DNA from: Nitriliruptorales bacterium
GTDB lineage: Bacteria; Actinomycetota; Nitriliruptoria; Nitriliruptorales; Nitriliruptoraceae
Reading direction: 5' to 3'
Length of the DNA: 40,228 nucleotides
NCBI GenBank assembly: GCA_024637135.1
Contig: JAGXFT010000096.1
Location: 1-40,228 of the forward strand
Position 1 is the first letter of the stretch, and every line of letters starts with the position of its first letter. Below the pieces are notes generated by a model. That model saw nothing but the letters and a program-made list of their open reading frames with translations, made no database searches and was not told the origin of the DNA. Below are positions 1 to 40,228 of this stretch, piece by piece. Position numbers and translations under genes: made by a program.

Positions 1-270
1 GAAGTCCAGCGCCGCCCCCTTCGCGACCCCGTGGCCGGCGAAGAACAGCACCAGTCGCTCGACGTCGCCGGCGTCCACGGCCTGTTGCACGGCGGCATAG
101 ATCGCGGCGGCCGCGACGGTGGCACCGTCGTCGTCGACCAGGGCGGTGACCTCGTAGCCGTCGGCCTCGGCCCAGGCGGCCGCGCGGCGGGCATCGCTGC
201 GAGCCCCCGGGAGTTCCGGGAGGTCGCCCGACGCCCCGACGCCGATCACGATCGCCACCCGACGAGTCAC
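1..270 (-). CDS. caspase-like (peptidase C14) protein, N-terminal part
   Basis: The gene runs off the left edge, so only the first 90 residues are visible. From a GTG start they read MTRRVAIVIGVGASGDLPEL, then a conserved PGARSDA stretch and the block LVLFFAGHG near residue 80. Both the N-terminal strand with 'LPGA..DA' and the 'FFAGHG' motif carrying the catalytic His are hallmarks of the caspase/metacaspase fold; the catalytic Cys would lie outside the window. There is no signal peptide, so the protein is probably cytoplasmic. It follows the lipoprotein gene after about 40 bp on the same strand and is probably co-transcribed with it and the CHAT gene. I see no strong ribosome site, so the exact start is less sure than the family. 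Confidence 0.85.
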   Translation of the reverse strand, partial: MTRRVAIVIGVGASGDLPELPGARSDARRAAAWAEADGYEVTALVDDDGATVAAAAIYAAVQQAVDAGDVERLVLFFAGHGVAKGAALDF

Positions 271-310
271 GGTCGAGCCGGTCGGGCGACGCCACGTGCG
301 TCGTCGGGCC

Positions 311-1726
311 TCACGGGGCCACCAGGTCGAACCCGGCGTCAGAACAGTGGCTCACCAACACCGGCGGTGGCCCCGGCAGCAGCAGGCAGTAGCGGCCGGC
401 TGGGTCGTCGGCACTGGTCGGCACCTCGAGCACCGCCTGGCCCGCATCGTCAGCCGAAACCGTCGGCAGCATCCCCACCCAGTCCCAGCCGAAGGCCTGT
501 GTGTCCGCGCTGGCGGCGTAGGCGTGCACCACCACGTCGACCAGCGGGTCGAGGCCTGACACGCCGACCCGGATGGGCTCGCCAGCAGCCCGCTCGGTCT
601 CGCCGAGCACACGCACGACCGGGCTGGGCGATGGCGTCACCGTGACCGTGTCGCTGACCGTGGTCACGCCATCGGATGCGGTCACGGTCGCCGCCCCCAG
701 GGCGACCGCCGGATCGACCAGCCACCGAGCCCGCAACTCGCCGTCGTCGCCGACGGTCACCTCGGTGTCGACCTGGGTCACCCCGTCGGCATCCACCACG
801 CGGACCGACACGACGGTGCCCGCCGACCATCCGTCGCCGCACAGCAGCGCAGGCTGCAGCGACCACACGTCCAGGAGCTCGGGCACGGGTGGCAGCGGGA
901 CGGGGATCGGCTCGGCGACCTCACGGACGGGCACGTCGACCCACAGGTCGTGCCAGTCCCGCCCGTCGAAGTCGTCGAGGACGCGGACCTCGCCGTCCCC
1001 GGCCACCACACCGCGGTCGTCCGGCGGCAGCGTGGCTGCCGGATCGGAGACGGCCAGGAGATCGTCGAGGAGATCGTCGGGAATGCTCACCAGCCCACCG
1101 GGAACGCCCAGGGGCTGCTCGGCCACGGGCACCTCGTCGACCTCGAGGACCTCGAGGTCGTCGGCCAACTCGTCGAACCGGCTCACCGAACGATCGACTG
1201 CCGACGCCTCCGGGAGCCGGTCGGGGGCCTCCCCTCCCAGCCCACCCACGTCGAAGGGACTGATGTCGAGGTCGAGGTCCGCGGCCAGCACACGCCCGAC
1301 CCGCCAGCTCTCGACGAGGTCGACCGGCACCAGGATGAAGGTCGGTCCGGTCGCGGCTCCGGCACCCGACAGCGTCGCCGCGCACTGGAACTGGAGATGG
1401 GCGAGCCCACTGGTCTCGAAGTGGGCCGCCACGGCGGCTGGCGGTGTCCCCCCGAGCCATCCCGCGGTCGTGGCGGTCGTGGTGGACTCGCTCGCCGAGC
1501 GCGACGAGCCTGGTGTCACCGTCGGCGACGACGAGGTCCCGGCCCCGGGCGTGGGCGAGGCACTGGTCGTGCCCGACGCGTCCGTCGTGGCGGGTCCGGA
1601 CGTGCCGGTGCCGGGCGAGGTGGTCGGGGTCGAGACGTCCTCGGTGGTGCCGCGACACCCGGCGACCACCAGCACGGCTACGACCAGCACCACTCGGATC
1701 CGGCCCCGTCGACGTCCCGTGCTCAT
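311..1726 (-). CDS. secreted lipoprotein of unknown function
   Basis: A 471-residue protein. Its N-terminus has arginines, a hydrophobic stretch and the lipobox LVVAGC with the lipid-modified Cys at residue 24, so it should be anchored to the outer face of the membrane. Residues of about 25-95 are a Ser/Thr/Pro/Gly-rich linker. A central acidic region of unknown fold follows, and the C-terminal third, rich in Val and Thr, looks like one or two beta-sandwich (Ig-like) modules. GGGGAGG lies 8 bases before the ATG. It sits between the CHAT gene (67 bp upstream) and the caspase-like gene (40 bp downstream) on the same strand. I do not recognise a family; a role as extracellular partner of the CHAT membrane protein is inference from position only. 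Confidence 0.8.
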   Translation of the reverse strand: MSTGRRRGRIRVVLVVAVLVVAGCRGTTEDVSTPTTSPGTGTSGPATTDASGTTSASPTPGAGTSSSPTVTPGSSRSASESTTTATTAGWLGGTPPAAVAAHFETSGLAHLQFQCAATLSGAGAATGPTFILVPVDLVESWRVGRVLAADLDLDISPFDVGGLGGEAPDRLPEASAVDRSVSRFDELADDLEVLEVDEVPVAEQPLGVPGGLVSIPDDLLDDLLAVSDPAATLPPDDRGVVAGDGEVRVLDDFDGRDWHDLWVDVPVREVAEPIPVPLPPVPELLDVWSLQPALLCGDGWSAGTVVSVRVVDADGVTQVDTEVTVGDDGELRARWLVDPAVALGAATVTASDGVTTVSDTVTVTPSPSPVVRVLGETERAAGEPIRVGVSGLDPLVDVVVHAYAASADTQAFGWDWVGMLPTVSADDAGQAVLEVPTSADDPAGRYCLLLPGPPPVLVSHCSDAGFDLVAP

Positions 1727-1793
1727 TGGGTCGACCTCCCCGGCGAGTGCCCATCATGCGTCGGGAGGAGCCTCGTGGTCAAGGTGATACGGG

Positions 1794-4283
1794 TCACGAC
1801 TCGGCCGGATCGCAGGTCGCGCGATCGCGTTGGCTCGTGAGCCGGTCGCGGTCGTCGGTCGTCGCCACCAACTCGATCGCGCGGTCGAAGGCCTCGCCAG
1901 CCGCCGCCACGTCACCCCGGTCCAGGTGGAGGCAGGCCAGCGACTCCCACTGGAGCGCCTCCCGAGCGTCCGTCGTCGCCAGGGTGATGGCCTGCTCGAG
2001 GTGGGGGACGGCCGCGTCGAGGCGGCCGTCGAGTTGCCAGGCCTGGATGGCGAGCAGCCCGTGCGCCAACCCGGCCAGCCCACGAACCCGGTCGTTGCCG
2101 TCGGCCTGGGCCGTCACCACCCGCCCGAGCGCGACGGTGGCATCGATGTCGGGGACCAGCCCGGCCCCCTGCTGGCACAGGGCCAGCCGCCCGCGGGCAT
2201 AGTCGACCTTGCGTGCCACGTCGGCGTCGTCGGGCGTGGGCACCGGCACGGCCGCGAACGCCCGGTCCGCCTTCTCCAGGCCGTCCGCGTCCACGGTGGC
2301 GGCGGTGCAGGAGCCGCGACTGCTGTCCCACGCCACCTCCGCCAACCCGTACCGCGCGCGGGCGCTGTCGGGGTCCAGGGCCAGCGCGGCCTCGTAGTGG
2401 TCGCGGGCGGCCTCGTCGTCGCCGGCCTGGGCCGCTGCCTTGCCCCGGAACACCTCCAGCACCGCGCCCGCCTCACCGCCACCCCACACGTCCACCGACA
2501 TCGCGGCGTCGAAGCGTTGCCCGGCACCCACCGGGTCACCCGTGGCGAACAGGCTCAGGCCGGCCACCAGGTCGGCCAACGCGCCCGTGCGTTCGACCGC
2601 GACCTGCTCCAGGTCGGCCACGTCGGTGACCGCGGCCGGACGGAACCGTTCCGGTGGGCCCAGCGGATGGGACCCGGTCAACTCGGTCGCGGCCAGCAAC
2701 CGCCGGTCGGCGATCCAGACCGTGGGGACGAAGCGGGCTCCGTTGCGGTCACCCTCCAACCGGGCCGAGACCACGACGTCGGCCCGGAGGTCGGCGGCCA
2801 CGGCCTCGGCGGCACTGGCGCGTGCCTCATCGTCGTCGCCGTCCACGGTGCCGACGTCGCCCGGGCCCCGGAACTCCACGGACACCCCCGTCTCGGCCTG
2901 GTCGAGGTCGGCCACCAGCGCGTCGTACACCTGGGTGGACAACTCGGCGGCCTGACCCTCCAGCCCGGGATCGCCGGTGAAGGTCGCCACGGCCACGTTG
3001 AAGCCCAGTTCGCCCATCGGTGCCGGCCCTCGCACCAGCGGGCCCACGACCTGCCACAGGACGACCAGGCTCGCCACGACCGCCAGTGCGGCGGCCATGC
3101 CGGGCACCGGGTTGTCCAGCGGCCAGCGCCACCACGGGGCCGGCTCCTCGAGGACCGGCGTCAACAGTGCCACCTCGCGTGAACGCAGCCAGCACACGGG
3201 CAACGCCATGTCGGTGGACACCCCCGGCTCGTTGACCCCGATCAGCCGTCGCGCGTCGGTCAGCGCGACGTCCACGGGGCGCAGGTCAGCGATGGCCGCG
3301 TAGAAGTCCCGCGCGACCTGGATGGCGAGGTCGTCGGCGACCGCGGTCTGCATCCCGACCAGCGCCGGCACGCGCGCCCCGTGGACCAGCGCGCGGGCGA
3401 AGTCGTCGGTCCCGTCGGTCCCCGGCTGCAGTGCGCCGCAGACGTTGAGGAACACCAGCGACAGGTGTTGGTCGGCGACCAGGTCCCGCAGTTGGCCGGG
3501 GGAGACGTCGACGGGGCCGTGCCAGTCGTCCTCCAGCACCACCGTGGGGGTTCCGTCGGCGGTGCGGCGGCCGTGGCCGACGAGGTGGAGGACGTCGACC
3601 CCACCGTCCTCGCGCAGCGCATCCAGCAACCTCGGCACGGTCGCACGCTCCAGCGTCGACACCGACAACCGACCCTCGGCCACCAGCGGCGCCAACTCCT
3701 GTCGGATCGCCGCGACCTCGGCCGTGCCGTCCAACTCGTCGACCCCGTCGGGCCCGGCCACCGCCACCAGCACGCGCACCGGCGGGGTGGCGGTCACGCC
3801 CCGGGCGACGCCGTCGACGTTGAGGTCTCGCACCAGCGGGCCGCCGAGCGCGCAGAAGGCGTCCTCGACCGGGTCATGGAGGAGTTCCCACGGCAGTCGG
3901 GCGACCGCCGCATCGTCCATGACCAGTCGAAGTCGCACCTCCTCGTCGGTCCGGGCCCGCCGCCAAGCCGTCGCCATCGCGGTCGTGAACAGGGCGGCGA
4001 AGAGCCGGTCCCCCACCTCCACCGCGCCGCCGTGGGCCTCCAGGCCGTCGAGGTCCGCCAGGCCCAGCAGGTCGTCGTCGACGACGAGTTCCCCGAGTTC
4101 GGTGACGCCACCCTCGACCCGCAGCGTGACCGTTCGCGACGATGTCGTGGCCGCAGTGAGGTCAGGCTCGGTCGCGGCCGATGCGTCGGGGTCGACGTCG
4201 GGCGTGGCCGCGGCGGGCGTGGCCGGCTTGTCGGGATCCGGACCGGCACCGCGAGCGAAGACGTGGACCTCGACGTCGCGCAT
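1794..4283 (-). CDS. membrane CHAT-domain protease with extracytoplasmic TolB-like and TPR region
   Basis: An 829-residue protein. I chose the ATG at 4283 because GGGAGGTGG stands just before it and the open frame further upstream has no protein-like composition. Order: flexible Ala/Pro/Asp-rich N-terminus (about 8-48), a beta-rich region, the CHAT protease core (about 165-370) with His237 in LVGHG and Cys282 in LNVCGA, a single membrane helix (about 394-415), a segment of about 425-560 that starts NVAVATF like TolB-type sensor regions, and TPR-like helices to the end (the best repeat contains DEAARDHYEAALALDPD). CHAT domains are caspase-related cysteine proteases. One helix after the CHAT domain puts the protease inside and the TPR part outside. 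The gene is followed by a lipoprotein and a caspase-like gene, which suggests a signalling cascade. Target and trigger are unknown. Confidence 0.85.
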   Translation of the reverse strand: MRDVEVHVFARGAGPDPDKPATPAAATPDVDPDASAATEPDLTAATTSSRTVTLRVEGGVTELGELVVDDDLLGLADLDGLEAHGGAVEVGDRLFAALFTTAMATAWRRARTDEEVRLRLVMDDAAVARLPWELLHDPVEDAFCALGGPLVRDLNVDGVARGVTATPPVRVLVAVAGPDGVDELDGTAEVAAIRQELAPLVAEGRLSVSTLERATVPRLLDALREDGGVDVLHLVGHGRRTADGTPTVVLEDDWHGPVDVSPGQLRDLVADQHLSLVFLNVCGALQPGTDGTDDFARALVHGARVPALVGMQTAVADDLAIQVARDFYAAIADLRPVDVALTDARRLIGVNEPGVSTDMALPVCWLRSREVALLTPVLEEPAPWWRWPLDNPVPGMAAALAVVASLVVLWQVVGPLVRGPAPMGELGFNVAVATFTGDPGLEGQAAELSTQVYDALVADLDQAETGVSVEFRGPGDVGTVDGDDDEARASAAEAVAADLRADVVVSARLEGDRNGARFVPTVWIADRRLLAATELTGSHPLGPPERFRPAAVTDVADLEQVAVERTGALADLVAGLSLFATGDPVGAGQRFDAAMSVDVWGGGEAGAVLEVFRGKAAAQAGDDEAARDHYEAALALDPDSARARYGLAEVAWDSSRGSCTAATVDADGLEKADRAFAAVPVPTPDDADVARKVDYARGRLALCQQGAGLVPDIDATVALGRVVTAQADGNDRVRGLAGLAHGLLAIQAWQLDGRLDAAVPHLEQAITLATTDAREALQWESLACLHLDRGDVAAAGEAFDRAIELVATTDDRDRLTSQRDRATCDPAES

Positions 4284-4568
4284 CCCCCACCTCCCGCCAA
4301 CCTCGGGGCGCCACGCTACGTGGGCTGTGCGGCACGTGCGCCCTGGCGCGTGAGCTGCCCGCCGCCCGGCCCGACACCGTCCGCGACCACGCCCCGTGAT
4401 CGCGCCGTCGTCACGGTCGAATTGGCGAACCCTGCCCCAGCAAGGCTGCTGGTGGAGCCGGACCTGCTCAACCAAGCCGTGGCCCTGGGTGAAGGAGTCG
4501 CCACCGTGACGCGCTGTGAGTGTGTGACCCCACGGGAATGGGACGAGGCAGGCGATCTGAACCGGATC

Positions 4569-4718
4569 ATCGACATCCACGCCGGATCGGACGGCACCTC
4601 CGCTCAGCCGAGGGTGACCGAGCAGTCGGCGCCGGACGGCCATCCGGTCAACCACAAGCGGGTCGAGCGGTTCATGGCCGAGCACGGCATCGCGGGGCAC
4701 CGTCAGGCTCACCGCCGT
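4569..4718 (+). pseudogene. IS3-family transposase (OrfB) fragment
   Basis: One frame reads IDIHAGSDGTSAQPRVTE, and a few residues on VNHKRVERFMAEHGIAGHR. This matches the N-terminal part of IS3-family OrfB, where an 'IH..S.GTYG.PRV' stretch is followed by the HTH_21-type 'VN.KRV.RLM...GI.G'. There is no start, no DDE catalytic region and no inverted repeat, so this is a decayed remnant. The rest of 4284-4854 shows no convincing gene. At about 4722-4853 the same frame gives MWVEFKTLHHH and then PNCPPCWRMLKHHGVAVTVV, which faintly resembles a thioredoxin/glutaredoxin CPPC segment. Confidence 0.55.
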
Positions 4719-4854
4719 CGATGTGGGTCGAGTTCAAGACCCTGCACCATCACGTCGCCACCGCGGCGTGGATCCCACACCCCAACTGCCCGCCCTGCTG
4801 GCGGATGCTCAAGCACCATGGCGTGGCGGTGACAGTGGTGCGGCGGGGATGCGT

Positions 4855-5511
4855 TCAGCCTGCCACGGGTGTGGGCGTTGTCCAGTCATGGCGAGACCCC
4901 AAGTCCCTCGCAGCGCCCATGGCCGCTTCGACGGCCACTGCCCGCATCTCGGGCGTGATGTCCATGGGTTGGGCATTCACGAACTCGAGGTTCGTGATCC
5001 CGACAAACCCGAAGATGGCCCGAAGGTAGGGCTCCTGCACGTCAAACTGCCCCATCGGCCCCTCCGGCGAGTAGTCCCCGCCGCGCGAGGTGATGCACAC
5101 CATGCGCTTGTCGTGCACCAGGGGCTCCGGATACCCGAGCTCGTTGTACCGGAACAGGTATCCGGGCTGGATGATGCAGTCGATCCAGTGCTTGAGGTGG
5201 TAGGGGATGCCAAAGTTCCACATCGGGGCGGTGACGAGGTAGGCATCGGCTGACAGGAACTGATCGATGAGGGCGACGATGCGGGGCCACGTGGGCACGT
5301 GCGCCACGTCCACCGTCCCACCAGCCACGAGGAGGGCCTTCGTACCGACCTCCGGTTCCATCATCTCGGGCAGCGCCGCCGTCGGCAGGTCGAGGACTTC
5401 GACCTCCAGGTCCGTACGCTGCGCCCGCAACGCGTCGAGGAATGCCGAGGAGATCGGCAGGGTGTTGGACTTCGACCCCCGAGGGGTGGCGATGACATGC
5501 AACAGTTTCAT
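4855..5511 (-). CDS. azoR: FMN-dependent NADH-azoreductase / NAD(P)H quinone reductase, flavodoxin fold
   Basis: A 218-residue protein close to the usual AzoR length (about 200). It starts MKLLHVIATPRGSKSNT, the phosphate-binding loop of the flavodoxin fold. Residues 96-103 (PMWNFGIP) and 142-145 (SRGG) are the FMN-binding motifs typical of AzoR, followed by YLRAIFGFVGI. Such enzymes reduce azo compounds and quinones in two-electron steps with NADH, in the cytoplasm, probably as dimers. GAGGGGG lies just before the ATG at 5511. The gene stands alone between two transposase remnants, and its base composition is lower in GC than its neighbours (37 of 60 G/C at 5101-5160), so it may have been acquired by transfer. 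The physiological substrate cannot be told from sequence. Confidence 0.85.
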   Translation of the reverse strand: MKLLHVIATPRGSKSNTLPISSAFLDALRAQRTDLEVEVLDLPTAALPEMMEPEVGTKALLVAGGTVDVAHVPTWPRIVALIDQFLSADAYLVTAPMWNFGIPYHLKHWIDCIIQPGYLFRYNELGYPEPLVHDKRMVCITSRGGDYSPEGPMGQFDVQEPYLRAIFGFVGITNLEFVNAQPMDITPEMRAVAVEAAMGAARDLGSRHDWTTPTPVAG

Positions 5512-5689
5512 GGAAGACCCCCTCGAACCCCGCGTCGTGACTGAGGCACGCCGTCGTGTGGTGACGTTAGCCTGAATCCACCCTGAGCGGTCGAGGTTGG
5601 GGAAAGCGCCTCCGGGCAGAAGCAGAATGGGCGTTGCCACACGTTTCAGACTGCCAGCCGGCACCCTTCCAGATGATGTCATCCAGCCA

Positions 5690-5800
5690 AAATCTCAACC
5701 GCATCGACGTGAAGTCCGACCACGACAACTCGGTTGCCAACGCCGGGCTGGTGGTCACGGCGACGCTGATGGGTCGGCTCGGGGTTGGAGGGGCTGACGA
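5690..5800 (+). pseudogene. possible IS1380-like transposase N-terminal fragment
   Basis: In one frame this reads NLNRIDVKSDHDNSVANAGL and then VVTATLMGRLGV, which resembles the start of IS1380-type transposases ('..F.....VANAGL.L.ATL...LGL'). Frame breaks follow and no catalytic part is visible. The rest of the 500-bp gap (5512-6008) has no recognisable gene. Confidence 0.35.
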
Positions 5801-6008
5801 GCCGGGCGAGGAGGGCGAAACCCAGACCTGGGGCGGCGTGTTGCAGCACGGGGCCGGCGCGGGGTTCACGGTCGCAGACGCCGCATGCCCCGGTTCACGA
5901 GATCGTCGCAAACGCCCCGAACAGTCCCGGGGGCCGGCCCACGTCGGGACGCGCCACAGGCCAGCTCGACGGACGACTGAAGGAATCCCTCGCTGGTCGT
6001 CGACGGGT

Positions 6009-6281
6009 TCAGCCGCCGGCGACCGCGGGCACGATCGAGACGACGTCACTGTCGCCGACGGCCGTGTCGAGGCCGTCCTGGAAGCGGATGTCCTCGTCGC
6101 GCACGAACACGTTGACGAACCGGCGCAGGTCGCCGCCCTCGTCCAGGATCCGGTCGGCCAGGCCCGGGTGGGCCGCGGTCAGGTTGGCGACGACCGTGCG
6201 CAGGTCGTCACCGGCGACGTCGACCTGCGACCGGCCGTCGGTCTGCTTGCGCAACGGCGTGGGGATGCGAACGGTGGGCAT
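6009..6281 (-). CDS. MoaD/ThiS-family sulfur carrier protein ending in Gly-Gly
   Basis: A 90-residue ubiquitin-fold protein: MPTVRIPTPLRKQTDG at the start, a central FVNVFVRDEDIRF strand segment, and the C-terminus VSIVPAVAGG. The exposed GlyGly is the site that an E1-like enzyme adenylates and converts to a thiocarboxylate, making the protein a sulfide donor. GAGGAG precedes the ATG. It lies downstream of the threonine-synthase-like gene on the same strand, and that gene carries a SAM riboswitch. Established parallels are CysO with CysM (cysteine synthesis) and the HcyS-type carriers of homocysteine synthesis. I infer that this protein supplies sulfur to the PLP enzyme next door. A molybdopterin role is less likely because no moa gene is nearby. 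Confidence 0.88.
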   Translation of the reverse strand: MPTVRIPTPLRKQTDGRSQVDVAGDDLRTVVANLTAAHPGLADRILDEGGDLRRFVNVFVRDEDIRFQDGLDTAVGDSDVVSIVPAVAGG

Positions 6282-6334
6282 GGTGGCTCCTCGGTGCGAG
6301 GTTGGTGGATGGTCACGTGAGGTGTTGTCGACGT

Positions 6335-6381
6335 CGGTCGTGGCGTGAGAACGAGCAACGCGAGTTCTCACGCCACGACCG
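6335..6381. other. perfect 18-bp inverted repeat (hairpin) between two co-directional genes
   Basis: CGGTCGTGGCGTGAGAAC at 6335-6352 is exactly complementary to 6364-6381, with an 11-base loop. It sits between the end of the PLP-enzyme gene (6406) and the start of the sulfur-carrier gene (6281), transcribed leftward. There is no clear T-run. It could act as a terminator, a processing or stability element, or a recoded repeat: its core (GAGAACGAGC...GCGAGTTCTC) recurs downstream of carD at 22325-22350. Confidence 0.85.
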
Positions 6382-6405
6382 AGCGCCCCAGCGCGAGGGC
6401 AGGCG

Positions 6406-7683
6406 TCACCCGAGGTGGGAGAGGAAGTCGTCGAGGCCGGGGCTGACCTCGAAGGTCGGCCCGACGCTGTCGGCGATGGCCTCGACGGTCTTGTAGCCGT
6501 TGCCGGAGATGACGGCGACGGTGCGTTCGTCGCGGGCGATGTGGCCGGACTCGACCATCCGCTTGAGGTTGGCGATGGTCACGCCACCGGCGGTCTCGGC
6601 GAACACGCCCTCGGTCTCGGCCAGGAGTCGGATACCCGCGATGATCTCGTCATCCGGTACGTGGCCGACCGCGCCACCGGTGCGGTCCGCGACCTTCAGG
6701 GCGTAGTAGCCGTCGGCGGGGTTGCCGATGGCCAGCGATCGCGCGATGGTGTCGGGACGCTGCGGCCGGACGTCGAAGGAGTCGCGTTCGAACGCCTCGG
6801 CGACCGGCGAACAGCCGGTGGCCTGGGCACCGGAGATGCGCGGGAGGTCGCCGTCGACCAGCCCGAACTCGCGGAACTCGCGGAAGCCCTTGTCGATCTT
6901 GACCATCATCGCACCCGAGGCGACCGGTGCGACGACGTGGTCGGGGAACTGCCACCCGAGCTGTTCGGCGATCTCGAAGCCGATGGTCTTGGAGCCCTCG
7001 GCGTAGTAGGTGCGGAGGTTGACGTTGACGAACCCCCAGCCCTTCACGTCGGCGACCTCGGCGCAGAGCCGGTTCACGTCGTCGTAGGTGCCGCGCACGG
7101 TCACCAGGTTGGGGCCGTGGACCGCCGAGCCCAGGATCTTGCCGGCCTCGAGGTCGGATGGGATGAACACGTAGGCGGGCGCGCCGATGGCGGCCGCGTG
7201 GGCCGACACCGAGTTCCCGAGGTTGCCGGTCGACGCACAGGCGAACGTGTCGATGCCCAGCGCGCGTCCGGCCGACAGCGCCACGGCCACGACCCGGTCC
7301 TTGAACGACCCGGTGGGGTTGTTGGTGTCGTCCTTGAGCCACAACTCGTCGAGGCCGAGGCGATCGGCCAGCCTGTCGGCCCGTCGCAACGGGGTCAGCC
7401 CGGTGCCGAGGTCCACCCGGTGGGCGGGGTCGGCCGACAGCGTGGGCAGGAGGTCCCCGTAGCGCCACAACGACGCCGGTCCGGCCTCGATGCGCTCGCG
7501 CGACACCACCGACGCGATCCGGTCGGTGTCGTAGACCACCTCCAACGGGCCGAAGCAGACGTCGCAGACGTGGCTGAGTCCGACCTCCACGACCTCGCCG
7601 CACTCCCGACAGGCCAGGCCGGTGAGGTTGGGGACCAGGGCGTCCGCATCCGAGGTGGTGGGGACGGCGATGGTGGCGGTCAT
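6406..7683 (-). CDS. threonine-synthase-like PLP enzyme under SAM riboswitch control; candidate O-phosphohomoserine-dependent homocysteine synthase
   Basis: A 425-residue fold-type II PLP enzyme of threonine-synthase length. An N-terminal zinc ribbon uses Cys25, Cys28, Cys40 and Cys43. PTGSFKDR places the PLP-binding lysine at residue 128, and the phosphate-cup motif STGNLGNS follows about 25 residues later. Threonine synthases convert O-phosphohomoserine to threonine. This copy is transcribed behind a SAM-I riboswitch and ahead of a GlyGly sulfur carrier, which points to methionine supply: the same phosphorylated substrate could take sulfide from the carrier to give homocysteine. I recall such a ThrC-like homocysteine synthase being reported from Streptomyces but cannot verify that here. 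GAGGAG precedes the ATG. The fold assignment is safe; the reaction is inference. Confidence 0.9.
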   Translation of the reverse strand: MTATIAVPTTSDADALVPNLTGLACRECGEVVEVGLSHVCDVCFGPLEVVYDTDRIASVVSRERIEAGPASLWRYGDLLPTLSADPAHRVDLGTGLTPLRRADRLADRLGLDELWLKDDTNNPTGSFKDRVVAVALSAGRALGIDTFACASTGNLGNSVSAHAAAIGAPAYVFIPSDLEAGKILGSAVHGPNLVTVRGTYDDVNRLCAEVADVKGWGFVNVNLRTYYAEGSKTIGFEIAEQLGWQFPDHVVAPVASGAMMVKIDKGFREFREFGLVDGDLPRISGAQATGCSPVAEAFERDSFDVRPQRPDTIARSLAIGNPADGYYALKVADRTGGAVGHVPDDEIIAGIRLLAETEGVFAETAGGVTIANLKRMVESGHIARDERTVAVISGNGYKTVEAIADSVGPTFEVSPGLDDFLSHLG

Positions 7684-7732
7684 GGCTGGCTCCTCGCATC
7701 AGGGGCTGACGCGGCGGGGGCCGACATGCGAA

Positions 7733-7754
7733 ACGGCCTCCGCCGGGAGGCCGT
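7733..7754 (-). terminator. terminator hairpin of the SAM riboswitch leader
   Basis: Read leftward: ACGGCCTCC, loop CGGC, GGAGGCCGT, then TTCG. The stem is a perfect 9 bp and lies 23 bases after the closing helix of the aptamer and about 50 bases before the ATG of the PLP-enzyme gene. Its place suits a ligand-controlled intrinsic terminator, although the T-run is short. Confidence 0.65.
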
Positions 7755-7776
7755 GAGAACAACGCGAGGCGTCGAA

Positions 7777-7950
7777 GCTCATCGACCTCGGTCCCACGTG
7801 GTTCGTGGTTCCGACGGTCCGGGTTTGGCACCAACCCCACCGACCCGAAGCCTGGTCACGACGACCGGGACGTGACGACCAGGACACGAAGGAGATGGGA
7901 GGTTGCCGAGGTGTCTGCGGGCTCCGAGCCCTCGACCTCTCTGGATGAGC
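7777..7950 (-). promoter_or_regulatory. SAM-I (S-box) riboswitch aptamer
   Basis: Read leftward, the leader has the S-box elements in order: GCTCATC closing helix (7950-7944), CCAGAGAGGTCGAGGG, GAGCCC, CCTCGGCAACC (the conserved GGCAACC at 7907-7901), then GGTGCCAAACCCGGACC (7832-7816), matching the GGTGCCAA..CC element of P3, and GATGAGC (7783-7777), which pairs perfectly with the first helix. It is longer than average because of an insertion after GGCAACC. SAM-I riboswitches shut off sulfur and methionine genes when S-adenosylmethionine is plentiful. The regulated genes are the PLP enzyme and probably the sulfur carrier. Confidence 0.92.
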
Positions 7951-7962
7951 ACCAGTCGTTCC

Positions 7963-7992
7963 AGTATGCCACCCCGCTCGGCAGGCTGCGAA
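7963..7992 (-). promoter_or_regulatory. possible promoter of the riboswitch operon
   Basis: Read leftward: TTCGCA (7992-7987), an 18-base spacer and CATACT (7968-7963), each 4 of 6 to the -35/-10 consensus. Transcription would start about 7 bases before the S-box. The -35-like part lies inside the 56-bp tandem repeat. Confidence 0.35.
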
Positions 7993-8087
7993 CTCGACCG
8001 TGGCAACCGGACGAAACCACCGAGCGGGCGCGCTCGGCAGGCTGCGAACTCGACCGTGGCAACCGGTCGAAACCACCGAACGGGCGC
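7976..8087. repeat. 56-bp tandem repeat, two copies
   Basis: 7976-8031 and 8032-8087 match at 54 of 56 positions (beginning GCTCGGCAGGCTGCGAACTC). The differences are A/T in CGG(A/T)CGAAAC and G/A in ACCGA(G/A)CGGG. The junction CCGAGCGGGCGCGCTCGG is itself an inverted repeat. The pair fills the gap between the AI-2E transporter stop codon and the riboswitch. Confidence 0.95.
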
Positions 8088-8109
8088 GCTCCCGTCGTCG
8101 AATGCTCGG

Positions 8110-9321
8110 TCAGTCCGGCTTGGTCCGGCCGGCCCCGAAGCGTCGGCGCTCCCAACCACGACGCAACTGCTGGCTGAGCGCGCCCAGGCTGTCCTCCGCT
8201 GCGGGCGGCAACGCCGCCCCGTCCAGGAACTGCTCGGGGTCGGACAGGTGGCGCATCGACGGCACCCGCGTGGCCAGCACGTACAGCAGGACCAGCTTGA
8301 GGGCGGCCACCGTCGGGATCGCCACCAGCATGCCGATGATCCCCATCAGCGACGCGGCGACCGCCAGTGACAGGATGATCGTCACCGGGTGGACGTGGAC
8401 GGTCCGGCGCAGCACCTGCGGCGTGATGACGTGGTTGTCGACCTGCTGGACGAGCACCATCACGACCACGACGACGACCGCCTGGCCGACACCCGTCCCG
8501 GCCGTGAGCGCCACCACGACCCCCAGGGTCCCGCCCACGAAGGGGCCGACCAGCGGAATCAGGTTGAAGGCCCCGGCCAGGCCCCCGATGATGGCCCAGA
8601 ACGGCAGTCCGACCAGCCACAGCCCGATGGCGGTGGCCACGCCGACGAAGGCCGCGACCAGCAGTTGCCCCCGGAAGTAGCCCCCGACCGTGGTCACGAT
8701 CCGCCGACCGACGTCGGCCACCTCGTCACGGCTTTCCGGCGGCAGCAGACGCTGGATCCCGGACGACAGCCGGGGCAGGTCCACCAGCACGTAGAACGCC
8801 AGCACCGGTGCAAGCACGACCGACACCACGCCCGAGACCACCGACCCGAGCAGGGACCGCAGGATCGCGAGGACGCCCACGACCTGTTGTTCGTTGTCCT
8901 GCAGCAGGCTGCCGACCCCCGACGGTTCATCGGGGACCAGGCTGTCCAACCCGACCGGCCGGAGCGTCTCCACCAGGCCGCTGAGGGTGGCGTCCACGAT
9001 CTCGGGGAGTCCGTCCGCCAGTGCCTGGATCTGGGCGTTGAGGAGTGGCAGCAACTGCCACCCGACCAGTGCGACGAGTGCCAGCACCAGCAGGTAGGTC
9101 AGGAAGGCGGCGATGATGCGTGGCACGCGGCGGGCGAACCATCCCACGACCGGCGACAGCAGGTAGACCAGCACGCTGGCGAGCAGGATCGGCGTGACCA
9201 GGAAGCGGACCGGGCGGCTCAGCCACGTGACGACCAGCCATGCCACGACCAGGAAGCCGACCACCGTCCACACCGCGGTCAGGCGGCGGAGTTGGCGGGG
9301 ACTGGGCCCGTTGGCGGTCAT
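8110..9321 (-). CDS. AI-2E family transporter (PerM/YdiK-type membrane permease)
   Basis: A 403-residue integral membrane protein with the layout of the AI-2E transporter family. Paired N-terminal helices surround 'LVTPILLASVLVYLLSPVVGW', an amphipathic extracytoplasmic region rich in Leu and Asp lies at about 110-160, and a C-terminal helical bundle includes 'LPFWAIIGGLAGAFNLIPLVGPFVGG', which carries the family's conserved GxxNxIPxxGP-like stretch. Family members export autoinducer-2 or other small organic solutes, or sodium, so the substrate is open. GAGGTGAG stands directly before the ATG. Upstream on the same strand, after 43 bp, is the LytR_C protein gene; the two may be co-transcribed. 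Confidence 0.85.
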   Translation of the reverse strand: MTANGPSPRQLRRLTAVWTVVGFLVVAWLVVTWLSRPVRFLVTPILLASVLVYLLSPVVGWFARRVPRIIAAFLTYLLVLALVALVGWQLLPLLNAQIQALADGLPEIVDATLSGLVETLRPVGLDSLVPDEPSGVGSLLQDNEQQVVGVLAILRSLLGSVVSGVVSVVLAPVLAFYVLVDLPRLSSGIQRLLPPESRDEVADVGRRIVTTVGGYFRGQLLVAAFVGVATAIGLWLVGLPFWAIIGGLAGAFNLIPLVGPFVGGTLGVVVALTAGTGVGQAVVVVVVMVLVQQVDNHVITPQVLRRTVHVHPVTIILSLAVAASLMGIIGMLVAIPTVAALKLVLLYVLATRVPSMRHLSDPEQFLDGAALPPAAEDSLGALSQQLRRGWERRRFGAGRTKPD

Positions 9322-9364
9322 CTCACCTCGTGTCGGGCGCCGCCGGGCATGCCCGGGGAGGCGC

Positions 9365-10003
9365 TCACTCCTGTTCGTCGGTCCCGACCACCACGTGCAC
9401 GTCGACCGAGTCGCTCAGGATGTCGTTGAAGACGATCTCGTCCCACGCGTTGGAGGCGGCCAGGGCGCGGGCCTCGTCCTCGTGGCCCTCGGTCCAGAAC
9501 ACCGTGGTCGTGTCGTAGACGATGGAGGAGGTGTTGAAGGCGACCAGGTCGTAGCCGTCGTCGACCAACCCGTCGGCGATGTCGCGGGCCCGGCCGGACC
9601 CGTCCTTGATCCCGTCGAGCACCTGCAGGCTGGTCTCGGACCGGTCCACGTCGGTGGTCGGTTCCTCGGTCGCCGGGGGCTCCTCGACGGCGGTCGTCGG
9701 GGCCTCGGTCGGCTCCGGCTCGGACGTCGCGGTCTCGGTGGCTGGTGCGTCGGTGGGCTCGGCCGTCGGCGTCGGCGTCGCCGCGGGCGTCGTCTCGGTG
9801 GGCGCCGGCGTCGGGGTCGGGGCCACCGACGGCGCTGGCGTCGGCGTGGCGACGGGCGCCTCGCTGCCGGCGACGGGCTCCGGATCGCCGCTGACGAGGT
9901 CGATGGCCCAGAAGAGGCCGGCCGCCACGAGCACCAGCGCGACCACGGCGAGGCCGAACTGGCCCAGGGTGCGGCCGGGATCCGGATTGGACTGGAGCGA
10001 CAT
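9365..10003 (-). CDS. membrane-anchored LytR C-terminal (LytR_C) domain protein
   Basis: A 212-residue protein: a short cytoplasmic start, one membrane helix at about 17-36, a Pro/Thr/Ala/Glu-rich linker that spans the wall, and a C-terminal domain starting about residue 123 (TSLQVLDGIKDGSGRARDIA, with 'GLVDDGYDLV' after it). The 'VLDG...G.A...A..L...GY.V' pattern is that of LytR_C, the domain found after the catalytic domain in LytR-CpsA-Psr wall-polymer transferases and also alone in many actinobacteria. Here the transferase domain is missing, so the protein is more likely a binding or partner protein at the cell wall. The ATG at 10003 is preceded by TGAGG. It is divergent from the BON gene (251 bp between starts). 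Confidence 0.75.
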   Translation of the reverse strand: MSLQSNPDPGRTLGQFGLAVVALVLVAAGLFWAIDLVSGDPEPVAGSEAPVATPTPAPSVAPTPTPAPTETTPAATPTPTAEPTDAPATETATSEPEPTEAPTTAVEEPPATEEPTTDVDRSETSLQVLDGIKDGSGRARDIADGLVDDGYDLVAFNTSSIVYDTTTVFWTEGHEDEARALAASNAWDEIVFNDILSDSVDVHVVVGTDEQE

Positions 10004-10254
10004 CGGGAACCTCAGTGGGGACGGCGGCGAACCGGTCGACCGGGGACGGCCGGGCCTGCGGACACGGTGGACCGCCCCGGCAGCGTGCCCCACGACGGAC
10101 GGGGCTGCAAGCACCCGGCCCGTCCCTCCAGCCGAAACGGGTCGGATGCGCGCGCCGGGACACGACTCTCGGAGACACCGCCCGTTCGGCCACGACAGGG
10201 CCGACGCGGTGCGGTCCTCTGGTGGACGAGCACCACCGACACGAGGAAATCCCC

Positions 10255-10932
10255 ATGGCAACCCACAACGATGGCCTGGTCGATCGCGTGACCGATCGAC
10301 TCGACGACCTGCGCGACAGCACGGCCAGCGCCCTGTCCGCCGACGACGCCCCGTCCCTGCGCGAACTCGGACGTGTCCGCCGCCAACTCGACGACTTCGA
10401 GGACGAACTGACGGACGGCCTCGCCGCGCTCGGGTCCCAGCAGAAGACCCTGGCCGCCGAGGTGCGATCGGGCAACAAGCGCACCACGGTCCCCCGCAAG
10501 CTGTTCTGGATGCTGCTGGGAGCGGCCGCGGCGGCTGCCGGGACGTGGCTGGCGGACCCGGACCGCGGCAGCGCGCGCCGGACGCAGTTGGCCGACAAGG
10601 CCAAGGCCCAGGCACGACAGGTCGGCGACCAGGCCAGGACCCAGGCCCAGCAGGCCGTCAACACCGCCCGCGGGGCCGTCACCGAGGCCGTCACCGATGC
10701 CCTCCCCGACGACGTTCCGGACGATCCGGTCGTGCTGCAGGATCGGATCAAGAGCCAGGTCTTCGGCCATCGTGACGACGTCTCGGACGTGGTCATGACG
10801 GTGGGCGAACCCGGGCACGTGACCCTCAAGGGCACCATCGGGTCGGCCGAGGCCGAACGCGACCTGACCACCGCCGTGCGCGGTGTCAACGGCGTCGTGG
10901 ACGTCGCCTCGGACCTCAGCACGACCGGCTGA
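10255..10932 (+). CDS. BON-domain protein with a central membrane helix
   Basis: A 225-residue protein. The ATG at 10255 follows CGAGGAAATCCCC, a good ribosome site. Residues of about 1-75 are charged and helical, one hydrophobic segment lies at about 83-100 (FWMLLGAAAAAAGTWLADP) and is followed by basic residues as in YtxH-like proteins, then an Ala/Gln-rich helix. The last 65 residues form a BON domain: '..DVVMTVGEPGHVTLKGTI', '..DLTTAVRGVNGVVDV'. BON domains bind phospholipid membranes and occur in osmotic-stress proteins such as OsmY, so a role at the membrane under stress is plausible. Nothing in the neighbourhood narrows it. A GC-rich hairpin lies just after the gene. Confidence 0.8.
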   Translation: MATHNDGLVDRVTDRLDDLRDSTASALSADDAPSLRELGRVRRQLDDFEDELTDGLAALGSQQKTLAAEVRSGNKRTTVPRKLFWMLLGAAAAAAGTWLADPDRGSARRTQLADKAKAQARQVGDQARTQAQQAVNTARGAVTEAVTDALPDDVPDDPVVLQDRIKSQVFGHRDDVSDVVMTVGEPGHVTLKGTIGSAEAERDLTTAVRGVNGVVDVASDLSTTG

Positions 10933-10946
10933 CCCCGAGCCCCGAG

Positions 10947-10989
10947 CCGCGCCGCCGTCGAGCAACCGTTCGGACAGGCTGCGGCGCGG
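10947..10989 (+). terminator. possible terminator hairpin after the BON gene
   Basis: CCGCGCCGC (10947-10955) pairs perfectly with GCGGCGCGG (10981-10989), 15 bases after the stop codon. The loop is 25 bases long and there is no T-run, so termination is only likely, not certain. Confidence 0.4.
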
Positions 10990-11061
10990 ACCGGACCCTG
11001 CCTCACCCTCCGGCGCGGTCGCGCGTTCGAGCAGGGCAACATCGCGTGGGGCGAGCGGGTC

Positions 11062-11100
11062 GTCGACACGGCCGTCGGGCCGCCTGACGCCCGTGTCGAC
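11062..11100. terminator. hairpin downstream of tRNA-Thr
   Basis: GTCGACACGG (11062-11071) pairs perfectly with CCGTGTCGAC (11091-11100). It lies 65 bases beyond the tRNA 3' end on the minus strand and may end the tRNA transcript. No T-run. Confidence 0.35.
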
Positions 11101-11165
11101 GGACCGGACCCGACGAGCCCGCACGAATGCCGACCGGTCCGGCGCCGCTGATCCGAGTGTCGGCA

Positions 11166-11242
11166 TGGAGCCGGGGGCGGGATTCGAACCCGCGACCTTC
11201 GCTTTACAAGAGCGCTGCTCTGGCCACCTGAGCTACCCCGGC
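11166..11242 (-). tRNA. tRNA-Thr (anticodon TGT)
   Basis: Read leftward from 11242 it folds as a cloverleaf: acceptor GCCGGGG/CCCCGGC, D arm GCTC...GAGC, anticodon loop CTTGTAA with TGT at the centre, T arm GCGGG-TTCGAAT-CCCGC. The discriminator base is T and the CCA end is encoded at 11168-11166. TGT reads the threonine codon ACA. The outer pair of the anticodon stem is a G-A mismatch, a minor flaw. It stands alone. Confidence 0.95.
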
Positions 11243-11368
11243 ATGGCCGGGATGCTATCGGCGGGTCCTGGGCCGTCCGCGGGACCACTCGCAGACCGAT
11301 TGGCAGGTGACGCGGGTGGGCCGAGGGCCTTACGGTGGGTGGGTCGACAGGCCACAGGAGCAGATCTC

Positions 11369-11533
11369 ATGGACGTCTCACCGCTCGTGTGGGTAGTGGT
11401 CGCGGTCGCGATCATCCTGGCCGTCCTCCTGGCCGTGCTGGTCATCCAGCGTCGGCGGCGTGCCGGGGGCGTGGTCGTGGTGGGCGGTGCGGCCGATGCC
11501 GACGCAGCCCCTGAGCATCGTGAGGAGTCCTGA
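11369..11533 (+). CDS. small single-pass membrane protein
   Basis: A 54-residue protein: MDVSPLVWVVVAVAIILAVL and onward forms one membrane helix (about 5-27), followed by QRRRR and a short acidic tail. ACAGGAG precedes the ATG. Its stop overlaps the ATG of the first PRC-barrel gene (TGATG), so the two are translationally coupled. No family is recognised; it may anchor or accompany the PRC-barrel proteins. Confidence 0.7.
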   Translation: MDVSPLVWVVVAVAIILAVLLAVLVIQRRRRAGGVVVVGGAADADAAPEHREES

Positions 11534-12114
11534 TGAGCACGCTGCTCCGGGCCACGGAACTGCACGGGCTGGTCGTGGTGACCCTCGGCGGTGACGAGAT
11601 CGCCGACGTCAAGGACGTCGTCTGGCGCGCCGCTGGAGGCTCCGTGCTGGGGTTCACCCTGAACAAGCGGGGCCTGTTCGGTGGCCCGATGAAGGAGGTC
11701 CTGACCTGGGCAGCGCTGCACTGGGTCGGGCCCGACGCCGTCATGGTCCCGGACGCCACCGTCCTGGTCCACCGCGACGACGTCACCGGCGCCGGGGGTG
11801 CGGCTGGCCGGGGAGGCGGTGACGTGATCGGCGACGACGTCCTGACCGAGGACGGCCGTCGCCTGGGCCGCGTGGTCGACGTGATCATCGAGGTCGAGGC
11901 ATCCGGCGACGTGGTCGGCTACGAGATCGAGGCCGACGAGGGCCTGCGTTCGGGTGGGCAACGGGTGCTGCTCCCCCTGCCCGACACGCTGGCCGTCTCC
12001 GGCGAGAAACTGATCGTGCCGGCCGCCGCGGTGGACTTCGTCGCCGACGACCTTGCCGGGTTCGGCGCGGCCGTGGAACAGTTCCGGACCCAACTGCGGA
12101 CGGGGACGTCATGA
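11533..12114 (+). CDS. PRC-barrel domain protein (two barrels)
   Basis: A 193-residue protein with two PRC-barrel-like units. The first (about 5-85) has 'VVVTLGGDEIADVKDVVWRA' and 'VLGFTLNKRG'. The second (about 100-180) has DDVLTEDGRRLGRVVDVIIE and 'GDVVGYEIEA'. PRC barrels are small beta-barrels found in RimM, photosynthetic reaction centre subunit H and many actinobacterial proteins of unknown function. Two small genes of this type overlap head to tail (ATGA), with a small membrane protein in front. The cluster looks like a scaffold or sensor at the membrane, but its function is unknown. Confidence 0.8.
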   Translation: MSTLLRATELHGLVVVTLGGDEIADVKDVVWRAAGGSVLGFTLNKRGLFGGPMKEVLTWAALHWVGPDAVMVPDATVLVHRDDVTGAGGAAGRGGGDVIGDDVLTEDGRRLGRVVDVIIEVEASGDVVGYEIEADEGLRSGGQRVLLPLPDTLAVSGEKLIVPAAAVDFVADDLAGFGAAVEQFRTQLRTGTS

Positions 12115-12527
12115 GGTTCACCGAAGCGCTCAAGCGCGAGATCGTGGACACCTCGGCCGCGTCCTCGATCGGTCGTGTCGCAGGATTCGTGGTCGACCCG
12201 CGGACCCACGCCGTGACCGCCCTGCGCGTGAAGAAGGCTGACCACGACATCCTCGCCTGGGACGACGTCTCGGCATTCGGCGTGGACGCCGTCACCGTCG
12301 ACACCGCCGCCCGGATCCGAGCCCCCCACCAGGGCGTGGAAGCCGACCAACCGAGCCTGCTCGGCCACCGCGTCCTGGACGAACGAGGTGTCGAACATGG
12401 TGCGGTGGACGACGTCGAGTTCGACCCCGAGAGCGGGACGGTGCGGTACCTGTTGACGTCTCGCGAGGAGATCGACGGTGCCCGGTTGCGCGGGATCGGG
12501 ACGTGGGCGGTCGTCGTGTCCGTGTGA
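12111..12527 (+). CDS. PRC-barrel domain protein
   Basis: A 138-residue protein that overlaps the previous gene by ATGA. The N-terminal half reads 'IVDTSAASSIGRVAGFVVDP', 'VTALRVKKADHDILAWDDV', and the second half 'LLGHRVLDERGVEHGAVDDV', 'GTVRYLLTSREE', so it too seems to be a double PRC barrel, though shorter than its partner. Third gene of the presumed operon; it converges with the DUF456 gene, 70 bp away. Function unknown. Confidence 0.75.
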   Translation: MRFTEALKREIVDTSAASSIGRVAGFVVDPRTHAVTALRVKKADHDILAWDDVSAFGVDAVTVDTAARIRAPHQGVEADQPSLLGHRVLDERGVEHGAVDDVEFDPESGTVRYLLTSREEIDGARLRGIGTWAVVVSV

Positions 12528-12597
12528 ACCTCGGACGGCGACGTGCCACGCGGAGCGGTTGCTGGCCCGCCCACCCCGATGCACCGGCGGCGACGAG

Positions 12598-13083
12598 TCA
12601 GAAGCACACCACCACGACCGCGACCCACGTGGCCACCGCGACGAAGCCGGCGGCGAACTCGATCGCGATGCCCTTGCCCACCCCGTTCAGGACGCGCCGA
12701 GTGCTGTCCCATGCGGCGGCGTGCGTGCCGTGGTCCCGGCGCTGGCCGAGGTAGACGCCCAGCACGGCGCCCAGCAACAGCCCGACGACGGGGACCACGA
12801 AGAACCCGATGATCCCGCCGACCGCGGCCAGCACCCACGTCGCGGCCGACAGGTCCAGGGCGGCGAGTTCGCGACCGGGCACCTGGTACTTGACCCACGT
12901 GCCGATGGCGGCGACCACGGCCATGAACCCGACCAGCACCCATGCGCCCACGCCGCCGACCTGGGATGCCCAGAAGATCGCGACCCCCACGATCAGGACC
13001 AGCCCGGGGATCACGGGAAGCACGATCCCCACCAACCCGACCGCCATCAGCAGTCCGAGCACGACCTGGCCCAGCGTGGTCAT
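12598..13083 (-). CDS. DUF456 family membrane protein
   Basis: A 161-residue hydrophobic protein. The N-terminus MTTLGQVVLGLLMAVGLVGI, then 'VLPVIPGLVLIVGVAIFWA', is the glycine/proline-rich start typical of DUF456. The middle has 'GGIIGFFVVPVVGLLLGAVLGVYLGQ', the family's glycine-zipper-like helices, and about four membrane segments are visible. The ATG overlaps the stop of rlmB (ATGA), so it belongs to the cysS-rlmB transcript. Function unknown in the family. Confidence 0.8.
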   Translation of the reverse strand: MTTLGQVVLGLLMAVGLVGIVLPVIPGLVLIVGVAIFWASQVGGVGAWVLVGFMAVVAAIGTWVKYQVPGRELAALDLSAATWVLAAVGGIIGFFVVPVVGLLLGAVLGVYLGQRRDHGTHAAAWDSTRRVLNGVGKGIAIEFAAGFVAVATWVAVVVVCF

Positions 13084-13844
13084 GTCGGCCCTTCGTGCCG
13101 CCGGGCGCGGTCGATCGCGTACAGCGCCATCGCCGCGGCCACCGATGCGTTGTAGGAATCGACGTGTCCACGCGCCGGCAACTCGACCAGGACGTCGCAG
13201 CGCGTCCGGGTGAGGTGGCGGAGTCCCGACCCCTCGGCACCGACGACCAGCACCATGGGTTCGGTCAACAGCCCGCAGTCGGCCACCTGCTGGCCGGTCG
13301 CGGCCTCCAGGCCGACCAGCCACAGACCGGCGTCGCGACAGGCCTCCAGTGACTTCACGAGGTTGGTCGGCGACACCACCGGGAGGTGGGCCAGGGCCCC
13401 GGCCGCCGCCTTCTCCACGGTCGGGGTGATCGAGGCGGTCCGGCGTTCGGGCAGGATCAGCCCGTGCGCGCCCAGCGCCTCGGCCGTGCGCGCGATCGAT
13501 CCGACGTTGTGCGGGTCCGTGACCTGGTCGATGGCCACGAGCAGCTTCGGATCCTGGCCGCGACGGCCCAGAACCTCGCCCAACGACTGGAAGGGGAAGT
13601 CCGGCGCGCGGGCGACCACGCCCTGGTGGACCTGACCACCCGCGAGGTCGTCGGCGGTGGCGTCGTCCAGGGTCCCGACCGGGACGTGCGCAGCGGCGGC
13701 GAGTGTGCGGATCTCGTCGATCGCCTCCGACCCGGAGCGGTCGGCGACCAGCACCTCGTGCATGGCCCGACCGGCCCGCAGCAGTTCTCGCACGGGATGC
13801 ACACCGACCACGACCCGCCCCCCGCCGTCGCGCCCGCGGCTCAC
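13080..13844 (-). CDS. rlmB: 23S rRNA (guanosine-2'-O)-methyltransferase, TrmH/SpoU family
   Basis: A 254-residue protein of RlmB length. The N-terminal substrate-binding part begins 'VVVGVHPVRELLRAGRAMHEV'. The SPOUT methyltransferase domain carries the three family motifs: 'DQVTDPHNVGSIARTAEALG', 'LVVGAEGSGL' and 'VELPARGHVDSYNASVAAAMALY', which make the knotted SAM site. It modifies 23S rRNA, in E. coli at G2251. The GTG at 13844 lies 7 bases after the cysS stop, matching the cysS-rlmB pair common in actinobacteria. An earlier start would overlap cysS heavily. Confidence 0.92.
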   Translation of the reverse strand: MSRGRDGGGRVVVGVHPVRELLRAGRAMHEVLVADRSGSEAIDEIRTLAAAAHVPVGTLDDATADDLAGGQVHQGVVARAPDFPFQSLGEVLGRRGQDPKLLVAIDQVTDPHNVGSIARTAEALGAHGLILPERRTASITPTVEKAAAGALAHLPVVSPTNLVKSLEACRDAGLWLVGLEAATGQQVADCGLLTEPMVLVVGAEGSGLRHLTRTRCDVLVELPARGHVDSYNASVAAAMALYAIDRARRHEGPT

Positions 13845-13851
13845 GGGCGGC

Positions 13852-15321
13852 TCACGCGTCGACCGCGTCGTCGGTTCCCGCCGCAGTGGGGGTCGCCAGG
13901 TACCAGCGGCTGCCGTTGGGGCGGTCCTCGATGACGACCCCGGCTGCCTCCAACTGGTCCCGGATCGCATCCGCCCGGGCGAAGTCGCGGTCGCCCCGCG
14001 CCGTGCGTCGTTCCTCCAACAGGTGCTCGACCAGCGCCCCGAAGCGGTCCCCGACCGCCTCGTCGGACGACAGCGCGTCACCCAGGCCCAGGCCCAGCAC
14101 GTCGTCACCGAGTGTCGTCACCAGTCCGGCCAGTGCGGCTGTGGCGTCGCGGGCGTCGTCGTCGCCGGCCTCCGCGGCGCGCACCAGTTCATGGGCCCGC
14201 GAGACGGCGTCGTGCAGGACCGACACCGCCGCCGTGGCGTTCAGGTCGTCGTCCATCGCGGCGGTGAACCGGTCGAGGAACGGCGCCGCGACGTCGGCCA
14301 CGGCGTCGGGATCCAGCACCGTCGGCTCGACGCCGAGGGCATGCACGGTCCGCACCAGCGTGGTCAGCCGCTCGAAGGCGGCCGTGGCCTCGACCAGGCG
14401 ATCGGTGTCGTAGGTCATCGGGGTGCGGTGGTGGGCGGACAGGTACCACAGCCGGATCGGACCACGGCCCCACTGCTCGACCGCGTCGACGATGCCCACC
14501 ACGTTGCCGAGCGACTTGGACATCTTGTCCTCGCCCATGCGCAGCATCCCGTTGTGGACCCAGTAGCGCGCGAACGGCGCGTCCTCGGCCGCCTCGAACT
14601 GGGCGATCTCGTTCTCGTGGTGCGGGAACACCAGGTCCAGCCCACCGCCGTGGATGTCGAACCCCGCCCCCAGGTGCTTGCCGGCCATGGCCGCGCACTC
14701 GATGTGCCAGCCCGGGCGGCCGTCACCCCACGGGGAGGGCCACGACGGCTCGCCCGGCTTGGCCGCCTTCCACATGGCGAAGTCGATCGGGTCGTCCTTG
14801 GACTCCGACCCGATGACGTCGGCGCTGCCACGCATGTCGTCCACGTCGCGCCGGCTCAGCTTGCCGTAGTCGTCCTGCGCTCGGACGCGGAACAACACGT
14901 TGCCGTCACGGACGTAGGCCATGTCCTTGTCGAGCAACTTCTGGATCATCGCCTGCATCTCGAAGATGTGGCCGGTCGCCATCGGCTGGACGTGCACCGG
15001 GAGCAGGCCCAGGGCATCGGAGGCCTGGTTGAACGCGCGCAGGTTCTCGGTCGCGACCCGTGCCGGCGTCGAGCCCTGCAACTGGGCCTTGAGGATGATC
15101 TTGTCGTCGACGTCGGTGACGTTGGTGACGTGGGTGACCTCGTAGCCGGACCACGTCAACCATCGGCGCAACACGTCGAAGACGACGCTGGCCCGGCCGT
15201 GACCGACGTGTGGCTTGCCCTGGACGGTCGGACCGCACACGTACAGCGTCGCCTTGCCGGGCTCACGCGGCTCGAAGTCGAGCTGCTCGCGGCGCAGGGA
15301 GTCGTACAGCTGCAACGCCAT
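13852..15321 (-). CDS. cysS: cysteinyl-tRNA synthetase
   Basis: A 489-residue class I synthetase of usual length that charges tRNA-Cys with cysteine. HIGH appears as HVGH at 38-41 and KMSKS at 266-270. The zinc site uses Cys29, Cys209, His234 and Glu238 (in '[10 protein letters not shown]'). The C-terminal anticodon-binding helices end '[21 protein letters not shown]'. The ATG at 15321 has only a weak ribosome site. First gene of cysS-rlmB-DUF456, divergent from cobS with 131 bp between them. It is CysS and not MshC: it is full-length and keeps the anticodon-binding tail. Confidence 0.95.
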
Positions 15322-15369
15322 GGGGCGGATCCTGGGTGGAGGTGGGACATGGGCCGTGCAATCGTACTG

Positions 15370-15383
15370 ACGGGTACACCCGT
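15370..15383. promoter_or_regulatory. palindrome in the cysS-cobS divergent promoter region
   Basis: ACGGGTACACCCGT is a 6-bp inverted repeat around a 2-base centre, in the 131-bp space shared by cysS and cobS. It could be an operator; no regulator is implied by its sequence. Confidence 0.25.
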
Positions 15384-15452
15384 CCCCGACGGTCCCGCGC
15401 AGCGCCACCGGTATCGTCCCCGGTCGTCCACCCCCGGCGCAGGAGCGACCCC

Positions 15453-16301
15453 GTGTCCGTACCCGCCCGACGCGTGGACGGGGTGCCGTCGACGACCACG
15501 CCCGACAGCACCGAGCCCGCCCGGTCGGGGTTCGTGACGGCGGTCCAGTTCCTGACGCGGATCCCGGTCGGCCGACGGACCCGTCCACCCGCCCCACTCC
15601 ACACCGCGCTGGGGTGGTTCCCGCTGGTGGGCGTGGTCGTCGCGACCGTGGCCGTCGGCGCGCTCGCCGTGGGTGGGTGGCTGTGGTCGGCGCCCGTGGC
15701 CGCCGTGCTCGCGGTGGGGGCGGGCATCGCCACGACGGGTGCCTTCCACGAGGACGGGATGGCCGACACGGTCGACGGCCTGTGGGGTGGGTGGACGCCC
15801 GACCGGCGGCTGGCGATCATGCGCGACAGCCGGCTGGGCACCTACGGCGCGACCGCACTGGTGGTGGTGCTGGGCCTGCAGGTGGCACTGCTGGCGTCGC
15901 TGGACCCGATGGACGCCGCCCGTGCGCTGGTGGCCGCACACGTCGTCGCACGTGCCAGCGTGGTGCCGCTGGTGGCGACCTGGCCGGCGGCCCGCGACGA
16001 CGGCCACGGGGCCGAGGTGGCGCGACCGCCCGGTGCGGGTGCGTGGACCGTGGCCGCGGTGACCGTGCTGGTCGTGTCGGTGGCTGCGGTCGGGGCGTGG
16101 TTGCCGGTCGTCGTCCTGGCCGCGGTGCCGGGACCGTGGATGCTGGCCCGGACCAGCCATCGCCGCGTGGGCGGCCTGACGGGTGACGTCCTTGGTGCGG
16201 CCAACCTGGTGGCCCACGTGTCGACGCTGGCCGCGGTGGCCGCCGTCGCCCGGCACGCCACCTTCCCGGGCAGTGCGACGACGTGGCCGTGGCCATGGTG
16301 A
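15453..16301 (+). CDS. cobS: adenosylcobinamide-GDP ribazoletransferase (cobalamin synthase)
   Basis: A 282-residue membrane enzyme that joins adenosylcobinamide-GDP and alpha-ribazole, the last assembly step of cobalamin. 'FHEDGMADTVDGLWGG' and then 'RRLAIMRDSRLGTYGA' is the signature of CobS, and several hydrophobic helices follow. It starts at the GTG at 15453, preceded by AGGAG at 7 bases. An N-terminal tail of about 25 residues before 'VTAVQFLTRIPVG' is somewhat long. First of cobS-cobU-cobT. No cobalamin riboswitch is evident in the short leader. Confidence 0.92.
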   Translation: MSVPARRVDGVPSTTTPDSTEPARSGFVTAVQFLTRIPVGRRTRPPAPLHTALGWFPLVGVVVATVAVGALAVGGWLWSAPVAAVLAVGAGIATTGAFHEDGMADTVDGLWGGWTPDRRLAIMRDSRLGTYGATALVVVLGLQVALLASLDPMDAARALVAAHVVARASVVPLVATWPAARDDGHGAEVARPPGAGAWTVAAVTVLVVSVAAVGAWLPVVVLAAVPGPWMLARTSHRRVGGLTGDVLGAANLVAHVSTLAAVAAVARHATFPGSATTWPWPW

Positions 16302-17005
16302 CGCGCGGCCCCCTGGTGCTGGTCGTGGGTGGGCAGAAGTCGGGCAAGTCCGGGCTCGCCGCCCGGATCGCCCACGCCGCGGGACGCCCGGTGGTGGTGC
16401 TCGCGCCCGCTCGCGCCGGCGACGCCGAGATGGCCGAACGCATCGCCATCCACCGCGCCGACCGCCCCGCGGCCTGGGCCACCATCGAGGACCTCGACCT
16501 GCGGGCCGCCGTGGCGGCCGCCGATCCAAACGCCACGATCATCGTCGACGCACTGGACACCTGGCTGCTGGAGGTCATGGCGGATGCCGGCCTGTGGACC
16601 GACGACGACGTCGCCCCGTGGGGTCGAGATGGCCTGGACGCGGCCGACGCCATCGTGGCCGCGGCCGACGACCTCGCGTCGGACGCCGGCGACCGGCCAG
16701 GGACCACGGTGCTGATCGCCGGACAACCCGGACTGGGCGCGCACGCGATGGGCGCCTCGGGCCGACGCTGGGTCGACCTCCACGGTCGGGTGCTGCAGGC
16801 CGTGTCGGCACGGGCCGACCGCGCGGTCCTGGTCGTGGCCGGTCGCGTGCTCGACCTCGCGCCGCCCGATGGCCTGGTGGCCGACCTCGGGGACCTGGTG
16901 GCCGACCTGGGGGCACGGACGACAGATCGCGACCGAGGCCCCGAAGGCGGCACCGATGGCGGGGCCGGACCCGCGCCGACCGGCGATGCGTGGCCGACGC
17001 CATGA
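16298..17005 (+). CDS. cobU: bifunctional adenosylcobinamide kinase / guanylyltransferase
   Basis: About 235 residues. It starts at one of three in-frame codons (GTG 16283, ATG 16295, GTG 16298); I prefer 16298 because it gives the GTGA overlap with the cobS stop. The P-loop GGQKSGKS lies near residue 11, and 'VVLAPARAGDAEMAERIAIHRADRP' is the CobU segment that binds GTP and carries the guanylylated His. 'IIVDALDTWL' follows. The enzyme phosphorylates adenosylcobinamide and transfers GMP to it, making the substrate of CobS. The tail after about residue 205 is a Gly/Asp-rich extension without known function. Confidence 0.9.
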   Translation: MTRGPLVLVVGGQKSGKSGLAARIAHAAGRPVVVLAPARAGDAEMAERIAIHRADRPAAWATIEDLDLRAAVAAADPNATIIVDALDTWLLEVMADAGLWTDDDVAPWGRDGLDAADAIVAAADDLASDAGDRPGTTVLIAGQPGLGAHAMGASGRRWVDLHGRVLQAVSARADRAVLVVAGRVLDLAPPDGLVADLGDLVADLGARTTDRDRGPEGGTDGGAGPAPTGDAWPTP

Positions 17006-18060
17006 CCGACGACCTCGCCGACCTGGTCGCGCGTGTCCGACCGGTGGACGACGACGCCGGGCGGGACGGACTGGCCCGACACGCCGCCCTGGCGATGCCT
17101 CCCGGCGCGCTCGGCGAACTCGGACCGCTGGGCGCGCGGTTGTGCGCGATCGCGGGCACCTGCCCGCCACCGGTGCCGGCGCGACCGGCGGTCGTGGTGG
17201 CGGCGGGTGACCACGGCGTCCACGCCCAGGCCGTGACGCGCTGGCCGCAGGCGATCACGACCGCCATGGTGGCGACCGTGGCGGCCGGGCGAGCCGCCGT
17301 GTCGGTCCTGGCGGACCAGGTCGGCGCCACCGTCCGGGTGCTGGACGTGGGGGTCGCCGACGACGGCCCCTGCCCGCCCGGGGTCACCCGTCGGCGGGTG
17401 GTCGTGGGCGGCACGGCGGACCTGGCCGTCGGCCCGGCGATGACGCTGTCGCAGGCGATCGCGGCCATCCGCCACGGTGCGGCGCTCGCCGACGACCTGC
17501 TGGACGCCGGCCACGACCTCTTGGCGACGGGCGACCTCGGCATCGCCAACACCACCGCGTCCGCGTGCCTGGTCGCGGTCCTGGCCGATGCCCCGGCTGG
17601 AGACGTCGTCGGTCCGGGTGCCGCCAACGACGCCGCGACCGTCCGGCGCAAGGTGGCGGTGATCGACCGCGCGCTGGCCCGTCACGGGTCCGACCGCGAC
17701 CCGTTGGACGTGCTGGCCTCGCTGGGCGGCACCGAGCACGCGGCCCTGGTCGGGGTGCTGCTGGTCGGTTCGGCACGACGCGTGCCGGTGATTCTCGACG
17801 GGGTGGTCGCGGGGGCTGCGGCGCTGGTGGCGGTGGCGCTGGCACCCGCGGTGGCGGACCACCTGGTCGCCGGCCACCGGTCGACCGAACCGGCCGCGTC
17901 GCTGGCGCTGGCGCACCTCGGCCTGCGACCGCTGCTGGACCTGCACCTGCGGCTGGGCGAGGGCACGGGAGCGGTCCTGGCCGTCCCGATCGTGCAGGCG
18001 GCGGCCGCGGTGCTGGAACGCATGGCGACCCTCGACGAGGTGGCCGGCAGCGCGGAGTGA
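17002..18060 (+). CDS. cobT: nicotinate-nucleotide:dimethylbenzimidazole phosphoribosyltransferase
   Basis: A 352-residue protein of the usual CobT length. It makes alpha-ribazole phosphate from nicotinate mononucleotide and 5,6-dimethylbenzimidazole. Recognisable parts are 'VVVAAGDHGVHAQAVTRWP', 'TGDLGIANTTASA', 'VILDGVVAGAAALVA' and 'LRLGEGTGAVLA', where the Glu of EGTGA is the catalytic base. Start ATG at 17002 overlaps the cobU stop (ATGA). Together with cobS and cobU it completes nucleotide-loop assembly, so the cell can at least finish or salvage cobinamide; corrin-ring genes are not in the window. Confidence 0.93.
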   Translation: MTDDLADLVARVRPVDDDAGRDGLARHAALAMPPGALGELGPLGARLCAIAGTCPPPVPARPAVVVAAGDHGVHAQAVTRWPQAITTAMVATVAAGRAAVSVLADQVGATVRVLDVGVADDGPCPPGVTRRRVVVGGTADLAVGPAMTLSQAIAAIRHGAALADDLLDAGHDLLATGDLGIANTTASACLVAVLADAPAGDVVGPGAANDAATVRRKVAVIDRALARHGSDRDPLDVLASLGGTEHAALVGVLLVGSARRVPVILDGVVAGAAALVAVALAPAVADHLVAGHRSTEPAASLALAHLGLRPLLDLHLRLGEGTGAVLAVPIVQAAAAVLERMATLDEVAGSAE

Positions 18061-18110
18061 TCGGGCATCGGCCAGCTCGGACCCACGCACATCCGAGGAA
18101 AATGGCGAAA

Positions 18111-18134
18111 CGGCCGGCACTGGAGTGCCGACCG
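18111..18134 (+). terminator. hairpin after cobT
   Basis: CGGCCGGCAC, loop TGGA, GTGCCGACCG: 9 of 10 positions pair. It lies 50 bases after the cobT stop. No T-run follows. Confidence 0.45.
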
Positions 18135-18469
18135 TGTCGCGTTCGAACGCCGCAGCGGCTCCCCCCGGTGCCGGTGCTGACAGTCACGTCCGTGTGGTGC
18201 GGGTTCCCCGGGTGAAACTCCCCCGTGGTGCGGTCCCCCTGACTGCCTGGGACGACCATAGGCCACGACCCGGCGCCATCCACGGGGTCGCGGTCCCGGA
18301 TTGCCTGGGACTCAGGACCCAGACCGGCCCGGCCCCCGATCCCACCGGGTCATGCCCGGTCATGCCCACCCTCCCAGGCCCGGTCGGTCCGTGTCGACGA
18401 CCGCGGCCGCTGGCCACGGACGCCTGCGCGTAGGCACACTGGGCGCCCCGCACCACGAGGACCCCGTCG
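18135..18469. other. 335-bp stretch without a gene, containing short direct repeats
   Basis: No open frame here has protein-like composition. GA(C/T)TGCCTGGGAC occurs at 18241 and 18299 (58 bases apart), and GGTCATGCCC is repeated in tandem at 18347-18366. The leader of the following membrane-protein gene must lie here. Confidence 0.6.
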
Positions 18470-19117
18470 ATGGACGTCGCCACCCCGGACCCGGCGCGAT
18501 CACCGCGCCATGGCCGTCCTCACGGTGTGCGCGTCGACCGCGCATGGAATGTCGCCCTGCTCGCCGCCACCGCCACCGCGGTGGCCGGGCTGCTGGTCCT
18601 GGGTGCCCGGTCCGGCCGCCCGAACTGGCCCGTCTACCTCGTGGTCGTGGCCGTCGGCGCAATCGTCGCGGTGGTCGTCCACGCGCGCCACCCGTTGTCC
18701 CGGGCGACCCGCATCGGGCTCGCGCTGTTCGCGGTCGGCCACGTCGCGGGCGGCATGGTCCCGGTCGGGACGGGCGTGCTCTACGGGGTGTGGATCCTCG
18801 AACCGATCGTGCGCTACGACAACGTCCAGCACGCATGGGGCTTCGGGATCGTGGGCCGAGCCGCCTGGGAGGTCCTGCGCGGCCGCCTCGCGCCGGCCCG
18901 GGACGATCCCGGCATCGTCGCATGGGTCGTCGTCCTGGCCGCCACCGCCGCCGGGTCGGTCAACGAGATCATCGAGTGGGTCATGACCCTCACGATCCCC
19001 GGCACGGATGTCGGCGGGTACGACAACACCGCCCGGGACCTGGTCGCCAACGTGGTCGGCGGTGTCCTGGTCGGCTGGTGGACGGCCCGGTCGGTCCGAC
19101 GGTCGACCGGCGGGTGA
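18470..19117 (+). CDS. DUF2238 (YjdF)-like membrane protein
   Basis: A 215-residue protein with about five membrane helices. The segment 'RYDNVQHAWGFGIVGRAAWEVL' and the later 'VNEIIEWVMTLTIPGTDVGGYDNTARDLVANVVGG' match the pattern of the DUF2238/YjdF family, where 'YDn..H', 'E..EW' and 'D..aN..G' are conserved and face the membrane. The ATG at 18470 is preceded by GAGG 8 bases upstream. It stands alone and converges with ispF. Function unknown in the family. Confidence 0.65.
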   Translation: MDVATPDPARSPRHGRPHGVRVDRAWNVALLAATATAVAGLLVLGARSGRPNWPVYLVVVAVGAIVAVVVHARHPLSRATRIGLALFAVGHVAGGMVPVGTGVLYGVWILEPIVRYDNVQHAWGFGIVGRAAWEVLRGRLAPARDDPGIVAWVVVLAATAAGSVNEIIEWVMTLTIPGTDVGGYDNTARDLVANVVGGVLVGWWTARSVRRSTGG

Positions 19118-19152
19118 TCACCACGCCCGGCCGGCGGCCGAGCCGTCGGAGG

Positions 19153-19635
19153 TCAGGTCGCGGCGACCAGCACCGTGGCCCAGCAGGCGATCCCCTCGAC
19201 GCGGCCGATGCTGCCGAGGCGGTCGGTCGTCGTTGCCTTGATCGACACGGCCGACTCCGCGACGCCCACCGTGGCGGCCACGGCGGTCCGCATCGCCGGG
19301 AGGTGGCGCCCGAGTCGGGGCTGCTGGGCGATCACCGTGCAGTCGAGGTTGCCGACCGCGAACCCGTGGTCGGCCACGACCGCGACGGCCCGGGCGAGCA
19401 GGACCATCGAGTCGGCCCCCCGCAGGTCGGGTGTGTCCACCCCGAAGAAGGACCCCAGGTCGCCCAGCGCGAGCGCGCCCAGCAACGCATCGGTGATCGC
19501 ATGGGCCACGACGTCGGCGTCGGAGTGTCCGTCCAGGCCGGCCGTCCCGGACACCTCGACCCCCGCCAACAGGAGCGGGCGCGGGTCGGGCGCGAACGGG
19601 TGCACGTCGATCCCGCTGCCGATGCGCACGGTCAT
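19153..19635 (-). CDS. ispF: 2-C-methyl-D-erythritol 2,4-cyclodiphosphate synthase
   Basis: A 160-residue protein of exact family length. It cyclises CDP-methylerythritol phosphate in the MEP isoprenoid pathway. The metal ligands are Asp10 and His12 in 'GIDVHPF' and His45 in 'DVVAHAITDALLGAL'. 'GHSDAD' and the C-terminal 'IKATTTDRLGSIGRVEGI' form the substrate site. Its ATG overlaps the ispD stop (ATGA), giving the ispD-ispF pair that is fused into one protein in some bacteria but separate here. Confidence 0.96.
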   Translation of the reverse strand: MTVRIGSGIDVHPFAPDPRPLLLAGVEVSGTAGLDGHSDADVVAHAITDALLGALALGDLGSFFGVDTPDLRGADSMVLLARAVAVVADHGFAVGNLDCTVIAQQPRLGRHLPAMRTAVAATVGVAESAVSIKATTTDRLGSIGRVEGIACWATVLVAAT

Positions 19636-20369
19636 GTCGAGTCCCCCGAGTCGAGACTGGCCCCCGCGGCCGCCATCGCCGCGACCAGCAACAGGTCGGC
19701 CGGCCGGGTCACCTTCATCCCGAGCACCGAACCGGTGGTGGCGACCACCCGCCCGTCCAGCAGGCCCTCGTCGACGAGGCGTTCGACCAGTGCGAGGTCG
19801 TCGGTCGGCGCGTGGTCGTGGGCTCGGGCCCAGTCATGACCGGCCACCAGGGCCGCACGACGGAACACCTGCGGTGTCTGGATGGCCACCAGGTCGTCGC
19901 GGTCCAGCGTCGACACGATCCGGTGGTCGCCGTCGACGCGCTTGAGCGTGTCGGCCACCGCCACCGCGGGCGCGGCCGCCACCACCTCGCCGTGCACGGC
20001 GGCGACCGCGTCCGCGATGACGGCGACCGGGACCAGCGGCCGAGCGGCGTCGTGCACGGCCACCACGTCGGCCTCGTCGGACAGGGCCGCCAACCCGGCC
20101 GCGACCGAGGCCGTCCTGCTGGCACCACCCGTCACGACCGTCACGTCCGGCCCGACGACGGCCCGGGCCCGATCCTCCCACCCCTCGGGCACCACGACCA
20201 CCACCGGATCCACGTCGGCCGCGCGCAGTCCCGCGACCGCATGGCACACCAGCGGCGCCCCGGCCACGTCCACGAACGCCTTGGGCACCGAGGACCCCAG
20301 GCGATCGCCCGAGCCCGCCGCCACCACGATCCCTGCCGCCACCGGCACTCCGTCACTCGACCATGCCAT
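19632..20369 (-). CDS. ispD: 2-C-methyl-D-erythritol 4-phosphate cytidylyltransferase
   Basis: A 245-residue protein that makes CDP-methylerythritol from CTP. The glycine-rich CTP loop 'VVAAGSGDRLGSSVPKAF' carries the catalytic Arg and Lys. 'VVAVHDAARPLV' and 'IQTPQVFRRAAL' are also family motifs. The ATG at 20369 is 35 bp after maf. A later GTG (VPVAAGI) would also leave the fold whole, so the start is uncertain by eight residues. Confidence 0.95.
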   Translation of the reverse strand: MAWSSDGVPVAAGIVVAAGSGDRLGSSVPKAFVDVAGAPLVCHAVAGLRAADVDPVVVVVPEGWEDRARAVVGPDVTVVTGGASRTASVAAGLAALSDEADVVAVHDAARPLVPVAVIADAVAAVHGEVVAAAPAVAVADTLKRVDGDHRIVSTLDRDDLVAIQTPQVFRRAALVAGHDWARAHDHAPTDDLALVERLVDEGLLDGRVVATTGSVLGMKVTRPADLLLVAAMAAAGASLDSGDST

Positions 20370-20404
20370 GGTGGCACATGGTGGCCCGGCCGGCCGACTG
20401 CTGC

Positions 20405-21121
20405 TCAGAGCGCCAACGGATCGACGCCGACCGAGCGGAGCAGGGTCACCGTCGGCCCCAGCGGCAGGCCGATCACGGTGGTGTCCAGGCCCTGCATGGT
20501 GGTGACGAACGCGCCGGCCAGGCCCTGCAGGGCGTAGGCGCCGGCCTTGCCCTGCCACTCCCCCGAGGCGAGGTAGGCGTCCAGTTCGCGTTGGCCGAAC
20601 TCGCGGAACGACACCATGGTGATGGACACGTCGGACCGGGTGTCTGACGGTTGGGTGGTCCCACCGCGGGCCACGGCCACACCCGAGATCGCCTGGTGGC
20701 CCCGACCCGACAGGCTCCGCAGCATCACCGCGGCCTCGGCCGCGTCGGCCGGTTTGCCCAGGATGCGACCGTCCTGGGCGACGACCGTGTCACCGGCGAC
20801 CACGACGTCGTCGGGTGGACGTCGGGCCGCGACCGCCATGGCCTTGGCCACGGCCAGGCGACGGACCAGCATCGCCGGGGCCTCCATCGGCCCGGGGGTC
20901 TCGTCGACGTCGGCCGGGACGACGACCGGTTCCAAGCCCAGCCGGCGCAGCAGGGCGCGGCGACGCGGTGACGACGACGCCAGCACCACCCGTCCGGACC
21001 CGTCGGGACCGATCTGCGTGGCTGCCGGCGCGGTCGCAGCCTCGGGTGCCCCGTCGGTCGCACTGTTCGGGACGGAGCCGGACGTGGCGCCCAGGTCCGG
21101 GGCAGGGGGGACGTCAGCCAC
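20405..21121 (-). CDS. maf: Maf-family nucleotide pyrophosphatase
   Basis: A 238-residue protein. After an extra N-terminal segment of about 45 residues (Pro/Ala/Thr-rich) comes the Maf core: 'VVLASSSPRRRALLRRLGLEPVVVPADVDE', 'VVAGDTVVAQDGRILGKPAD', 'SITMVSFREF' and 'YALQGLAGAFV'. Maf proteins hydrolyse non-canonical or modified nucleoside triphosphates (dTTP, UTP, m5UTP, depending on subgroup) to monophosphates. The GTG at 21121 is preceded by GGAGGTGG. It overlaps the dusB end by 8 bp. Confidence 0.92.
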   Translation of the reverse strand: MADVPPAPDLGATSGSVPNSATDGAPEAATAPAATQIGPDGSGRVVLASSSPRRRALLRRLGLEPVVVPADVDETPGPMEAPAMLVRRLAVAKAMAVAARRPPDDVVVAGDTVVAQDGRILGKPADAAEAAVMLRSLSGRGHQAISGVAVARGGTTQPSDTRSDVSITMVSFREFGQRELDAYLASGEWQGKAGAYALQGLAGAFVTTMQGLDTTVIGLPLGPTVTLLRSVGVDPLAL

Positions 21122-22292
21122 CCGACACCACCTCCGAGGCCCCCGCGGTCGGGATGGCGCCGGCCAGTTCGTCGCGATCCTGCAGCCAGCCGTGTGGCAG
21201 GACCACCTTGCGCGCAGTCGTGGTGTGCCCACGGGTGGCGCGCCGGACCTCCTCGGGGAACGGCAGGTCGTGGTCGAGCCCGCCCAGCAACTGGTCGAAC
21301 TCGTGGACGGACCCCACCTGGTTGAGCCGCCGCCGGACCTCGCCACCGATCGGGAACCCCTGCAGGTACCACCCGGTGTGCTTGCGGATCTCCCGCACCG
21401 CGACCTCCTCGCCGACCAGTTCGACCAGCCCGCGCAGGTGCTCGGCGAGCATCGCGGTGACCTCGCCCAGCGTGGGCGGTGTCGGGATCGGCTCACCCCG
21501 GAACGCGGCCTCCAGGTCGCGGAACAGCCACGGCCGGCCCAGGCAGCCACGGCCGATGACGACCCCGGCGCAGCCGGTCCGTTCGACCATGGCGACCGCG
21601 TCGGAGGCCTCCCAGATGTCGCCGTTGCCGAGGACCGGGATGTCCACCGCCTCGACCAGGGCGGCGATCGCGTCCCAGTCGGCGTGGCCGCCGTAGCGCT
21701 GGGCGGCGGTGCGACCGTGCAACGCGATGGCGGCGACCCCAAGGTCCTGTGCGATGCGGGCGGCCTCGAGGTCGGTGCGGTGGTCGGCGTCGATGCCCAT
21801 GCGCGTCTTGACCGTGACCGGGACGTCGCCGGCGGCCCCCACCGCGGCCTCGACGATCGCGGCGTAGCGGCCGAGGTGCCACGGCAGTGCGGCCCCGCCC
21901 CCGTGGCGTGTGACCTTGGGTGCCGGGCACCCGAAGTTGAGGTCGATGTGGTCCACCCGACCGCCCCAGCCGGCGTCGGTGCCGTCGGTGCCGCCGACCA
22001 GCAACTCGACGGCGTCACGGATCTCCAACGGCTCGACCCCGTACAACTGGATCGACCGGGGCGACTCCTCGGGACCGAACGCCGCCTTGAAGGCCGCGCG
22101 ACGGTCACCCTCGACCAGTCCCCGGGCGCCCACCATCTCGCTGACGAAGAGGCCACCACCGAAGCGTCGGCACAACCGCCGGTAGGCGATGGTGGTGACC
22201 CCCGCCATCGGCGCCAGCACCACCGGCGGATCGACGACCAGCGACTCACCAACCGGCGGCCGGAGGTGCAGCGGACTCAACAACGTCGTCAC
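21114..22292 (-). CDS. dusB: tRNA-dihydrouridine synthase, DusB family
   Basis: A 392-residue flavin enzyme that reduces uridines in the D-loop of tRNA. 'VVLAPMAGVTTIAYRRLCRRFG' starts the FMN-binding TIM barrel. 'HIDLNFGCPAPKVTRHGGGAAL' holds the conserved Cys, 'VKTRMGID', 'IALHGRTAAQRYGG' and 'VLGNGDIW' follow, and 'GVVIGRGCLGRPWLF' closes the phosphate site. The GTG at 22292 is preceded by GAGGG. With maf it separates carD from ispD. Confidence 0.93.
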   Translation of the reverse strand: MTTLLSPLHLRPPVGESLVVDPPVVLAPMAGVTTIAYRRLCRRFGGGLFVSEMVGARGLVEGDRRAAFKAAFGPEESPRSIQLYGVEPLEIRDAVELLVGGTDGTDAGWGGRVDHIDLNFGCPAPKVTRHGGGAALPWHLGRYAAIVEAAVGAAGDVPVTVKTRMGIDADHRTDLEAARIAQDLGVAAIALHGRTAAQRYGGHADWDAIAALVEAVDIPVLGNGDIWEASDAVAMVERTGCAGVVIGRGCLGRPWLFRDLEAAFRGEPIPTPPTLGEVTAMLAEHLRGLVELVGEEVAVREIRKHTGWYLQGFPIGGEVRRRLNQVGSVHEFDQLLGGLDHDLPFPEEVRRATRGHTTTARKVVLPHGWLQDRDELAGAIPTAGASEVVSGG

Positions 22293-22324
22293 GGGTTCCC
22301 TCAGGTGCTTTGGTCGACGAGGCG

Positions 22325-22375
22325 TGAGAACGAGCGCCAGCGAGTTCTCAAACCTGCCCGAGGAACGAGGGCAGG
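22325..22375 (-). terminator. double hairpin downstream of carD, first arm shared with 6335-6381
   Basis: TGAGAAC (22325-22331) pairs with GTTCTCA (22344-22350), and CCTGCCC (22353-22359) with GGGCAGG (22369-22375). They fill the gap between the carD stop (22381) and the dusB start (22292), so they may reduce read-through into dusB. The first has the same core sequence as the hairpin at 6335-6381. Confidence 0.5.
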
Positions 22376-22380
22376 CGAGA

Positions 22381-22884
22381 TCAGGCCTCGGCCAGCCCGT
22401 GCGCGTCGGCCAGCACCGTGTTGATCTGTTCCTCGGCGGCCTCTTCGTCGGTCTTCAGCGCGACCGAGAGTTCCGACAGCAGGATCTGCTTGGCCTTGGC
22501 CAGCATCCGGCGCTCCCCGGCCGACAGGCCCTTGCCGAACTCGCGGGTCGCGAGGTTGCGGACCACCTCGGCGACCTTGAAGACGTCACCGGAACGCAAC
22601 TTCTCCTGGTTGGCCTTGAATCGACGCGACCAGTTCTTGGCGGCCTTCCCCTCGGGCGACTCGAGGATCGCGAAGACCTCCTTGACCTGGGCGTCGCTGA
22701 CGACCTCACGGATCCCGACGCTGTCACAGGAATCGGTCGGCACCATGAGCGTGAGGTCGCCGTAGGTCATGCGAAGCACCAGGTAGTCCCTGGTCTCGCC
22801 CTTGAGTTCGCGCTGTTCGAGGGACTCGACGACCGCCGCACCGTGGTGGGGGTAGACGACGGTGTCACCGACGCTGTAGGCCAT
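22381..22884 (-). CDS. carD: CarD-family transcription regulator (RNA polymerase-binding)
   Basis: A 167-residue protein of mycobacterial CarD length. The N-terminal RNA-polymerase-interacting Tudor-like domain reads MAYSVGDTVVYPHHGAAVVE. The C-terminal helical DNA-binding domain includes 'AKNWSRRFKANQEKLRSGDVFKVAEVVRNLATRE', with the Trp (in NWSRR) that wedges into the promoter bubble. CarD stabilises open complexes at rRNA and many housekeeping promoters. AGGAG precedes the ATG. A promoter-like pair lies about 200 bp upstream. Confidence 0.96.
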   Translation of the reverse strand: MAYSVGDTVVYPHHGAAVVESLEQRELKGETRDYLVLRMTYGDLTLMVPTDSCDSVGIREVVSDAQVKEVFAILESPEGKAAKNWSRRFKANQEKLRSGDVFKVAEVVRNLATREFGKGLSAGERRMLAKAKQILLSELSVALKTDEEAAEEQINTVLADAHGLAEA

Positions 22885-23080
22885 GCAGGCAACTCCTGAT
22901 GAGGTGGTCTGGGATTCGATCGGGGACCGAGCGGGTGCAGCCGGGAGGACGGGCCGTCGCGGACAGGAGTCCATGCATCCCGCGCACGGCAACTGCCGGC
23001 TGGACCGGGAAGGACGTCGACACCGAGAGGCTCCTCGCCACGGACGCGCTGGTACCCACAGGGCGGGTGAATGCTCGCCG

Positions 23081-23109
23081 AAGGTACCCCACATCCCGTC
23101 ACCCCTCAA
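23081..23109 (-). promoter_or_regulatory. likely carD promoter
   Basis: Read leftward: TTGAGG (23109-23104), a 17-base spacer and TACCTT (23086-23081). This is a usual sigma-70-type spacing for actinobacteria. It would give carD a leader of roughly 190 bases. Confidence 0.45.
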
Positions 23110-23142
23110 TGGCCACGTCGAACCGCGTGGACACCATGCCGC

Positions 23143-23166
23143 CGACGGGGGCCGCCGACCCCGTCG
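23143..23166 (-). terminator. hairpin downstream of disA
   Basis: CGACGGGG (23143-23150) pairs with CCCCGTCG (23159-23166) around an 8-base loop, about 43 bases past the disA stop and ahead of the carD promoter. No T-run. Confidence 0.4.
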
Positions 23167-23208
23167 CGACGACCCGGTCGACCGGTCGTGCGGGACGGGC
23201 AGGTTCGT

Positions 23209-24276
23209 TCAGGAGCCGTACGAGCTGACCATCGTCGCCTCGGCGCGTCGACGCAGGGCGTCGCGGATGCGGCGGGCTCGGGTCTCGCCGACGCCCTCCA
23301 CCGCCACCAGTTCCTCGACCGACGCATCGATGATGGGGCCGAGGCTGCCGAAGGTGGAGACCAGTCGGGAGATGATGTGGCTGGGCAGGCGGGGGACCTG
23401 GGACAACAACCGGTACCCGCGGGGCTGGACCGGCCGGTCGATGTACTCGACGTCGTAGGCCAGCGCGGCCGCCACGTTGTCGGGCGCCAGCAGTTCGTCG
23501 GTGGTGTAGCCGTCGAGCATGTCGCCGACCCCTTCCAGCGACCGCCGACGGTCGCCGAGGTAGTCCTGCACGATCAACAGGCGCTCGTCCTCCACCGACG
23601 ACATCAACTCGTCGAGCTGGAGCTTGATCAGCCGACCCTCGGTGCCCAGTTCCACGATCTGGTACTTGATCTCGTTGGCGATGCGGCGGACCATCTCGGA
23701 CCGCTGCAGGGCCAGGATGACGTCGCGCAGGACGACCGCGTCCTCGACCTCGCGGGACGACAGGTTCGCGGTGACCTCGTCCAGCCGGGCGCGGTAGCGC
23801 TCCAACGTCGACAGGGCCTGGTTGGCGCGGAACAACAGGTTGGAGACCGGCTCGATGACCCGGCGACGCTGTCCCCAGTACAGCGTGACCCGGCTCATGG
23901 ACTCCGACACCGACAGCACGGGGACGTTGGCCTGTTTGGCGGCGCGTTCCGCGGACCGGTGGCGGGTGCCGGTCTCGCTGGTCGAGATCGAGGCCTCGGG
24001 GACCAGGTGGACGTTGGCGCGCACGATGCGGGCGCCGTCGTCGGTCAGGATCAGGGCGCCGTCCATCTTGGCGAGCTCGGCGATCCGCTGCTCCGAGGCC
24101 GGCGTGTCGATCACGAACCCACCGGAGACCATCTTCTCGATGCCCTCGTTGTGGCCCAGCACGATCAGGGCGCCACGGCCGGCACCGATCACGCGTTCGA
24201 TGCCGTCACGAATGACGGTGCCGGGAGCCAGCCGAGCCAGGATCTGGCTCAACTGCTCGTCGTGTACTTCCTCCAC
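23209..24276 (-). CDS. disA: DNA integrity scanning protein / diadenylate cyclase
   Basis: A 355-residue protein of family length. It makes cyclic di-AMP from two ATP and scans DNA for branched structures. The DAC domain shows DGA at 72-74 and RHR at 105-107 (ETGTRHRSAERAA), both needed for catalysis. A helical linker follows, then a C-terminal helix-hairpin-helix ('VEGVGETRARRIRDALRRRAE') for DNA binding. The GTG at 24276 is preceded by GGAGAGGAG. radA, often next to disA, is absent; the upstream gene instead has only a RadA-like zinc finger on a helicase. Confidence 0.95.
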   Translation of the reverse strand: MEEVHDEQLSQILARLAPGTVIRDGIERVIGAGRGALIVLGHNEGIEKMVSGGFVIDTPASEQRIAELAKMDGALILTDDGARIVRANVHLVPEASISTSETGTRHRSAERAAKQANVPVLSVSESMSRVTLYWGQRRRVIEPVSNLLFRANQALSTLERYRARLDEVTANLSSREVEDAVVLRDVILALQRSEMVRRIANEIKYQIVELGTEGRLIKLQLDELMSSVEDERLLIVQDYLGDRRRSLEGVGDMLDGYTTDELLAPDNVAAALAYDVEYIDRPVQPRGYRLLSQVPRLPSHIISRLVSTFGSLGPIIDASVEELVAVEGVGETRARRIRDALRRRAEATMVSSYGS

Positions 24277-24545
24277 GCGCGGCTCCTCTCCCCGACCGAC
24301 CGGCGCCTCGTGTCCCGGGACGACACCGTGCGCGGTCGAACCTCGACCAGCGGGTGCAGGGTCGCGCGGCGCGCGCGCACGGCCCATCATAACCACCGCT
24401 GGGGGGATCCCCGACGGCTGCGCGGACGCCTGCTCGTCGGCTCCCGGGGTCCGTCGAGCGCCATCGGCCACGGAGGGATCGAGCGGGCCGAGCCCGATCG
24501 GCGGACCGGTCCGGCCCCGGTCCTCCGGTGGCGGGCCGGACGCGT
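24277..24545 (-). promoter_or_regulatory. 269-bp space upstream of disA with a -10-like TATGAT
   Basis: Read leftward, TATGAT lies at 24391-24386 in an otherwise very GC-rich stretch, about 110 bases before the disA start. The expected -35 position (TCGGGG) is poor. It probably serves disA. Nothing else is recognisable in this gap. Confidence 0.35.
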
Positions 24546-26096
24546 TCACGGGGCCTCCAGGTCGCGGTCCATCCACGCGGCGACGGTGTCGGGGCGGTCG
24601 GCGTCGACCTCGTCGACCCGCACGGCCACCGGCAGGACCTCGTCGAGGAACTCCTCGTGGGCGCCCCGCCCGGGATCCTCGTTGGTCCCGATCGCGTGGA
24701 CGATCAGCAGCCGGGCGACCCGGTCGTCGTCGGTCCGGCGCAGGACCCGTCCCAGCCGCTGGACCATCTGGCGTCGCGACCGGAAGGCGGCCAGCACCAC
24801 GGCCACGTCGGCGTCCGGCACGTCCACGCCCTCGTCCAGCACCCGGGGTGCGACCACGACCGAGAGGTTGCCGTTGCGGAACTGGGCCATCCGGATCCGT
24901 CGCCGGTCGGTCGCCAGGCCGCCGTGGATGGTCTCCGCCAACGGCCCGGCCGCACTCATCACGGCGGCGACCTGCTCGGCCTGGTCGACGGTGTCGCAGA
25001 ACACCAGGGTGCGGCGATCGTGGAGGCACGGCGCGATCGCGGCGGCGACGGTGAGTTTGCCCGCGGCCTGGGCGGCGGCGTCCCGGCGGGCCCGCAGTCG
25101 CACGAGGTAGTCGCGGGCCACGGCCACGACCGGGTCGTCGCGCCGCCGGGCGCCCGACTCGGCCTGCCCCATCACCTCCACGGCAGCACGCAGGGTCTCG
25201 CGTGGGTGGCGGGGCAGGCCGTGGTCGAGGAGGGCTTGGCGGGCACGGCGAGCCCCCTGGTCGGCGGCGTCGTACTGGGCCTGCTCGTGGTCGTCCAGGC
25301 GGGTGCCGACCAACGCGATCGCGAACGGCGCGATCACCCGGTCGGCCGCCGCCTGGGCGTACCCGTACTCGGCCACCACGCCCCCGAAGTACGGGCCCAG
25401 CACCTCCACGACCCCGTCGTCCCCACGTTCGTAGGTCGCGGTCAGCGCGAGCCGCATGACGTAGTCGTCGCGCAACGCCTGCGACCAGGTCGGCGCGCCG
25501 TAGCGATGGGCCTCGTCCGCCACCAGCAGTCCGAGTTGCCCGTCACGGGGCACGATCGGGACGTCCGCGGCCGAACTGGGCGTCGCCACGACGACGTCGT
25601 ACTCGCCGAAGTCGTCGCTGCGGCCCCCACCCAGTTGTCCGACCCGCGCGTCCGGCGCGTGCGCCTGCAACTCGGTCCTCCACTGGCCCAGCAGTTCCAG
25701 GGTCGGCACCAGCACCAGCGCCACCCCGCCGCGCCGGACGACGACCCGCACGGCCGCCATCGCCAGCCGGGTCTTTCCGGCACCGGTGATGGCCTCGACG
25801 ACGCCGCGGCACCCGGCGGTGGCCCACGCGGCGAAGGCGTCGACCTGCCAGTCCCGCAGGTCGAGTCCGTCCAGCGGCCCCAGTGGACCGTCCGTGGCCG
25901 GGTCCGGCGCCGAGCGCGCGCCCTCCTGGTCGGCCGCGCCACCCCGACCGGCCGTCACGCCACGACGCCCACGGTCGCCCGACGGATCGACCTCGTCGAC
26001 CTCGCCCCACGCGCCGCAGCCTGCGCACTGGCCGACCCACTGCGTCGACGGTCGCCCACAGGCATCGCACCGCCACCCCGGCGCTGTCGACGCCAT
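24546..26096 (-). CDS. SF2 helicase (XPB/type III restriction-like) with N-terminal RadA-type zinc finger
   Basis: A 516-residue protein. Residues 9-31 (WRCDACGRPSTQWVGQCAGC and on) form a four-cysteine finger (Cys10, 13, 24, 27), and the W-VGQC--C-AWG-VDEV pattern is that of RadA. After a flexible linker (about 37-75) comes an SF2 helicase: Walker A GAGKT at 105-109, DEAH at 194-197, 'LALTATYER' at 216-224, 'TLVFCDTVDQAEQV' from 363, 'LDEGVDVPDADV' at 420-431 and the arginine-finger motif QRLGRVLRR at 446-454. The second lobe looks like XPB/UvsW-type enzymes. The RecA/Lon-like parts of RadA are missing. ATP-driven DNA remodelling in repair is likely. The ATG at 26096 has a weak ribosome site. 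It follows the M16 pair by 52 bp. Confidence 0.85.
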   Translation of the reverse strand: MASTAPGWRCDACGRPSTQWVGQCAGCGAWGEVDEVDPSGDRGRRGVTAGRGGAADQEGARSAPDPATDGPLGPLDGLDLRDWQVDAFAAWATAGCRGVVEAITGAGKTRLAMAAVRVVVRRGGVALVLVPTLELLGQWRTELQAHAPDARVGQLGGGRSDDFGEYDVVVATPSSAADVPIVPRDGQLGLLVADEAHRYGAPTWSQALRDDYVMRLALTATYERGDDGVVEVLGPYFGGVVAEYGYAQAAADRVIAPFAIALVGTRLDDHEQAQYDAADQGARRARQALLDHGLPRHPRETLRAAVEVMGQAESGARRRDDPVVAVARDYLVRLRARRDAAAQAAGKLTVAAAIAPCLHDRRTLVFCDTVDQAEQVAAVMSAAGPLAETIHGGLATDRRRIRMAQFRNGNLSVVVAPRVLDEGVDVPDADVAVVLAAFRSRRQMVQRLGRVLRRTDDDRVARLLIVHAIGTNEDPGRGAHEEFLDEVLPVAVRVDEVDADRPDTVAAWMDRDLEAP

Positions 26097-26148
26097 CAGC
26101 CCGTCGCCCCGGCCACGTGGCCCGTCCTTGGGTCCGGCATCCGGGACG

Positions 26149-27552
26149 TCACAAGTCGTGGCGCACGACCTCGCCCCAGTCCAGGGCGACCAGGTCGGGC
26201 TCGATCTCGGCCGCGTCCCCGACCGCCACCACGACGACGTCGTCGGTGGACAGGTGGCGTCGCGCCGCCCGGACGACGTCGCCGGGCAGGGCGGATCGCA
26301 GGGCGGCGAGGTGCGCGGTGGTGTGGTCGGGTGGCAGGTCGTCGCCCAGGTTTCCGGCGACCGTGCTGGCCAGTGCCCGCGGGGTCTCCAGCGACAGCGG
26401 GATGACCCCGGCGAGGTAGTCCGCGGCGCCGGCCACCTCGTCCGGGGTGGGCCCGTCGGCCGCCAGCGCCGCGACGTGCTCGCGCACCAGGGCCAGCGCG
26501 TCGCCGGTGGTCGGCGTGTCGAAGGAGCCGCTCGCGAGCATGAACAGTCCACCTCGGCGGAAGGCCTGGAGGCTGGAGCGGACGCCGTACGTGTAGCCCT
26601 TCTCCTCGCGCAGCACCGCGTCGAGGCGCGACGTCAGGGGACCGCCCAGCACGTGGGCCAGCAGCCTTGTCGCGGCCCGGTCACGGGCATGGGTGTCCGG
26701 GCCCGGCCGCAGGACCCGCAACTCGGTCTGGACCGCACCCGGGTGGTCCACCACGACCAGGCGTGGACCGGGCACGAGCCGCAACGGGTCCGCGACCGTG
26801 GCCGGGCGACTGGTTGGCCCGAGATCCCCCAGGTGGCGGTCGACGAGGTCCACCACGTCGACGTGCGACAGGTTGCCGGCCACGACCACGTCCACCGGGC
26901 CGGTCAGCAGCACGTCCGCGTGGTGGGCGACGAGGTCCTCGCGGCGCAGGGCCGCCATCGTCTCGTCGTTTCCGCCGGTGGGCAGGTGAGCCCGGTGGTC
27001 GGCCGCCACCGCCACCTCGCGGGTCGCGATGCTCGCCTTGCCACCGGGGCTCGCCAGTTGTTGGACCAGGCGGTCACGGCGCTGCCCAACCAGCCGGGCC
27101 ACGTCACGCTCGGGGAAGGTCGGGGTCAGCAGCGCCTCGGCCACCAGGTCCAACCCGGACGCGAGGTTCTCCAGCGGCATCGTGACCGAGACCCGCACGC
27201 CCCCGAAGGACGCGCCGGGTGACCAGTCGGCGCCGATCCGGTCGAGCGCGGCCGCGAAGGTGTCGCCGTCGTGGTGGGCGGTGCCCTCGTCCAGCGCCCG
27301 GGCCGTGATGGTCCCCACACCTTCCAGCCCCCGGGGTTCGGTCGTGACCGGGGCGTCCAGCAGCACCGTGACGGTCACCAGTTCCCGGCCCGGAAGGTCG
27401 AGGCTGTGGACAGTCAGCCCGGAGGCCGCGGCCTCTCTGCGCACGGCCGGCAGGGCCCACGGTTCGGGGGCGCTGACGACCGGTCGCGGGACCGTCGTGT
27501 TGTCGGGACGGTCCGGCACGGCCTCCGGCGTGGGCGTCGTCGAGGTACTCAT
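26149..27552 (-). CDS. M16 family peptidase-like protein without the zinc motif
   Basis: A 467-residue protein of the M16 fold (insulinase/mitochondrial processing peptidase). The characteristic C-terminal half is present: 'GPLTSRLDAVLREEKGYTYGVRSSLQAFRRGGLFML', matching the 'G...SRL...lRe..G..Y.v' motif. At the place of HxxEH it has 'ITARALDEGTAHHDGDTF', so no zinc can be held and it should be the inactive partner. It overlaps the active M16 gene (ATGA), as in other bacterial M16 pairs that work as heterodimers. Residues of about 1-40 are a Pro/Thr-rich extension. Confidence 0.9.
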   Translation of the reverse strand: MSTSTTPTPEAVPDRPDNTTVPRPVVSAPEPWALPAVRREAAASGLTVHSLDLPGRELVTVTVLLDAPVTTEPRGLEGVGTITARALDEGTAHHDGDTFAAALDRIGADWSPGASFGGVRVSVTMPLENLASGLDLVAEALLTPTFPERDVARLVGQRRDRLVQQLASPGGKASIATREVAVAADHRAHLPTGGNDETMAALRREDLVAHHADVLLTGPVDVVVAGNLSHVDVVDLVDRHLGDLGPTSRPATVADPLRLVPGPRLVVVDHPGAVQTELRVLRPGPDTHARDRAATRLLAHVLGGPLTSRLDAVLREEKGYTYGVRSSLQAFRRGGLFMLASGSFDTPTTGDALALVREHVAALAADGPTPDEVAGAADYLAGVIPLSLETPRALASTVAGNLGDDLPPDHTTAHLAALRSALPGDVVRAARRHLSTDDVVVVAVGDAAEIEPDLVALDWGEVVRHDL

Positions 27553-28811
27553 GCCACGTTCCGATAGTCGAGGATGCCGCGGTGGTCGGGCCCCAGCCAC
27601 GTGGCCACGGCGGCCGACACTCGCTCGCCGGTCACCGCACGGAGTCGGTCACCGGCGTGGTCGCCCCACGTGGCGTCGTCGAACAACGCGACCCCGCGGG
27701 CGTGGTCGTCGGCCCGGCCCATCAGCGTGGCGCGGGTGTCGAGGCGGTCCCGGCGGAGGCGTTCGCTGGCGCGGACCACCTCGTCGTCGGTGGGCGGCTC
27801 GGCGGCCAGTCGGGCCACCTCCTCGTCCACCACCATGCCCAGGTCGTCGAGGTCGCGGCCGGACCGCACGCGCGCGACCAGCGTCGCGACGTCCACCCCA
27901 CCGACCATCTCGAAGGTGCCACCCGAGATCGCCTCGGCCACTTCCTCCTCGCGGACCGCACGTCGGACCAGGCGGCTCGCGCCGCCACCGGCGAGCACTT
28001 CGAAGGCCACGACCAGCGCGTCGTGGTCGGCGTGGCCATCGGGCGGCACCCGCCAGGTCTGGTATCGCGACGCCGCAGGCACGACCTCGTCGGACACCAG
28101 GACCTCGCTCGCCTCGAGTGGCCCGATCGAGCCGTCCGGCGCGGCCGGTGGGGCAGCGTTGCCGCTGATGCCGCCGAAGATCCGCTGGGCGGCCTCCACG
28201 CCCTCGGTCACCGACACGTCGCCGGCGATGGACAGGACCGCGTTGTGGGGGCTGTAGTGGGTGAGGAAGAACCGGTGGGCATCCTCCAGGCTGGCCGCGT
28301 CGAGGTGCTCCATCGACCCGATCGGCAGGTGGCGGTACGGGTGGCCGGCCGGGAACAGGATCGTGAACAGTTGTTCCCACGCGGTGCCGTAGGGCTGGTT
28401 GTCGTAGCGCTGGCGACGTTCGTTCTTGACGACGTCGCGCTGGTTGTCGAGGTTGGGTTGGTCGAGCGCGTCGAGCAGGGTTCCCATGCGGTCGGCCTCC
28501 AACCACAGCGCCAGTTCGAAGGCACGAGTCGGGACCGTCTCGAAGTAGTTCGTGCGGTCGAACGAGGTGGTGCCGTTGAGCGTGCCACCGACCGACTGGA
28601 TCGCGGCGAAGTGGCCGGTGCCGTCGACGTTGCGCGACCCCTGGAACATCAGGTGCTCGAACAGGTGGGCGAACCCGGTGCGGCCCGCCTCCTCGTGTCG
28701 CGAGCCGACGTCGTACCAGGCCTCCACGGCCACGGCGGGCACGAGGTGGTCCGGCGCGACCACCACGCGCAGGCCGTTGGCGAGGGTCGTCGTGACCGGG
28801 GCGGCGGGCAT
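27549..28811 (-). CDS. M16 zinc peptidase, active subunit
   Basis: A 420-residue metallopeptidase. The inverted zinc motif HLFEH is at 49-53 ('GFAHLFEHLMFQGS'), with the third ligand in the 'VVKNERRQRYDNQPYG' region. The N-terminus 'TTLANGLRVVVAPDHLVPAVAVEAWYDVGSRHE' is the standard M16 start. It is presumably cytoplasmic, since no signal peptide is seen, and pairs with the downstream inactive subunit. GGAGG stands 6 bases before the ATG at 28811. TACCTT at 28891-28886 could be its -10 box. Substrate unknown; members range from peptide clearance to processing of ribosomal peptides. Confidence 0.92.
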   Translation of the reverse strand: MPAAPVTTTLANGLRVVVAPDHLVPAVAVEAWYDVGSRHEEAGRTGFAHLFEHLMFQGSRNVDGTGHFAAIQSVGGTLNGTTSFDRTNYFETVPTRAFELALWLEADRMGTLLDALDQPNLDNQRDVVKNERRQRYDNQPYGTAWEQLFTILFPAGHPYRHLPIGSMEHLDAASLEDAHRFFLTHYSPHNAVLSIAGDVSVTEGVEAAQRIFGGISGNAAPPAAPDGSIGPLEASEVLVSDEVVPAASRYQTWRVPPDGHADHDALVVAFEVLAGGGASRLVRRAVREEEVAEAISGGTFEMVGGVDVATLVARVRSGRDLDDLGMVVDEEVARLAAEPPTDDEVVRASERLRRDRLDTRATLMGRADDHARGVALFDDATWGDHAGDRLRAVTGERVSAAVATWLGPDHRGILDYRNVA

Positions 28812-28991
28812 TGGGCCTCCAGGGGCCGGAGTGAACTGGCTGCGAACCGACCGGGTCACGACCGGCGCACCAATGGCGACCGGTCAAGGTACTCCCCACC
28901 CCGGCGACGCTGCCCCGCCCAAGCCCTTCCTGTCGACGGCACCATCCTCCTTGACGCCCCCGGCCCCGATCCGCCGTCGAGGGTGACGGGC

Positions 28992-31511
28992 TCAGCCCGT
29001 ACGGATCGCGTCCAGCGGGTCGAGGCGAGCGGCGCGGCGGGCGGGGTAGATCGATGCCAGCACGCCGACCACCACGCCGAGCACCAGGGTGATGCCCAGT
29101 TCCAGCCACGGCCACGTGAACGCGCCTTCCAGCACGACCCGGGCCACGGCGAAGGCGACACCCACACCCAGCACCGCGCCGACCACGGTCCCGACGATCG
29201 AGATCACCAACGCCTCGGTGCGGATCATGCGCCGCAGTTGGGGCCGGTTCATCCCGACCGCACGCAACAACCCGAGTTCGCGCGTTCGCTCGGCGATGGC
29301 CAGCACCAGGGTGTTGAGGATGCCGAAGAGCGCGATCACGACCGCGACCCCGAGCAGTCCGCCGACGGCCGACAACAGGAAGGTGAAGAACGACCGCACG
29401 AGCGACACGATCTGGTTGGCATCGATCACCTCGACACCGGCGTACTCGCCGGTCACGTCCTCGACCGCCGACCGGGTGGCCGCCAGGTCGACGCCGTCGT
29501 CGTAGCGCACGGCCAGCGAGTAGACCGGCTGCGGCCCGATCGCGTCCGCGACCACCTGGGCGGACAGCACCGCGGGCGGGATGTCGAAGCTGAACCCGGT
29601 CAGGGCGGTGACCACGACGTCGACGGTCTCGTCCCCCACCAGCGTGACCTCGATGGTGTCACCCAGCGCGATCCCGGCCGGCCCGGCCAGTTCCCCGGCC
29701 AGCGCGATCCCGTCCTCGTCCAGGTCACCCTCAAGGATGTCCAGTCCCAGGACCGGTTCGAGCAGCGACAGGTCGGTCGCGGCGACCGGCAGCGCGGACC
29801 CGAACGGCGAGCCCGTGTCCAGTTCGACCTGGCCGACGACGGTGTTCACCTCGGCGACCTCGGCCACGCCGTCCACGGCGCGGACGTCGTCGGCCAGGCC
29901 GTCGGGCACCGGGTCACTGCCGCTGGCGCTGATCGACGCGTCGGCCCCCGCCAGCTGTTCGAGTTGACCGATCGCGAAGTCGCGGATGGCGCCACCCGCG
30001 GAGGTCACGAACACCACCAGGAAGACCCCGATCACCAGGGCGTTGGCGGTGGCGGCGGTCCGACGGCTGTTGCGCTCGACCTCGGCCACGGCCAGTTCGT
30101 CGGCGGCCGACCCCCGCGCCAGCGGCCCGCGAAGGCGGCGTGCGACCCAGGCCACCACGGCCGGGCCACCCACGACCACGCCGACCAGCAGCAGGGCCGG
30201 ACCGAGCCCCAGCAACCAGGCGATCTCGCCGATCGAGCCCGCCACCAGCGCGACCACGCCCAGCGCCAGCAACGCGATCCCGGTGATCGTGCGCCCGACC
30301 GACACCGGCTTGGTGGTCGGGTCGGCGTCACGCATCGCCTCGACCGGGCGCGTCCGCGACGCTCGCCAGGCGGGGATGAACGCGCTGACCAGCGTCACCA
30401 CCACCCCGGACGCCACCACCTGCAGCATCGACAGGGGGGCGATCGTCAGGCTGGCGAGGTTGCGCAACGACGGGATCAACGCGATCGCGACGCCGACGAG
30501 CAGCACCCCCAGCAGCGCACCCACGACCGACGCCACCAGCGACACGACGAACGCCTCGATCCGGACGGCCCGTCGGACCTGCCGCGAGGAGGTCCCGAGC
30601 GCCCGCAGCAACGCGAACTCGCGTGTGCGCTGGGCCACGATCGTGGTGAAGGTGTTGAAGATGATCAGGGCCCCGACGACCAGGGCGAGGTAGGCGAAGG
30701 CCTGCAGGCCGATGCCCAGCGCGTCGGCGAACCCGGCGGCGGCACCGGCCTCGCGATCACGAAGTTCGTCACCGCTGAGCACGTCGACGGGCTGGTCCCC
30801 GGCGGCGGCACCCGCGGCCGTGGCGATCCGGTCACGGACCGTGGCGGGGTCGGCACCGTCATCGGTCGCGGCCAGCACGGTGTCCCACCCGATGTCGTCC
30901 AGGGTGGTCCAGGTGGCTGCGTCCACCTCGGGGACCAGCACGTCGGCACTGCCCCGGGCGGCCTGGTCGCCGAAGCGTGACAGCCCCACCACGGTGGCCT
31001 GCACGGCCCCGGCGCGCGAGGCCATCGTCACGGTGTCGTCCACGCCCACGCCGGCCGCGGCCGCGAGGTCCGTGTCCAGCACGACCTCACCCACGCCCGT
31101 GGGCAGGCGACCCTCGCCAACCTCCCACGGCGTCAACGGGTCGTCGACCACGACCCATGCGGTCGCGTCGAACTGGTTCACCCCGTCCACCACCACGGCC
31201 GTGCCGCTGGCCTGGCCGATGGCCGACGTGACGCCGTCCACCCCGGCGACCGCGTCCACGACCTCTCGAGCGAGTCCCGGCGGCTCCAGCCCGAACGCGG
31301 CGGTCGGGTCCGTGTCGTCGACGAGCGGCTCGACGGCCGCGTCGACGTCGCCCAGCGCGGCGACCGCGTTGGCGGTCAGCGCGTCGGCCAACGAGTCCCG
31401 CAGCACCAGGGCCGTGGACAGGAAGGTCGTCGCCACGACGACGGCCAGCAACGTCCCGATGAACCTCGCCGGGTTGGCGCGCACCGAACGCCAGGCGATG
31501 GTGGCCAGCAT
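28992..31511 (-). CDS. ABC transporter permease, FtsX/MacB type, two FtsX domains
   Basis: An 839-residue membrane protein. A first helix ('FIGTLLAVVVATTFLSTALVL') leads to a MacB-type extracytoplasmic domain (about 40-260). A three-helix FtsX block follows, containing 'FNTFTTIVAQRTREFALLRALGTSSRQVRR'. A central pair of helices, a second external domain and a second FtsX block ('LNTLVLAIAERTRELGLLRAVGMNRPQLRRMIR') complete it. The double-FtsX layout is common in Gram-positive lipoprotein or antimicrobial-peptide transporters. Its ATG shares one base with the stop of the ATPase gene (TGATG). Confidence 0.92.
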   Translation of the reverse strand: MLATIAWRSVRANPARFIGTLLAVVVATTFLSTALVLRDSLADALTANAVAALGDVDAAVEPLVDDTDPTAAFGLEPPGLAREVVDAVAGVDGVTSAIGQASGTAVVVDGVNQFDATAWVVVDDPLTPWEVGEGRLPTGVGEVVLDTDLAAAAGVGVDDTVTMASRAGAVQATVVGLSRFGDQAARGSADVLVPEVDAATWTTLDDIGWDTVLAATDDGADPATVRDRIATAAGAAAGDQPVDVLSGDELRDREAGAAAGFADALGIGLQAFAYLALVVGALIIFNTFTTIVAQRTREFALLRALGTSSRQVRRAVRIEAFVVSLVASVVGALLGVLLVGVAIALIPSLRNLASLTIAPLSMLQVVASGVVVTLVSAFIPAWRASRTRPVEAMRDADPTTKPVSVGRTITGIALLALGVVALVAGSIGEIAWLLGLGPALLLVGVVVGGPAVVAWVARRLRGPLARGSAADELAVAEVERNSRRTAATANALVIGVFLVVFVTSAGGAIRDFAIGQLEQLAGADASISASGSDPVPDGLADDVRAVDGVAEVAEVNTVVGQVELDTGSPFGSALPVAATDLSLLEPVLGLDILEGDLDEDGIALAGELAGPAGIALGDTIEVTLVGDETVDVVVTALTGFSFDIPPAVLSAQVVADAIGPQPVYSLAVRYDDGVDLAATRSAVEDVTGEYAGVEVIDANQIVSLVRSFFTFLLSAVGGLLGVAVVIALFGILNTLVLAIAERTRELGLLRAVGMNRPQLRRMIRTEALVISIVGTVVGAVLGVGVAFAVARVVLEGAFTWPWLELGITLVLGVVVGVLASIYPARRAARLDPLDAIRTG

Positions 31512-32287
31512 CACTGTGAACCCAGTTGCTTCATGCGGTCCAGCACCGTGTCGGTGGTGGGGTCCAGCAGTTCGCCGACCAGCGCGCCGTCCCGCAGGAA
31601 CACCACCCGGGACGCGAACGAGGCCGCCCACGGGTCATGGGTCACCATCGCCACGGACTGGCCCAGGCGCTCGACCGCATCGGCCAGGAAGCCCATGATG
31701 GCGTCGGAGGCGACGGAGTCGAGGTTGCCGGTGGGCTCGTCGGCCAGCACCAGGTCCGGCCGCGTCACCAGGGCGCGCCCGACCGCGACGCGTTGCTGCT
31801 GCCCACCGGACAGCTCGCTCGGGCGGTGGTCGAGCCGATCCCAAAGGCCCAGCACCTCCACGACCTGGTCGACCCAGGCCGGGTCCGGTTCGGCGCCGCC
31901 CAGCTTGGCCGGCAGCACCAGGTTCTCGCGGGCGTCCAGCACCGGGACCAGGTTGAAGGACTGGAACACGAACCCCAGCCGGTCGCGACGCAACCGGGTA
32001 AGGGCCTTGTCGGCCAACCCGGTGATCTCCTCGTCGCCGATGAAGACCCGCCCACTGGTGGGGCTGTCGAGACCGGCCATGCAGTGCATCAGGGTCGACT
32101 TGCCGGACCCGGACGGCCCCATGATGGCCGTGAACGTCCCCCGGGCGAACCCGATCGAGATGTGGTCGACCGCGGTGACGGCGCCGTCACCGGAGCCGTA
32201 GACCTTGCTGAGGTCGTACGCGCGGGCCGCGTACTCCTGCGAGGCGTCGTCGATGGTCGGCTGGGGAACCGTCGGGGTGGCGGTCAT
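31511..32287 (-). CDS. ABC transporter ATP-binding protein, MacB/LolD type
   Basis: A 258-residue ATPase for the permease gene that overlaps its end. Walker A GPSGSGKS is at 57-64, the Q-loop in 'GFVFQSFNLVP', the signature LSGGQQQR at 159-166, Walker B 'LVLADEPTGNLD' at 179-190 and the switch 'MVTHDPWAAS'. The 'FQSFNLVP.L.A.EN' and 'DEPTGNLD' patterns place it in the MacB/LolD group, whose permeases have the FtsX fold. CGGAG precedes the ATG. No membrane-fusion protein or two-component system is next to it. Confidence 0.95.
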   Translation of the reverse strand: MTATPTVPQPTIDDASQEYAARAYDLSKVYGSGDGAVTAVDHISIGFARGTFTAIMGPSGSGKSTLMHCMAGLDSPTSGRVFIGDEEITGLADKALTRLRRDRLGFVFQSFNLVPVLDARENLVLPAKLGGAEPDPAWVDQVVEVLGLWDRLDHRPSELSGGQQQRVAVGRALVTRPDLVLADEPTGNLDSVASDAIMGFLADAVERLGQSVAMVTHDPWAASFASRVVFLRDGALVGELLDPTTDTVLDRMKQLGSQ

Positions 32288-32446
32288 CGGGGGCTCCGGA
32301 CGGGCTGAAGGCGTGGTCTGCCACACCGTGGGGCGTGGACGTCTCCGGGGACGGTAGTGGCGGGCCCGGGCCACCTCCTCAGGGGTTGCCCCGACCCGAC
32401 CACCAGCATCCCCGAGACGATGGCCCACTGGGACGTGCCGCTGGGG

Positions 32447-33379
32447 TCACGCGGGCAGCCGGAGGTGTCCCCCGTCCGCGACCGCCAGGCCGTCGACGAC
32501 CAGGCCGTCGACCATCCGGGTGACCCGATCGGGGTCCTCCCACCCCACCACGGCGCGGACGTCGGCGCGCGCGACCGGGCCGATGGCCAGCGCGGCGACC
32601 AGGCGGCCCCGGCCCTGGCGGTCCGACCCCTCGAAGGTCGACTGCGGCGTCGACACGCCGGCCGTGGTGCCGGCCGGGTCCTCACCACCGGTCCGCTGCC
32701 ACATGCAGGCGTGGGCGACCAGACAGTCGTCGCACCGCGGTGCGCGTTTCACACACGTGGTCGCGCCGTGCTCCATCAGGGCCTGGTTCCACGCCCACGG
32801 CCGCCCGTCGGGCACCAGGTCGTCGGCCAGGTCCTGCACGGTGGCCCGGTCCATCGGGGCACCGGCCACCGCTCGCGCGAGCACCCTGGCGATGTTGGTG
32901 TCGACGACCCCGTGGTGGCGTTCGTGGGCGAACACGGCCACGGCCCGGGCGGTGTAGGGCCCGACCCCCGGCAGGGCGAGCAGGTCGTCGAGGTCGGTCG
33001 GGACCCGGCCGCCGTGCTCGCTGGTGACCACGCCCGCGGCGCGGTGGAGGTTGACGGCCCGACGGTTGTAGCCCAGCCCCTGCCAGTGCGCGATCACCTC
33101 ACCGACGGGCGCAGCCGCGCAGGCAGCCGGGTCCGGGTAGTCGTCGAGGAAGGCGTGGTAGCGCGGGACGACACGGCTGGTCTGGGTCTGCTGCAGCATC
33201 GTCTCGGACACCAGGATCGACCAGCCGTCCCGGGTGTCACGCCACGGGAAGTCACGCAGGTGGGGCACTCGCGACAGGATCCCGGCGACGAACGCCGCCC
33301 GGTCCGCGTCGACCTCGACCGGGCCACCCCGGCGGTCACCGACCAGGTCGGCGTGGTTCGCGGTGGTCCCCGCGGTCAC
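32447..33379 (-). CDS. mutY: A/G-specific adenine DNA glycosylase, short form
   Basis: A 310-residue repair enzyme that removes adenine paired with 8-oxoguanine. Glu59 ('SETMLQQTQTSRV') and Asp160 ('VVDTNIARVLAR') are the catalytic pair. The helix-hairpin-helix 'LPGVGPYTA' is at 136-144. Four cysteines (209, 216, 219, 225; spacing 6-2-5) hold a 4Fe-4S cluster. The Nudix-like 8-oxoG recognition domain is replaced by a tail of about 60 residues, as in other short actinobacterial MutY proteins. The GTG at 33379 overlaps the dtxR stop (GTGA). Confidence 0.93.
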   Translation of the reverse strand: MTAGTTANHADLVGDRRGGPVEVDADRAAFVAGILSRVPHLRDFPWRDTRDGWSILVSETMLQQTQTSRVVPRYHAFLDDYPDPAACAAAPVGEVIAHWQGLGYNRRAVNLHRAAGVVTSEHGGRVPTDLDDLLALPGVGPYTARAVAVFAHERHHGVVDTNIARVLARAVAGAPMDRATVQDLADDLVPDGRPWAWNQALMEHGATTCVKRAPRCDDCLVAHACMWQRTGGEDPAGTTAGVSTPQSTFEGSDRQGRGRLVAALAIGPVARADVRAVVGWEDPDRVTRMVDGLVVDGLAVADGGHLRLPA

Positions 33380-34026
33380 AGTTCCGTGACGTAGAGGTAT
33401 GGCGCGGCATCGGCGTCCACGGCCACCTCGCCCGCCGGTCCGACCAGCACGAGCCCGCCGTCCCGGAGGACCTCGACCTCGGTGCCGGGCACGATGCGGG
33501 CCTCCGCGAGCGCCGCCATCAACCCGTGGTCGGCCTGGATGCGTTCGGAGATCCGCTCCAGCCGGACCAGGTCGGCACTGGCGAGTTCCAACGACGACAC
33601 GTCGAGGTCGGCCGTGGGGCTCCCCGGGATCGGGTTCCCGTACGGGGAGGTCGTCGGGTTGCCCAGGAACTCGACCAACCGCGCCTCGACCCGGTCGGAG
33701 ATGACATGTTCCCACCGACACGCTTCCTCGTGGACGTGCTCGTCCGCCAGTCCCAGGACGTCCACCAGCAGGCGTTCGGCCAGTCGATGCTTGCGCATGA
33801 CCTGTCGCGCGAGACGATGCCCGTCGGCCGTGAAACCCACGGTGCGATCGTCGTTGAGCACCAGCAGGTCGTCGCCGATCATGCGCCGGACGCCCTCGGA
33901 CACGCTGGGCGCACTCAGCCCCAGGCGGTCCACCAGGCGCGCACGCAGGGCAGGGATGCCCTCCTCCTCGAGTTCGAGGACGGTGCGGAGGTACATCTCC
34001 TGCGAGTCGATGAGCCCATCGTGCAT
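33376..34026 (-). CDS. DtxR/IdeR-type iron-dependent repressor
   Basis: A 216-residue protein: winged helix (about 5-65, 'ALRARLVDRLGLSAPSVSEGVRRM'), dimerisation and metal domain (about 70-140), and a C-terminal SH3-like FeoA-type domain. All metal ligands of DtxR are present shifted by one: Met11, His80, Glu84, His99, Cys103, Glu106 and His107. Cys103 in this place favours Fe(II) over Mn(II). It represses iron genes when iron is replete by binding 19-bp boxes, one of which is seen at 38347-38365. GGGAG precedes the ATG, and TACCAT at 34058-34053 may be its -10. It is translationally coupled to mutY. Confidence 0.92.
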   Translation of the reverse strand: MHDGLIDSQEMYLRTVLELEEEGIPALRARLVDRLGLSAPSVSEGVRRMIGDDLLVLNDDRTVGFTADGHRLARQVMRKHRLAERLLVDVLGLADEHVHEEACRWEHVISDRVEARLVEFLGNPTTSPYGNPIPGSPTADLDVSSLELASADLVRLERISERIQADHGLMAALAEARIVPGTEVEVLRDGGLVLVGPAGEVAVDADAAPYLYVTEL

Positions 34027-34135
34027 CAGCACTCCCGATCGTTCTGGTTGCCATGGTAGGCCGGCACGTGACGTGATCGACGGCCCGTGCACGCGCCGCC
34101 CGTCGGTCGCCGGCGTCACGAGACGCGCCCGGAGG

Positions 34136-35266
34136 TCATCCGCCCACGAGGACGCCGATGCGACCACCGGAGCCGGCCGCCCAGCACGAACCGTCGCGCG
34201 CGCACTCGACCGCGTGCCAACCCACGTCGGAGAACCGGCGCCAGCGCGTGCCGCCGTCGCTGCTCACGTCACTGCCGTTGGGCCCGACGGCGACCACGGT
34301 GTGTGGCAGCCCCGTGACCCAGGCCGACCCCGATCGGTAGCCGGTCGGGGTGGCGTCGGCGTCCGCGGGCAGCCAGGTGTCACCGCCGTCGCGCGTGGTC
34401 GCCGCGGCGTCCACGGCCACGTCCGGCGCCAGGAAGTCGCCCCCCAACGCGACCCCGTACCGGGGGGTGCGGAAGGCCAGGGTGAAGACGCCGCCGGCGT
34501 CGGTCGCACGCAGCGGCGTGTCCGACACCTCGAAGGACTGGCCGCGGTCGTCGGTGTGGAACACCCGCGCCGCCGCACCGCCCGTGCCGAACCACGCGTC
34601 ATGCCCGCCGGCCACGGCGACACAGGTCCCGCTGGCCGAGAACCCGAACTCGCCCGAGGCGGGTGGCAGGGCATCGTCGGGGACCCGCGTCCACGTGCGG
34701 CCGCCGTCGGACGTGGTCAGGACCCGGAACACACCGTCGATGGTGTCACCGACGACGATCCCGTGTCGTCGGGTCCAGAAGGCCATGCAGTTGTAGAAGG
34801 CCGCAGGCTCCGGGTTGCGGAAGGTCTCCTGCCAGGTCGCGCCCCCGTCGTCGGTGCGCAAGATGCGCGACGCGTCGCCCTCGCCGATGGCCAGCAGCAC
34901 GGCACGGCGGGCGTCGAACGCCTCGATGTCCCGGAACAGCAGGTCCTCGCTGTCCGGCGGGGCCACCGCCGACCAGGTGCTCCCGCCGTCGGTGGTCCGG
35001 ACCACCTCGCCGTCGTCGCTGGCCGCCCACGCCACGTCGGCACTGACGGCGTCGAGCGCACGGATGCTGCCGGCCACCGGGTTGTCGACCGTGGCCCAGC
35101 CGAGGTCGGTCCGCGGCACGGCCTGCACCGGCAGGGCCAGCAGGACCGCCACGACGAGCAGTCCCACCACCCCGATCCCGGGCAGGGTCGAACGGCGGGG
35201 CGACGTCGGGGCGCCACGGGTCCTTGGGGCGGCAAGGGTCGTCGCGGGGGTCATCGCGGGGGTCAT
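34136..35266 (-). CDS. membrane-anchored BNR/YCF48-like beta-propeller protein
   Basis: A 376-residue protein. After a basic, Pro/Thr-rich start comes a membrane segment or signal at about 30-50 ('IGVVGLLVVAVLLALPVQA'). The rest is built of repeats holding Asp-box motifs: TTDGGSTW, TDDGGATW, TSDGGRTW, TDDRGQSF, TRDGGDTW and SSDGGTRW, spaced roughly 45-55 residues apart, which gives a six- to seven-bladed propeller. It resembles the YCF48/photosystem II assembly-type and sialidase-like propellers, but lacks catalytic residues that I could name. Probably secreted or anchored outside; function unknown. A second Met four codons on could also be the start. Confidence 0.8.
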   Translation of the reverse strand: MTPAMTPATTLAAPRTRGAPTSPRRSTLPGIGVVGLLVVAVLLALPVQAVPRTDLGWATVDNPVAGSIRALDAVSADVAWAASDDGEVVRTTDGGSTWSAVAPPDSEDLLFRDIEAFDARRAVLLAIGEGDASRILRTDDGGATWQETFRNPEPAAFYNCMAFWTRRHGIVVGDTIDGVFRVLTTSDGGRTWTRVPDDALPPASGEFGFSASGTCVAVAGGHDAWFGTGGAAARVFHTDDRGQSFEVSDTPLRATDAGGVFTLAFRTPRYGVALGGDFLAPDVAVDAAATTRDGGDTWLPADADATPTGYRSGSAWVTGLPHTVVAVGPNGSDVSSDGGTRWRRFSDVGWHAVECARDGSCWAAGSGGRIGVLVGG

Positions 35267-35367
35267 CGAGACGTCCTGGAGCGGGGGCGGGGGACGCGTC
35301 GAACCTAGACTGGTACCTGGGCACGGTCCGTCCGAACGGACGCTGGCTGGGCGGCCCGGGAGGACGC

Positions 35368-35832
35368 ATGGACTCGGAACCCGACCTCGCGACGATGCGT
35401 GGCTGGCTGGACGTCGCGGTCGCCGAGGCGATCGCCGGACGCGACGAGGGTGGGATCCCGATCGGGGCCGCGCTGGTCGCCGCCGATGGGACCGTGCTGG
35501 GTCGCGGCCACAACCGCCGCGTGCAGGACGACGACCCGTCGGTGCACGGCGAGACAGCCGCGTTCCGCAACGCCGGCCGCCAGTCGACCTACCACGGGAC
35601 GACCATGGTCACGACCCTGTCGCCGTGCTGGTACTGCTCCGGGCTGGTGCGCCAGTTCGGGATCTCGCGGGTGGTGATCGGCGAGGCCACGACCTTCCAC
35701 GGTGGCCACGACTGGCTGGTCGAGAACGACGTGGAGGTCCACCTCGTCCACGACCAGCGCTGCGTCGACCTCATGGACACCTTCATCGCCGACCACCCCG
35801 ACCTGTGGAACGAGGACATCGGCCAGCCCTGA
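35368..35832 (+). CDS. cytosine deaminase, yeast Fcy1 type
   Basis: A 154-residue zinc deaminase. His60 and Glu62 ('VHGETAAF') and Cys87 and Cys90 ('LSPCWYC') form the zinc site. The whole chain follows the yeast cytosine deaminase pattern: 'GIPIGAALVAADGTVLGRGHNRRVQ', 'TTLSPC', 'VVIGEATTF', 'DQRCVDLMDTFIADHPDLWNEDIG'. The C-terminal helix ending in EDIG is the lid of that enzyme. It would convert cytosine to uracil for pyrimidine salvage. Bacterial cytosine deaminases are usually the unrelated CodA type. Start at ATG 35368 after GGGAGGACGC; TAGACT at 35306-35311 may be its -10. Confidence 0.88.
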   Translation: MDSEPDLATMRGWLDVAVAEAIAGRDEGGIPIGAALVAADGTVLGRGHNRRVQDDDPSVHGETAAFRNAGRQSTYHGTTMVTTLSPCWYCSGLVRQFGISRVVIGEATTFHGGHDWLVENDVEVHLVHDQRCVDLMDTFIADHPDLWNEDIGQP

Positions 35833-35947
35833 ACCGGCCGTGCGACCGTGGGGGCGAAGGAAGCTGGTCCTACCCTCCAGGTCATCGCGCCGCCGGGCAT
35901 CCTCCGTGGCGCGACGTCCCGTCCCCCGTCGGAAGGTGCTCGAGGCG

Positions 35948-37009
35948 ATGGCCACACCCGCAGTCGCGCCGCCGCCGCCCGGCGTCGGCCGGATCGTGCT
36001 CGGACTGTTGCTGGCCATCACTACGGGCGTGGTGGCCACGGCCGGCGTCCTGTCGTGGTGGGTCCACGACACGGTGATGGACACCGACCGGTTCGTCGAG
36101 GTGGTCGAGCCCGTTGCCACCGCCGACGGCACGGTCGCCCGGATCGGGGAGGTGGCCACCACGCGGATCCTCACCGAGCTGGACCTCGAGGGCCGCATCG
36201 CGACCGCGCTGGCGGCCGTGGACGACCTCGTGCCCGACGGGTTCGGCGGCCTCGACGACCTGCTCGGGGGCAGCCTCGGCGACCTGTTGGCGCCGGGTGG
36301 GACCGACGAGTTCGCGTCGACGCTGGCGGCCGACCTGGAGGGGCGCGTCACGGACGCCATCGACGGTGCCGTGCAGAGCCCCCGGTTCCGCGCCGAACTT
36401 GTCACGTCGGTGCGCGTCTCGCATGCCGACCTGGTCGCGATGCTGCGGGCACCCGACACGCCGACGGGATCGGGCGACGACCGCGGGGACCTGGTGGTGG
36501 ACCTCGAACCACTCGTCGACGTGGCCGCCGAGGAGGCCGTGGCCGAACTCGACGGTGTGGTCGGCCAAGTCGCCGGCCAGGTCGTCGATGGCCTCCAGGT
36601 CCCGCCGGACGTGTCCCGACTGGTGCTGGTCCGAGCGGAACAACTGGACCCGTGGCGCGCCCTGGTGGGTGGCCTCGACCGTGGGAAGTGGGTGCTGCTC
36701 GCCGCCGGCGTCCTGCTGGCCCTGGCGACGGTCGCCGTCGTCCGGCGCTGGTGGGGACTGGCCGCGGTGGGCGTCGCCGTCGTGGTCGGCGCCGGACTGG
36801 TGGGCCCGGTGCTGGCGCGCGTCCAGGCCGGGCTGCTGGCCGACGTGGTCGACCCGATGGGTCGGGTCACGACCATCGAGGTGCTGGATGCCGTGATCGC
36901 GCCGGTGGGCTCGACGGTCCGGCTGATCGCCCTCGCCGGGGTGGTCCTGGCCGCGCTCGGACTGGCGTGGGGGCTGGGGACGTGGGCAGGGCGGGCGGAC
37001 ACCGCCTGA
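35948..37009 (+). CDS. four-helix membrane protein of unknown function
   Basis: A 353-residue protein. One membrane helix at about 15-40 is followed by a long helical, acidic extracytoplasmic domain (about 45-235) with repeated 'V..AV..L' and Asp-rich stretches. Three membrane helices close the chain, the last ending 'GLAWGLGTWAGR'. The layout is like that of uncharacterised actinobacterial integral membrane proteins. The ATG at 35948 is preceded by GGAAGGTGCTCGAGG. It lies 115 bp after the cytosine deaminase gene and may share its transcript. I know of no function. Confidence 0.7.
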   Translation: MATPAVAPPPPGVGRIVLGLLLAITTGVVATAGVLSWWVHDTVMDTDRFVEVVEPVATADGTVARIGEVATTRILTELDLEGRIATALAAVDDLVPDGFGGLDDLLGGSLGDLLAPGGTDEFASTLAADLEGRVTDAIDGAVQSPRFRAELVTSVRVSHADLVAMLRAPDTPTGSGDDRGDLVVDLEPLVDVAAEEAVAELDGVVGQVAGQVVDGLQVPPDVSRLVLVRAEQLDPWRALVGGLDRGKWVLLAAGVLLALATVAVVRRWWGLAAVGVAVVVGAGLVGPVLARVQAGLLADVVDPMGRVTTIEVLDAVIAPVGSTVRLIALAGVVLAALGLAWGLGTWAGRADTA

Positions 37010-37041
37010 CGGCGGCCCAGACTCCCGTCGCGCAGGCCGAT

Positions 37042-37599
37042 TCAGCCCTTGTCGGGGCTGTCCCAGTCGTGGACGTCGCTGCCGACTTCGCGGGACAGGA
37101 TGTCGACGGCGGCGGCAGCACCCCAGCCGGCCGAGATGATGGCCTGGCTGCGCTCGGGTCGGACGAGGTGACCGGCCGCGTACAGACCCGACACCGAGGT
37201 CCGGGCGTTGCCGTCCACGACCACGGCGCCGTCGACGACCTCGGCACCGGCATCGGCCGCCAGCTTCTGCGATTGCTTGCCACCGGCGATCACGACGTAG
37301 TCGACCGCGACCGACTCGGCGCCGTCCTCGGGCACCACGGCCCAGCCGTCGTCGGTCTCGCGCACGTCGTTGACCGTGGCCGTCTCGAACTGGGCACCGG
37401 CGTCGGCCACCTGGGTACGGGCGGTGTCCTGGAACTCCGCTCCGGCCACACCGGGCAGGCCCAGGTAGTTGTGCAGTTCGGCGTACTCCATCAGGGAGTC
37501 GTCGTCACCGAACACGGTGGTCTCGTGTCCGTTCTTGGCGAGGAAGAGGGCGGCGGAGAGTCCGGCGGGGCCGTCTCCGACCACGGCGATGCGGGCCAT
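37042..37599 (-). CDS. small FAD-binding oxidoreductase, thioredoxin-reductase-like
   Basis: A 185-residue flavoprotein: 'IAVVGDGPAGLSAALFLAKNGHETTVFG' is the FAD Rossmann motif (GxGxxG as GDGPAG), 'EYAELHNYLGLPG' recalls the thioredoxin reductase family, and 'TSVSGLYAAGHLVRPERSQAIISAGWGAAAAVDIL' is the second FAD motif with its Asp replaced (GLYAAGHL in place of GVFAAGD). The NADPH domain and the CxxC pair are absent, so it cannot reduce thioredoxin alone and probably works with a partner or as a small reductase. AGGAA precedes the ATG. It lies downstream of the cupredoxin gene on the same strand (96 bp). Confidence 0.8.
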   Translation of the reverse strand: MARIAVVGDGPAGLSAALFLAKNGHETTVFGDDDSLMEYAELHNYLGLPGVAGAEFQDTARTQVADAGAQFETATVNDVRETDDGWAVVPEDGAESVAVDYVVIAGGKQSQKLAADAGAEVVDGAVVVDGNARTSVSGLYAAGHLVRPERSQAIISAGWGAAAAVDILSREVGSDVHDWDSPDKG

Positions 37600-37695
37600 G
37601 GGGATTCCTGGGTCGTCAGTCGGGAGTGCGAGGTCAGGAGTCCAAGGTGTAGCGAGTGGAGGCCGCTCGTACCGGCGCCGACCGGCCTCGGACGG

Positions 37696-38274
37696 TCACC
37701 CGTCGACGGTCAGGGTGCCGACCATGCCCTTGGACGCGTGGGTCTCGCCGTCCGCGGCCTCCACGATGCAGAACAGGGTGTAGTCCCCCGGTTCCAGTTC
37801 CCACGTGGCGTTGCAGGTGCGGCCGGGACCGTAGGCCTCCAGCTCGAAGGCGCCGGCCTCGGCCAGGGCGTCCTCGTCGGGCGCGCCGTCGGCCGTGAGC
37901 GGGACGTCGCCGCCACCGGGAAGGACCGCGAACTCGTGTGCCTCGGTGCCCTGGTTGCTGGTCGCGAAGGTCACCACGCCGGCGTCGACCTCGACCTCGT
38001 CGGGGTTGAAGGCGTAGTCGGTCAGGGCGATGTCGACCGTGGCGTCGGCCTCGTCCTCCAGCGCGGCGTTGACCGACGAGCAGTCGGACTCGGCCGCGGC
38101 GATCCCACTGCCGGACCCCGACCCGCTGCCGGACACCCCCGAGCCCGACCCACTGCCCGCCGAGCCGGTCTCGCTGACCGTCGTCACGGTGGGGTCGCCC
38201 CCGCAGGCCGCCGTACCCACGGCAAGCACCACGGCAAGGCTGGACAGGAACAGGTGGCGGCGCATGGGCGTCAT
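37696..38274 (-). CDS. cupredoxin (type 1 copper) lipoprotein under an iron box
   Basis: A 192-residue secreted lipoprotein: lipobox with Cys24 (AVGTAACGG), a Gly/Ser repeat linker at about 39-57, then a plastocyanin-like beta-sandwich. The copper ligands are His113 (EAHEF), Cys169 (LFCIV), His179 (GETHAS) and Met184 (KGMVG), with the type 1 Cys-x9-His-x4-Met spacing. It may pass electrons at the outer face of the membrane or oxidise or chelate metal during iron uptake. The promoter carries a DtxR/IdeR box, which makes a link with iron likely. Start ATG at 38274 or 38265; neither has a clear ribosome site. Confidence 0.88.
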   Translation of the reverse strand: MTPMRRHLFLSSLAVVLAVGTAACGGDPTVTTVSETGSAGSGSGSGVSGSGSGSGSGIAAAESDCSSVNAALEDEADATVDIALTDYAFNPDEVEVDAGVVTFATSNQGTEAHEFAVLPGGGDVPLTADGAPDEDALAEAGAFELEAYGPGRTCNATWELEPGDYTLFCIVEAADGETHASKGMVGTLTVDG

Positions 38275-38342
38275 CCAGTGGTCGGGTGGCGGCCCCGGTC
38301 CGGGCCGCGTTCGGGAGCAGGATCATGATTGAGTTCGTCGAG

Positions 38343-38371
38343 ATACTAAGGTGCGCCTAACCTAAGCGCAA
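38343..38371 (-). promoter_or_regulatory. promoter with DtxR/IdeR iron box
   Basis: Read leftward: TTGCGC (38371-38366), a 17-base spacer, TAGTAT (38348-38343). The 19-bp box TTAGGTTAGGCGCACCTTA (38365-38347) fills the spacer and matches the DtxR/IdeR consensus TTAGGTTAGGCTAACCTAA at 16 of 19 positions. A repressor bound here would block RNA polymerase. It lies 73 bases before the cupredoxin start. Confidence 0.8.
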
Positions 38372-38416
38372 ACCGAGGCCGGCAGACCGGCAGCTCCTCG
38401 TCCGGCGTCCACACAC

Positions 38417-38448
38417 GACGACGGCCTCCCCGGAGGAAGGCCGTCGTC
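38417..38448 (-). terminator. terminator hairpin after clpC
   Basis: GACGACGGCCT (38417-38427) pairs perfectly with AGGCCGTCGTC (38438-38448), 23 bases past the clpC stop. The stem is 11 bp, with a 10-base loop; no T-run. Confidence 0.65.
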
Positions 38449-38470
38449 ACGACTGCGGGCGTGTCCGTGG

Positions 38471-40228
38471 TCAGTCGTCGCTGACGCGCTCGTCGTCGCC
38501 ACCGCCACCGCCGGCCAGTTCGATCGGCGGCATGTCGGGGGCCTCGACCGCCTCGACGGACCGGAAGGTCACGCTGTCGGTGTCGGGGTCGACGTCGGCC
38601 ACGATCAGGTTGCCCGGGTCGAAGTCGCCGAACAGGATCTGCTCGGACAGCTTGTCCTCCAGCTCGCGCTGGATGGTCCGGCGCAACGGCCGCGCACCCA
38701 TCTGCGGGTCGAAGCCCTTCTCGGCCAACCAGCCCTTGAGGGTGTCGGTCAGTTCGAGGTCCAGGCCCTTGGCGGCCAACTGGGTCTTCACCCGACGCAT
38801 CATGAGGTCGACGATCTCCTTGACCTCTTCCTTGCTCAGCGGGTGGAACGTGATGACCTCGTCGATGCGGTTGATGAACTCCGGGCGGAAGTGCTTCTTC
38901 AGCTCGTCGTCGACCTGCCGCTTCATCTTCTCGTAGATGGAGCTGTCGTTGTTGGCGGCGAACCCGACCGTCGGCGACGTCAGGTTCTTGGTGCCGAGGT
39001 TGGAGGTCATGATCAGGATGGTGTTCTTGAAGTCCACCGTGCGCCCCTGGGCGTCGGTCAGGCGACCGTCCTCCAGGATCTGCAAGAGCGTGTTGAACAC
39101 GTCCGGGTGGGCCTTCTCGACCTCGTCGAACAACACCACCGAGAACGGCTTGCGGCGCACGGCCTCGGTCAGCTGGCCGCCCTCGTCGTAGCCGACGTAC
39201 CCGGGTGGGGACCCGATCAGGCGGCTGACGGTGTGCTTCTCCATGTACTCGGACATGTCGAGGTGGATGAGTGCGTCCTCCTCGCCGAACAGGAACTCGG
39301 CCAGCGTCTTGGCCAGCTCGGTCTTGCCCACGCCCGACGGGCCAAGGAAGATGAACGAGCCACCGGGGCGCTTGGGGTCCTTGAGGCCCGCCCGGGTGCG
39401 ACGGATGGCCTTGGAGACCGCCTCGATCGACTCCTCCTGCCCGATGACGCGCTTGTGGAGTTCGTCCTCCATGTTGCGCAGCTTCTCGGTCTCCTCCTGG
39501 GTCAGCTTGACCACGGGGATCCCGGTCCACACCGACAACACCTCGGCGATGGTCTCCTCCTCGACGGTCAGGACGGTGTCCATCCCCTCGGAGCGCCACT
39601 CGGACTCGCGGTGGGCCTTGCGCTCGGTCAACTTCTTCTCGGCGTCGCGCAGTGACGCGGCCTTCTCGAAGTCCTGCTCGTCGATGGCCTCTTCCTTGGC
39701 CAACCGGGCCGCCTCGATCTCGGCGTCCAGTTCGACCATGTCGGGGGCCTTGGTCATCGACTTGATGCGCAGCCGGGAGCCGGCCTCGTCGATCAGGTCG
39801 ATGGCCTTGTCGGGCAGGAAGCGGTCGGAGATGTAGCGGTCGGCGTACTCGGCCGCGGCCACCAGTGCCCCGTCGGTGATGGTGACACGGTGGTGGGCCT
39901 CGTAGCGGTCACGCAGTCCCTTGAGGATCTCGATGGTGTGCTCCATCGAGGGCTCGTCGACCTTGACCGGCTGGAACCGGCGCTCCAGGGCGGCGTCCTT
40001 CTCGAGGTACTTGCGGTACTCGTCGATGGTGGTGGCACCGATGGTCTGCAGTTCGCCGCGGGCCAGCATCGGCTTGAGGATGGAGGCCGCGTCGATGGCG
40101 CCCTCGGCCGCACCGGCGCCGACCAGGGTGTGGATCTCGTCGATGAACAGCACCACGTCGCCGCGGGTCTTGATCTCCTTGAGCACCTTCTTCAGCCGCT
40201 CCTCGAAATCACCGCGATAGCGCGAGCC
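38471..40228 (-). CDS. clpC: ATP-dependent Clp protease ATPase subunit ClpC, C-terminal 585 residues
   Basis: The gene is cut by the right edge: its first visible residues, [19 protein letters not shown], lie in the first AAA+ module. '[19 protein letters not shown]' is Walker B of that module. A UVR motif ('[22 protein letters not shown]') in the middle marks ClpC and not ClpB. The second module has '[12 protein letters not shown]', '[34 protein letters not shown]' and '[16 protein letters not shown]'. The acidic tail ends [12 protein letters not shown]. ClpC unfolds substrates and feeds ClpP, in the cytoplasm. Confidence 0.97.

Follow-up and report, generated by a model that had tools for sequence, protein, structure and literature searches.

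Comparison of genome sequences shows that an XPB-like helicase is present instead of a lost radA gene in several lineages of the class Nitriliruptoria. In the genus Salsipaludibacter, a RadA finger and a linker replace the winged-helix-like domain that the relatives carry on the same helicase core. Our literature search found no report of the replacement of RadA by this helicase.

The DNA analysed here (the window, 40,228 nucleotides) is from a close relative of Salsipaludibacter albus in the class Nitriliruptoria, whose assembly consists of 213 contigs and is 88% complete. The finger-helicase gene and the parts of its product are located in the window as follows.

24546..26096, minus strand: finger-helicase gene (516 amino acids; ATG at 26096, stop codon at 24546-24548)
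26001..26075, minus strand: C4 zinc finger of RadA type (residues 8-32; CxxC-x10-CxxC with WVGxC; PF18073)
25875..25985, minus strand: variable linker (residues 38-74; indels between the two species in the alignment)
24549..25874, minus strand: XPB-like SF2 helicase core (residues 75-516; ResIII, Helicase_C, and ERCC3_RAD25_C)
25770..25787, minus strand: Walker A, TGAGKT (residues 104-109; identified in the translation, unchanged in S. albus)
25506..25517, minus strand: Walker B, DEAH (residues 194-197; identified in the translation, unchanged in S. albus)
24735..24761, minus strand: motif VI, QRLGRVLRR (residues 446-454; identified in the translation, unchanged in S. albus)

A RadA-type finger on an XPB-like helicase core

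The earlier note had read the N-terminus of the protein as a RadA-type C4 finger, and the profile searches agreed. The Pfam model Zn_ribbon_LapB (RadA/LapB C4 finger, PF18073) matched residues 8-32 above its cut-off (26.7 bits, E 4e-6), and the RadA model TIGR00416 covered residues 1-37 only, with 23 bits vs. a cut-off of 403. When the RadA of genome G016, the nearest complete one within the family, was compared with the window by tblastn, we obtained a 39-residue match at the finger (54% identity, E 8e-9) and no other significant match in the region. In both searches, the RecA-like ATPase, the KNRFG motif, and the Lon-like domain were absent from the window protein, whereas RadA/Sms has all of them.

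The remainder is an XPB-like helicase, as the same note had held. ResIII (residues 78-224), Helicase_C (residues 359-454), and ERCC3_RAD25_C were detected above the Pfam cut-offs, and the SF2 motif set (Walker A, DEAH box, motif VI, and two RecA folds) is complete. Among solved structures, archaeal XPBII and RAD25/XPB come nearest (E 1e-32 to 1e-29); XPBII chain 6p4f aligns over residues 76-463 (E 1e-32). A structure predicted from two sequences had a mean pLDDT of 44 and was left out of the fold searches. An ERxDD stretch after TAT in the window helicase presumably resembles the RED motif of XPB. The N-terminus of XPB differs from the finger and from the winged-helix-like domain; unlike XPB, the Nitriliruptoria helicase begins with one of these two domains and is mutually exclusive with RadA. 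The overall plan is that of RadA/Sms, namely an N-terminal C4 finger, a variable linker, and then a DNA motor, encoded beside disA in the same slot, but an XPB-like helicase of SF2 serves as the motor in place of a hexameric RecA-like ATPase.

The scores of the characterized helicase families stayed below their cut-offs: 99.8 bits vs. 610 for bacterial XPB (NF045503), 30.4 bits vs. 720 for RadD (NF053632, which covers the C-terminal helicase half only), and 140.1 bits vs. 600 for the Dnd restriction model TIGR04095 (dnd_restrict_1). RadD (YejH) of E. coli is likewise related to XPB, belongs to SF2, and has a zinc finger, and it is a RecA accessory that speeds RecA strand exchange (PMC8887467); unlike that of RadD, the finger of the window protein is N-terminal and of the RadA type. 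PADLOC PbeA (E 3e-59) and NCBIfam dnd_restrict_1 rank among the best family matches, and the DndI/PbeA phosphorothioation restriction helicases have a similar helicase core, which would fit a phosphorothioation-type or Dnd/Pbe-type defence helicase that had come to lie at disA. We consider such an origin very improbable, because the dnd_restrict_1 score is far under the cut-off, no DndI/PbeA-type partner genes were recognised when the neighbourhoods of the helicase were read, and the helicase persists in a housekeeping operon throughout a family. A search of plasmids gave three weak relatives of the helicase, none of which reached the finger.

The isolate genome of S. albus encodes the same finger-helicase, with 79-81% identity over residues 1-515. 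In that genome, translation can only begin with the finger, because a stop codon precedes the GTG start by two codons. An assembly or sequencing error that fused two genes, a concern of the earlier note to which the fragmented assembly of the window lends some colour, is ruled out by the identical fusion in the isolate genome, where the in-frame junction and the finger are conserved; we give it practically no weight. The finger-helicase pair thus occurs beyond one strain. Between the window protein and S. albus, all four cysteines and the W-V-G-x-C motif of the finger are kept, dN/dS of the finger is about 0.25 (35 codons, two species), and differences are more frequent at synonymous than at nonsynonymous sites (p 0.002). 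These values are modest evidence for purifying selection on the finger between the two species, in a weak test with two sequences only and with a dN/dS of the linker as low as that of the finger.

The finger is carried by just two genomes, both of Salsipaludibacter; as far as genome data reach, the fusion is a domain swap known in that genus only. The window finger is most similar to the finger of the RadA of G016, the only genome of the family designated f1 with radA still in the slot. The finger may therefore be a remnant of a radA gene formerly at that place, and the simple reading of its origin would be a fusion of the helicase core to what had been the 5' end of radA. We only infer this origin, because none of the remaining radA sequence was found around the finger-helicase gene.

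The slot ahead of disA

The neighbouring genes in the window are listed below.

22381..22884, minus strand: carD, the conserved downstream neighbour (CarD domains)
23209..24276, minus strand: disA, diadenylate cyclase gene directly downstream of the helicase gene (NF010009, 436.8 bits; DAC, DisA-linker, and HhH)
26149..28811, minus strand: two M16 peptidase genes, found between mutY and the helicase gene only in Salsipaludibacter
32447..33379, minus strand: mutY-like DNA glycosylase gene (HhH-GPD), usually just ahead of radA or the helicase gene in relatives

The order of genes at the slot is mutY-[radA or helicase]-disA-carD. Genome G016 has ClpC..mutY-radA-disA-carD, and G038 is alike, with one extra gene after mutY. 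The order ClpC-DtxR-mutY-helicase-disA-carD is found in G012, G005, G013, G010, G029, G033, and G018, and mutY-helicase-disA-carD in G017 and G006. Only in Salsipaludibacter is there an insert between mutY and the finger-helicase gene (26149-32287, minus strand), comprising an ABC transporter and the two M16 peptidase genes. The f1 helicase gene often starts within a few bases of mutY. RadA copies stand beside disA in 19 of 21 cases, and genome G046 has two radA-disA pairs (L085 and L096). The helicase gene lies directly ahead of disA in 27 of the 31 f1 genomes that encode it; in two of the other four the region is broken by contig ends, and in the remaining two (genus g5) the slot is empty and the helicase gene is elsewhere.

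The adjacency to disA in the 27 f1 genomes, together with the inhibition of DisA by RadA that PMC8645862 reports and cites for B. subtilis and mycobacteria, would be compatible with a helicase that is mainly a DisA regulator, binding DisA at branched DNA and controlling c-di-AMP synthesis, with recombination secondary. We regard this as improbable: in f4, f5, and g5 the helicase gene is away from disA although disA is present, and the finger of B. subtilis RadA is dispensable for DisA inhibition, since the finger mutant C13A has lost RecA binding and still binds and inhibits DisA (PMC8645862).

Elsewhere in the window, a SAM riboswitch (49.1 bits; 7776-7951, minus strand) lies ahead of a gene for a PLP-dependent enzyme (6009-7683, minus strand), which has an N-terminal zinc-ribbon-like stretch and is followed by an apparent small ThiS/MoaD-like gene. 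A CHAT-TPR protein (1794-4283, minus strand) is encoded next to a cut-off open reading frame (1-258, minus strand) that is caspase-like by eye.

Distribution and history of RadA and the helicase

Among 66 genomes of the class Nitriliruptoria, 39 encode the helicase (G009 being counted from a fragment), 20 encode full-length RadA, none encodes both, and 7 encode neither; the last are 53-78% complete. Each of the 33 high-quality genomes (completeness of 90% or more, contamination of 5% or less) has exactly one of the two, the helicase in 20 and RadA in 13 (Fisher p 2e-9, a statistic that ignores relatedness). A search for radA elsewhere, as the earlier note had advised, found no complete copy in the genome of the window (88% complete) or in that of S. 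albus (97% complete). As controls, RecG was present in 66/66 and disA in 58/66 genomes of the class, so patchy presence is no general trait of these genomes; RecA was found in all six genomes checked. The recA matches of G016, G012, and G065 are split within open frames of 1159-1326 residues, a pattern that an intein would produce, and the RecA proteins of Salsipaludibacter and G063 are uninterrupted.

The usual description of RadA is that of a protein conserved across almost all bacteria. Of 300 high-quality Actinomycetota genomes, 86 (about 29%) lack it, which exceeds what that description implies. Most of these RadA-less genomes do not have this helicase, so the loss of RadA need not be compensated. 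Outside the class, the Actinomycetota sample contains the helicase family in just 10 genomes, at about 40% identity; nine of them also have RadA, and in the six examined the helicase gene is not beside disA. Within the class, the exact complementarity needs explaining, and a shared function is the simplest explanation.

On the DisA tree, the RadA-bearing G001 and G016 branch first, followed by g5, by Salsipaludibacter, and last by 25 other f1 rows; the support is 99/87 for Salsipaludibacter with the 25 f1 rows and 100/97 for the 25. Four switches between RadA and the helicase are needed on this tree, and three of them are forced by well-supported branches. One switch is inside f1, where G016 has RadA, and another is inside genus g35, where G063 has RadA and G062, G064, and G065 have the helicase. 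All three independent pairs go opposite ways (p 0.25), a number of comparisons with which significance is out of reach. On the helicase tree, the slot helicases from the remaining f1 genomes unite (93/99), and the placement of Salsipaludibacter, g5, and f4+f5 lacks resolution. A single clade of all slot helicases including Salsipaludibacter gave an AU p of 0.378, so one and two invasions of the slot are alike compatible with the data.

In place of the finger, the helicases of g5, f4, f5, and the relatives in the slot begin with a domain of about 65 residues, winged-helix-like on reading, and several distant relatives of the helicase have a comparable short N-terminal domain. The domain had no significant match in Pfam or PDB; its best full-length match was to Z-DNA-binding domains (E 0.06), and one member matched HARE-HTH (E 0.02). 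It is probably DNA-binding. The earlier note had proposed that a different helicase took both the finger and the place of RadA. The place is indeed the radA slot of the relatives, but a single event does not hold: the gain of the slot and the gain of the finger are two distinct events, because most relatives in the slot carry the winged-helix-like N-terminus and not the finger.

The possible role of the helicase in recombination

We put at about even the chance that the window gene is a replacement for RadA and that the helicase took over the post-synaptic role of RadA. The helicase would then be an ATP-driven translocase on branched recombination intermediates that acts after strand invasion by RecA and does the job of RadA in D-loop extension or branch migration. 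In Salsipaludibacter, the finger would dock the helicase on RecA. In pneumococcal RadA, interaction with RecA and oriented loading depend on the four cysteines, and the linker between finger and motor is non-conserved (PMC5512693). The loss of RecA binding in B. subtilis C13A, with DisA inhibition retained, also makes RecA the likely target of the finger. By analogy with these data on the RadA finger and with the precedent of RadD, a RecA-docked D-loop translocase is favoured.

Alternatively, the helicase may be unrelated to RadA in function, serving XPB-type repair or general duplex opening; radA would have been lost, the slot entered by chance, and the finger would be an alternative DNA-binding tip. 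The frequent absence of RadA from high-quality Actinomycetota genomes is consistent with this, as are the XPB repair helicases being the closest structures, the position of the finger where relatives have a probable DNA-binding domain, and the DNA binding and branch migration defects of the E. coli RadA finger mutant C28Y (PMC4786428). We consider this alternative rather unlikely, since it leaves the complementarity in 33 of 33 genomes and the shared slot without explanation.

Returning to the replacement of RadA, the position ahead of disA suggests co-expression with the diadenylate cyclase, which senses branched DNA, and perhaps a contact between helicase and DisA, the least certain step; it is gene order that points to the DisA link. 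The full proposal is that the Salsipaludibacter protein is a natural chimera in which the RecA-docking finger of RadA, retained from the displaced radA gene, recruits an unrelated SF2 motor to D-loops made by RecA, and that across much of Nitriliruptoria a second, non-homologous post-synaptic motor takes the role of RadA and couples recombination to DisA. We hold this proposal tentatively, with somewhat less than an even chance.

Evolution appears to have swapped the motor of RadA, and one genus kept the finger. A natural domain swap could reveal how the work of RadA is divided among its finger, motor, and Lon-like ring. The link between RadA and DisA becomes testable in a system with another protein as the partner. 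Should the swap prove functional, no more than the finger would be required for recruiting a motor to RecA, and a hexameric ring would not be needed.
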